Source: a virus. From it: a DNA stretch of 27,523 bases. The translations under genes were made by a program, and so were the position numbers. Location: the IMG/VR virus record IMGVR_UViG_3300036800_000057, positions 1 through 27,523 of that record; one strand, 5' to 3'. This document shows positions 1 through 27,523 of this stretch, one piece after another (position 1 is the first letter of the stretch; the number at the start of each line of letters is the position of its first letter). The notes beneath the pieces are model-generated. The model did not search any database and had not been told where the DNA came from. It saw nothing but the letters and a program-made list of their open reading frames with translations.

Positions 1-45
1 CCTCTGCCGAAGGAACTGCCGTTCGGGGTGAAGCCGAAAGCCTAG
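1..45 (+). CDS. C-terminal end of a possible plus-strand gene
   Basis: Frame 1 reads PLPKELPFGVKPKA and then stops at TAG (43-45). The Lys/Pro-rich composition looks like a normal protein tail, and it would converge on the minus-strand gene that ends at 97. The fragment is too short to assign to a family. No ATG or GTG start occurs on the minus strand in this stretch, only a TTG near 69, so a minus-strand gene leaving the window is the weaker alternative. The 51 bases between 45 and 97 show no other feature. Confidence 0.3.
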   Translation, partial: PLPKELPFGVKPKA

Positions 46-96
46 TGACCGAACCGTGGGCCGGATCAACGAACCAGCGCGATCCGTCGCGGCCCT

Positions 97-288
97 CTAC
101 CGTCGGCACCGAAGTTCCCTCTCCAGCTCAGCGTTCCGCGCTTGATAGACCTCAAGCTGCCGGGTCAACGTGCCGATGCACTCCGTCATCGTTCGAAATT
201 GCGCCCAGACCCGCGTGGGGACGATGTAGAGCCGGTAGTCTATGCGCAAGGTCTTGCCGACGTCGGCGCAGCGCTGAACGTCAATCAT
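97..288 (-). CDS. small hypothetical protein, helical C-terminus
   Basis: This 63-aa protein is not recognised. Its C-terminal half (QLEVYQARNAELERELRCRR) has the charged heptad look of a short coiled coil. The ATG at 288-286 lies inside the 8-bp repeat that flanks the methyltransferase cassette. Before that insertion, this ATG probably overlapped the GcrA stop codon as TGATG. It is now preceded by the cassette end, which supplies CATG and a three-codon reading frame (M-V-R-stop) whose TGA overlaps this ATG as ATGA. It was therefore the gene downstream of GcrA in the ancestral operon and appears to remain expressible by reinitiation. It could also be a remnant, since it has no known domain. 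Confidence 0.5.
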   Translation of the reverse strand: MIDVQRCADVGKTLRIDYRLYIVPTRVWAQFRTMTECIGTLTRQLEVYQARNAELERELRCRR

Positions 289-293
289 CGGAC
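286..293 (-). repeat. 8-bp flanking repeat, downstream copy
   Basis: GTCCGATG in cargo orientation; its ATG is the start codon of the 63-aa gene. It differs from GTCTGATG at 883-890 by T to C, which removes the stop codon from this copy. Confidence 0.6.
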
Positions 294-321
294 CATGCCT
301 ATCCGGTTAGCGCCCATCAGG
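294..321 (-). repeat. downstream terminal repeat, methyltransferase cassette
   Basis: Read in cargo direction it is CCTGATGGGCGC followed by TAACCGGATAGGCATG. It matches 7420-7446 with one extra A. It contains the methyltransferase stop codon TAA, a GGATAGG purine run and a terminal ATG. Its outer 15 bp are the inverse of the upstream end. Confidence 0.8.
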
Positions 322-843
322 ACCACTTGTTGATTGGGGGAGCACGAACTTGCCCTGCCATGTTTTCCAGGCGCGACCGATCGCGCCAGACCCCGGAAAC
401 AGGTCTGCCAAGTCGTCGGTCGGACACGCTCCGACCATCTCGAAAGCCCAATGGCAGACGGCCTCCGGCTTCACTCCGGTCAGGCCGCGCTTGAGCGTGA
501 TGCTTTCCTGTATCCAGTCGCGCATCACGAGCCGCTTGCTGACGACCGGCTTGCGAGCGGCCTTCACAATGACAGGCTCCCAGGCGTAGGCGACGCTGAC
601 GTTCTTTTTGAACGCCGCAAAGCCCTTCACCCATGACATCCAGCGCGCTCCCGTGGGAGCGATTAGTGGGGCCAGCGTGGCGATGCTCGTTGGCGTCGCG
701 CTTGCGTGAAGAACCCACCCGTCGAACTCGCTTTCGAGGCGTTCGATAAGCGCGGCGTGATCGACTTCGCCGCCGAAGTCAGGGTGATCGGCGTAGAGGT
801 GCGCACACCCGATATACGGCGGATCGGCGTAAGCGATGCGCAT
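307..843 (-). CDS. small beta-class DNA methyltransferase
   Basis: The 178-aa protein has an amino-methyltransferase DPPY motif at residues 7-10 (YADPPYIG) and an AdoMet-binding FPGSG motif at 149-153 (DLFPGSGAIGRAW). Motif IV comes first and motif I last, which is the order of the beta class that includes CcrM. It would methylate N6-adenine or N4-cytosine in DNA. At 178 aa it is about half the size of CcrM and has only a short central region for target recognition, so specificity cannot be read. The stop TAA falls within the downstream cassette end. The ATG overlaps the stop of a mini-peptide encoded by the upstream end (TGATG). No restriction partner is adjacent, so self-protection or epigenetic control is more likely than restriction-modification. 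GcrA, which senses methylated promoters in host bacteria, is directly upstream. Confidence 0.85.
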   Translation of the reverse strand: MRIAYADPPYIGCAHLYADHPDFGGEVDHAALIERLESEFDGWVLHASATPTSIATLAPLIAPTGARWMSWVKGFAAFKKNVSVAYAWEPVIVKAARKPVVSKRLVMRDWIQESITLKRGLTGVKPEAVCHWAFEMVGACPTDDLADLFPGSGAIGRAWKTWQGKFVLPQSTSGPDGR

Positions 844-881
844 CAGGATTTAGTGGTCATGGGTGAAAACCGGATAGGCAT
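843..881 (-). CDS. cassette leader mini-ORF MPIRFSPMTTKS
   Basis: A 12-codon frame starts at the ATG inside the outer CATG of the cassette end and stops at TGA 845-843, which overlaps the methyltransferase ATG (TGATG). The first ten residues, MPIRFSPMTT, are identical in the leader of the other cassette at 6559-6606 because both come from the conserved terminal repeat. The GcrA stop lies a few bases upstream, so ribosomes could reinitiate here and then couple into the methyltransferase. Whether the peptide has a function of its own is unknown; coupling is the inferred role. Confidence 0.45.
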   Translation of the reverse strand: MPIRFSPMTTKS

Positions 882-882
882 G
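853..882 (-). repeat. upstream terminal repeat, methyltransferase cassette
   Basis: In cargo orientation it begins CATGCCTATCCGGTTTTCAC and ends CCATGACCAC. All 30 bp are identical to 6558-6587. It encodes MPIRFSPMTT. Confidence 0.85.
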
Positions 883-890
883 CATCAGAC
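883..890 (-). repeat. 8-bp flanking repeat, upstream copy
   Basis: GTCTGATG in cargo orientation; contains the GcrA TGA stop. The partner copy at 286-293 is GTCCGATG, with one mismatch. Confidence 0.6.
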
Positions 891-1403
891 GTACCGGCGC
901 AGCGACCTTTCAAGGTCATGAGCGCTTCCCTTGCTGGGCGCGAACGCGAGCGCCGCGTGATCGGCGCAGTAGGAACCGACCCCGCCGATTTGCCGGCCGC
1001 AAAACCCAAAGGCCGCATCCTGGGGATCACCAACGGGCCATCTGCAACCGTGCCGGCCAATCGTCTCGATCGTGCATGTGGCGGATAGGGTTTCAGGACG
1101 GAGAACGACCGCCTCCGGGACGATTGGCGGCCCAGCTGCGGCCTTGGGCGCCGGCTTCGGCTTCGCGATGAACGAACCGTTGATGATCCTGGAGCGGAGC
1201 ACGGCCACGGTTTTATGGGCCACCGCGCGGCCTGGGTTGATGACGCCCAGGCGATGCAGCTTTCCGATCACCGCGTTCCGCGAGGGAGAACTGCCGTCAG
1301 GCTGGACAAGTGATCGCGCTATCTCGGAAGCGCTGGACCCGTTCTTGTACATCTCGGCGGCGTGTTCTGCGACGCCTTCCTTTTTCCAGTCGAAGTCCGT
1401 CAT
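885..1403 (-). CDS. gcrA: GcrA-like cell-cycle regulator
   Basis: This 172-aa protein belongs to the GcrA family of alphaproteobacterial transcription regulators. The N-terminal helix-turn-helix shows the family signature (SASEIARSL, then SRNAVIGKLHRLGV at about residues 20-50). The C-terminus has the typical Cys/His region (CRWPVGDP, FGFCG, SYCADHAALAF), which contacts sigma70 RNA polymerase in the known family. In Caulobacter GcrA activates cell-cycle genes at promoters methylated by CcrM. The linker is Pro/Ala-rich. ATG at 1403 fits the family start and has GGGGGGCG upstream. An alternative ATG at 1424 overlaps the RuvC stop as ATGA and adds seven residues. The gene is in a minus-strand operon with RuvC and, through an inserted cassette, a DNA methyltransferase. 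A role in redirecting host transcription is inference. Confidence 0.88.
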   Translation of the reverse strand: MTDFDWKKEGVAEHAAEMYKNGSSASEIARSLVQPDGSSPSRNAVIGKLHRLGVINPGRAVAHKTVAVLRSRIINGSFIAKPKPAPKAAAGPPIVPEAVVLRPETLSATCTIETIGRHGCRWPVGDPQDAAFGFCGRQIGGVGSYCADHAALAFAPSKGSAHDLERSLRRYV

Positions 1404-1420
1404 CTCGCCCCCCGTTGATG

Positions 1421-1939
1421 TCATCCGCGCAGCCGCAGCGGCGGCCGGAACTTCGCGGCCAGATCGGGCTGGAGCGTCTGGAGCGCGTGCAACCAGACGC
1501 CCGCCGCATCGGCCTCGTCGTGATGCTCGATCTTCAGACCGAGAGCGCGTGCCGCGTCCATCATCTCGGGCTTCAAGGCGTTCCCCCGACCGGTCAGTGC
1601 GCGCTTTGCCTGCTGCACCGTAACCTCTCGTAAAGGAACATGGGCCTGTCGGCAAGCGAGCCCGGTGATCGCGGCTAGGCCGTGCGTGATCCGGACAGAC
1701 TGGGTGCTCGTCTTGCGCGCCACGATGGGCGCTTCGATGACGATCAGGGTAGGCTTGTAGTCCCGGATCAGGTTGCCGATCCAGCCATAGTGATTCTCGA
1801 AGAGCGGTTCCAGGAGTGCCGGGCTCTCATCGTCGCCTGCATATGGGTTGAGGCGTGAATTGACGGCGGGGAGACGCTCTCCGCCCCCCGCCGCCCAGCC
1901 TGTGCGGCTTCCGTGGTCGAGCGCGAGCAGACGGATCAG
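1421..1939 (-). CDS. ruvC: RuvC-like Holliday junction resolvase, CTG start
   Basis: Starting from CTG at 1939 the product is 172 aa. It has the four RuvC acidic residues at nearly textbook spacing: D8 (LLALDHGSRTG), E69 (LIVIEAP), and D141 and D144 (HHDEADAAG). It also has the basic TGRGNALK region before the last pair. The enzyme would resolve four-way junctions during phage recombination or packaging. The first in-frame GTG, at 1723, would remove D8 and E69, so translation must begin further upstream. There is no ATG, GTG or TTG between the upstream stop codon of this frame and D8. CTG at 1939-1937 overlaps the preceding gene's TGA as CTGA, mimicking the ATGA coupling used elsewhere in the genome. 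The start codon is the unusual part; the family call is firm. Confidence 0.82.
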   Translation of the reverse strand: MIRLLALDHGSRTGWAAGGGERLPAVNSRLNPYAGDDESPALLEPLFENHYGWIGNLIRDYKPTLIVIEAPIVARKTSTQSVRITHGLAAITGLACRQAHVPLREVTVQQAKRALTGRGNALKPEMMDAARALGLKIEHHDEADAAGVWLHALQTLQPDLAAKFRPPLRLRG

Positions 1940-2451
1940 GTCTTGACGACCTCAAGTTTGGCCGGGGCGTTCTTGACCATGCCCCGGTGCCAGCCCCTGG
2001 TCCAAGCCTGGACGCGGTCGCCGGGACAGTCTTCCGGCGCCTCGCACGGAACGCCCAGGCCGCTGGTCGCCGCGAGATAGCCCTTCGACTCCCAGTCGTC
2101 CTCGCTCATCTCGTCCGGATCGATGTCGGCGAACAGGTCCAACTGGTCGGCCAGTTGTTTGTGGCCCGGCAGCTCCGTCCAGACGGCGTACTGATGCTCG
2201 GTCTCGAAGTGCTCACGGACCTCCGCCGGCTCCCAGGTGGACATGGTGATCATGGCGTCCATCGCCTTCAGCACCACGCCGGCGCCCCGCGCTCGCTTGC
2301 GGATCGCCTTGCGCGACGCGTTGGCGATGTCGCAGGCTTCGTTGGCGATGATGATCTGGCGCTTCCAGTCGGTGAAGGCTTCCTTCGTCAGCCCGCTCCC
2401 TTCCTCGGTCATCGGTGTGCGGGCGTCGTCTTTGCTCAGATTGGCGGCCAT
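1936..2451 (-). CDS. hypothetical phage protein, RMF-like C-terminus
   Basis: This 171-aa protein is the first gene of the minus-strand operon. Its N-terminal third is helical and basic (RKAIRKRARGAGVVLKAMD), the centre is very acidic (DLFADIDPDEMSEDDWESKG), and the C-terminus has a VQAWTRGWHRG segment resembling the repeated Gly/aromatic pattern of ribosome modulation factor. That resemblance is short and does not establish function. AGGGAGA upstream of the ATG at 2451 is a good ribosome binding site. The stop overlaps the RuvC CTG start by four bases. No enzyme motif was recognised. Confidence 0.75.
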   Translation of the reverse strand: MAANLSKDDARTPMTEEGSGLTKEAFTDWKRQIIIANEACDIANASRKAIRKRARGAGVVLKAMDAMITMSTWEPAEVREHFETEHQYAVWTELPGHKQLADQLDLFADIDPDEMSEDDWESKGYLAATSGLGVPCEAPEDCPGDRVQAWTRGWHRGMVKNAPAKLEVVKT

Positions 2452-2580
2452 CTCGGTCTCCCTGTTGTGACTGCACGAACTTAAGCTGGTTCACCCGTCG
2501 CTAACAAATAGTTTTCGGGAGCGACTTGACAGGACTCGCACGGTAATGTTCCTTGCGGCTAAGCCGTCAACGAGGACCGG
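2452..2580. promoter_or_regulatory. divergent promoter and operator region
   Basis: The only sizeable gap between the two early operons, which leave it in opposite directions. On the plus strand TTGACA (2526-2531) is followed after 12 bases by TAATGT (2544-2549), which fits the short end of the Caulobacter-type TTGACGS-N10-14-GCTANAWC promoter. On the minus strand TTGACGG (2570-2564) is a -35 candidate overlapping an 11-bp palindrome, CGGCTAAGCCG (2556-2566). A near copy of that palindrome recurs at 9823-9832. No convincing -10 was found for the minus direction. The regulator is unknown. Confidence 0.4.
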
Positions 2581-2754
2581 ATGACCGAGACGAAGAAGCC
2601 GCGCGGGTTCGCCGCCCTGAGCCCAGAGCGCCGGCTGGAGATCGCCCGCAAGGGTGGCTCGGCCCAGCACACGACGCGCGGATTCTCCGATCCCGAAGTA
2701 GCGAGCCGGGCCGGAAAGCTCGGCGCTGCGGCCAAGAACAAGGGGAAGGGCTGA
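2581..2754 (+). CDS. small KGG-motif (Con-10-like) protein
   Basis: This 57-aa protein has the KGG stress-protein pattern: RKGGSAQHTTRGFSDPEVAS followed by AGKLGAAA, that is GGxA, GF, DP and then a second Gly/Ala-rich half. It resembles the small hydrophilic KGG/Con-10 repeat proteins, which are often found in stress-responsive loci and in phages; their molecular role is poorly known. It is the first gene of the plus-strand operon. Its stop overlaps the next start as TGATG (2752-2756). Its ribosome binding site is weak (AACGAGGACCGG), so the leader may be important. Confidence 0.7.
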   Translation: MTETKKPRGFAALSPERRLEIARKGGSAQHTTRGFSDPEVASRAGKLGAAAKNKGKG

Positions 2755-3065
2755 TGGCCGAAGCGAAGCACACGCCCGGCCCCTGGCTGTTTGAGCCGCA
2801 CAACGGATACGGCGCCAAGGACCCGGACGGCGAGCCGTGGCCCTTCGGCTATATCAGCACGGCTCATCCATCGCCGATCTTCGAACTCTCGACGCCGCTT
2901 GTGTTTCCGCACGAGGAATTGGTCGCGAACGCCCGGCTGATCGCCGCCGCGCCCGATCTGCTAGCCGCCTGTCAGGCCGTCTTGGGCGAGTGGCGCGACG
3001 GATACGGGCTTGATTGCATCGAGCAACTTCGCGCCGCCATCGCCAAGGCGGAGGGACGTGCATGA
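2754..3065 (+). CDS. conserved phage protein, HTPGPW family
   Basis: This 103-aa protein has the hallmark N-terminal KHTPGPW motif and the central ANARLIAAAPDLLAACQAV motif of a family very common in phages of Gram-negative bacteria. The function of the family is not known. The start ATG shares one base with the stop of the preceding gene, and the stop overlaps the next ATG as ATGA, so translation is coupled on both sides. The length is normal for the family. Confidence 0.8.
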   Translation: MAEAKHTPGPWLFEPHNGYGAKDPDGEPWPFGYISTAHPSPIFELSTPLVFPHEELVANARLIAAAPDLLAACQAVLGEWRDGYGLDCIEQLRAAIAKAEGRA

Positions 3066-3349
3066 CCGGAGCAGAGGCGCTCGAAGCCGGCCTTCTGGTG
3101 GAAGCCCTAGCGGCGCTGCCAGAACTGACCGCCGAAGTCCGCGCCGAGACCTACGGGCCTTTCGAGGACGAAGCCGTGCCGTGGAAGCAACTCTGCCTCG
3201 AAGTCTGGGCACGCCAGCACGAGGACGACAACGGCCAAGAGCGCATCGGTCCCACGCTGGCGTTGCCGCCGACCATGATGGCAAAGCTGTTGTCGGTCGT
3301 CGCCTCGATGATCGCCGCGCGCCTCACCGAACTTGGAGTGACGCCTTGA
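3062..3349 (+). CDS. hypothetical phage protein
   Basis: This 95-aa acidic protein is of unknown function. The sequence is helical, with a Leu-rich N-terminus (EALEAGLLVEALAALPEL) and a hydrophobic C-terminal helix (LLSVVASMIAARLTELG) that is too amphipathic to call a membrane span. It overlaps both neighbours by four bases (ATGA at the start, TTGA at the end) and so is translated as part of the early operon. No motif was recognised. Confidence 0.65.
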   Translation: MTGAEALEAGLLVEALAALPELTAEVRAETYGPFEDEAVPWKQLCLEVWARQHEDDNGQERIGPTLALPPTMMAKLLSVVASMIAARLTELGVTP

Positions 3350-3609
3350 CCGTCGCCACCTTCCGCAAACCCGGATCGGAGCCATCGAGCGTGGAGGATC
3401 GCCGCGCCCTCCTTGAAGCCGAACTGCGCTCGCTCGCGGCCGATCACAGCGAGGAGTTCTACCGCGCCATCGAGACCGTTATCCGACTCAGCGCCGAGGT
3501 CGCGGAAGGCGGCGAAAGCTACATCGTTGGCGTCCGAGAGATCGCGCGCCAGCTACAGGGCGGTCTGAAGCCCTATGCACTGAACGTGCGGTCCTTGCTG
3601 GATCGCTGA
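3346..3609 (+). CDS. hypothetical phage protein, TTG start
   Basis: An 87-aa product is obtained from TTG at 3346, which overlaps the preceding TGA as TTGA. The protein begins MTVATFRKPGSEPSSVEDRR and is helical and charged throughout, with no recognised domain. No better start lies between the preceding gene and the conserved-looking body, so the TTG is preferred. The gene is followed by a short gap and the Rad50-like ATPase gene, which suggests but does not prove a role in recombination. Confidence 0.65.
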   Translation: MTVATFRKPGSEPSSVEDRRALLEAELRSLAADHSEEFYRAIETVIRLSAEVAEGGESYIVGVREIARQLQGGLKPYALNVRSLLDR

Positions 3610-3633
3610 ATTTCGAGGGATCGGGAGAGCCCA

Positions 3634-4923
3634 ATGCGTATTGTGAACTTGCAGGCCGAAAATATAAAGCGGATTTCGGTCGTAAACATCACTCCGAAAG
3701 GCGACATCGTAGAGATCGCCGGGAAAAATTCACAGGGCAAGTCCAGCATTCTCGACAGCCTGTACTATGCACTCGCCGGCACGTCCGAAATCCCTTCTCA
3801 GCCGATCCGGCGCGGCGAAGACGGCGCGATCATCAAGCTTGATCTGGGCGACATCAAGATCACGCGCCGGTTCTCCAAGAAGGAGGGTGGGTACACGACC
3901 ACCGTCGTTGTCGAGAACGCGGACGGGGCGCGCTACCCCAGCCCGCAGACAATGCTCGACGCGCTGGTGGGCTCACTTTCTTTCGACCCCCTGACCTTCA
4001 GCCGTCAAGACGCGCCGAAGCAGTTCGAGACCTTGAAGAAGCTGACCGGCCTGGACTTCTCCGAGATGGAGCAAGCGAACAAGGCCGACTACGACGCGCG
4101 CACCGCTGTCAACCGCACGGCCAAAGACCTCCGCGCGGCGGCCGAGTCGATCATCATCCCGGACGATGCGCCGACTGAGCCGGTTGACGAATCGGCGCTT
4201 GTTGAGCAGCTCGCCGAAGCCGGGCGCCACAACGCCGCACTGGAGCAGCGAAAGGCCACACGAGAGGCGTTCGCCGCCGAGACGGTCAAGCACCGGGAGC
4301 GCGTGACCGAGATCAACACTCAGATCGCCCAACTCCAAGAGCAGGCGGCGCGCCTCCAGGAACACGTCAAGGAGATCGAGAGCGAGATCGCGGCGCGTGA
4401 CCGGAAGGTCGCCGAGGCCGCAGTGCTACCGGCGCCCGTCGATCCGTCCGCGATCACGGCTCAGATCACGGCGGCGCGGCAGACCAACCAGATTGTGGAG
4501 ATGAGCGCCCGCAAGGCCGCTTTCGCCGCCAAGGCCGAGGAAGCCGAGAAGCAATCCGCCAAACTCACCAAGGCGATGGCCGACCGCGAAGCCGAGAAGC
4601 TGAAGCTGATCGCTGAGGCCAAGATGCCCATCGAGGGGATCGGCTTCGGCGATGGCATCGTCACCCTCGACGGCCTGCCGTTCGATCAGGCGTCCAGCGC
4701 CGAACAGCTCCGCGCGTCCATCGCCATCGCCGCCGCCGGCAATCCCAAGCTCCGGGTGATCCGGACCAAGGATGGCGCCCTACTCGACGCCGACAGCATG
4801 AAGCTGCTCGAAGGGTTCGCCGAAAAGCACGACATGCAAATCTGGTGCGAGGTCTTGGCGACAGATCGTCCCGGCGCGGTGGTGATCGAGGACGGCCACG
4901 TGAAGGAGCCAGCCGATGCTTAG
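3634..4923 (+). CDS. Rad50/SbcC-like AAA ATPase
   Basis: This 429-aa protein has an SMC-type split ATPase. Walker A (GKNSQGKSS) is near residues 31-39. A long Glu/Ala/Gln-rich coiled coil covers about 190-320. A C-terminal signature-like segment (SSAEQLRASIAIA) is followed by LLDADSMKLLEGF in the Walker B/D-loop position. Phage proteins of this class pair with a nuclease in DNA end processing or replication-coupled recombination. The partner here is probably the PDDEXK exonuclease two genes downstream. The coiled coil is much shorter than in cellular Rad50 or SbcC, as in other phage versions. GGGAG precedes the ATG. The stop overlaps the next gene by eight bases. Confidence 0.85.
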   Translation: MRIVNLQAENIKRISVVNITPKGDIVEIAGKNSQGKSSILDSLYYALAGTSEIPSQPIRRGEDGAIIKLDLGDIKITRRFSKKEGGYTTTVVVENADGARYPSPQTMLDALVGSLSFDPLTFSRQDAPKQFETLKKLTGLDFSEMEQANKADYDARTAVNRTAKDLRAAAESIIIPDDAPTEPVDESALVEQLAEAGRHNAALEQRKATREAFAAETVKHRERVTEINTQIAQLQEQAARLQEHVKEIESEIAARDRKVAEAAVLPAPVDPSAITAQITAARQTNQIVEMSARKAAFAAKAEEAEKQSAKLTKAMADREAEKLKLIAEAKMPIEGIGFGDGIVTLDGLPFDQASSAEQLRASIAIAAAGNPKLRVIRTKDGALLDADSMKLLEGFAEKHDMQIWCEVLATDRPGAVVIEDGHVKEPADA

Positions 4924-5584
4924 ACCGCCCTACATCGCCGCCGATATGCCGGCGGGAGTCGCGCGCCTGCAAGTCACCAGCAAGGGCTATCCGATCCCGT
5001 GGTTTGTGGACCGAGCGGCTCCGCTGAAGGACGGTGAAGCCGACTTCCGCATCATGGACGGCAAGCGGCTGAAGCTTGCGATACGCGAAAAGCGATGCTG
5101 GATTTGCGGCCAACCGATCCGACACGGGACGCCCGTCTTCGTCGCCGGTCCCATGTGCGGCGTCAACCGCACCAGCGCCGAGCCGCCGAATCACGCCTCA
5201 TGCGCCGAATGGGCCGTGAAGGCGTGCCCCTTCCTCGCCGTGCCGAAGCGCATCCGTGATGAGCGCGGCCTGCCGGCAAACGCAACGCAGGCCGGCCTCG
5301 GGATCAAGCGCAACCCAGGTGTTGCGATGCTGTGGGCGAGCAAGACCTACAAGACATGGAAGCCGCCCGGCGGGGGCGTCCTGTTCGACATCGGCGAACC
5401 AGACCCTTACGGGGTCGAATGGTTCTGCGAAGGCCGCGAAGCCACGCGGGCGGAGGTCATGCACTCCGTCGAGACTGGCCTGCCGCTGTTGCTACAGCAG
5501 GCCGCCCAGGACACAGCGCCGGCAATGGCGTGTTTCGAACTCGGCCGGGCGGTCGAGCGCTTCATGGGCTTCGTGCCGGCATGA
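4916..5584 (+). CDS. zinc-ribbon-like conserved phage protein
   Basis: This 222-aa protein belongs to a conserved phage family of unknown function. It has a CWICGQPI knuckle followed by GPMCGVNR, then AEPPNHASCAEWAVKACPF. This gives a cluster of Cys/His residues that could bind one or two zinc ions. It lies between the Rad50-like ATPase and the exonuclease, overlapping the former by eight bases and followed by a 12-codon mini-cistron. A DNA-binding accessory role in the recombination module is plausible but unproven. Confidence 0.75.
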   Translation: MLRPPYIAADMPAGVARLQVTSKGYPIPWFVDRAAPLKDGEADFRIMDGKRLKLAIREKRCWICGQPIRHGTPVFVAGPMCGVNRTSAEPPNHASCAEWAVKACPFLAVPKRIRDERGLPANATQAGLGIKRNPGVAMLWASKTYKTWKPPGGGVLFDIGEPDPYGVEWFCEGREATRAEVMHSVETGLPLLLQQAAQDTAPAMACFELGRAVERFMGFVPA

Positions 5585-5619
5585 GCGCGTGGTCCCAAGA
5601 TGCGGAGATCGTGTTTTGA
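5581..5619 (+). CDS. 12-aa mini-cistron linking two genes
   Basis: ATG at 5581 overlaps the upstream stop (ATGA) and encodes MSAWSQDAEIVF. Its TGA (5617-5619) overlaps the TTG start of the exonuclease (TTGA). The peptide is probably a translational relay that delivers ribosomes to the weak TTG start. It may also be the eroded remnant of a larger gene. Confidence 0.35.
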   Translation: MSAWSQDAEIVF

Positions 5620-6554
5620 CGGCTCCCTTCCTCACCGAAATATGGCAGGGCGTCGTCAGCGGACCCGGCCTCTATCTCGGCGTCCCGGCGGCCCGCTACC
5701 ATCTTGACCCGTGCCCTGAACCCAGTCTCTCCGCCTCCGTCGCCAAGATCGCCTTCAACCGCTCGCTGAAGCACGCCAAGGCCGCGCATCCCCGCCTCCG
5801 CGACCCGGACTTTCCCGAGGATGACGACACCGAAGAGCGGTCGAGGCCGTGGTACATGGAGGTGGGCAGCGCCTGCCACACGCTAGTGCTCGGGCGCGGC
5901 GAGGAACCGGTCGAGATCAAGGTCCCAAACTTCCGCAAGAAGGATGCCCAGGAGCAGCGCGACCTCGCCCGCGCTCAGGGGAAAATCCCCCTGATCACCA
6001 AGCACTACGACATCGCGCACCGGATGGCCGCCGTCGCCCGCCCGGTGGTGGAAAACCTGCTTGGGGCTGAGTTTCTCGCCGAGTCGATGGTCTGCTCGGA
6101 AGAGAAGGGTATGTGGCGCCGGTCTCTGCTGGACGCCGCAAGCTTCGATCTGCGGAACATCTGCGATCTGAAGACCACGAGCTTGGAGATGTCGCCGCAA
6201 CAGGCCGCCCGCACCGTCAACCGCGCGAACAACGCTTTTCAGGCCGCGTATTACATACGGAACGCCGACAACATCGACCCTAGCGGCATGGGCCGTCGCC
6301 GCTTCCTGTTCGCCTATATCGAGACGGAATATCCCTACGAGATGTCAGTCGTCTATCCGGACGAAGCGCTGATGACCAAGGCGGACGCCGAGGTCAATGC
6401 CGCCTGCATCATCTGGGATCGCGCCATGCGAACCGGCGTCTGGCCCGGCTACTCACGCGAGCCATTCCCTATCGCTCCGGAGAACTGGATGATGCGCCAG
6501 TTCGAGGACAGAATGCTGATGGACGACACCCTGAAGGAGGACGAGCATGGCTGA
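5616..6554 (+). CDS. PDDEXK phage exonuclease (RecE/DUF3799-like)
   Basis: Starting from TTG at 5616 the product is 312 aa and begins MTAPFLTEIWQGVVSGPGLY. Catalytic-core features are ACHTLVLG (helix A region), RRSLLDAAS (acidic residue) and NICDLKTTS (D-x-K pair), then QAAYYIRNAD (QxxxY motif). This order is typical of PDDEXK exonucleases of the YqaJ/RecE type, which resect double-stranded DNA for annealing. The gene acts with the Rad50-like ATPase and probably the RecA-fold NTPase at 7683. The TTG overlaps the mini-cistron stop. The stop TGA (6552-6554) overlapped the start of the next gene before a cassette was inserted there. Confidence 0.85.
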   Translation: MTAPFLTEIWQGVVSGPGLYLGVPAARYHLDPCPEPSLSASVAKIAFNRSLKHAKAAHPRLRDPDFPEDDDTEERSRPWYMEVGSACHTLVLGRGEEPVEIKVPNFRKKDAQEQRDLARAQGKIPLITKHYDIAHRMAAVARPVVENLLGAEFLAESMVCSEEKGMWRRSLLDAASFDLRNICDLKTTSLEMSPQQAARTVNRANNAFQAAYYIRNADNIDPSGMGRRRFLFAYIETEYPYEMSVVYPDEALMTKADAEVNAACIIWDRAMRTGVWPGYSREPFPIAPENWMMRQFEDRMLMDDTLKEDEHG

Positions 6555-6606
6555 GACCATGCCTATCCGGTTTTCACCCATGACCACCAGATTTAGGAGC
6601 GCGTGA
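6547..6606 (+). CDS. fused leader ORF driving the inserted cargo gene
   Basis: The interrupted gene's original ribosome binding site (AAGGAGG, 6534-6540) and ATG (6547) are intact. They now read through the 8-bp repeat into the cassette end as MAETMPIRFSPMTTRFRSA, stopping at TGA 6604-6606, which overlaps the PP-loop gene ATG as TGATG. Residues 5-14 equal the leader of the methyltransferase cassette. The insertion thus places cargo translation under the target gene's own start signals. The coupling role is inferred; a peptide function is unknown. Confidence 0.45.
   Translation: MAETMPIRFSPMTTRFRSA
6550..6557 (+). repeat. 8-bp target duplication, upstream copy
   Basis: GCTGAGAC, identical to 7447-7454. 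It contains the exonuclease stop codon TGA, so the upstream gene is left intact. Confidence 0.75.
6558..6587 (+). repeat. upstream terminal repeat, PP-loop cassette
   Basis: 30 bp identical to 853-882 read on the other strand; starts CATGCCTATCCGGTT and ends CCATGACCAC. It encodes MPIRFSPMTT in the leader frame. Confidence 0.85.
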
Positions 6607-7400
6607 TGCGGACGTATGTTTGCTTCAACAGCGGCGGCAACGACAGCATCGCAACGCTTGAGTTTATGGTGCTGAACGAACTGCCGAAGAAGGCCCGCGT
6701 GGTCAGTCTGTACAACAACACGGGCTGGGCTGCGGTCTATTGGGCTGACCGAATGGCCCAAGTGTCGGCGTGGTGCGCGGATCGCGGGATTGAGCACGTC
6801 GAACTGGCCACCAAAGGATTTGAGCGCCTTGTGCTGGACGGCGACGCCGGGACGATCCGCTTCCCGAACGGTATGCGGAAGACCTGCACCGAGCGCCTGA
6901 AAATCCTCCCGGCCAAGCGCTGGCTGGATAAGCGCGATCCTGAGGGAGAGGCCATCTGTGTCCTTGGCGTGCGCCGGTCGGAAAGCCAGCGCCGGGCGCA
7001 GACGCCCATCTACGAGCCGATTTCCATCAACCACGGTGGCCGGGCGCTCTGGAAGCCCCTGGCCGAGTACTCGGATGAGCAGCGCGATCAGTTGCTGGTC
7101 AGCGCTGGGTTCGAGGTGCTGCCTCACAGGTCGGACGAATGCGAGGTTTGCATTCACGCCAATCGCGCCGATCTGCGGCGGGTGAGCGATGAGGGCATTG
7201 CCCGCGTCCGTGCGCTGGAAGACGCCACCGGCAAGGTGATGTTTCGCCCCAAGGCGTACGCCGGGGCCACGGGTATCGATGAGGTCATGCGGTGGGCGCA
7301 CAGCGAGCGCGGCGCGTTTAGGCCCGCCATTCCCCTCGCTGAAGCGGTCGAAGGGGAGCCCAAGATTGAGGGGTGCGAAGATGACTTCTGCGGCCTCTAG
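6606..7400 (+). CDS. PAPS-reductase-like PP-loop ATPase
   Basis: This 264-aa protein has a PP-loop SGGNDS at residues 9-14, the ATP-pyrophosphatase motif of the PAPS reductase/DndC-like superfamily. It has a central GVRRSESQRRA segment typical of phage members and a Cys-rich C-terminal half (CEVCIHANRADL, CEDDFCGL). Such enzymes adenylate or reduce sulfur or nucleotide substrates; phage versions are widespread and mostly uncharacterised, with nucleic-acid modification a common proposal. ATG at 6606 has AGGAG in the cassette leader and overlaps the leader stop; a GTG one codon earlier is the alternative start. It is the only cargo of the 889-bp inverted-repeat cassette, as the methyltransferase is of the other. 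Confidence 0.82.
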   Translation: MRTYVCFNSGGNDSIATLEFMVLNELPKKARVVSLYNNTGWAAVYWADRMAQVSAWCADRGIEHVELATKGFERLVLDGDAGTIRFPNGMRKTCTERLKILPAKRWLDKRDPEGEAICVLGVRRSESQRRAQTPIYEPISINHGGRALWKPLAEYSDEQRDQLLVSAGFEVLPHRSDECEVCIHANRADLRRVSDEGIARVRALEDATGKVMFRPKAYAGATGIDEVMRWAHSERGAFRPAIPLAEAVEGEPKIEGCEDDFCGL

Positions 7401-7419
7401 CCAAACACCACATCTCGCC

Positions 7420-7446
7420 CCTGTGGGCGCTAACCGGATAGGCATG
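7420..7446 (+). repeat. downstream terminal repeat, PP-loop cassette
   Basis: CCTGTGGGCGC followed by TAACCGGATAGGCATG. It matches 294-321 with one missing base, and its last 15 bp are the inverse of the upstream end. Its final ATG is the present start codon of the downstream 80-aa gene. Confidence 0.82.
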
Positions 7447-7686
7447 GCTGAGACGTTCAACGTGGTCCAATTCTTCCCGGACGGAACGCACGAAGCCATC
7501 CGCGAGCGCGTCGGCGCCCAGGAGGCCGTCGAGACCGCCCGGGACTACACGCTGGCCACGCGGCCGGGCGTGATCCTCGGCGCCATCCAGCGCGTGATCA
7601 TCACCGACTCGGACGATTTCACCGTGTTCGAGTGGAAGCACGGCGAGGGCGTCACCTTCCCACCAGAATCGGCAGGCCGACAATGA
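7444..7686 (+). CDS. hypothetical phage protein, target of cassette insertion
   Basis: This 80-aa protein begins MAETFNVVQFFPDG and has beta-rich character (VVQFFPDG, RVIITDSDDFTVFEW). It is not recognised as a characterised family. The cassette at 6558-7446 entered directly after its start codon. The first four codons are duplicated upstream at 6547-6558, and the present ATG comes from the cassette end. The original AAGGAGG site now lies 900 bp upstream, so initiation must rely on GGATAGG in the cassette terminus. The stop overlaps the next start as ATGA. Confidence 0.72.
   Translation: MAETFNVVQFFPDGTHEAIRERVGAQEAVETARDYTLATRPGVILGAIQRVIITDSDDFTVFEWKHGEGVTFPPESAGRQ
7447..7454 (+). repeat. 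8-bp target duplication, downstream copy
   Basis: GCTGAGAC, encoding codons 2-4 of the downstream gene (A-E-T). Identity with 6550-6557 extends to 13 bp (GCATGGCTGAGAC) because the cassette end also terminates in GCATG. Confidence 0.75.
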
Positions 7687-8786
7687 GTAGAGATTGGACC
7701 GCCTTCCCGGCCGTGCGCGAGCAACTACCGCTGCTCATCGGCTTATCGGGCGCTCCGGGTTCGGGCAAAACCTACAGCGCCTTGACGCTCGCCCAAGGCA
7801 TCAAGAGCCATCGCGGCGGCTCGATCATCCTGCTGGATACGGACGGCGACCGTGCCCGCGCCTATGCGCCTCGCAAGGGCGAGGTCGCCAATGGCGTAAC
7901 CAGCTTCGATTTCGAACACCTCAGCTTCGCGCCGCCTTACGGGCCGGACGACTTCCTCGCGGCGATCCAGGCCCAGCTACCGCGCAACCCGGCCTGCATA
8001 ATCGTGGACGCCCTGAGCGCAGAACACGAAGGCGAGGGCGGCGTACTCTGGCTTCATGACACGGAGCTGGACCGGATGGCCGGCGACGATTGGAAGAAGC
8101 GGGATGTCATGACAACCACCGCCTGGATCAAGCCTAAAGCAGCAAGGCGGCGACTGATCAATTTTCTCATGAAAATGAAGGTGCCGATAATCGCAACCTT
8201 CCAGGCGAGGGAGAAAACGAAGCTTATCCAGAATGACAGGGGCAAGATGGCGCCGACGAACATTGGCTGGACTCCCATCGCCCCGAGCGAGATCATCCAG
8301 TCGATGACGCTGTTCTGCCTTCTGCCGATCCGGAGCGACGGAGTTCCCATGTGGAAAGGGAACACCGCGCACGAGGACTTCACGATCAAGCTCCCGGTCC
8401 AATTCAAGCATCTGTTCCCGGACAGTCAGCCGCTCAACCAATCGATGGGCGCCGCCATGTCGCGCTGGGCGGCCGGTGACGACGCCAAGGCCGCCCCCGC
8501 CTCACCACCGCCGCCCCCTCCGCCGCCTGCCGCCGCGTCTAATACGCAACCCACCTCCGAATCGACCGGCTCATGGGATTACGCTGCGTGGCAGAAGGCC
8601 TCCACGGAAGTCCTCGCCGGCATCACGACGGTTGCCGATCTGGACGCTTGGCGGGGCGATGAGTCGAACAAGGAGTGCTTCGGCAAGCTGACGGCTGCTG
8701 ATCCAGCGCTCGCCAAGTCGCTGAGCGCCGCGATCCAGGGTCGAAGGAAGGCGCTACTCGACAAGGAAACGGAGCCGCAGTTTTGA
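7683..8786 (+). CDS. RecA-fold phage NTPase (AAA_24-like, possible Sak4-type)
   Basis: This 367-aa protein has Walker A GAPGSGKTYS near residues 22-31, a Walker B-like CIIVDALSAEH and a sensor-like VPIIATFQAREKTK. This RecA-like core resembles phage AAA_24 and Sak4-type recombination ATPases that load on or anneal single-stranded DNA. After a poly-proline linker (PASPPPPPPPPAAAS) a C-terminal domain of about 85 residues follows (SWDYAAWQKAST to the end), possibly a protein-interaction module. It sits in the same operon as the exonuclease and Rad50-like ATPase. The start overlaps the upstream stop (ATGA) and the stop overlaps the next gene (TTGA). Confidence 0.78.
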   Translation: MSRDWTAFPAVREQLPLLIGLSGAPGSGKTYSALTLAQGIKSHRGGSIILLDTDGDRARAYAPRKGEVANGVTSFDFEHLSFAPPYGPDDFLAAIQAQLPRNPACIIVDALSAEHEGEGGVLWLHDTELDRMAGDDWKKRDVMTTTAWIKPKAARRRLINFLMKMKVPIIATFQAREKTKLIQNDRGKMAPTNIGWTPIAPSEIIQSMTLFCLLPIRSDGVPMWKGNTAHEDFTIKLPVQFKHLFPDSQPLNQSMGAAMSRWAAGDDAKAAPASPPPPPPPPAAASNTQPTSESTGSWDYAAWQKASTEVLAGITTVADLDAWRGDESNKECFGKLTAADPALAKSLSAAIQGRRKALLDKETEPQF

Positions 8787-9229
8787 CCCTGATGCCGGCC
8801 ATATCGCTATGGCAGCCGTTCGCCAGCCTCTGGGTTGTCACCAGCCCGCGCCTGAAGTGGCATGAGACGCGACACTGGCGACCCCCAGCTCGCTACATCG
8901 GCCGGCGCATCTTGGTCCACGCCGCCAAGACTCGCGAGGGCCTCCGCGACATCGAGGACGGCGACGATCTGGCCATTCTATGCCGCTCGCGGTTCGGCGA
9001 TGGCTGGCGGACCACGCTGCCCTTTGGCGGGTTCATCGGCAGCATCACCCTCGCCGCCGCCGTTCCGTCCCCACCGGATGACGACACGCCGGGTCCCGCG
9101 CGCTCCAGCGCCGACTTCATCTGCGGCAATTGGGGACCCAACCGCTATGGATGGCTTGGCGAGGAACCGGACGCGTGGCCGTGCAAGCCGGCGCGAGGCC
9201 AGCAGGGCTTCTGGATGGCAGAGCCGTGA
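8783..9229 (+). CDS. ASCH-domain-like protein
   Basis: This 148-aa protein begins with PAISLWQPFASLWV, then HETRHW, RILVHAAK, and GGFIGSITLAAAV. This matches the ASCH pattern of an N-terminal SLWQPWA motif, an ETR/W strand and an HAAK strand. ASCH is a PUA-like RNA- or nucleotide-binding fold that is common in phages. TTG at 8783 overlaps the upstream stop (TTGA); an internal ATG at 8792 is a plausible alternative and gives the usual family N-terminus. The stop overlaps the GTG of the HNH gene (GTGA). Confidence 0.72.
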   Translation: MTLMPAISLWQPFASLWVVTSPRLKWHETRHWRPPARYIGRRILVHAAKTREGLRDIEDGDDLAILCRSRFGDGWRTTLPFGGFIGSITLAAAVPSPPDDDTPGPARSSADFICGNWGPNRYGWLGEEPDAWPCKPARGQQGFWMAEP

Positions 9230-9606
9230 GTCGGACACTTCCGGAGTGGGTGGGCAGGACCGACGACGCCAAAGTGCCCCCCAGGGTCCGCGTTCGCATC
9301 TTCCTTCGTGAGGACGGCCGCTGTCACCTATCGGGCCGGAAGATCACGCCCGGCGACGCCTGGGACCTCGACCACAAGACCGCGCTCATCAACGGCGGCG
9401 AGCACCGCGAAAGCAACCTGTTCCCGGCGCTACGCGACAAGCATCGGGAGAAAACCCGCGAGGACATAAAGACGAAGGCCAAGGTCGCACGCGTGAAAGC
9501 CAGGCACATCGGCGTAAAGACGGACGGACGGAAGCTCCAGAGCCGGGGATTCGACAAGCGGCTGCGGAAGCGAATGGACGGCACAGTGGAGCGGCGCGAT
9601 GCGTGA
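9226..9606 (+). CDS. HNH endonuclease
   Basis: Starting from GTG at 9226 the product is 126 aa. The HNH core is RCHLSGRKI, then DLDHKTALINGGEHRESNL, then ALRDKHREKT; the DH, N and final H residues are present. The usual zinc-binding Cys pairs are missing, because the core region has only one Cys. The C-terminus is strongly basic (KTKAKVARVKARHIG, RLRKRMDG), fitting DNA binding. The enzyme could be a nicking or packaging-related nuclease or a homing enzyme; it is not next to either cassette, so a link to them would be speculative. The GTGA overlap decides the start. Confidence 0.8.
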   Translation: MSRTLPEWVGRTDDAKVPPRVRVRIFLREDGRCHLSGRKITPGDAWDLDHKTALINGGEHRESNLFPALRDKHREKTREDIKTKAKVARVKARHIGVKTDGRKLQSRGFDKRLRKRMDGTVERRDA

Positions 9607-9799
9607 GAGCGGGCGATGGATGCCCTCAGACAAACGCCTGCTCCTGGAATCGATCCGGAGCGGCGAGACGACCGTCGAAGCGGTGATGGCCGAGCACAAC
9701 ATCTCGGCCGAAGAACTACTGAGCTGGGCGCGCCGCAACGCCGCCTTCGGGCAAGACGGGCTGCGCGAGACCCGCGTGCAGGAATACCGGCTGAAATAA
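9599..9799 (+). CDS. sciP: SciP-like (DUF1153) regulator
   Basis: This 66-aa protein carries the DUF1153/SciP helix-turn-helix pattern. RWMPSDKRLLLESIRSGE is followed by NISAEELLSWARR and ends with GLRETRVQEYR, matching the family's RW..RRK..VV.AVR.G, LS.EEFLSW and GLR.TR.Q.YR blocks. In Caulobacter, SciP blocks activation of CtrA-dependent promoters. The phage protein lacks the N-terminal extension of the cellular form and is essentially the DNA/CtrA-binding domain. It overlaps the HNH gene by eight bases and is followed by a 63-base gap. Together with the phage GcrA it suggests manipulation of the host cell-cycle circuit; that role is inference. Confidence 0.82.
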   Translation: MRESGRWMPSDKRLLLESIRSGETTVEAVMAEHNISAEELLSWARRNAAFGQDGLRETRVQEYRLK

Positions 9800-9862
9800 T
9801 TTCGCGATACCGCTTGACGACGCGGCTTAGCCATGCCCTTTGATGCACAAGCGGGAAGTCGC
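9800..9862 (+). promoter_or_regulatory. possible internal promoter with repeated operator
   Basis: One of the few gaps in the early operon. It contains TTGACG (9814-9819) and GGCTTAGCC (9824-9832), a palindrome that also occurs at 2557-2565 next to a TTGACG on the opposite strand. No clear -10 is visible. It could be an internal promoter controlled by the same regulator as the early promoter region. Confidence 0.25.
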
Positions 9863-10099
9863 ATGAATCCCTACGACGACGCCATCATCGCCGGTCGCTT
9901 GACGCCGGCCAGCGCCTGGCGTGGATCAATGGCCCGCGCATCCGACCGCGCGAGCCGGACAAGCACGCAACTCGCCTACGAGGCGCGGACGATCAAAACC
10001 GGCCCCGACCTGTGGCATGGCGTGCGGCTGCTGTTCGCGTTCGCGGTGTGGACGGCGGCGGTGGTTGGCATCTGCTCGGCCGTGTGGATTTTCGGGTGA
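9863..10099 (+). CDS. small single-span membrane protein
   Basis: This 78-aa protein has a C-terminal membrane span (LLFAFAVWTAAVVGICSAVW) and a soluble N-terminus of about 50 residues. An upstream ATG at 9833 would add ten residues, but GGGAAG ahead of the ATG at 9863 makes the shorter form more likely. The function is unknown. It could act in superinfection exclusion or as an inner-membrane anchor. The stop overlaps the next ATG as TGATG. Confidence 0.6.
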   Translation: MNPYDDAIIAGRLTPASAWRGSMARASDRASRTSTQLAYEARTIKTGPDLWHGVRLLFAFAVWTAAVVGICSAVWIFG

Positions 10100-10296
10100 T
10101 GAGACATGCAATGATCATCGGCGCCACTATAGCCGCCATCGCCGGGGCCGAACTTCTCGCCGAACCGGCCATCGCGCGGAGCGCGGGCGACAAGGGCGGG
10201 GAGGACGCCCGACGCGGCGCGCCACCCCTGCCTGAGGGCGAGTCCCGTCAGGTCCGCCGCCAGCGCGAGCGGATGCTCAAGAGGCGCACACCATGA
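10099..10296 (+). CDS. small protein with N-terminal signal or anchor
   Basis: This 65-aa protein has a hydrophobic N-terminus (MIIGATIAAIAGAELLAEPA) that could be a signal peptide cleaved near AIA, followed by a very basic tail (RQVRRQRERMLKRRTP). ATG at 10099 shares a base with the upstream stop; ATG at 10111 is an alternative. The family is unknown. Confidence 0.5.
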   Translation: MRHAMIIGATIAAIAGAELLAEPAIARSAGDKGGEDARRGAPPLPEGESRQVRRQRERMLKRRTP

Positions 10297-10466
10297 AAGG
10301 CGAGAGGAGAAAGAGAATGAATTTTCTGCTTGTCCCTGTAGCGGCGCTTTACGCCTACGTGATCGGCGAGCTGATCCGAGGGTGGCCGCGCCATCCTGAC
10401 TCGCGCTGCTACACCGGACTGACGAACCGCGATTGGGAGAAGCATCAGGAGAGGTGCGGGCGATGA
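10293..10466 (+). CDS. small membrane-associated hypothetical protein
   Basis: A 57-aa product is obtained from ATG at 10293 (ATGA overlap). A 49-aa product from ATG at 10317 is the more likely form, because it is preceded by an excellent GAGAGGAG site. The short form begins MNFLLVPVAALYAYVIGELI, a membrane span or signal anchor. A Cys-containing hydrophilic tail follows (DSRCYTGLTNRDWEKH). No homologue was recognised. Confidence 0.5.
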   Translation: MKGERRKRMNFLLVPVAALYAYVIGELIRGWPRHPDSRCYTGLTNRDWEKHQERCGR

Positions 10467-10510
10467 CGTTCCGCGAAGAAGAAGCCGCCGAGGCGAAGGA
10501 GGGGGAATGA
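10463..10510 (+). CDS. 15-aa mini-cistron
   Basis: ATG at 10463 overlaps the upstream stop (ATGA) and encodes MTFREEEAAEAKEGE, ending at TGA 10508-10510, which overlaps the next ATG. Its last codons contain GGAGGGGGA, the ribosome binding site of the next gene. It may exist only to keep ribosomes on the message. Confidence 0.3.
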   Translation: MTFREEEAAEAKEGE

Positions 10511-10692
10511 GCAAGCCTGAATACTGGACCGGCCAGCGCAATCCTTCCGAGGCTCCGAGCGACTGGGACGCCTGCGAGCACCAGTGGCGGGACTTTGACG
10601 CCCTGTCCGAGAACGAGGTGCGCTGCCATTTGTGTGGCGTGCCTGGCGACGTAAACCGCGAAACGGGAGAGGTCTATTGGCCAGCGACATGA
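10507..10692 (+). CDS. small zinc-finger-like protein
   Basis: This 61-aa acidic protein has a possible zinc site made of CEHQW (residues 23-27) and CHLCG (about 40-44), giving two Cys/His pairs. Small phage zinc-ribbon proteins of this kind have no assigned function. A strong GGAGGGGGA ribosome binding site precedes the ATG. The stop overlaps the next ATG (ATGA). Confidence 0.65.
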   Translation: MSKPEYWTGQRNPSEAPSDWDACEHQWRDFDALSENEVRCHLCGVPGDVNRETGEVYWPAT

Positions 10693-11120
10693 CCGAACCC
10701 AAGGACAACGAGGCGTGGAGAGCGGCTTACGAGGCTGGGTTTCCCAACCGGCTGCCGCCGGACCACGAGGACTATAATCCCGAGGTACAGCGCTATCACG
10801 AGCAAGGCTTCCGCGCCGGCTTCCTCGCCCGCACCGCCTCCCCGCCCGTCGCGGAGATAGGCGGGGGAGAGCTGCCACCATTCGTCCGCGCGCTGATTGG
10901 CCCGCTGAAAGAACGTGCTGCGGCTGAGGTCATCCGCGCTCGCGACGAGGCGCGCGCAAACGGCACGGCGTGGGTCAAGACCAAAATGATCGAGGCGGAC
11001 CCTGTGGCGGTTCAGTTCATCATCGACGAACTCGAAAAGCGCGCCGCCCTCATGCGGCGCATCATCCGCGCCAAGGCCGACCCCGCCTCCCCACAAGGAA
11101 CCCCGACCAATGTCTCTTGA
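10689..11120 (+). CDS. hypothetical phage protein
   Basis: This 143-aa protein contains two Tyr/Gly-rich helical patches (AWRAAYEAGFPN and RYHEQGFRAGFLAR) near the N-terminus that are reminiscent of RMF-like repeats. A charged helical C-terminal half follows (ERAAAEVIRARDEARANG, ELEKRAALMRRIIRAKAD). No enzyme motif was found. It overlaps the upstream gene by four bases and the Fic gene by eleven, so it is probably cotranslated with Fic; a partner role is possible but unsupported. Confidence 0.62.
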   Translation: MTEPKDNEAWRAAYEAGFPNRLPPDHEDYNPEVQRYHEQGFRAGFLARTASPPVAEIGGGELPPFVRALIGPLKERAAAEVIRARDEARANGTAWVKTKMIEADPVAVQFIIDELEKRAALMRRIIRAKADPASPQGTPTNVS

Positions 11121-11574
11121 AGCGACCGAGCTGCGCCACTTCGTCCGCGAAAGCAACCGGATCGAGGGCATCACGCGAGAGCCGACCAAGCACGAACTGG
11201 AGGCTCACATCACACTGCTGGCGCACGGCGCGCCTGACATCGGTGCGGTCAGGGCCTTCGTCTGGACAGTCGCCGGCAAGCCCCTGCGCGACCGGCCCGG
11301 CATGAATGTTCGGGTGGGGAACCATATCGCCCCGCCAGGCGGTCCCGAGATCGTGACGCGCCTTGGCCTGATCCTCCACGGCGCACATCGCGGCGATGAC
11401 CCCTACGATGTCCACCGAGACTACGAAACGCTGCATCCGTTTCTAGATGGAAACGGTCGATCAGGCCGCGCGATCTGGCTTTGGCAAATGCTGCATCAGC
11501 GGAACGCTCGGCATGTGCTGCAACTGGGATTCTTGCATTGCTGGTACTACCAGTCCCTTGCGGGGCGGGGATGA
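11110..11574 (+). CDS. Fic-family protein with N-terminal inhibitory motif
   Basis: This 154-aa protein has the Fic active-site motif HPFLDGNGRSGR at residues 109-120, which matches the HxFx(D/E)GNGRxxR consensus exactly. The catalytic His is H109. An S-N-R-I-E-G sequence at residues 15-20 matches the (S/T)xxxE(G/N) inhibitory helix motif, here N-terminal as in class II Fic proteins. Active Fic enzymes transfer AMP or other nucleotide moieties to target proteins. This is the last gene of the plus-strand operon, directly before a terminator. The target could be host translation or transcription machinery, or a defence protein; nothing in the sequence identifies it. Confidence 0.85.
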   Translation: MSLEATELRHFVRESNRIEGITREPTKHELEAHITLLAHGAPDIGAVRAFVWTVAGKPLRDRPGMNVRVGNHIAPPGGPEIVTRLGLILHGAHRGDDPYDVHRDYETLHPFLDGNGRSGRAIWLWQMLHQRNARHVLQLGFLHCWYYQSLAGRG

Positions 11575-11597
11575 GCCGGAGTGAAGACGCAGAAAAG

Positions 11598-11628
11598 CCA
11601 TCCCCGCCCGTGAAGGCGAGGATGGTTT
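11598..11628 (+). terminator. rho-independent terminator of early operon
   Basis: An 11-bp stem, CCATCCCCGCC / GGCGAGGATGG (one mismatch), with a six-base loop CGTGAA. It is followed by TTT and preceded by AAAA, so it could work for the plus operon and weakly in reverse. Confidence 0.7.
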
Positions 11629-11635
11629 CCTAAGT

Positions 11636-11684
11636 TAGGCGGCCGGCCGATGGACCGGGAGAGTGCCGAGCGGCCAGCCGCCTA
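11636..11684. other. long inverted repeat in convergent gap
   Basis: Arms 11636-11648 and 11672-11684 form a 13-bp stem (TAGGCGGCCGGCC against GGCCAGCCGCCTA, one mismatch) around a 23-base loop. It lies directly after the terminator, between converging operons. It may be a second terminator-like structure or a structured 3' end. Confidence 0.5.
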
Positions 11685-11687
11685 GTC

Positions 11688-11717
11688 CCCCGCGCACTCA
11701 GCACGGGGAACGCGGGG
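11688..11717 (-). other. GC-rich hairpin downstream of minus-strand late genes
   Basis: A 7-bp stem, CCCCGCG / CGCGGGG, with a 16-base loop, nine bases after the stop of the 138-aa minus-strand gene. There is no T-run, so termination is only possible rather than shown. Confidence 0.35.
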
Positions 11718-11725
11718 AACCTCGG

Positions 11726-12142
11726 TTAGAGCTTTAGCGTGCTCAGCTTGCCCTGGAGATAGGTGATCAGGGCGCTGATGCCGGCGTCGGTGGCCTCGTC
11801 CGCCACCGCCTCGCCGTCGCCGACAATGAGCGGCCCGATGACTGGAACGTCGCTCAGCTTGGAGACGGCGGCATTCACGACGGCGTTGGCGCCCTGATCG
11901 ATGACCGCCTGGACGCTGCTGGAAGCGGTGGCGGCGGCAGTCGTCACCGGAGTGGCGGCGGCCACAGCGGCGGCGGCGGCGTCGGTAGCGGTCTGCACGT
12001 CGGTCTTCGCTTGGGCCACCAGGGTGGGCTCCACGACGCCCTCGAAGGCGTGGACGATGTTGAGCCACGTCGGCTTGACGATGCTGTCGAAGATGTTGCC
12101 CGCGTTGGGAGCGGCGGGCGCCGCTGCGGTTTCGTCGGTCAT
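11726..12142 (-). CDS. Ala-rich hypothetical protein near lysis genes
   Basis: This 138-aa protein is of unknown function. It is low-complexity and helical, rich in Ala/Val/Thr (TDAAAAAVAAATPVTTAAA). A C-terminal region, VIGPLIVGDGEAVADEATDAG, is followed by a Leu-rich end. No membrane span is convincing. AAGGA precedes the ATG. It is the last gene of the minus-strand late block, after the endolysin, which makes a lysis or virion role possible. The 88-base gap to the endolysin contains a 7-bp GCGCGAG/CTCGCGC inverted repeat (12163-12193) and nothing else seen. Confidence 0.6.
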   Translation of the reverse strand: MTDETAAAPAAPNAGNIFDSIVKPTWLNIVHAFEGVVEPTLVAQAKTDVQTATDAAAAAVAAATPVTTAAATASSSVQAVIDQGANAVVNAAVSKLSDVPVIGPLIVGDGEAVADEATDAGISALITYLQGKLSTLKL

Positions 12143-12230
12143 AGCAGTGCTGATCCTTGGAAGCGCGAGGGATGTGGTCCTAGGCGCTCGCGCGTCGCCT
12201 CTATCAGCCCACGATCGGGCATGTTGCGTG

Positions 12231-12866
12231 TTAGACGGATGCCGGGCTTGCTGCCGGCGCTGTCTGGATGCTGTGAGCCTGCCAAAGCGCCGTCAGGCCT
12301 GCGGCGTCGCCGTTGAAGTAGTCCCGATCAACGGCGCCGGTGATCCCCGGCACGGCCCCCGAGCCGGTGTGCTGCCAGAGCGACCACGAAGCCCAGCCGG
12401 GCGGCGTGTGGGGTGTCGGGCCGTATTCGGCGAGGAACAGCGGACAGGCCAGCACAGCCGCGTCAGGATTGCCACCGGCGCCCGTCAGCCAGCGGCCGGT
12501 GTAGAAGACCGGAGAGACGCCCGCCTTGGTGACGACGGCCTGGACTGCGTCGGACGCGACCTGAAGAGAGGGACTTGGCGAGCCGTGCTCGAAGTCGAAC
12601 ATCAGCAGCTCGCCCGGTTGCGCGCCGATGGTGGCAAGGTAGTGGGCGGCCTGGGCGGCTCCGTCAGTGTCGTCGAGGAAGTGGTAGGTCCCGAACAGCA
12701 ACCCAGCAGCCAGGATCGCGGGGCGACGCGCTGCCCACTTGGGATCAACGAAGCCAGTCCCCTCGGTGGCCTTGTGGATAACGGCCAGGACGCCAGACGC
12801 CCTCACTGCCGCAAAGTCGATGGGGTCGGGCTGGTCGTGGCTGATGTCGATCACGGCGTCGAGCAT
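12231..12866 (-). CDS. GH25 muramidase endolysin
   Basis: This 211-aa protein is a glycoside hydrolase family 25 lysozyme. It has DISH at residues 7-10, HKATEG at 31-36, GTYHFL at about 59-64, FDFEHG with the catalytic D-x-E at 91-93, and VFYTGRW. It would cut the muramic acid to glucosamine bond of peptidoglycan at lysis. It has no signal peptide, so it relies on a holin, and several small membrane proteins lie immediately upstream. AAAGGAG before the ATG is a strong ribosome binding site and begins within the stop of the preceding 24-aa ORF. Confidence 0.88.
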   Translation of the reverse strand: MLDAVIDISHDQPDPIDFAAVRASGVLAVIHKATEGTGFVDPKWAARRPAILAAGLLFGTYHFLDDTDGAAQAAHYLATIGAQPGELLMFDFEHGSPSPSLQVASDAVQAVVTKAGVSPVFYTGRWLTGAGGNPDAAVLACPLFLAEYGPTPHTPPGWASWSLWQHTGSGAVPGITGAVDRDYFNGDAAGLTALWQAHSIQTAPAASPASV

Positions 12867-12880
12867 TGCATCCGTCTCCT

Positions 12881-12955
12881 TTAGTGAAATTCACAACCGA
12901 GCCCGGTTCCGACGACGAAAGCGAGCACCACGGTCAGCGCAACGGCGATAGGCAT
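12881..12955 (-). CDS. 24-aa membrane or lipoprotein-like peptide
   Basis: ATG at 12955 is preceded by a near-perfect GAGGAGG seven bases upstream. The peptide MPIAVALTVVLAFVVG-TGLGCEFH is almost entirely hydrophobic, with a Cys in a GLGC context that resembles a minimal lipobox. Its TAA touches the endolysin ribosome binding site. It could be a tiny spanin-like or holin-modulating peptide. The strong initiation site is the main evidence that it is translated. Confidence 0.5.
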   Translation of the reverse strand: MPIAVALTVVLAFVVGTGLGCEFH

Positions 12956-13000
12956 CAGCCAGCCTCCTCGCCTCGGGGCCGGTGATCAGTCACGTCCCGT

Positions 13001-13285
13001 TCACGGACGTGTGGATTCTTTCGACGGAGCTGCCTTCAGCACGTCTGGGCTGAGCACCAGCGGCGGCGCGTCGGCCGGCTGCTGGACGGTGACGCTGGTC
13101 GTGGTCTTCGCGTCCTCAACCTGCTTGTTGACCTTCAGGGTGTCCCACAGCTGCGTGCCGGTGGCGTAGCCCGCGAAGACCAGCGTCAGCGTCATGTCGT
13201 GCTCGCGGTAGAACCACACGGCGGCGCCCATCGCCGCGAGGCGTTGCAAGCCGAGGAAGAAGGCTCCAATGGTGGCAGCGTTCAT
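13001..13285 (-). CDS. small membrane protein of the lysis module
   Basis: This 94-aa protein has two hydrophobic N-terminal segments (IGAFFLGLQRLAAMGAAVWF and LTLVFAGYATGTQLW) and a soluble tail (NKQVEDAKTTTSVTVQQPAD to the end). Two spans plus a hydrophilic tail fit a holin or antiholin. AAGGGG precedes the ATG. It lies between another membrane protein and the 24-aa peptide, upstream of the endolysin. Confidence 0.6.
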   Translation of the reverse strand: MNAATIGAFFLGLQRLAAMGAAVWFYREHDMTLTLVFAGYATGTQLWDTLKVNKQVEDAKTTTSVTVQQPADAPPLVLSPDVLKAAPSKESTRP

Positions 13286-13297
13286 GCGTCAGCCCCT

Positions 13298-13639
13298 TCA
13301 GAGCGACTGTGCTCGCCCCGCCATATGGAGGCGACGGGCCATCGAACGGCGATACAGGCACGCCGAGAAGCCGATGACCGAATAGGAGAGAGTCGCTCCA
13401 GCCAAGAGACTAAGCGCGTCCGCGTGGCCCAATAGCGACCACTGCGGCGCTCGCGACGCCAGGACCACGAAGTCGACCGCTCGGTAAAGCAGCGCTGCCG
13501 CCGTGGCGGCAAATCCCCATCTGACTTGCCACGGCATCCGCAACGTCACCGCATGGGGACCGGTGAGGACGTGCAGGCACACGAACCCGAGGCAGGATAG
13601 CAGGCTGGTCAGTGCAGCCACATAGTCGAGCATTGACAT
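13298..13639 (-). CDS. three-span membrane protein, holin candidate
   Basis: This 113-aa protein has three likely membrane spans (YVAALTSLLSCLGFVCLHVL, WGFAATAAALLYRAVDFVVL, LSLLAGATLSYSVIGFSACL) and a basic C-terminus (RRSMARRLHMAGRAQSL). The topology and size are like class I holins, although no family signature was recognised. ATG at 13639 is used; a second ATG two codons later is an alternative, as in dual-start holin genes. GGGAG lies about 12 bases upstream. Confidence 0.6.
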   Translation of the reverse strand: MSMLDYVAALTSLLSCLGFVCLHVLTGPHAVTLRMPWQVRWGFAATAAALLYRAVDFVVLASRAPQWSLLGHADALSLLAGATLSYSVIGFSACLYRRSMARRLHMAGRAQSL

Positions 13640-13701
13640 CGATAACGGTTCTCCCGTCCCCCGTGGTCTTACAACGCGTGGAGCACTCAGCGAGTTGCCC
13701 T

Positions 13702-14034
13702 CTACGACTTCTTCACGAACATGCCGCTCATGAGCTGGATCATCGTGGGCGCTCCCTCGATCATGCCCGGAGCCACGGTGTTGGCCATCATTCCGATCAC
13801 CGCCGCAACAGCAGACATATCCCCTTGCCCGAACGTCTTCGATATCCACTGAGAGAAGGCCGCCGCCATTATGGTGCCAGTCAGCATCGAGACAGGAAAC
13901 TCGGCGAGGCACCTGCCCCAGGGCAACTTGGCCGCTCTTGCTGTGAAAAAGCAGAGAACCAGCTTGGGCGCCGCGTATATGAACGCCCCGGCGGCTCCCC
14001 AGAGGGCATAGGACGCGACGGCTCCTGTCAGCAC
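13702..14034 (-). CDS. membrane protein, holin-like
   Basis: A 110-aa product is obtained from GTG at 14034, which has AAAGGGGCGG just upstream. An ATG at 14112 would add 26 residues but has no ribosome binding site and would overlap the upstream gene by 23 bases. Hydrophobic segments are ASYALWGAAGAFIYAAPKLV, VSMLTGTIMAAAFSQWI and SAVAAVIGMMANTVAPGM. The last two resemble the tandem spans of small phage holins. The C-terminus ends in FVKKS, a basic cytoplasmic tail. It is probably the main holin, or one of two. Confidence 0.6.
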   Translation of the reverse strand: MLTGAVASYALWGAAGAFIYAAPKLVLCFFTARAAKLPWGRCLAEFPVSMLTGTIMAAAFSQWISKTFGQGDMSAVAAVIGMMANTVAPGMIEGAPTMIQLMSGMFVKKS

Positions 14035-14089
14035 TTTTCCGCCCCTTTTTGGCGTCACGCCCCGTAGGACACCGCGCGTCCTTGAGCCC

Positions 14090-14422
14090 TCAGGCGCCGT
14101 AGACGGAAACATTCAGAAGCGGACTGCCGCTCGCGAGGATGAACGAGAGGCCACCGAACTGCGAGAGTTGGAAGCCGGTCGCGGACGAGTCGGTGTCGAG
14201 GATCAGCATGCCGGTGCTGCCGGTGGGAGCCACGCCATCATCGCGCCAGCGAACGCTTGCGGTCTCGCACTGAGCCAGGGCGTAGACCGTCCCGGCCGGG
14301 ATCATGCCGCCACAGATCGTGGCCAAGTCGATAGCAGCGGCGAGCTGCGCTGCGTCGGCCTGGAAGTAGCCCAGCGGGTTCGGTCTCGCGCCGGGGAAGG
14401 GGAAGGGGAGGGCTGCGGACAC
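14090..14422 (-). CDS. conserved virion-associated hypothetical protein
   Basis: This 110-aa protein resembles small conserved proteins found next to fibre genes in many phages. A Pro-rich start (LPFPFPGARPNPLGYFQ) is followed by IPAGTVYALAQCETASVRWR and a beta-rich end (GLSFILASGSPLLNVSVYG). No catalytic motif was found. It begins just after the fibre gene stop and is probably a fibre-associated or decorating protein. Confidence 0.6.
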   Translation of the reverse strand: MSAALPFPFPGARPNPLGYFQADAAQLAAAIDLATICGGMIPAGTVYALAQCETASVRWRDDGVAPTGSTGMLILDTDSSATGFQLSQFGGLSFILASGSPLLNVSVYGA

Positions 14423-14431
14423 TGGCGGCTC

Positions 14432-15736
14432 CTAAGCGATCTTGGTGAGGCGGATGTCGGCGTAGACGTTCGGCTCGCCGCTGTTCTGATTGATGCCGCC
14501 GTTGCAGGCGACAGAAACCCAGGACCGCAACTCGATGGCAGATGTCGCTCCGAGCGTGAAGATGCCCTGAAGCGCGGCCATGACCACAGCTTGGTTGGAC
14601 GAACCGGCGTAGGCGTTGCTCAGCCCGGAGGTGATGGATGCGCTGCTGGTGACGTCATAGACATCCAGCATATGGTTGTAGTTGGTCACGTTGCCGCCGG
14701 CCTGCGATGCGCCAAGCGCCTCGACCTTATAGGTTCCGGCAGGCAAACCGGTGATCTGGCCGCCGCTCAAGGCCGCCCCAGCGATGTTGTTGAAGACGGT
14801 GGTGTTCAGCGCCCGCGCCGTGAAGCTGGAGCCACTCAGGGTCTCGCCCGAGGCCGTGCCGCTGGCCTGCTGGTTGCGGAACTCGGCATACGTCGGGATG
14901 ACGACGCCCAGGAAGGCGAGGATCGCCGCTGCGGCGTAGTAACTCGGATTCGCCGTGGAGCCGCCAAGGACCCCGAGCAAACCCGAAGCGGCTGTCGCTT
15001 GGGCCATCTTCGCGAGAGTGATGGCGTCCGGCGCCACGGTCGGGTTCGGGTATGATCCGGTGAGATCACCCCCGGCTGGCCCGCTAGGCGGCAGCGATCC
15101 CGGTACGTCCACCGGGACCGGCGTCTGTAGCTGGAAGAACGTCTCGCCGTCGTAGAGCACCTCGAACCACTGGCTCGCCAGCAAGTCGTCAGCGATCAGC
15201 GACGCGCCCTGGAACTGCACGGCCACCGGCCCCAGGCCGTTGACGTTCAGGGTATAGCCGCCCGTGTTGGGGCTGGCGATCTTGAATACCCGGATCGGAA
15301 CGCCCGTGAGCTGCGACATGGCCGTGGGCGCCGGCGTGAGGGCTACCGCGCCCGCGTTCGCCGAGCCGGTATCATCACCCCGGTTCCCGGCCTGAGCCTG
15401 GACATCCGCCTGCTGAGCGAAGTTGCGCAGCGTTCCCGCCGTGGGCAGGAGCTGGAAGTTGTCGCCGACGCTCCACGTTCCGGCCGTCGTGCCCTCTTGG
15501 GCGCGGACGATGGTCACGGTGTCCGTGCTGCGGCCCGTCACCATGACGATTTCGTTGGGGACCTGGGTCGGGTTGTTAGCGGCCCAGATCGTGGCGAGGA
15601 AGAACTGGCCGCCGATGCCTGGGTTGGGGAACAGCGCGCCGGAACCCGTCGTCAGCGCAGCCGTGGTAGCAGTGCTGCTGAGGTTGGCGCTCAGAGCGCT
15701 GATCGCGTCGTTGGAAAAAAGCTGCTCGTTGGCCAT
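14432..15736 (-). CDS. tail fibre protein
   Basis: This 434-aa protein has an N-terminal virion-attachment-like region (NEIVMVTGRS, VRAQEGTTAGTWSVGD, FQLLPTAGT). A fibre repeat motif, GGDLTGSYPNPTVAPDAIT, lies near residue 220, followed by an Ala/Gly/Ser-rich shaft and a beta-rich C-terminal domain (from GLPAGTYKVEALG to ADIRLTKIA). The GGDLTGxYPNPTV signature is common in tail fibres of Gram-negative phages. The C-terminus is expected to carry the receptor-binding tip. It is the most promoter-distal fibre gene in the late block. Confidence 0.75.
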   Translation of the reverse strand: MANEQLFSNDAISALSANLSSTATTAALTTGSGALFPNPGIGGQFFLATIWAANNPTQVPNEIVMVTGRSTDTVTIVRAQEGTTAGTWSVGDNFQLLPTAGTLRNFAQQADVQAQAGNRGDDTGSANAGAVALTPAPTAMSQLTGVPIRVFKIASPNTGGYTLNVNGLGPVAVQFQGASLIADDLLASQWFEVLYDGETFFQLQTPVPVDVPGSLPPSGPAGGDLTGSYPNPTVAPDAITLAKMAQATAASGLLGVLGGSTANPSYYAAAAILAFLGVVIPTYAEFRNQQASGTASGETLSGSSFTARALNTTVFNNIAGAALSGGQITGLPAGTYKVEALGASQAGGNVTNYNHMLDVYDVTSSASITSGLSNAYAGSSNQAVVMAALQGIFTLGATSAIELRSWVSVACNGGINQNSGEPNVYADIRLTKIA

Positions 15737-15737
15737 A

Positions 15738-16439
15738 TCAGATGAGGTCCACAGTCCAATTCGTCGCGAAAGGAAGTTCTATCGCGCCTGCCTCGATCGC
15801 CGCCTTGAAGATGGTGGAGGCCGTCGTGGTCGCCAGCTTGATCGTCCACGCCTTCGGGGCGGTCGGATAGACGCTGATCGCATAGGTCTCATCGTTCAGC
15901 ACGTCAGTCCCGTTGACGCCATTCAGAAAACGGTTGATTCGGCGCTTCAGCCATTGCGGCGTGAAAACCTTGCCGTCGCCCTTATAGAAGAACCACGTGA
16001 TGATCCGCTTGAAGGTGTCGTCGCTCGTTGCGGTGAAAGTGGCGCTGGTTCCGCCTCTGGCCGCGTTCAGGGCGATGTAGTTGACCGGCGCGGTGTTCGG
16101 GGGTCCCAGCGGGATCGAGCCAAATCCGGTCGGCAGCGCAGGCCGCGTGATCCCGTAAAGCCCAGCCGCGACCCAGTCCAACAACGGCCCGACGATGTTG
16201 CCGTTCGTATAGATCGGCAGGTTCAGGTTGTTCAGGTAGTCCAGATACGCCTGAGTGTAGATGTTGTAGGCGTCGAAGAACGCCGTGATCCGGTCGTCGT
16301 CGGCGTACTGGACGTATGGATAAGCCGCGATGGTGTTGAGCGCCGTCGTCGGCTCGTCTGGCGGCCATTGCGTGCCGAACAGCCCGATGGGGCTATAGCC
16401 GATGATGAAGCCGCCGATATCGCTGGGATAGTAGCTCAC
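15738..16439 (-). CDS. baseplate/tail protein, possibly gpI-like
   Basis: This 233-aa protein is rich in aromatics (AYPYVQYADDDRITAFFDAY) and has a basic FFYKGDGKVFTPQWLKRRIN segment. Its position after the baseplate genes and next to fibres suits a tail protein I-type component that links baseplate to fibre, but the similarity is not strong enough to be certain. It starts six bases after the stop of the large fibre gene, and only one base separates its stop from the next gene. Confidence 0.5.
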   Translation of the reverse strand: MSYYPSDIGGFIIGYSPIGLFGTQWPPDEPTTALNTIAAYPYVQYADDDRITAFFDAYNIYTQAYLDYLNNLNLPIYTNGNIVGPLLDWVAAGLYGITRPALPTGFGSIPLGPPNTAPVNYIALNAARGGTSATFTATSDDTFKRIITWFFYKGDGKVFTPQWLKRRINRFLNGVNGTDVLNDETYAISVYPTAPKAWTIKLATTTASTIFKAAIEAGAIELPFATNWTVDLI

Positions 16440-16444
16440 GAGGT

Positions 16445-18793
16445 TTAAGCCGGGTTCCAGGTTAGGGTGGCCCCGTTCATCCGTGCCCGGAAGACTGCCG
16501 CGACTCCGTTCAGCGCCGTCGCCGAGGGCGTCCAGCCCGATGCAAAGGACTGGCCCGCCCCGGCGCCCCAGGTCGTCGCGGCCACCCCGCCGATGGTGGA
16601 CACCTCAAACACGAAGCCGTCCGTGGCGCTCGGCGGCAGATTGATCGTGTAGGTGGTCAGGGAGGCGCTATTCTGCAACACGACGCTGCTGATCCCGGCG
16701 GCAACCGTGAGGGAGCCGGCGCTGGTCGGCGATGCCACGTACTGCGTTGGCAGGCCGCTGGTCTGGCCGAGCGGCGGCAGGGTGAAGGACTGATTGCCGC
16801 CAGCCAAGGGGGTGTAACTGGCGTTTGGTGTCGTCGTGAGGCTGGCCGGAAAGGCAAGCTGCCCCACCGGATTGATGGCGGTGAAGGTTATCGGGAAGCC
16901 GTTGAACTCGACCGGAATGTGGAAGTCCACAACGGCCTGGGTGTCGTTGTCCCAGCTGACGATCGCCTCGTCCAGAAAGTAGGTATTTGAGGCGACATTC
17001 ATGAACTGTTCAAGACTGGGTATGGCGGCGATGGTCAGGCCGCTGCCGCAGGAGACTGCGAGGTCGAGGACCTGCGAGCCGCCGACGCCCGTCACCAGCA
17101 GTTGGAACCGACCGCCGAAGCCGTAGCCATCCCAGTACGGGGTCGCCAGAACCGCGCGCACCCAGTTGCCGCCGGTCTCACTGGCCGGGGTCACGGTAGC
17201 GTTGAGGGTCCGGGTCGGCGGGGCAAACTGGAAGAGGTACGGTGACGCGCTGCCGCCGAGCGGCGTGGCGTAGGGGACTGCAACCGAGGCCGGCGTGACC
17301 GAGCCGCGCGCGTAGACGTTGACGGTGGTCGGCACGGCGCCCACGATGTTGCTGGAGCCAGCGCCAACCGTGCCGCCGACGCTCATCGCATATGTCCCGG
17401 TCCCGCCCGTTCCGGTCGTGCCGGCCGTGCCGTACGGTTGGACCGCGCCCAGCAGCAGGGGCGCGCCGCCGACGCCGAGCCCCGGCGCGTTGAAGACCTC
17501 TCCGACTTGGATGCCGCCTTGGACCAGGGTGGTGACGGTCATCACCGTACCTGAGCACGAACCCGAGACCACCTCGGTGGCGGCCAATTCGATGTCAAGC
17601 TGCGTGGCGGCTGCGAGCAGCGCACCGTCGCCGTCCCAACTCACACGGCCCAGCGGGACCGGGGCGGGAGACGTGAACGACTGCGCGATGGTCTGGGTAT
17701 AGGACTGGAGGCCAGCGACGCTGTCACAGTAGAGGTTGAAATTCCAGTTCTGGCTTTGATTGGCATTGCGGATGCTCAGGCCAATCTCGGTGGCGGCCAG
17801 GGCGTAGTCGGTGAAGTTGGCCACCGCCGCCCCGTAAGCCACGGTGTAGAAGGCGGGGCCGAACTCAAGGGTGAGCGGGAATGGCGTGACGTTCAGCTCC
17901 TGGCCGGTGTCGGCCGCGCCCGCAGCTAGGGCCAAGTCATCCATGCTCGCTGCGCCGAGGGCGCCCCGGATACCCTCGGCGAAATTCACGCCGGCCCAAA
18001 CCTGTTTCCACGCCCCGGCCGCGCCGCCGGCGCCGGCGTTGTCAGGGTTCTCGGTGACATCAGGTCTGATCTGGTAGCCGACCCACTCGGCGTTGATCGT
18101 ACCCAGGTACGGCGAGGGCAGCGCGAACGACATGCGCGGATCGCTGAGTGAGTAGCCTGGAATGTCGAGTAGAACCGAAGTGACGAAGCCGCCGCTGTAG
18201 GTCGGGATCATGCCGACTCGGTACGGGCCGCCACCGATGTTCGCCCAGGGGATCGGCAGCTTGATCAAGTCACCGCTGTAGACGCTCGAACCGTTGAAGA
18301 TGCCGAACGCGAAGAATGTCGGGTTGATCTCCAGGTGCAGCCAGTTGGCAATGGCCGTGCCGTTGCCCATGATCAGCGTCGTGATGTTGACGTTTGGGTT
18401 GTTGGCCGAGCCCGAGGTGATGGGGAGGTATTCGAAGGCCCCGCCGCCATAGGGAATGTTGGCTCCCATGTTCACGAAGGCGTAGAGGTTATTGACCCAA
18501 CTCGGGCTGCCCCCGGTGTCAGCGCCAGCCCGCATTGTGTGGCCCTGGACTTGCGCCGTGGCCGCGCCAGCACCCACGACATCCCAGGTGTGCCCGCTGG
18601 TTGACTGGGAGCCGTTCAGCAGCGAGTTGGCACGCTGGAAGTTGTCATAGAGGCCGCCAAACGGCAGGAACGGCAGATTGCCGAAGCCGGCCCACTGCAT
18701 CAGGCTCGGATAAGTCGGCTTGCCGGCCGCGTCGTAGAGTGGACCCCCGACCTCCGCACCGGAGAACGGAAGCTGAGCGGGGGGAAGAGCCAT
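16445..18793 (-). CDS. large tail fibre or spike protein
   Basis: This 782-aa protein is the largest in the window, rich in Gly, Ala, Thr and Asn with low Lys, as expected of a trimeric fibre. A Gly/Thr segment (GTAGTTGTGGTGTYAMSVGG) near residues 455-475 matches a repeat motif often seen in phage fibres. The C-terminus (FVFEVSTIGGVAATTWGAG through GATLTWNPA) looks like a beta-sandwich tip and is similar in style to the end of the 268-aa signal-peptide protein encoded next door. It likely recognises the host surface. No depolymerase active site was recognised. Confidence 0.7.
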   Translation of the reverse strand: MALPPAQLPFSGAEVGGPLYDAAGKPTYPSLMQWAGFGNLPFLPFGGLYDNFQRANSLLNGSQSTSGHTWDVVGAGAATAQVQGHTMRAGADTGGSPSWVNNLYAFVNMGANIPYGGGAFEYLPITSGSANNPNVNITTLIMGNGTAIANWLHLEINPTFFAFGIFNGSSVYSGDLIKLPIPWANIGGGPYRVGMIPTYSGGFVTSVLLDIPGYSLSDPRMSFALPSPYLGTINAEWVGYQIRPDVTENPDNAGAGGAAGAWKQVWAGVNFAEGIRGALGAASMDDLALAAGAADTGQELNVTPFPLTLEFGPAFYTVAYGAAVANFTDYALAATEIGLSIRNANQSQNWNFNLYCDSVAGLQSYTQTIAQSFTSPAPVPLGRVSWDGDGALLAAATQLDIELAATEVVSGSCSGTVMTVTTLVQGGIQVGEVFNAPGLGVGGAPLLLGAVQPYGTAGTTGTGGTGTYAMSVGGTVGAGSSNIVGAVPTTVNVYARGSVTPASVAVPYATPLGGSASPYLFQFAPPTRTLNATVTPASETGGNWVRAVLATPYWDGYGFGGRFQLLVTGVGGSQVLDLAVSCGSGLTIAAIPSLEQFMNVASNTYFLDEAIVSWDNDTQAVVDFHIPVEFNGFPITFTAINPVGQLAFPASLTTTPNASYTPLAGGNQSFTLPPLGQTSGLPTQYVASPTSAGSLTVAAGISSVVLQNSASLTTYTINLPPSATDGFVFEVSTIGGVAATTWGAGAGQSFASGWTPSATALNGVAAVFRARMNGATLTWNPA

Positions 18794-18796
18794 TGA

Positions 18797-19603
18797 TCAG
18801 TACCCGTAGCTGATGGCGACCCAGCCCGATGGGCCGGCGATAAAAACGGTGATCCAGTTCGACAGGCTGACCACGTAGCTGGCGCCCGTCGTGCCGTGGT
18901 CGGCGATGGTATCTGCCCCGGCCGCGTTGATCGTGATGTTGTTCGTGCCGGCGTTGTAGCCAACGTCCGCCACGAAGATCGGCGTCCCCGGAGCGACTGA
19001 ACTCCATGCCGGCAGGGTGGCGCTGATGGCCGCGACGTTGGTCTCGACGCCGTAGAACTTGCCGGCCGCTAGGGTCGTTCCAGAGGTCGAGATCAGGCCG
19101 CTGGGCGTCGACCATGCCGGCGCTGCACCGGAGCCGGCGCTGACTAGCTGCTGACCGGCTGTGCCGCTTGAAATCGCGCCAAAGACGCCCGCGTTATTGT
19201 ACTGAAGCTGCCCGTTGGAACCGGCGGGCGAGCTGCCGCCGCCGCCGCCACAGGCGACGCTGACGACCTGACCTACCGAGTTCAGCCCTAGGCAGGTTGG
19301 CCCGGTGATCCCGGAGAAAAATACCGAGCCGGCGAAGTTGTTCGTGTTGGTCCAGGTGTTGCTGTCGGTCAGGCCGCCAGCCACAAGGTTGAACCGAGCG
19401 CCGGCCGCCGTGTTCGACCCGGTGCAGCCGCTGGCAATGGGGCAACCATTCGCGTTGTAATCCAGCTTGGCGGCGAAATAGCTGTTCCATTGCGCCGCGC
19501 TCGGGACCTGACCCGTCACGAGGCCGGGCGACGATTGGGCCACGGCGACGCCGCTCCAAGCCAGAGCCAGGACAACCGTGATGAGGGCCGCAAGGTGCTT
19601 CAT
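18797..19603 (-). CDS. fibre-like protein with N-terminal signal peptide
   Basis: This 268-aa protein starts with a classic Sec signal peptide (MKHLAALITVVLALAWSGVA, then VAQS), followed by a fibre-like body containing LVTGQVPSAAQWNSYFAAKL and GSNGQLQYNNAGVFGAIS, motifs typical of tail fibres. A C-terminal beta domain ends WVAISYGY. A signal peptide is unusual on a virion component and suggests export to periplasm or outer membrane, or an N-terminal hydrophobic segment buried in the virion. ATG at 19603 directly follows the baseplate J stop; longer forms would overlap that gene heavily. Confidence 0.68.
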   Translation of the reverse strand: MKHLAALITVVLALAWSGVAVAQSSPGLVTGQVPSAAQWNSYFAAKLDYNANGCPIASGCTGSNTAAGARFNLVAGGLTDSNTWTNTNNFAGSVFFSGITGPTCLGLNSVGQVVSVACGGGGGSSPAGSNGQLQYNNAGVFGAISSGTAGQQLVSAGSGAAPAWSTPSGLISTSGTTLAAGKFYGVETNVAAISATLPAWSSVAPGTPIFVADVGYNAGTNNITINAAGADTIADHGTTGASYVVSLSNWITVFIAGPSGWVAISYGY

Positions 19604-19607
19604 GGGC

Positions 19608-21059
19608 TCAAGCCTGTGTGATGGTGACGGCGCCGGCGCTACAGGTGAAGAAACCCTGTTTGTCGCCGTATATGAGGAACGTGTCACTGACCGGAGAGAC
19701 GTCGAACCCGCTGATCGAGACGGTCCAGCTCAGTTCGCTGAGCAAGCCGATGTTGCCATTCAGCAGCGGCAGGATCGCCGCCGTGAAGACCGCGCCCATC
19801 GCGTTGGTGTTGATCGGCGCGCTCGTGGGCAGCGAGTTGAGGTAGTTGGCGATGGGGGGAGCACCTAGCTGCTGCACCGCGCTCTCGGCGACGATGTTGG
19901 GGCTGACGGTGTTGTAGGTCAGTGCGATCTCGACCACCTGGGCCGGCGGAACCACGAACGGAACCGCATAGGTGTCCGGATAGCTGTTCAGATCGACCGT
20001 CACCGTCCGGGCCGCGCCGCTGTTCGGCGTCACCGTGCCGCCGCCGGTATAGGTCGGCGCGCTGGTGGTATCGAGCGCGATGCTGAACGTGAACGCGGAA
20101 ATGACCGTGACCGTCCACGTCCCGTTGAGCGCCGTCATTCCGGTGGCGCCCGAGATCACCACGCCGGTCTCGCCGTTGGTGAAGTCGTGAGCGATGTTCG
20201 TCGTCAGGACGGCGGGATTGGCCTTGGTCGCCGCCGTGATGATCGTCTCGGAACCTACGAGGGTCGATAGATCGAGGCCCGCCTGCTCGATGGCGTTGGC
20301 GATGGCGTAGGGATCGCCGCCGCCGACGATGACTTGCCAGCCCACCCCGGAGAAGAGCTGAACCGAGAGCGTTCGCGGCTGGACCCCCGGTACATTCGCC
20401 AGGAGGGTCTTGGCCATGCTGGCGTTGCCCTGCCCCGATACGAGGCCGGCCGCGAGCACCTGGGAGCGATACTGATACTCAGTCTGCGCCCCGCCGCTCG
20501 GCGTGCCCGCCGTGGGGTTGTTGACCGTGACGGTGATTCCGGAGCCAGCAGGCGGCTGCGTGACCGTCTGGTTGACGCTGTTCGCCGGGATCGGGAAGAT
20601 GCCCGACTGGAGCGCGAGGCAGTAGGTCGCATCCGAACTGCCATCCGAGTTGATGACCGTGCCGTCGACCACCTGATACTGGTTGTTCCCGTCCGACACG
20701 AGCCAGCCCGGACCCATCTGGAAGCCGGGCGTGTTCGATTCGAAGACGACATAGACGTTGCCGTTGGTATCCGTCCCCTGCTGAACGCCGTAGATGTTGC
20801 CCAGTTGGACCAGCAGCCACGGGTTGGCGGTGTAGGGGCTGAGCGAGTTGATCAGTTCGACGCAGGCCGAGTCGATCAGAGCGAGCGCATAGGTCCCGGT
20901 GCTCGCGAGGTCTTCGATCAGGCCGCCCGGAAGGATCGAATACCCACTGTTGATCTGCGCAACGAGCGTGATCAGGTTCGCCCACAGGTTCACGGGCGAT
21001 GTCGGCTGCGCGCCCTGGGCGGTGACGACCAGATTCACGCTGATTTGCGGATCGGCCAT
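19608..21059 (-). CDS. baseplate J-like protein with inserted beta domain
   Basis: This 483-aa protein has the baseplate J core motif GGAQTEYQYRSQVLAAGLVS, then GNASMAKTLLANVPGV, near residues 189-226. It forms the wedge of contractile-tail baseplates. Residues about 273-347 (TAATKANPAVLTTNIAHDF, then GMTALNGTWTVTVISAFTFS, ending in GGGTVTP) form an extra beta domain of a type found inserted in many phage tail proteins (FCCH/Ig-like repeat style), splitting the usual C-terminal half. The stop is followed at once by the signal-peptide fibre gene. The ATG overlaps the stop of the gp25-like gene by one base. Confidence 0.83.
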   Translation of the reverse strand: MADPQISVNLVVTAQGAQPTSPVNLWANLITLVAQINSGYSILPGGLIEDLASTGTYALALIDSACVELINSLSPYTANPWLLVQLGNIYGVQQGTDTNGNVYVVFESNTPGFQMGPGWLVSDGNNQYQVVDGTVINSDGSSDATYCLALQSGIFPIPANSVNQTVTQPPAGSGITVTVNNPTAGTPSGGAQTEYQYRSQVLAAGLVSGQGNASMAKTLLANVPGVQPRTLSVQLFSGVGWQVIVGGGDPYAIANAIEQAGLDLSTLVGSETIITAATKANPAVLTTNIAHDFTNGETGVVISGATGMTALNGTWTVTVISAFTFSIALDTTSAPTYTGGGTVTPNSGAARTVTVDLNSYPDTYAVPFVVPPAQVVEIALTYNTVSPNIVAESAVQQLGAPPIANYLNSLPTSAPINTNAMGAVFTAAILPLLNGNIGLLSELSWTVSISGFDVSPVSDTFLIYGDKQGFFTCSAGAVTITQA

Positions 21060-21415
21060 CAGATCGGGACCGCGACGGTTGACGGCAAGGAGACCCCCGT
21101 GTTCGTGACCAGCGCGATGTCATAGGTCGGATTGACTACGCCCGGCCGCTTGCGGATGATCAGGCTGGCGAAGAACGGCGCGAACTGGCTCTGGGTGATC
21201 GACACGTAGTAGTCCGGCGGAATCTGTGAATTGACGGACTGCTGCGCGGGGATGCCATAGTTGCCGTACATGGGGCTTTCGCCGAGATTCAACAGCAGGC
21301 ACTGAGCGAGCGTCGTGATCCAGATCGGATCGTTCTGCCCGTTCGATGCGGGACCGACCTCAGTCCACGTGGGCGGGCTTCCGTCAGTCGGATAATCCCG
21401 GCCCCAGGTGCGCAT
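21059..21415 (-). CDS. gp25/GpW-like baseplate wedge protein
   Basis: This 118-aa protein has the pattern of the gp25-like lysozyme-fold baseplate family: LAQCLLLNLGESPMYGNYGI in the centre, then PPDYYVSITQSQFAPFFASL and IIRKRPGVVNPTYDIALV. The protein joins the wedge to the sheath and hub in contractile tails. It lies directly upstream of baseplate J, the usual order. The family call rests on pattern and position. Confidence 0.65.
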   Translation of the reverse strand: MRTWGRDYPTDGSPPTWTEVGPASNGQNDPIWITTLAQCLLLNLGESPMYGNYGIPAQQSVNSQIPPDYYVSITQSQFAPFFASLIIRKRPGVVNPTYDIALVTNTGVSLPSTVAVPI

Positions 21416-21418
21416 CGC

Positions 21419-21823
21419 TCAAATCTCACAGAAGGCGGCGACGCTTGGGATAGTGATGGTCCAATTACGCGCGGACGCGAGAGCTTCGATGGCAGCCGTG
21501 AGCGTCGCCACCTCTGTAACGATGGCGGCGAGCTGAGCGACCATCTTCAGGTACGGCGCATACATCTGAGTCAGCACCGTGATCATGCTGTTTATCCATG
21601 TGATGATCGCGGACAGCTCAGCCTCTGGCGCAGTAAGTAGCGCTTCGAACGCCGCCAAGTAGGTCAGCTGACTCTCTATGGTCGAATTGATCAGCGCGAT
21701 TGTCGCGTAGACCTCGGTAACAAGCGCCTGCAACTCAGTTGCCGACGTGCTGGCATTGATCTGCGCCAGGATGGACGCAAACCAAGCGGCATTGAGGTCT
21801 TCGAAGCAGGCTGGAAGGCTCAT
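21419..21823 (-). CDS. helical hypothetical tail protein
   Basis: This 134-aa protein is of unknown function. It is almost entirely helical and hydrophobic in heptad spacing (LQALVTEVYATIALINSTIE, AQLAAIVTEVATLTAAIEAL), so it probably forms a coiled-coil bundle. It is located between spike and gp25-like genes and overlaps the spike stop by one base. A baseplate or tail-tip assembly role is inferred only from position. Confidence 0.6.
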   Translation of the reverse strand: MSLPACFEDLNAAWFASILAQINASTSATELQALVTEVYATIALINSTIESQLTYLAAFEALLTAPEAELSAIITWINSMITVLTQMYAPYLKMVAQLAAIVTEVATLTAAIEALASARNWTITIPSVAAFCEI

Positions 21824-22410
21824 CAGAATATGTTCGTGATAATGCCGTTGGTCACCGTGACCGTCTGACCCGTTGGCGTCGTGAAAGAACCCGTAGCGCC
21901 ATTCCCGGAGCCCAGATTGCCATCAACGAATAGGTTCGGGTTCGCTCCCGTGACCTGGAGACCCGTCGCGCCGACCTGAAGGAATGTCTGACGGGAACCA
22001 TCGCTGATCACAGTGGCCTCCGGGTCCGGTGTCGTCCAGTTCAGGTTGCCCAGCCAGAGGAAGGCCCCTGTCGCCAGATTGCCCACCGTGTCGGTGAGCC
22101 GTGGCGTTCCCCCTCCCGCGCCCGACAGGCTCCCGAGGCGCATCCCGATCTGGAGGACGATCCCAGCGTCCCCCGGCTGGATCGGGTAGGCGATGTACGG
22201 CGGCGCGAGCACGGGCACGGTCAGCGGCTGCAAGATCGCCGGCTCGGCGGTGCAGGCCGGCGTTACCGTCACGTTCCAGGGGTTGTTCACCGTCTTCACG
22301 GTGCAGAGGATGTTCTGACCCCCGGCCTGATCCTGGTCGTTGATCTTCTTCTGGATCAGCGTCGGCAGGCCGATGACAAGCGGCGTCTTCTGAGAATTGG
22401 CGTCTAGCAT
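21823..22410 (-). CDS. baseplate spike protein (gp138/gpV-like)
   Basis: This 195-aa protein has an N-terminal OB-fold-like region with YIAYPIQPGDAGIVLQIG, the family hallmark of gp138-N/gpV spike proteins. Its C-terminal beta-rich part (TFLQVGATGLQVTGANPN, then GSFTTPTGQTVTVTNGII) resembles a short beta-helix spike. It would trimerise and pierce the outer membrane. Its place after the hub fits the minimal contractile baseplate known from Pam3-like phages. No HxH iron-binding tip is visible. Confidence 0.75.
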   Translation of the reverse strand: MLDANSQKTPLVIGLPTLIQKKINDQDQAGGQNILCTVKTVNNPWNVTVTPACTAEPAILQPLTVPVLAPPYIAYPIQPGDAGIVLQIGMRLGSLSGAGGGTPRLTDTVGNLATGAFLWLGNLNWTTPDPEATVISDGSRQTFLQVGATGLQVTGANPNLFVDGNLGSGNGATGSFTTPTGQTVTVTNGIITNIF

Positions 22411-22413
22411 CGG

Positions 22414-23466
22414 TCAGCTTCCCGTGCCGCCCACCGGGTTCGTCGTCGCGGGCGGCGCCTGATTCGAGTAGGCCCGGAAGGTGGTGATCCAGCTTTGCGC
22501 GTCAGGAGCCCGCGAGTTGCCGACGTGGCGGATGAAGTTCACCGTCCATGTCCCTTGGAACGCGGTCTGCGAGCGCGCCTGACTTTGCGAGTTGGCCCCG
22601 GTCAGGCTCAGGAACTGGAGCTGCGAGGGCAGCTGGATCGTGTCGCCGATGCTGATGTCCGCCCGCATCACGGTGTTGAACTGGATGTCGTAGGCGTCGA
22701 TCCAGGTCGGCTGGCCGATCAGGTCCTGGAAGTTGATCTGCTTCGGCGTCGTCTGGGTCGAGCCATCGAAGATGTTGATGGTCTTGTCTTTGATGACGAT
22801 GTCGACGCCAGGGTAGAAGGCGTTCGGGTTGGAGCCGTTGACGATGTCCTGGCTGACGTTCTTCACATACCGGGCGAACTGCTGGATCGTATAATACACG
22901 CCGGGCTCGTCGGCCGGTAGCACCAGCGAGGGGCTGATGTTGATATTGGGCGTCAGCGACGGATAGGCGATCGCCAGCGTCTGCTTGATCATGTCGGCCA
23001 GCAACTGGCCCTTCGGCCACGTGAAGTGTAGGTTGCAGCCCACGTCCTGGGTCACGCCGCCATCGGTGCTGATCGTCAGCCCCAGGCTCTGGTTGACCCC
23101 CATCCAGTTGCCGTAGGACTGGAGCACGATGCCGCTGACCAGCACTCCTTGCTGCGTCGCTGCGGCGGCCGTGGCCAGCGGCAGGCCCGCCTGCATCCCT
23201 CCGGAGATCGTGACCGGCGCGCCCTGGAAGTCGGCCCCCTGGCTGATCTGCGCGAGCGAGACGCCCCAGATGATCGCGGTCGCCTGCCCGGCCGGCTCCG
23301 CATAGCCGGCAATCGGGATATCCAGTTCCACGAGCGGCGCGCCCCTCGCGTACTTCCCGCCGATCTGGTTGGTGAAGGTCGCGCCCGCGTTCCCGCTAGG
23401 CGCGCTCGATGGGTTGCCGAGCGGGCCAGCTGTTTCCGCGCCGATGACGATTGAGTAGTAGCGCAT
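22414..23466 (-). CDS. baseplate hub protein
   Basis: This 350-aa protein is encoded between the plug and spike genes. It begins MRYYSIVIGAETAGPLGNPS. A central region, VYYTIQQFARYVKNVSQDIV, is followed by VDIVIKDKTINIFDG, and TWIDAYDIQFNTVMRADISI leads into IGDTIQLP. This pattern of a beta domain followed by a conversion-type domain is that of gp27/gpD-like hubs. It would trimerise at the end of the tail tube and carry the spike. The hub assignment comes from pattern plus gene order. Confidence 0.65.
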   Translation of the reverse strand: MRYYSIVIGAETAGPLGNPSSAPSGNAGATFTNQIGGKYARGAPLVELDIPIAGYAEPAGQATAIIWGVSLAQISQGADFQGAPVTISGGMQAGLPLATAAAATQQGVLVSGIVLQSYGNWMGVNQSLGLTISTDGGVTQDVGCNLHFTWPKGQLLADMIKQTLAIAYPSLTPNINISPSLVLPADEPGVYYTIQQFARYVKNVSQDIVNGSNPNAFYPGVDIVIKDKTINIFDGSTQTTPKQINFQDLIGQPTWIDAYDIQFNTVMRADISIGDTIQLPSQLQFLSLTGANSQSQARSQTAFQGTWTVNFIRHVGNSRAPDAQSWITTFRAYSNQAPPATTNPVGGTGS

Positions 23467-23469
23467 GCG

Positions 23470-23748
23470 TCAGGGGACCGTGACGAACTGCGTATTCAGG
23501 ACATCGAAATAGAGGAACGCCCCCGGAATGTAGCCGGCGACCAGATTGATCGGCTGCGCGGCCGTGCTGTTGACGATGGCCGTGGTCAGGACCCAGACGC
23601 TGCCGTTGGCGAGATAGAGGTTCAGGTACGGGCGCGTCTGGCCGTAGAGGTTCCACGTGACGATACCGGTGTAGAGGATGCCGTTCAGCGTCGGCGCGAA
23701 CTGGAAGGAGCCGCTGGCGCTGGGCTGGAACGGATACGCGGTCGCCAT
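23470..23748 (-). CDS. baseplate plug protein (Pam3 gp18-like)
   Basis: This 92-aa protein shows the FQFAPTLNGILYTGIVTWNL, RPYLNLYLANGSVWVLT, then PGAFLYFDV layout of the small plug domain described in the cyanophage Pam3 baseplate. That domain is common in phages as a protein of about 95-110 aa. The position between the tail protein at 23750 and the hub fits. The call is based on pattern recognition. Confidence 0.6.
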   Translation of the reverse strand: MATAYPFQPSASGSFQFAPTLNGILYTGIVTWNLYGQTRPYLNLYLANGSVWVLTTAIVNSTAAQPINLVAGYIPGAFLYFDVLNTQFVTVP

Positions 23749-23749
23749 C

Positions 23750-24219
23750 CTAGCTGCCCGGCGGGATCGGCGCGACGGCGTTCAGCGGCGGGGCCGCGCC
23801 GGTCGATTGAGTCGCCGCCTGCACGCTGGCCCCGGAGAGCGAGGACGCGGCCGGCTGCGTGGCCGGTGCGAGGCCGGTGTTCGGATTGCCCACCGAGGCG
23901 TTGGCAGGATTGGAGCCCAGAGGGCCGCCGGTGTTGACCGTCTGGTTGGTGATCTTCTGCATGTAGATGTTCATCGCCCCCTGAGCCGCCGCGACGGTGA
24001 TCAGAGGCTGTTCGAACTCCCACACATAGGCCAGCTGGACCTGTCCGCCGCCCGACGAGTCTGTCACGTCCCGCAACGCCGTCAGCAGGCAACCCTGATA
24101 GAGGAAGGCCGGCGTCGCCACGTCGAACCAGCCGCCCGCGTTGATGTGCTGGATCAGCGAGCTTTGCAGGGCCTGCATGACGGCCTGCTTGCCGGCATAG
24201 GTGACGCCCGACTCGGCCC
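23750..24219 (-). pseudogene. tail protein, C-terminal part after frameshift
   Basis: The continuation of the preceding entry in the -1 frame has no start codon at the junction. The first internal ATG (24178) gives MQALQSSLIQHINAGGWFDV. The body (FLYQGCLLTALRDV, QLAYVWEFEQPLITVAAAQG, NIYMQKITNQTVNTGGPLGS) is a conserved-looking tail protein with an Ala/Pro/Ser-rich C-terminal tail. The site is not a canonical slippery heptamer, so either a one-base deletion in a G run, natural or from sequencing, or independent expression from 24178 explains the split. Confidence 0.6.
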
Positions 24220-24579
24220 GGGACAGATCATCCGCAGCGCCAGCCGCAGCGGCTGTTCGATCACCGCGTTCGCCGCGACCTGCTGGTTCGCCAGCGGCCA
24301 GTGCGCGATCTGGTTCTCGATCAGCGTGTCGCCCGCCATCACGACGAAGCGGGCGAAGAAGTCGTCGGGGTCGACGCCGGCCGATGGCGACAGCAATCCC
24401 TGCGGCCAGTTGTTGGGCTGGAGCAGCGACTGGACCGCGATCTTGCCGCCCGTCACGTTCGCCGCGAGGCCCTGCACCAGGATGATCGGGCTCAGCTCGA
24501 AGCTGTTCTGGAATGCCGCGATCCCGCCCGCCGCAGACGACGCAGCATTGCCGCCGGGCGACGATCCGGTGAGGCTCAT
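24154..24579 (-). CDS. tail protein, N-terminal part before frameshift
   Basis: The frame starts MSLTGSSPGGNAA and runs through FQNSFELSPIILVQGLAANV, NQQVAANAVIEQPLRLALRMICP. The last 24 codons (GPSRASPMPASRPSCRPCKA) read as nonsense. The true protein appears to continue in the -1 frame as AESGVTYAGKQAVMQALQSS, the start region of the next entry. The break is at CCCGGG (24222-24217). One extra G would restore a 276-aa gene spanning 23750-24579. The gene overlaps the tape measure stop by four bases. Its place after the tape measure fits a tail completion or baseplate-initiating protein. Confidence 0.65.
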   Translation of the reverse strand: MSLTGSSPGGNAASSAAGGIAAFQNSFELSPIILVQGLAANVTGGKIAVQSLLQPNNWPQGLLSPSAGVDPDDFFARFVVMAGDTLIENQIAHWPLANQQVAANAVIEQPLRLALRMICPGPSRASPMPASRPSCRPCKAR

Positions 24580-26471
24580 TGCGCGAGGCCGTTCACCGAC
24601 GTGGCGACGCTCGCGCCGGTCTGGTTCTGGACCTTAATGGTGAATGCGGGGATCGGCGCTGTGCGGGGGACGGCCGCGAGGTACTGCCCGTCGCCGAATT
24701 GTTGGTGGCCCGTGATCGCCACGTGGGTCCCAAAGCCGGTTCCCAGCTTCCCGCGCTGGCCCCGGAAGCCCATGTGAACGTGATTCTGCTCATTGAATAG
24801 TTCATCGAAGGCGACGCCGGATTGCCTGATCTTGGCGATGACCTGATCGTTGGTCATGCCGGGCACGCTGAAGTCCCAGGCGTCGCCGGTGTAGTGCTCG
24901 GAGTTTCTTGCATGGCCGCCCCGCGCGCGGCCCTCGATGATCCGGACGTGAGCACCTACCAGCCTGTCGAAGAACGACTGCGCATTGACATAGGGGCTTC
25001 CGATGGCGCTGTGGGCGAACTCGGCTCGACCGGCCGCGCTACCCGCCGCGTTCCCCCCGGCGCTCCATGTTCCGCCGGGCGTCACACCGGCGGCTGTGCG
25101 CGCCGCCGCGAGATTGGCCGCGAAGACGGGATCGGACGCGGCGAGCGAGGCGACGGTGGGCCGTGGTCCGAACTCGGCGTTCGTGACCATCGGGCCGTTA
25201 ACGCCGAACTGCGCGATGTTCACCGCGTTGAAGCTGTCCCACTTGCGCTGTTCATCCGCCAATTCCTTGGCCGCGTCAGCACCACGTGACACCGCAGTCG
25301 GGTGATCTGGGATCAGATGCAGTAGCGTGAGCGCGTCGACCAGCTTGCCCGCGACCGCCGACACGTCGTCTATGAAGACCTTGAAGTCGGCCTGGAACTG
25401 CGGCGACGTGATGTAGTTGGTGAACTTGTCCAGGCCGTCGCCGAGCTTCTTCCAGTCGATCCGATCAAGGACCCGCTCCGCCAGTTCCTCGAATTTGCCG
25501 ATGATCCGCGTCAGGTCCGGCTCCAGCGTCGAGAGCTTGCTGACGAACTTGTCCTGGATCGCCGTCGTGGCCTCGCCCATGCCGGCCATGAAGTCTTGCC
25601 ACTTGCGGCCCACGTCGTCGGCGAGGAAAAGCTTGCCGCCGGGGCTCCAGTCCGTCTGAGCCCGTCCGTAGCTGCGCTCGATGTCGCCCGGTCGCTGGCG
25701 GGCGAGCGTGCGCAGCTCGTCCTCGCTGAAGATCGACGTGAGGCCCTGCGACCGGGCCAGCATCGTGTTCTGATTGTCGGCGAGGAAGAGCTTGCGGGCT
25801 CGAACCGCCATCTCGCCCATCAGTTGGGCCGGGTCTTTGCCCATGGGGTTGACCCCCAGGGTGCTGAAGACCAGCCGCTTCGACGGGTCGTTCTGCGCGC
25901 TGACGATGTTCTCCAGCGCCGAGTCGACGTTGAAGTAGCGAGACATCTGCGCGTTCAGCGCCTGCTTCTCGCCCATCGTAACGCCGAGGCCCTGCGAGGC
26001 CGTCCGCTGCTGGGCGATGCTGCCGACGATCTGGTCAAGGCCCCAGAGGCTGGCCGCGCCCGTCACGACGCCCGCGAGACCGCCCAGCGCCACCCACTTC
26101 GCCAGATCGACCGTCGCATCGGCCACGTTCTTGGCGATCTTCTTGGTCTCATCGACCGCAGCCTTGCGCCGAGCCGCAGCCTGCTTGTCGCGGTCCTCCT
26201 GCTCCTTGTCGGCCTTCTTCTTCGCCTTCGCCGTGTCGCTCTCGACTTTGGCGACGGCCTTCGCGGCGTCCTCCTGCTTTTTGAAGAGCGCATTCTGCTC
26301 CAGCAGCGCTTCGGTCATGACCGCGAAGCCCGCGCCCGTGGCGGCGATGGCGTCGCCCGCCTCCGCCCACACCGCCGGCTGCTCCTTCACGGCCTGCTGG
26401 TAGTCGGCGAACTTCTTCAGGAACGCTTCGAACTGCGGCCCGATGGGGATTTCAAGGATGGGGGTCGGCAT
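24576..26471 (-). CDS. tail tape measure protein with M15-like peptidase domain
   Basis: This 631-aa protein has a Lys/Ala-rich coiled coil (residues about 60-115) followed by a hydrophobic segment (WVALGGLAGVVTGAASLWGL, about 127-146). A long helical centre follows. A C-terminal domain at about 505-570 carries SEHYTGDAWDF and HVHMG. The H526, D533 and H566 pattern is that of zinc M15/VanY-type peptidases, SxHxxGxAxD plus HxH. The protein sets tail length and, through this domain, could cut peptidoglycan crosslinks during genome injection. It follows the frameshifted chaperone gene, the universal order. It is short for a tape measure, which implies a short tail. Confidence 0.82.
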   Translation of the reverse strand: MPTPILEIPIGPQFEAFLKKFADYQQAVKEQPAVWAEAGDAIAATGAGFAVMTEALLEQNALFKKQEDAAKAVAKVESDTAKAKKKADKEQEDRDKQAAARRKAAVDETKKIAKNVADATVDLAKWVALGGLAGVVTGAASLWGLDQIVGSIAQQRTASQGLGVTMGEKQALNAQMSRYFNVDSALENIVSAQNDPSKRLVFSTLGVNPMGKDPAQLMGEMAVRARKLFLADNQNTMLARSQGLTSIFSEDELRTLARQRPGDIERSYGRAQTDWSPGGKLFLADDVGRKWQDFMAGMGEATTAIQDKFVSKLSTLEPDLTRIIGKFEELAERVLDRIDWKKLGDGLDKFTNYITSPQFQADFKVFIDDVSAVAGKLVDALTLLHLIPDHPTAVSRGADAAKELADEQRKWDSFNAVNIAQFGVNGPMVTNAEFGPRPTVASLAASDPVFAANLAAARTAAGVTPGGTWSAGGNAAGSAAGRAEFAHSAIGSPYVNAQSFFDRLVGAHVRIIEGRARGGHARNSEHYTGDAWDFSVPGMTNDQVIAKIRQSGVAFDELFNEQNHVHMGFRGQRGKLGTGFGTHVAITGHQQFGDGQYLAAVPRTAPIPAFTIKVQNQTGASVATSVNGLAQ

Positions 26472-26475
26472 GATC

Positions 26476-27230
26476 CTATCCCCTGTTCATCAGCACCTTC
26501 AGCGACTCTTGCGCCACGGTGAGCATCATCCGGTTGCGGTAGGCGTGCGCGGAGCGATGCTCGGCTATTCGCCCACCAATGGCCGACGTCCAGCCCTGCC
26601 AGCCCGCACCGGCGAGCCAGTCGAGGGCGGCGGCGACAACGCTTGGGCGGCCGCCTCCTTCTCGCCAGAACTCTCGTCCTGCGTCGATATCGTCAAGGAA
26701 GCTGCGTAGTCCGTACAGTTCAAGGACGTGGTACTGCCATTGAAAAGCCGGGCCGACTGCCGCACCAAAAGCGCCCGATCCGCTCTCGGCGCCGCTGAGC
26801 ATGCAGTAAAAAAACCGAGCTGATTGAGGACGTCGCCCGCCTCCTCCGCGCTGAGGAAGCCGCTCTTGAGCGCCTGATCCAACGGCCCGACTGCCCACCC
26901 CTTTTGCGGGGTGGGCGTGAGGATGTTGCTCAAGCGGACCATCTCCGCCTTCAGGCCCTTCTCGATCCCGTCCGGGCCTTCCCACCACGAACTGACGTTC
27001 TCGACGCCAGCACGCGCGGTCGACTTGGCGATGTCCTCCATCAGCATCATGGTCACGCGGGGACCGGCGATGGAGGTAAGCCCCTGCTGCCCCAATGAGG
27101 CGAAGGTCTTGCCCAGGACCAGATAGTACTTCTGGAAGACCTCGTAGGCGATGGGCATCGCGTGGACGTAGAGGGTCTCGTCCTCACGCTCCACACTGAT
27201 GACCAGATTCAGACTCTTGTTGATTTCCAT
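26476..27230 (-). CDS. tail assembly chaperone, -1 frameshift fusion product
   Basis: The first 139-140 codons from ATG at 27230 are read in frame 0. A -1 slip at the T7 run (26814-26808) continues the protein as YCMLSGAESGSGAFGAAVGP, then FQWQYHVLELYGLRSFLDDI, DWLAGAGWQG and MMLTVAQESLKVLMNRG. The predicted fusion is 251 aa. Paired chaperones made by -1 frameshifting directly upstream of the tape measure gene are conserved across long-tailed phages (lambda G/GT type). The sensible coding in the -1 frame after the slip and the tape measure four bases downstream both support this. Confidence 0.75.
26565..27230 (-). CDS. tail assembly chaperone, frame-0 product
   Basis: The unshifted product is 221 aa. 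Its N-terminal 140 residues (LNLVISVEREDETLYVHAMP, AYEVFQKYYLVLGKTFASLG, EDIAKSTARAGVENVSSWWE) look like a normal gpG-type chaperone. After the slip site the frame stays open for about 80 codons but turns into Ser/Arg/Pro-rich sequence that shadows the -1 frame. Such a long open 0-frame tail is unusual, since these products normally stop soon after the site. GGGAGAG lies upstream of the ATG. Confidence 0.65.
   Translation of the reverse strand: MEINKSLNLVISVEREDETLYVHAMPIAYEVFQKYYLVLGKTFASLGQQGLTSIAGPRVTMMLMEDIAKSTARAGVENVSSWWEGPDGIEKGLKAEMVRLSNILTPTPQKGWAVGPLDQALKSGFLSAEEAGDVLNQLGFFTACSAAPRADRALLVRQSARLFNGSTTSLNCTDYAASLTISTQDESSGEKEAAAQALSPPPSTGSPVRAGRAGRRPLVGE
26808..26814 (-). promoter_or_regulatory. 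slippery heptamer for -1 frameshifting
   Basis: On the minus strand, GGT TTT TTT ACT contains T TTT TTT in the X XXY YYZ phase required for tandem -1 slippage. A weak GCGCC/GGCGC stem can form about 20-40 bases downstream. A homopolymer sequencing error is the alternative, but the position is the expected one. Confidence 0.72.
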
Positions 27231-27270
27231 TGCGCCGGAACTCTCCCTTCCGCGCTGATTTATTGTAAGC

Positions 27271-27523
27271 TTAACTGAAAAGCGCGCCGTTTATCGCATA
27301 CGTCCCCTGAATCGACACGCCGTAGTCGACGGTCGTGCCGGAGAAACTCAGCTCGCCGATGTTCATGATGATGCAGTTGCTGAAGTAGTAGGGACCTAGG
27401 GTCTGCGTGTCCGTGGTGACGTTGATGTCGCCGATGGACGTGCTCGTCAGCCGCTGCTGCTCCCACTGCTGCGCCAGCGATTGCGTCTTCAGCAGGTGCG
27501 CCATGATCGTGTACTTCTGGAAC
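27271..27523 (-). CDS. C-terminal part of tail tube protein (leaves the window)
   Basis: The frame is open to the window edge. It reads FQKYTIMAHLLKTQSLAQQW, then SIGDINVTTDTQTLGPYYFS and IMNIGELSFSGTTVDYGVSI, ending INGALFS. An internal ATG at 27504 is not the likely start, because coding continues upstream of it. The beta-rich end and the position immediately before the chaperone and tape measure genes match a tail tube protein of a contractile tail. Sheath would be expected further upstream, outside the window. The 40-base gap before the chaperone holds its ribosome binding site. Confidence 0.55.
   Translation of the reverse strand, partial: FQKYTIMAHLLKTQSLAQQWEQQRLTSTSIGDINVTTDTQTLGPYYFSNCIIMNIGELSFSGTTVDYGVSIQGTYAINGALFS

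Follow-up and report, generated by a model that had tools for sequence, protein, structure and literature searches.

Single-gene phage cassettes bounded by IS1595-type ends

Two unrelated genes in one viral genome record, a putative DNA methyltransferase gene and a PAPS-reductase-like gene, are enclosed by nearly the same terminal sequences. The record (IMG/VR IMGVR_UViG_3300036800_000057), analyzed over its whole length of 27,523 nucleotides, is referred to below as the window. An earlier note, made from the sequence alone, had proposed that the two genes represent independent insertions of one element family with conserved ends and exchangeable cargo. This raises the question of which kind of element these ends belong to, and how a single gene enclosed by them could move.

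Two cassettes in the window

Both cassettes are bounded by CATGCCTATCCGGTT in inverted order (Table 1). This 15-bp terminal repeat is present in four exact copies (0 mismatches) in the window, compared with a mean of 0.55 in shuffled sequence, which never reached four; allowing up to three mismatches, no further copy was found in the window, and none of the copies is unpaired. The similarity of the ends beyond the repeats was borne out in both respects claimed: the two cargo-start ends are identical at 30 of 30 positions as reverse complements, and the two cargo-stop ends, likewise compared as reverse complements, match with a one-base indel. The cargo genes themselves are not related to each other. 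They occupy opposite strands, and each is read in the direction of its own neighbors, in agreement with their earlier description as unrelated cargo in opposite operons.

Table 1. Features of the two cassettes in the window (MTase, methyltransferase; TIR, terminal inverted repeat).
Feature	Position	Strand	Remarks
MTase cassette	294-882		IS1595-type ends, single gene; cargo on - strand
Target duplication, left copy, MTase cassette	286..293		CATCGGAC; 7/8 same as 883-890
Target duplication, right copy, MTase cassette	883..890		CATCAGAC
Cargo-stop end, MTase cassette	294..321	-	TIR 294-308; matches reverse complement of 7420-7446
Cargo-start end, MTase cassette	853..882	-	TIR 868-882; reverse complement identical to 6558-6587
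Leader ORF, MTase cassette	843..881	-	MPIRFSPMTTKS, then stop; start is ATG in repeat tip; stop overlaps cargo start (TGATG)
Small DNA adenine methyltransferase-like protein, 178 aa	307..843	-	ADPPY and DLFPGSGA motifs
PAPS-reductase-like cassette	6558-7446		cargo on + strand
Target duplication, left copy, PAPS-reductase-like cassette	6550..6557		GCTGAGAC; 8/8 vs 7447-7454
Target duplication, right copy, PAPS-reductase-like cassette	7447..7454		GCTGAGAC
Cargo-start end, PAPS-reductase-like cassette	6558..6587	+	TIR 6558-6572
Cargo-stop end, PAPS-reductase-like cassette	7420..7446	+	TIR 7432-7446
Leader ORF, PAPS-reductase-like cassette	6559..6606	+	MPIRFSPMTTRFRSA, then stop; stop overlaps cargo start (TGATG)
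PAPS-reductase-like protein	6603..7400	+	PF01507, phrog_424; GTG at 6603, ATG at 6606

The proposed 8-bp target duplications are present at both cassettes, perfect around the PAPS-reductase-like cassette and identical at seven of eight positions around the methyltransferase cassette, whose flanks read GTCTGATG/GTCCGATG on the cargo strand. Downstream of the cassette, the gene at 97-288 (minus strand) has its start codon in the copy at 286-293; upstream, the gene at 885-1655 (minus strand) has its stop codon in the copy at 883-890. The lone mismatch lies in this TGA stop, which is redundant in the copy beside the downstream gene; because only the redundant stop codon is hit, both neighbors of the cassette are intact. 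The ends also contribute codons: the TAA stop of the methyltransferase comes from its cargo-stop end, and the ATG at the tip of the cargo-stop end of the other cassette can serve as the start of the downstream gene at 7444-7686. The product of the gene at 885-1655, upstream of the methyltransferase cassette, is a GcrA-family regulator (PF07750), which we take to suggest an alphaproteobacterial host.

The methyltransferase cargo has no sequence match in Pfam, PHROG, NCBIfam or PDB. Its AlphaFold model is of moderate confidence (pLDDT 76), and the Foldseek matches listed for this model, M1.HpyAVI, MTA1, METTL3, CcrM, and MboII, are N6-adenine methyltransferases, with a best E value of 2e-3 and none below 0.001. 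Motifs, predicted structure, and Foldseek matches together point to an N6-adenine methyltransferase. A scan of viral contigs gave 49 relatives of this protein at 63-87% identity, with IS1595-type ends absent around all 49, and a further relative is present in Xanthomonas phage PBR31. The conserved protein stops at about residue 169, and the final residues and stop codon of the window copy are formed by the element end. Since the 49 viral relatives lack such ends, the element has captured what is otherwise an ordinary phage gene. The PAPS-reductase-like cargo is a distant match of DndC; its one viral relative (75%) lies in a locus (L313) without IS1595-type ends.

A family that includes IS1595 insertion sequences

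Pattern scans for the ends covered viral contigs as well as bacterial and archaeal genomes, and the resulting counts are lower bounds. With an element counted if its 8-bp duplication has at most one mismatch, 565 candidate end pairs yielded at least 134 elements, where 0.2 would be expected by chance; at least 129 of them are non-redundant, and the duplication is perfect in 121 of the 134 among the matches listed. These numbers support the proposed family of conserved ends, exchangeable cargo, and 8-bp duplications. The earlier note had named further copies without any flanking duplication as an observation that would speak against the family. Such a duplication is present at most further copies; some loci with two ends have no matching duplication (e.g., L010, L014, L026, L029, and L038), and their ends may therefore be reshuffled or wrongly paired. 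A single phage carries five forward and five reverse ends.

Among the matches listed, an IS1595 transposase (PF12762 and PF12760, NF033547) is encoded by 31 of the 129 non-redundant elements. Among the bacterial elements listed, on chromosomes and plasmids, those with this transposase are 1.05-1.39 kb insertion sequences, and those without one are mostly MITEs of 110-214 bp. The 84 non-redundant phage elements listed comprise 67 without a transposase, which have a median length of 500 bp and mostly contain one small gene, and 17 of 1.6-2.25 kb, which combine a transposase with extra DNA. In a transposase tree, one branch (support 93/94) holds 12 of these 17 phage proteins. Of 21 subterminal bases in the cargo-start ends of the window cassettes, 19-20 (19 for the methyltransferase cassette) agree with the transposase-stop end of the autonomous phage elements.

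That transposase-encoding elements have the same ends and the same 8-bp duplication places the window cassettes among the non-autonomous derivatives of IS1595. They contain no transposase and are not autonomous IS1595 insertion sequences; structurally, with insertion sequence ends around a passenger gene and no transposase, they correspond to MICs. The family does not stand by itself but forms the non-autonomous branch of the IS1595 family, the autonomous members of which share its ends.

The exchangeability of the cargo is likewise supported, as the cargos of the 84 listed phage elements fall into 74 sequence clusters and one transposase-less cassette occurs at two unrelated sites (described below). 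DNA methyltransferases and PAPS-reductase-like enzymes recur as cargo in phage elements. When 20 larger cargos were scanned singly, 10 matched DNA-methyltransferase families and three matched phrog_424 (PAPS reductase), to which the window adds one each. The cargo set also includes one TnpB/OrfB-type protein, in which Pfam identifies a Cas12f1-like domain; this protein is probably the cargo of an IS1595-type cassette in L085 (1269-2372, minus strand), which matches the PHROG transposase family phrog_506.

Two observations concern bacterial carriers. In plasmids of Cupriavidus necator UYPR2.512 (L157, L177, L182, L193, L204, and L207), one such insertion sequence is present many times over, its copies being about 99-100% identical, and in the copies examined the transposase is mostly broken into two frames, of 95 and 237 codons. 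Many of the stretches fetched from two betaproteobacterial MAGs (L150, L154, L161, L164, L181, L187, L189, L190, L197, L198, L202, L220, and L222) stop no more than about 170 bp from such an end, as would be expected if a high-copy element had disrupted assembly.

Movement, insertion sites, and reading frames in the ends

One 365-bp transposase-less cassette is present in two phages (L045 and L093) in copies that are 98.1% identical. The flanks of the two copies are unrelated, their duplications are perfect but differ from each other, and the similarity ends at the repeats. This bears on whether the cassettes are decayed autonomous elements that have lost their transposase and become immobile, with incidental cargo, a reading in line with the missing IS1595 transposase in 29 of the 50 listed phage records with such ends, the window included. 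Intact ends, perfect duplications, and cargo frames that fill the element speak against such decay, and the near-identical cassette at two sites argues for recent movement; we consider this explanation improbable and rejected it. A very improbable alternative is that homologous recombination at conserved boundary sequences swaps the cargo without transposition. Conserved ends around unrelated cargo would fit this explanation, as would the end pairs without a matching duplication, but it is contradicted by the perfect 8-bp duplications of unrelated targets in 77 of the 84 phage elements listed, by the inverted arrangement of the ends, and by the two differing sites of the 365-bp cassette, which have nothing in common outside it. 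It was rejected on these grounds.

Of the two flank features that the earlier note had suggested looking for, duplications are present at most copies and empty sites were found for two elements: an uninterrupted site for the insertion sequence in L193 is present in L169, and the target of the cassette in L050 occurs without an insert in the relatives L049, L102, and L038. For the cassettes in L034 and L060, L315, L317, and L318 contain relatives of the genes that directly follow the cassettes; these three carry no cassette where the gene begins and are too distant to define an empty site at base level. No empty site was found for either window insertion, as relatives of the window flanking genes gave nothing usable.

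Both window insertions sit at a stop codon that touches or overlaps the next start. Based on simple longest-ORF gene calls, 33 of 62 phage cassettes among those listed are inserted at gene junctions, compared with 187 of 1240 points drawn at random (p 2e-11). At such junctions, the cargo runs along both neighbors 22 times and opposite to both once. The same internal polarity that had been claimed for the two insertions holds for the window pair, but not as a strict rule across the family. A promoter-like motif is present in the transposase-start end of 10 of the 17 transposase elements and at neither end of any of the 67 listed transposase-less cassettes. Cargo expression would probably occur by operon read-through.

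The cargo-start end contains a short leader ORF, MPIRFSPMTT... in the window, that starts from an ATG at the tip of the repeat. In 32 of 53 cassettes, the leader stop is at most 4 nt away from a cargo start, compared with 8 of 53 and 17 of 53 for the other frames; this comparison uses the same simple gene calls and ends that are related rather than independent, and frame 3 is also fairly high. This arrangement suggests that the leader may couple translation of the cargo to the operon. Some phages are known to have start-associated repeats ahead of their start codons, and a short ORF finishing at the cargo start, together with the position of the cassettes at gene junctions, could be expected of ordinary regulatory or start-associated gene repeats, which the earlier note had allowed for; this reading is hardly credible and was rejected, because the ends form inverted pairs with target duplications, do so also around bacterial IS1595 transposases on chromosomes and plasmids and in small MITEs, and have no unpaired copies in the window.

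Mobilization in trans and relation to known elements

The ends and duplications can be read directly from the sequences, and so can the recurrence of these ends on elements that encode a transposase, the diversity of the cargo, and the occurrence of one transposase-less cassette at two unrelated sites. On this basis, we are highly confident that these are non-autonomous mobile insertion cassettes of the IS1595 family with a transposase supplied in trans from elsewhere. Each window gene would be the passenger of a transposon that consists of two ends and one captured phage gene, without a transposase. An IS1595 element residing elsewhere, whether in another phage, in a prophage, or in the host, would provide the transposase that acts on the ends in trans, and insertion of the cassette would yield the 8-bp target duplication. 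Surviving insertions would be enriched at junctions in phage operons, where the duplication spares both neighbors and the cargo can be read with the operon. For the window cassettes, we infer mobilization in trans because no IS1595 transposase was found in either cassette or elsewhere in the record, whose 27.5 kb may be a partial sequence.

IS1595-family insertion sequences have been described (Siguier, Gagnevin and Chandler 2009, as cited in a passage of PMC3129680), and 8-bp duplications are reported for the IS1595 element ISApl4 (PMC12561309). A zinc-ribbon DDE transposase, terminal inverted repeats, and 8-bp target duplications are common to that family and the autonomous members found here; unlike it, the window cassettes have no transposase, and the autonomous phage elements reach 1.6-2.25 kb with extra cargo. 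Passenger-carrying transporter IS (tIS), MICs, and MITEs have already been described, according to passages in PMC3129680 and PMC11891212. The tIS (PMC11891212, in a passage citing Siguier 2009) similarly combine insertion sequence ends with genes not involved in transposition, among them methyltransferases in other IS families, whereas the cassettes described here usually lack a transposase and are carried by phages. The example of MICs named in PMC3129680, IS231-MIC231 (De Palmenaer et al. 2004), belongs to another IS family, and the phage cassettes differ from MICs and MITEs by their many different single phage genes, their enrichment at junctions, and the leader ORF in one end.

While tIS and MICs are known, the phage cassette population is apparently unreported in the open-access literature searched, a scope that is not proof of novelty. 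Mycobacteriophage ultra-small mobile elements (MPMEs) are similarly small, have short inverted repeats, and move among phages; they are generally described as one conserved element without exchangeable cargo. In the isolated-phage collection, the 36-base cargo-start end was unmatched and transposase matches were only distant. Hence, it may be mostly through uncultivated viruses that the cassette population has become apparent so far.

Somewhat speculatively, the phage-adapted IS1595 branch might constitute a gene-shuttling system that captures single phage genes, above all those for DNA modification (with a possible anti-restriction role), targets tight operons, and couples translation of the cargo to the upstream gene through the leader ORF.

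The dozens of other phages with such cassettes point to a route by which single genes are swapped among phages. This would be a concrete and testable route for the gain and loss of single accessory genes (morons) outside homologous recombination. Because DNA methyltransferases and PAPS-reductase-like enzymes recur as cargo, a traffic in protection from host restriction is suggested. The ends make the cassettes easy to find, which allows a catalog of their cargo, their targets, and the cognate transposases to be drawn up.

Follow-up and report, generated by a model that had tools for sequence, protein, structure and literature searches.

A phage GcrA homologue, a shortened DUF1153 protein and a neighbouring methyltransferase probably carried by an IS1595-type cassette

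The window analysed here is a linear virus record of 27,523 bases, which is part of a tailed-phage genome and probably a fragment of it. Its rightward genes include one for an AAA ATPase similar to the enzymes of Caulobacter and Erythrobacter phages, together with genes for exonuclease VIII-like and HNH-like proteins; tail and lysis genes come next. A search of viral contigs with the baseplate hub and exonuclease VIII found no close relatives of the phage. A first-pass annotation had placed a GcrA homologue at 885-1403 and a SciP/DUF1153 domain at 9599-9799, in different operons, with a DNA methyltransferase directly after gcrA. These placements hold, the second as a DUF1153 domain: the two regulator genes lie on opposite strands in different gene runs, and the methyltransferase ORF starts 41 bp past the gcrA stop. 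The same annotation was silent on the leftward orientation of gcrA and on the inverted repeats that surround the methyltransferase. The features of the window discussed below are as follows.

97-288, minus strand: 63-aa ORF, whose ATG overlaps the gcrA stop (TGATG) once E1 and one duplication copy are removed
286-293: E1 target-site duplication, distal copy CATCGGAC (7 of 8)
294-882, minus strand: element E1, a transposase-less cassette of 589 bp with 15-bp perfect inverted ends and a methyltransferase as cargo
294-308, plus strand: E1 terminal inverted repeat (TIR) CATGCCTATCCGGTT, distal end
307-843, minus strand: E1 cargo, a small beta-order N6-adenine-type DNA methyltransferase of 178 aa (DPPY ... 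D-L-F-P-G-S-G)
868-882, minus strand: E1 TIR CATGCCTATCCGGTT, gcrA-proximal end
883-890: E1 target-site duplication, gcrA-side copy CATCAGAC, containing the gcrA stop codon
885-1403, minus strand: gcrA homologue, 172 aa (PF07750, E 4.2e-27; matches to PDB 7ye1, 5yix and 5yiu), with a DNA-binding domain at about residues 1-55, then a linker, then a sigma2-interaction domain at about residues 105-172
6550-6557: E2 target-site duplication, left copy GCTGAGAC (8 of 8)
6558-7446, plus strand: element E2, a transposase-less cassette of 889 bp with 15-bp inverted ends CATGCCTATCCGGTT and a PAPS-reductase gene as cargo
6606-7400, plus strand: E2 cargo, a phosphoadenosine phosphosulfate (PAPS) reductase-like gene (PF01507, E 5.8e-6)
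7444-7686, plus strand: 80-aa ORF downstream of E2, whose ATG now comes from the cassette end (GGCATG)
7447-7454: E2 target-site duplication, right copy GCTGAGAC (8 of 8), inside the start of the next gene
9599-9799, plus strand: DUF1153 (SciP-like) helix-turn-helix core, 66 aa (PF06627, E 8.1e-12)

The DUF1153 match is far above chance (45.5 bits against a cut-off of 23.5), and the other families that match the ORF, HTH_28 (0.0012) and HTH_Tnp_1 (0.033), offer no strong competition. Only profile positions 26-87 are covered. The ORF begins with an ATG that shares bases with the stop of the HNH-like ORF upstream (ATGCGTGA), and the segment VIGPDG-PLT-DLPPP-TK, which aligned host DUF1153 proteins share ahead of the helix-turn-helix, is absent both from the ORF and from the same frame upstream. 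Sixteen of the 36 near-invariant host positions are kept. At the start of helix 1, RRKA has become SDKR, so that an invariant Arg is replaced by Asp and an Ala by Arg; the C-terminal GLR-TR-Q-YR signature and both Trp residues are retained. The best fold match of a structural model built from three sequences (mean pLDDT 74) is the DUF1153 structure 2jrt, and this match is weak (E 0.12, TMq 0.71). The 66-aa protein is thus a new, diverged member of the domain that consists of the DUF1153 helix-turn-helix core only, and the name SciP is not warranted. Of the two regulator homologues announced by the first-pass annotation, GcrA is convincing and SciP, shortened and without its N-terminal segment, is weak.

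A true SciP mimic, able to bind CtrA or SciP sites even with its N-terminus lost, is an unlikely reading of this protein. The retained signature and Trp residues and the match to 2jrt would suit such a role, as would the recurrence of short forms, for example in Erythrobacter phage XM05. Set against them are the change of RRKA to SDKR and the identity of the missing segment, which probably holds T24; alignment to a host homologue gives the same +3 offset for T24 and T65 and so places T24 there. In Caulobacter, the sciP(T24I) and sciP(T65A) alleles behave like loss-of-function mutations (PMC4241560, PMC7591256). Since the N-terminal arm is lacking, a CtrA-blocking SciP role becomes less likely, and the sequence makes a neofunctionalised or competing regulator the more likely reading. 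We picture an early-expressed small protein built on the SciP helix-turn-helix without its N-terminal arm, which most likely binds DNA. The window holds no exact CtrA box (TTAA-N7-TTAA), neither CtrA boxes nor enriched SciP motifs rise above chance in it, and sigma70 promoters in its early region are no more frequent than in shuffled sequences.

The PF07750 match of the gcrA homologue is likewise far above chance (95.9 bits against a cut-off of 26.9), and at residues 5-160 it spans both domains, which align to those of Caulobacter GcrA (PDB 7ye1, 5yiu and 5yix). In the Caulobacter protein the DNA-binding domain occupies residues 1-45 and the sigma2-binding domain residues 108-173 (PMC7403470). 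Comparison with 31 host proteins shows that 26 of 32 near-invariant positions are kept. These include every near-invariant residue of the recognition helix RNAVIGKxHRLG, and the motifs RN-AV-GK-HR-LG and C-W-P...F-C-G...Y-C..H are intact among them. All Cys and His residues of the sigma-binding domain, the equivalents of Cys118, Cys133, Cys143 and His146, are also kept. The comparison of contact residues proposed by the first-pass annotation divides the two proteins: the contact-bearing domains of GcrA are conserved, and most near-invariant core residues of SciP are lost.

The phage GcrA also forms the longest branch of the GcrA tree (2.57), with a best identity of 39%, and the PDB alignment places an insertion ahead of its recognition helix. 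These two features could mark a diverged relic that now does something else, such as serving only as a sigma-binding inhibitor, but with the near-invariant residues of the central recognition helix and all Cys and His residues of the sigma-binding domain in place we consider this quite improbable. We favour a GcrA that probably acts as a sigma70 cofactor, as its conserved residues suggest, and whose insertion and high divergence may entail a different choice of promoters. Used to identify the host, the tree leaves the window's sequence on a very long branch without a resolved position; together with the insertion, this means that it is not a recent capture from a host. Phage-borne GcrA is already known from phiCbK: it occurs in five of six phiCbK-like phages (Gill et al., 2012; PMC3556154) and is discussed in PMC9437464, and our searches found gcrA in 29 named-phage records and 29 viral contigs.

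GANTC sites are strongly depleted in the window (48 observed against 132 +/- 11 expected). The observed/expected ratio of the window is 0.48. Across 28 further gcrA-bearing viral contigs the median ratio is 0.36, compared with 0.56-0.65 for two other viral sets (p 2e-4 versus the gcrA-bearing contigs). This depletion fits, without proving, a CcrM-containing alphaproteobacterial host, and the host is probably an alphaproteobacterium with GANTC-methylated DNA.

The methyltransferase beside gcrA (METHYLTRANSFERASE) has DPPY and FPGSG motifs in beta order. Its ORF finds no sequence or profile match in Pfam or the PDB, and its best fold match is M1.HpyAVI (5hfj, E 5.5e-4; model pLDDT 76). The C-terminal DNA-binding domain of CcrM is not recognisable in its 178 aa, and its size, domains and modelled fold lead us to predict that it is not CcrM. 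Another 49 viral contigs contain homologues at 63-87% identity, and in the 50 methyltransferase records formed by these contigs and one other, gcrA scores above the cut-off in two. One homologue (79% identical) belongs to Xanthomonas phage PBR31, whose host is a gammaproteobacterium. Because the homologues are mostly found without gcrA, and one of them in a Xanthomonas phage, the function of this enzyme needs neither GcrA nor CcrM nor CtrA, and we regard it as independent of GcrA and of the DUF1153 protein. A captured methyltransferase could still be kept because it is helpful to GcrA.

Caulobacter uses SciP and GcrA at different phases of the cell cycle. This background counts against the proposal that GcrA, SciP and the methyltransferase together form a take-over set, which would push the host towards S-phase-like expression and away from CtrA programmes. 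The GcrA and DUF1153 domains are both real, GANTC is depleted as in other gcrA-bearing phage contigs (median ratio 0.36), and the phiCbK GcrA has been proposed to act in this way (PMC3556154). Nevertheless, the proposed third member is carried as cassette cargo, is no CcrM and is common among phages that lack gcrA, the Xanthomonas phage included, and the DUF1153 protein lacks both the N-terminal segment and the invariant Arg. Nor do gcrA and DUF1153 co-occur in any other record tested. DUF1153 is present in none of 29 other gcrA-bearing viral contigs, and gcrA in none of the three other DUF1153-bearing phage records (one named phage, XM05, whose protein is also short, and two viral contigs). 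Within this sample the combination is rare, and nothing marks it as a conserved pair. The three-gene cell-cycle set is not supported, the methyltransferase being transposon-like cassette cargo, and we judge the take-over reading very improbable.

E1 and E2 end in the same perfect 15-bp inverted repeat (15/15). The flanks of E1 on the minus strand, GTCTGATG and GTCCGATG, agree at 7 of 8 positions, with one mismatch. When each element is removed with one duplication copy, the joined flanks form compact phage junctions at both sites: at E1 the gcrA stop TGA is overlapped by the ATG of the next gene (TGATG), and at E2 the joined sequence reads AAGGAGG-N6-ATGGCTGA, in which the upstream stop overlaps the downstream start. 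The cargo of E2 matches phrog_424 (E 2.4e-24), with weak similarity to DndC (E 8.5e-10), and is a phage auxiliary gene. At 40 of 42 positions the left end of E2 matches one end of L050, a transposase-bearing element of the IS1595 family. No IS1595 transposase is present within E1, E2 or the rest of the window. Relatives searched among viral contigs yielded no natural empty site, the ORF after E2 has no match in named phages, no TIRs were found at one PAPS-reductase relative, and a blastn search of named phages with the TIR returned no match. We also considered that the methyltransferase spreads everywhere as a TIR cassette, and dropped this since TIRs surround it at none of the 49 other loci.

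The same ends occur in bacterial genomes of public collections, on transposase-bearing elements of about 1.05-1.19 kb and on short MITEs, and in viral contigs, on transposase-bearing elements and transposase-less cassettes. The viral transposases lying between these ends belong to the IS1595 family (PF12762, E 9e-35; PF12760), and several viral elements carry a further ORF besides the transposase. Counting elements with target duplications of at least 7 of 8, we found 12 cargo cassettes, five transposase-bearing elements and no MITEs in viral contigs, the window included, and two cargo-type, five transposase-bearing and 21 MITE-type elements in bacterial genomes. The contrast between cargo and MITE elements in the two sets (Fisher p 1e-7) is indicative, as the searches were unequal in stringency. 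Besides the two cassettes in the window, the viral cargo cassettes lie in other contigs (ten) and are mostly single-gene; their cargo includes an RNA ligase, two other DNA methyltransferases, a MazG-like protein and a nucleoside deoxyribosyltransferase. For half of the insertions, the longest open frame crossing the target site ranks among the shortest 6% at random sites, which suggests that many insertions avoid gene breakage. Phages do use repeated early promoters, and the repeats lie in intergenic gaps beside gene starts, but the idea that they are regulatory sequences (phage promoters or operators, terminators) or recombination linkers rather than transposon ends is rejected as scarcely tenable on the target duplications and the transposase-bearing relatives. 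The two members of each pair are in inverted orientation and enclose exactly one gene, with direct repeats matching at 7 or 8 of 8 positions on either side, and in many genomes these ends also delimit MITEs and IS1595 transposase genes.

We therefore hold it likely that the locus combines a real GcrA, a DUF1153 regulator of SciP-core type and a methyltransferase that is independent cargo of an IS1595-type cassette. The methyltransferase would be carried by a non-autonomous element of two TIRs and one gene, without a transposase, that landed exactly at the junction between gcrA and the next gene, and the sister element E2 would have brought the PAPS-reductase gene into the phage. We infer that an IS1595 transposase acting in trans, from the host or another phage, moved such TIR-gene-TIR units into the phage. 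The simplest route by which a gene first gets between the ends would be decay of a passenger-carrying IS1595 element, given that a transposase and an additional ORF occur together in several viral elements.

Bacteria are already known to harbour IS1595 elements with passenger genes, MITEs and mobile insertion cassettes (MICs). The papers searched, from one library and so no proof, describe no phage single-gene cassettes of IS1595 type. Somewhat better than even, in our estimate, is the chance that phages share a family of single-gene cassettes dependent on IS1595 transposase, which would serve to shuffle auxiliary genes and, by inserting at gene junctions, do little harm. If so, one such cassette here set a methyltransferase beside gcrA; a new ATG can even come from the end of a cassette. 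Cassettes that are bounded by transposon ends and lack a transposase are present in many unrelated viral contigs. They show concretely how single genes may come to enter the genomes of phages, and a bacterial transposase working in trans may drive part of phage mosaicism. As the methyltransferase illustrates, adjacent genes of a phage operon need not be functionally linked. The idea of phage control over the cell cycle narrows to one well-supported protein, GcrA, with a candidate DUF1153 partner, and we find the cassettes a more interesting result than the cell-cycle set.

Among known systems, the phage GcrA shares its two-domain architecture, the helix RNAVIGKxHRLG and the Cys/His-rich sigma2-binding domain with Caulobacter crescentus GcrA and the phiCbK gp222 group. 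It differs from them in its identity of at most 39% to any relative in the tree and in the insertion before the recognition helix, and the genome of the window is not phiCbK-like. The DUF1153 protein resembles alphaproteobacterial SciP in its helix-turn-helix core with the C-terminal GLR-TR-Q-YR signature, and departs from it in lacking VIGPDG-PLT-DLPPP-TK, in reading SDKR for RRKA and in keeping 16 of 36 near-invariant residues.

The methyltransferase, closest in fold to M1.HpyAVI, has the catalytic DPPY, the FPGSG-type SAM motif and the beta order of CcrM and the small beta-class adenine methyltransferases. Unlike CcrM, it has 178 aa without a recognisable target-recognition domain or C-terminal CcrM domain, and it is not limited to alphaproteobacterial phages. 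The elements themselves share their 15-bp ends, 8-bp target duplications and subterminal sequence with IS1595-family insertion sequences and MITEs, and the TIR-gene-TIR layout without a transposase with MICs. They are distinguished from all of these by their place in phage genomes, with ordinary phage genes as cargo, and whereas the bacterial MITEs are empty, the viral elements are cargo cassettes.

Transposase-less cassettes of the IS1595 type are found both in the window and at other loci, and two such cassettes apiece are present in L051, L057 and the window.

IS1595-type cassettes that lack a transposase, carry phage genes and are flanked by 8-bp target duplications
Window 6558-7446 and 294-882
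Loci L051, L053, L055, L057, L058, L061, L065 and L068

A further element, at L039 5635-6114, has both ends nearly matching those of the window cassette at 6558-7446 and encloses small ORFs that differ from the cargo of that cassette. This element has no matching target duplication and is possibly a cargo-swapped or recombined cassette. The PAPS-reductase-like cargo gene of the window cassette (6606-7400) also weakly matches DndC (DNA phosphorothioation), and its product may have a role in sulfur modification of DNA or tRNA.

Within the divergent gap at window 2452-2580, a TTGACA at 2526 is followed by GACTC (2533-2537), a GANTC site. We consider 2526-2560 a candidate early promoter that would be sensitive to methylation or GcrA; its -10 box is poor, and the promoter scan gives no call at this position. 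Elsewhere in the window, an ORF at 11110-11574 that looks truncated carries a Fic-like HPFxxGNGRxxR motif, as HPFLDGNGRSGR, and weakly matches the defence models SoFic/PDC-S04.

Cell-cycle regulator homologues also occur in other viral sequences. Two DUF1153 (SciP-like) domains lie on one 57-kb viral contig (L034, L037 and L038), one of them as an N-terminal fusion to a long ORF (453 aa). On another viral contig, the GcrA at L002 671-1195 is apparently a recent host capture, clustering with Caulobacter GcrA with full support in the GcrA tree.

Follow-up and report, generated by a model that had tools for sequence, protein, structure and literature searches.

Two single-gene cassettes with IS1595-type ends in an uncultivated phage fragment and their relatives in viral contigs

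Introduction

How can a single accessory gene enter a tight phage operon and leave both neighboring genes intact? Such arrivals, e.g., of orphan methyltransferases, are usually ascribed to illegitimate recombination. The question is raised by a viral sequence of 27,523 nucleotides (the whole of IMG/VR record IMGVR_UViG_3300036800_000057, hereafter the window), which carries two short elements, cassettes A and B, inserted between codirectional genes. According to the original prediction, the downstream end of the element recreates the start codon of the gene that it interrupts, the insertions are nearly neutral, and stop/start junctions are selected or targeted. The analysis described here suggests that A and B are very probably non-autonomous mobile insertion cassettes of the IS1595 lineage, moved by a transposase acting in trans.

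In the scheme that we propose, a single gene that lacks a promoter but has a ribosome-binding site would lie between two inverted repeats, and an IS1595 transposase supplied in trans would insert this cassette, creating an 8-bp target duplication. The transposase would favor palindromic A+T-rich targets, which start and stop codons match in G+C-rich phage genomes. The duplication would then often copy a stop/start junction, so that both neighboring genes survive, while gene-breaking insertions would be lost more often and the cargo would be transcribed via read-through from the phage operon. In this way, operon insertion sparing both neighbors would be explained without special targeting. The mobilization in trans, as well as the advantage that a phage would gain from the cargo, is what we infer from the sequence data.

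Structure of the two cassettes

The tip occurs in the window exactly four times, as compared with 0.55 occurrences expected in shuffled sequence even if three mismatches are allowed, and the 15-bp tips of A and B are identical (Table 1). The right tip of B is the exact reverse complement of its left tip.

Table 1. Features of the window at and around cassettes A and B
Feature	Coordinates	Strand	Evidence and remarks
Gene downstream of A, 63 aa	97..288	-	gene finder; start codon preserved within duplication
Target duplication of A, CATCGGAC (minus strand: GTCCGATG)	286..293		contains downstream gene's ATG
Cassette A, transposase-less, single DNA-methyltransferase-like gene	294..882	-	same tips as B; flanking 8-mers match at 7/8 positions
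Cargo of A, permuted amino-methyltransferase-like, 178 aa	307..843	-	motifs, structure model, fold matches
Target duplication of A, CATCAGAC (minus strand: GTCTGATG)	883..890		contains upstream gene's TGA
Gene upstream of A, GcrA-like	885..1424	-	PF07750, E 4.8e-27
Gene upstream of B, exonuclease-VIII-like	5616..6554	+	phrog_412, E 6.6e-42; PF12684
Leader opened by native target ATG	6547..6606	+	translation; gene-finder cargo start
Target duplication of B, left copy, GCTGAGAC	6550..6557		contains upstream gene's TGA (6552-6554)
Cassette B, transposase-less, single PAPS-reductase-like gene	6558..7446	+	perfect 15-bp terminal inverted repeats; 8-bp target duplication
Left tip of B, CATGCCTATCCGGTT	6558..6572	+	exact match
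Cargo of B, PAPS-reductase-like, 264 aa	6606..7400	+	PF01507, E 5.7e-6; phrog_424, E 2.4e-24; local DndC match
Right tip of B, AACCGGATAGGCATG on plus strand	7432..7446	-	outward-facing ATG (7444-7446)
Target ORF interrupted by B, 80 aa	7444..7686	+	starts on element's terminal ATG; independent gene finder
Target duplication of B, right copy, GCTGAGAC	7447..7454		
Gene downstream of B, P-loop ATPase-like	7683..8786	+	phrog_1366; weak P-loop matches

Joined without the element, the site of B reads ...GAGC ATG GCTGAGAC GTTCAAC..., and by both direct reading and a script the final ATG of B occupies the place of the native target ATG (6547-6549). Coordinates and joined site therefore agree with the prediction that the terminal ATG replaces that of the target and keeps the 80-aa protein intact: the whole sequence of this ORF is retained despite the insertion. 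The native ATG is also still present, as the start of a 19-codon leader, MAETMPIRFSPMTTRFRSA, with a stop codon that overlaps the start of the cargo gene (TGATG at 6604-6608). At its other end, the 80-aa ORF is overlapped by the downstream ATPase-like gene through ATGA. The start codon was recreated when the element, whose last bases are CATG, entered directly behind a CATG start codon; this coincidence would be due to chance, and CATG plus 8 bp would thereby be duplicated in effect.

No homologues of the 80-aa ORF were found in 50,697 phage records; in 59 related viral loci, searched for relatives that would show its native start, the single match was weak and misplaced; and a search for an empty-site allele of the same phage found none. 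The exonuclease-ATPase spacing in relatives varies too much to serve as an empty-site test.

At cassette A, the two repeats (GTCTGATG and GTCCGATG on the minus strand) differ by one base. The stop codon of the upstream gene is kept inside the 8-bp repeat in both cassettes, as had been proposed; at A this is the TGA (887-885) of the GcrA-like gene, situated in the adjoining repeat copy. It was also correctly noted that the terminal ATG of A opens M-V-R-stop, with the TGA overlapping the ATG of the downstream ORF. Here the downstream start is saved by the duplicated target DNA, and the element's own ATG is not responsible. The stop codon TAA of the cargo gene lies inside the terminal repeat.

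The element family and its transposase

Terminal inverted repeats and 8-bp target duplications are hallmarks of the IS1595 family, and the window elements have both. No transposase was found within the window; lacking the IS1595-type DDE enzyme, A and B are not IS1595 insertion sequences themselves. Since the tips and the duplication length are those of transposase-bearing relatives and the transposase is missing, the window elements are, judged by sequence, IS1595-derived cassettes and not IS1595 elements.

Viral contigs were scanned with the tip plus five inner bases (62 stretches) and with two further tip variants (at least 120 and 25 stretches), and a final scan added others; insertions were defined as tip pairs flanked by matching 8-mers. 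At least 122 distinct insertions with these tips were identified in uncultivated viral contigs, with duplications matching at 7-8 of 8 positions, and perfectly so in 112 of the 122 found. Among these 122, 98 are shorter than 1400 bp, mostly single-gene cassettes, and 24 are longer. Most of the long elements have an IS1595-family transposase (PF12762, E 9e-35; PF12760; NF033547, E 1.6e-58) beside one end, plus one to four small genes, and 19 related IS1595 transposase proteins were identified. In isolate phages, the search for an IS1595 transposase yielded two distant matches only, with 25-27% identity. The entry L431 is a nested reading of another insertion and was excluded from later counts. 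An additional tip within or beside the element end was seen in L269 (8906-9794) and L431 (3546-4580), which suggests nested or alternative ends.

The same pattern in cellular genomes yielded 32 paired elements, 27 of them short (110-392 bp) and 5 of 1.05-1.2 kb; those sampled are bare insertion sequences or miniatures that are mostly non-coding. ORFs of 60 aa or longer are present in 93 of the 98 short viral elements and in 4 of the 27 short cellular ones, a contrast valid for this tip type only, as the cellular sample was picked by the same tip. In a transposase tree, whose sample was likewise selected by tip sequence, five cellular transposases group in a single supported clade, separate from most of the viral transposases. 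Sampling by tips is also biased towards young, intact elements.

Signs of mobility

The 365-bp elements L171 (11810-12174) and L204 (7073-7437), from contigs of two metagenomes, are identical in 358 of 365 bases and have different duplications and unrelated flanks. Several other kinds of related cassettes likewise reside in unrelated flanks.

One might regard the cassettes as old immobile remnants that hold genes by chance, as the IS1595 transposase is absent from 44 of the 49 cassette-bearing viral records; this absence is weak evidence, because the contigs are predicted and mostly incomplete. Such a fossil origin is very improbable given the prevalence of perfect duplications and the occurrence of the 98% identical L171 and L204 elements at unrelated sites. 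Because mobile cassettes of the kind that we propose encode no transposase, screens for transposases would overlook them.

At least four elements of 235-242 bp with 95-100% identity were observed in a single 117-kb viral contig (IMGVR_UViG_3300050119_000104). These elements (L414:6787, L419:6883, L424:4245, and L424:5080) resemble a recent burst of a miniature element.

Target sites and stop/start junctions

Site statistics were obtained for the 96 viral insertions whose 8-bp duplications are perfect and whose flanks extend for 400 bp or more in both directions. Genes were called on the joined flanks by our own 3-periodic Markov gene finder, which was checked for plausibility on the window and misses small genes. 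Control positions in the same contigs were drawn either uniformly or with weights from the target motif, cellular or viral.

A called gene is broken by 38 of the 96 insertions (40%), compared to 63-66% for motif-matched controls (p 8e-8 and 4e-9) and 75% for uniform ones. Called starts at -3 to +12 were observed for 17/96 insertions (18%; 5% in the control), stop codons within the duplication for 8/96 (1.5% expected, p ~8e-5), and start-plus-stop junctions at the site for 10/96 (less than 2% expected, p ~3e-6). Hence, the supposed near-neutrality is correct in that fewer genes are broken than in controls, but 40% of insertions still break one. The association with start codons holds for a part of the copies: called genes contain 40% of them, and for about 80% no start was called at -3 to +12. 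Transposase-bearing elements seem less neutral, breaking genes in 10 of 20 cases (12.5 expected), which is not significantly different from cassettes (p 0.31).

The exact arrangement of cassette B, with a called start at -3, is found once among the 96 insertions, while 0.3-1.2% is expected. Open runs are no longer in the frame of the terminal ATG than in the other two frames (39/37/61), and the broken genes in frame with it number 16 versus 12 and 11 (p 0.2). On these counts, the terminal ATG was rejected as a general downstream start; an early excess for its frame (20/12/9) was gone with more and cleaner sites (16/12/11). Thus, the claim that the element's ATG generally recreates the start of its target does not survive: the recreated start codon at B is real, yet it is a special case and not the rule.

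The frame counts also bear on a related explanation, in which the element ends are shaped as translation modules, the 5' end providing a ribosome-binding site and start and the 3' end a stop, an SD-like GGATARG, and ATG; insertion would then be tolerated at any place in an operon, the downstream gene restarting on the element's ATG. An SD-like site does precede 50 of 72 cargo genes, 26 of 72 cassettes have the cargo stop codon inside the 3' repeat, and at 11 of 180 ends the terminal ATG was the start chosen by the gene finder. Nevertheless, this explanation is unlikely, as the frame bias is absent, the tip is a conserved element end that is presumably required by the transposase, and its SD-like score is weak (0.5).

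The target preference is palindromic and A+T-rich, AT-N/GWWTAWWC/N-AT. ATG stands directly 5' of the duplication in 19 of 214 flanks, as opposed to 3.8 at other offsets, in line with the suggested preference for (C)ATG; however, ATC is equally common there (19). The enrichment of ATG before the duplication is due to the palindromic preference, and its reading as start-codon targeting was discarded.

A transposase that actively seeks stop/start junctions or start codons would make neutrality a matter of target choice, not of selection. The enrichment of junctions even over motif-weighted controls agrees with this, as does the concentration of called starts at duplication offsets 2 and 9. On the other hand, sampled cellular insertions have the same symmetric motif, ATC is as frequent as ATG, called genes are still broken by 40% of insertions, and a set of cassettes filtered by selection would yield equal enrichment, all of which makes active targeting rather improbable. 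Of the original prediction, the enrichment of junctions stands, while targeting can be replaced by the combination of motif and purifying selection. These two factors may account for the junction bias, selection being the simpler reading.

Cargo genes and their orientation

The cargo includes several kinds of DNA methyltransferases, Mom-like, PAPS-reductase-like, MazG-like, nucleoside-deoxyribosyltransferase-like, and TnpB-like proteins, as well as RNA ligase, NADAR, SpoU methylase, and radical-SAM proteins; many cargo genes have no family match. PAPS-reductase-like cassettes were observed at three unrelated sites (L269:8949-9710, L219, and L223), and the protein from L269 has an SspD match across most of its length. 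The main gene of the L198 cassette (1253-2408) encodes a TnpB-like (OrfB_IS605 / Cas12f-like) protein.

Flanks are short, with median distances of 43 bp from the 5' tip to the start codon and 29 bp from the stop codon to the 3' tip. In 94 pairs of cassettes with unrelated cargo and equal start offset, identity is approximately 50-80% just before the ATG and drops to background within about 6 nt past it. In L182, L220, L246, L269, and L281, whose cargo differs, the ATG follows an almost invariant 5' module of 43 bp that ends in ...GACCTACTAG.

The cargo of transposase-less elements is codirectional with the surrounding genes in a ratio of 60:4 (45:2 for cargo of at least 100 aa), whereas this ratio is 9:10 for transposase-bearing elements (Fisher p 2e-5). 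A second method, which compares the longest ORF with the majority strand within 800 bp, gave 68:2 and 12:4, respectively. Thus, the codirectional bias of cassette cargo is robust; the second method gives a weaker contrast to transposase-bearing elements. Since the median 43 bp from 5' tip to cargo start leaves scant room for a promoter, expression of the cargo probably relies on read-through from the phage operon.

More generally, the lineage with IS1595 ends may, as we suggest with some hesitation, constitute a system of one-gene exchange that captures resident genes near the start codon and moves them between unrelated phages, with codirectional carriers being kept. If so, phages would have their own analogue of integron cassettes, with a DDE transposase as its basis. 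Since the cargo genes come with recognizable ends, their movement is traceable from sequence alone.

Comparison with known systems

The zinc-ribbon DDE transposase, inverted tips, and 8-bp duplications of the IS1595 family are all shared by the transposase-bearing relatives found here. Members of this family with passenger genes are known, e.g., tISCpe8 and MTnSag1, and the passengers of those cited in PMC5704250 have a resistance or conjugation-related function in bacteria; in contrast, the elements described here carry phage-type genes in uncultivated phages.

Derivatives of insertion sequences that have coding cargo and no transposase are called mobile insertion cassettes (PMC5444012, PMC4133298). 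Those of the MIC231 type and the MICE with qnrS2 are, as here, non-autonomous, and their IS-type repeats enclose a coding sequence (PMC5444012, PMC4133298). The window elements likewise lack a transposase and have coding cargo, and their terminal repeats belong to a known IS lineage. The differences are in the many unrelated single phage genes, the near-minimal flanks, the codirectionality with operons, and the repeats that often provide the cargo stop codon. No report of cassettes with IS1595 ends in phages was found in the openly licensed literature, most subscription journals being outside the scope of the search. As to MITEs, which are short and non-coding, the window elements have the tips and duplications of the 110-390 bp cellular elements of the same pattern, but they are 589 and 889 bp long and about 90% coding.

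Integron gene cassettes, parts of which are known from phages (PMC9892861), also have one gene per mobile unit and short flanks. The notion that A and B are integron-like cassettes or homing elements and not transposon derivatives is nonetheless scarcely credible: neither target duplications nor inverted tips are expected for site-specific integration, both are present in the window elements, 8-bp duplications accompany the inverted tips at more than 100 different sites, and a DDE transposase is encoded by relatives whose tips are identical. The integron and homing readings were rejected on account of the target duplications.

Phage genomes gain and lose methyltransferases and other small accessory genes. 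In the variable metagenomic islands of cryoconite phages, no annotated gene was more frequent than orphan methyltransferases; the repeats described here were not reported in that study (PMC7468147).

Methyltransferase-like cargo of cassette A

The cargo of A has no match in Pfam or PHROG. The motifs DPPY and, further on, D-FPG-GA are invariant across 23 aligned sequences. Its predicted structure has a mean pLDDT of 84, and the best PDB fold matches shown are adenine methyltransferases, e.g., M.MboIIA and METTL3, with TM-scores of only 0.4-0.55.

We identified 49 resident viral relatives of this gene (63-87% identity), with no convincing tips bounding any of them. The nucleotide homology between the cargo and these relatives is restricted to the ORF, from the start codon to shortly before the stop. 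As the homology is limited to the ORF and no relative is convincingly bounded by tips, the cargo of A was probably acquired from a methyltransferase gene that is common and resident in phages.

The GcrA protein of Caulobacter is a reader of adenine methylation. Cassette A with its methyltransferase-like gene is situated directly 3' of the GcrA-like gene (the two genes together span 307-1424), and a functional link between the two is possible.
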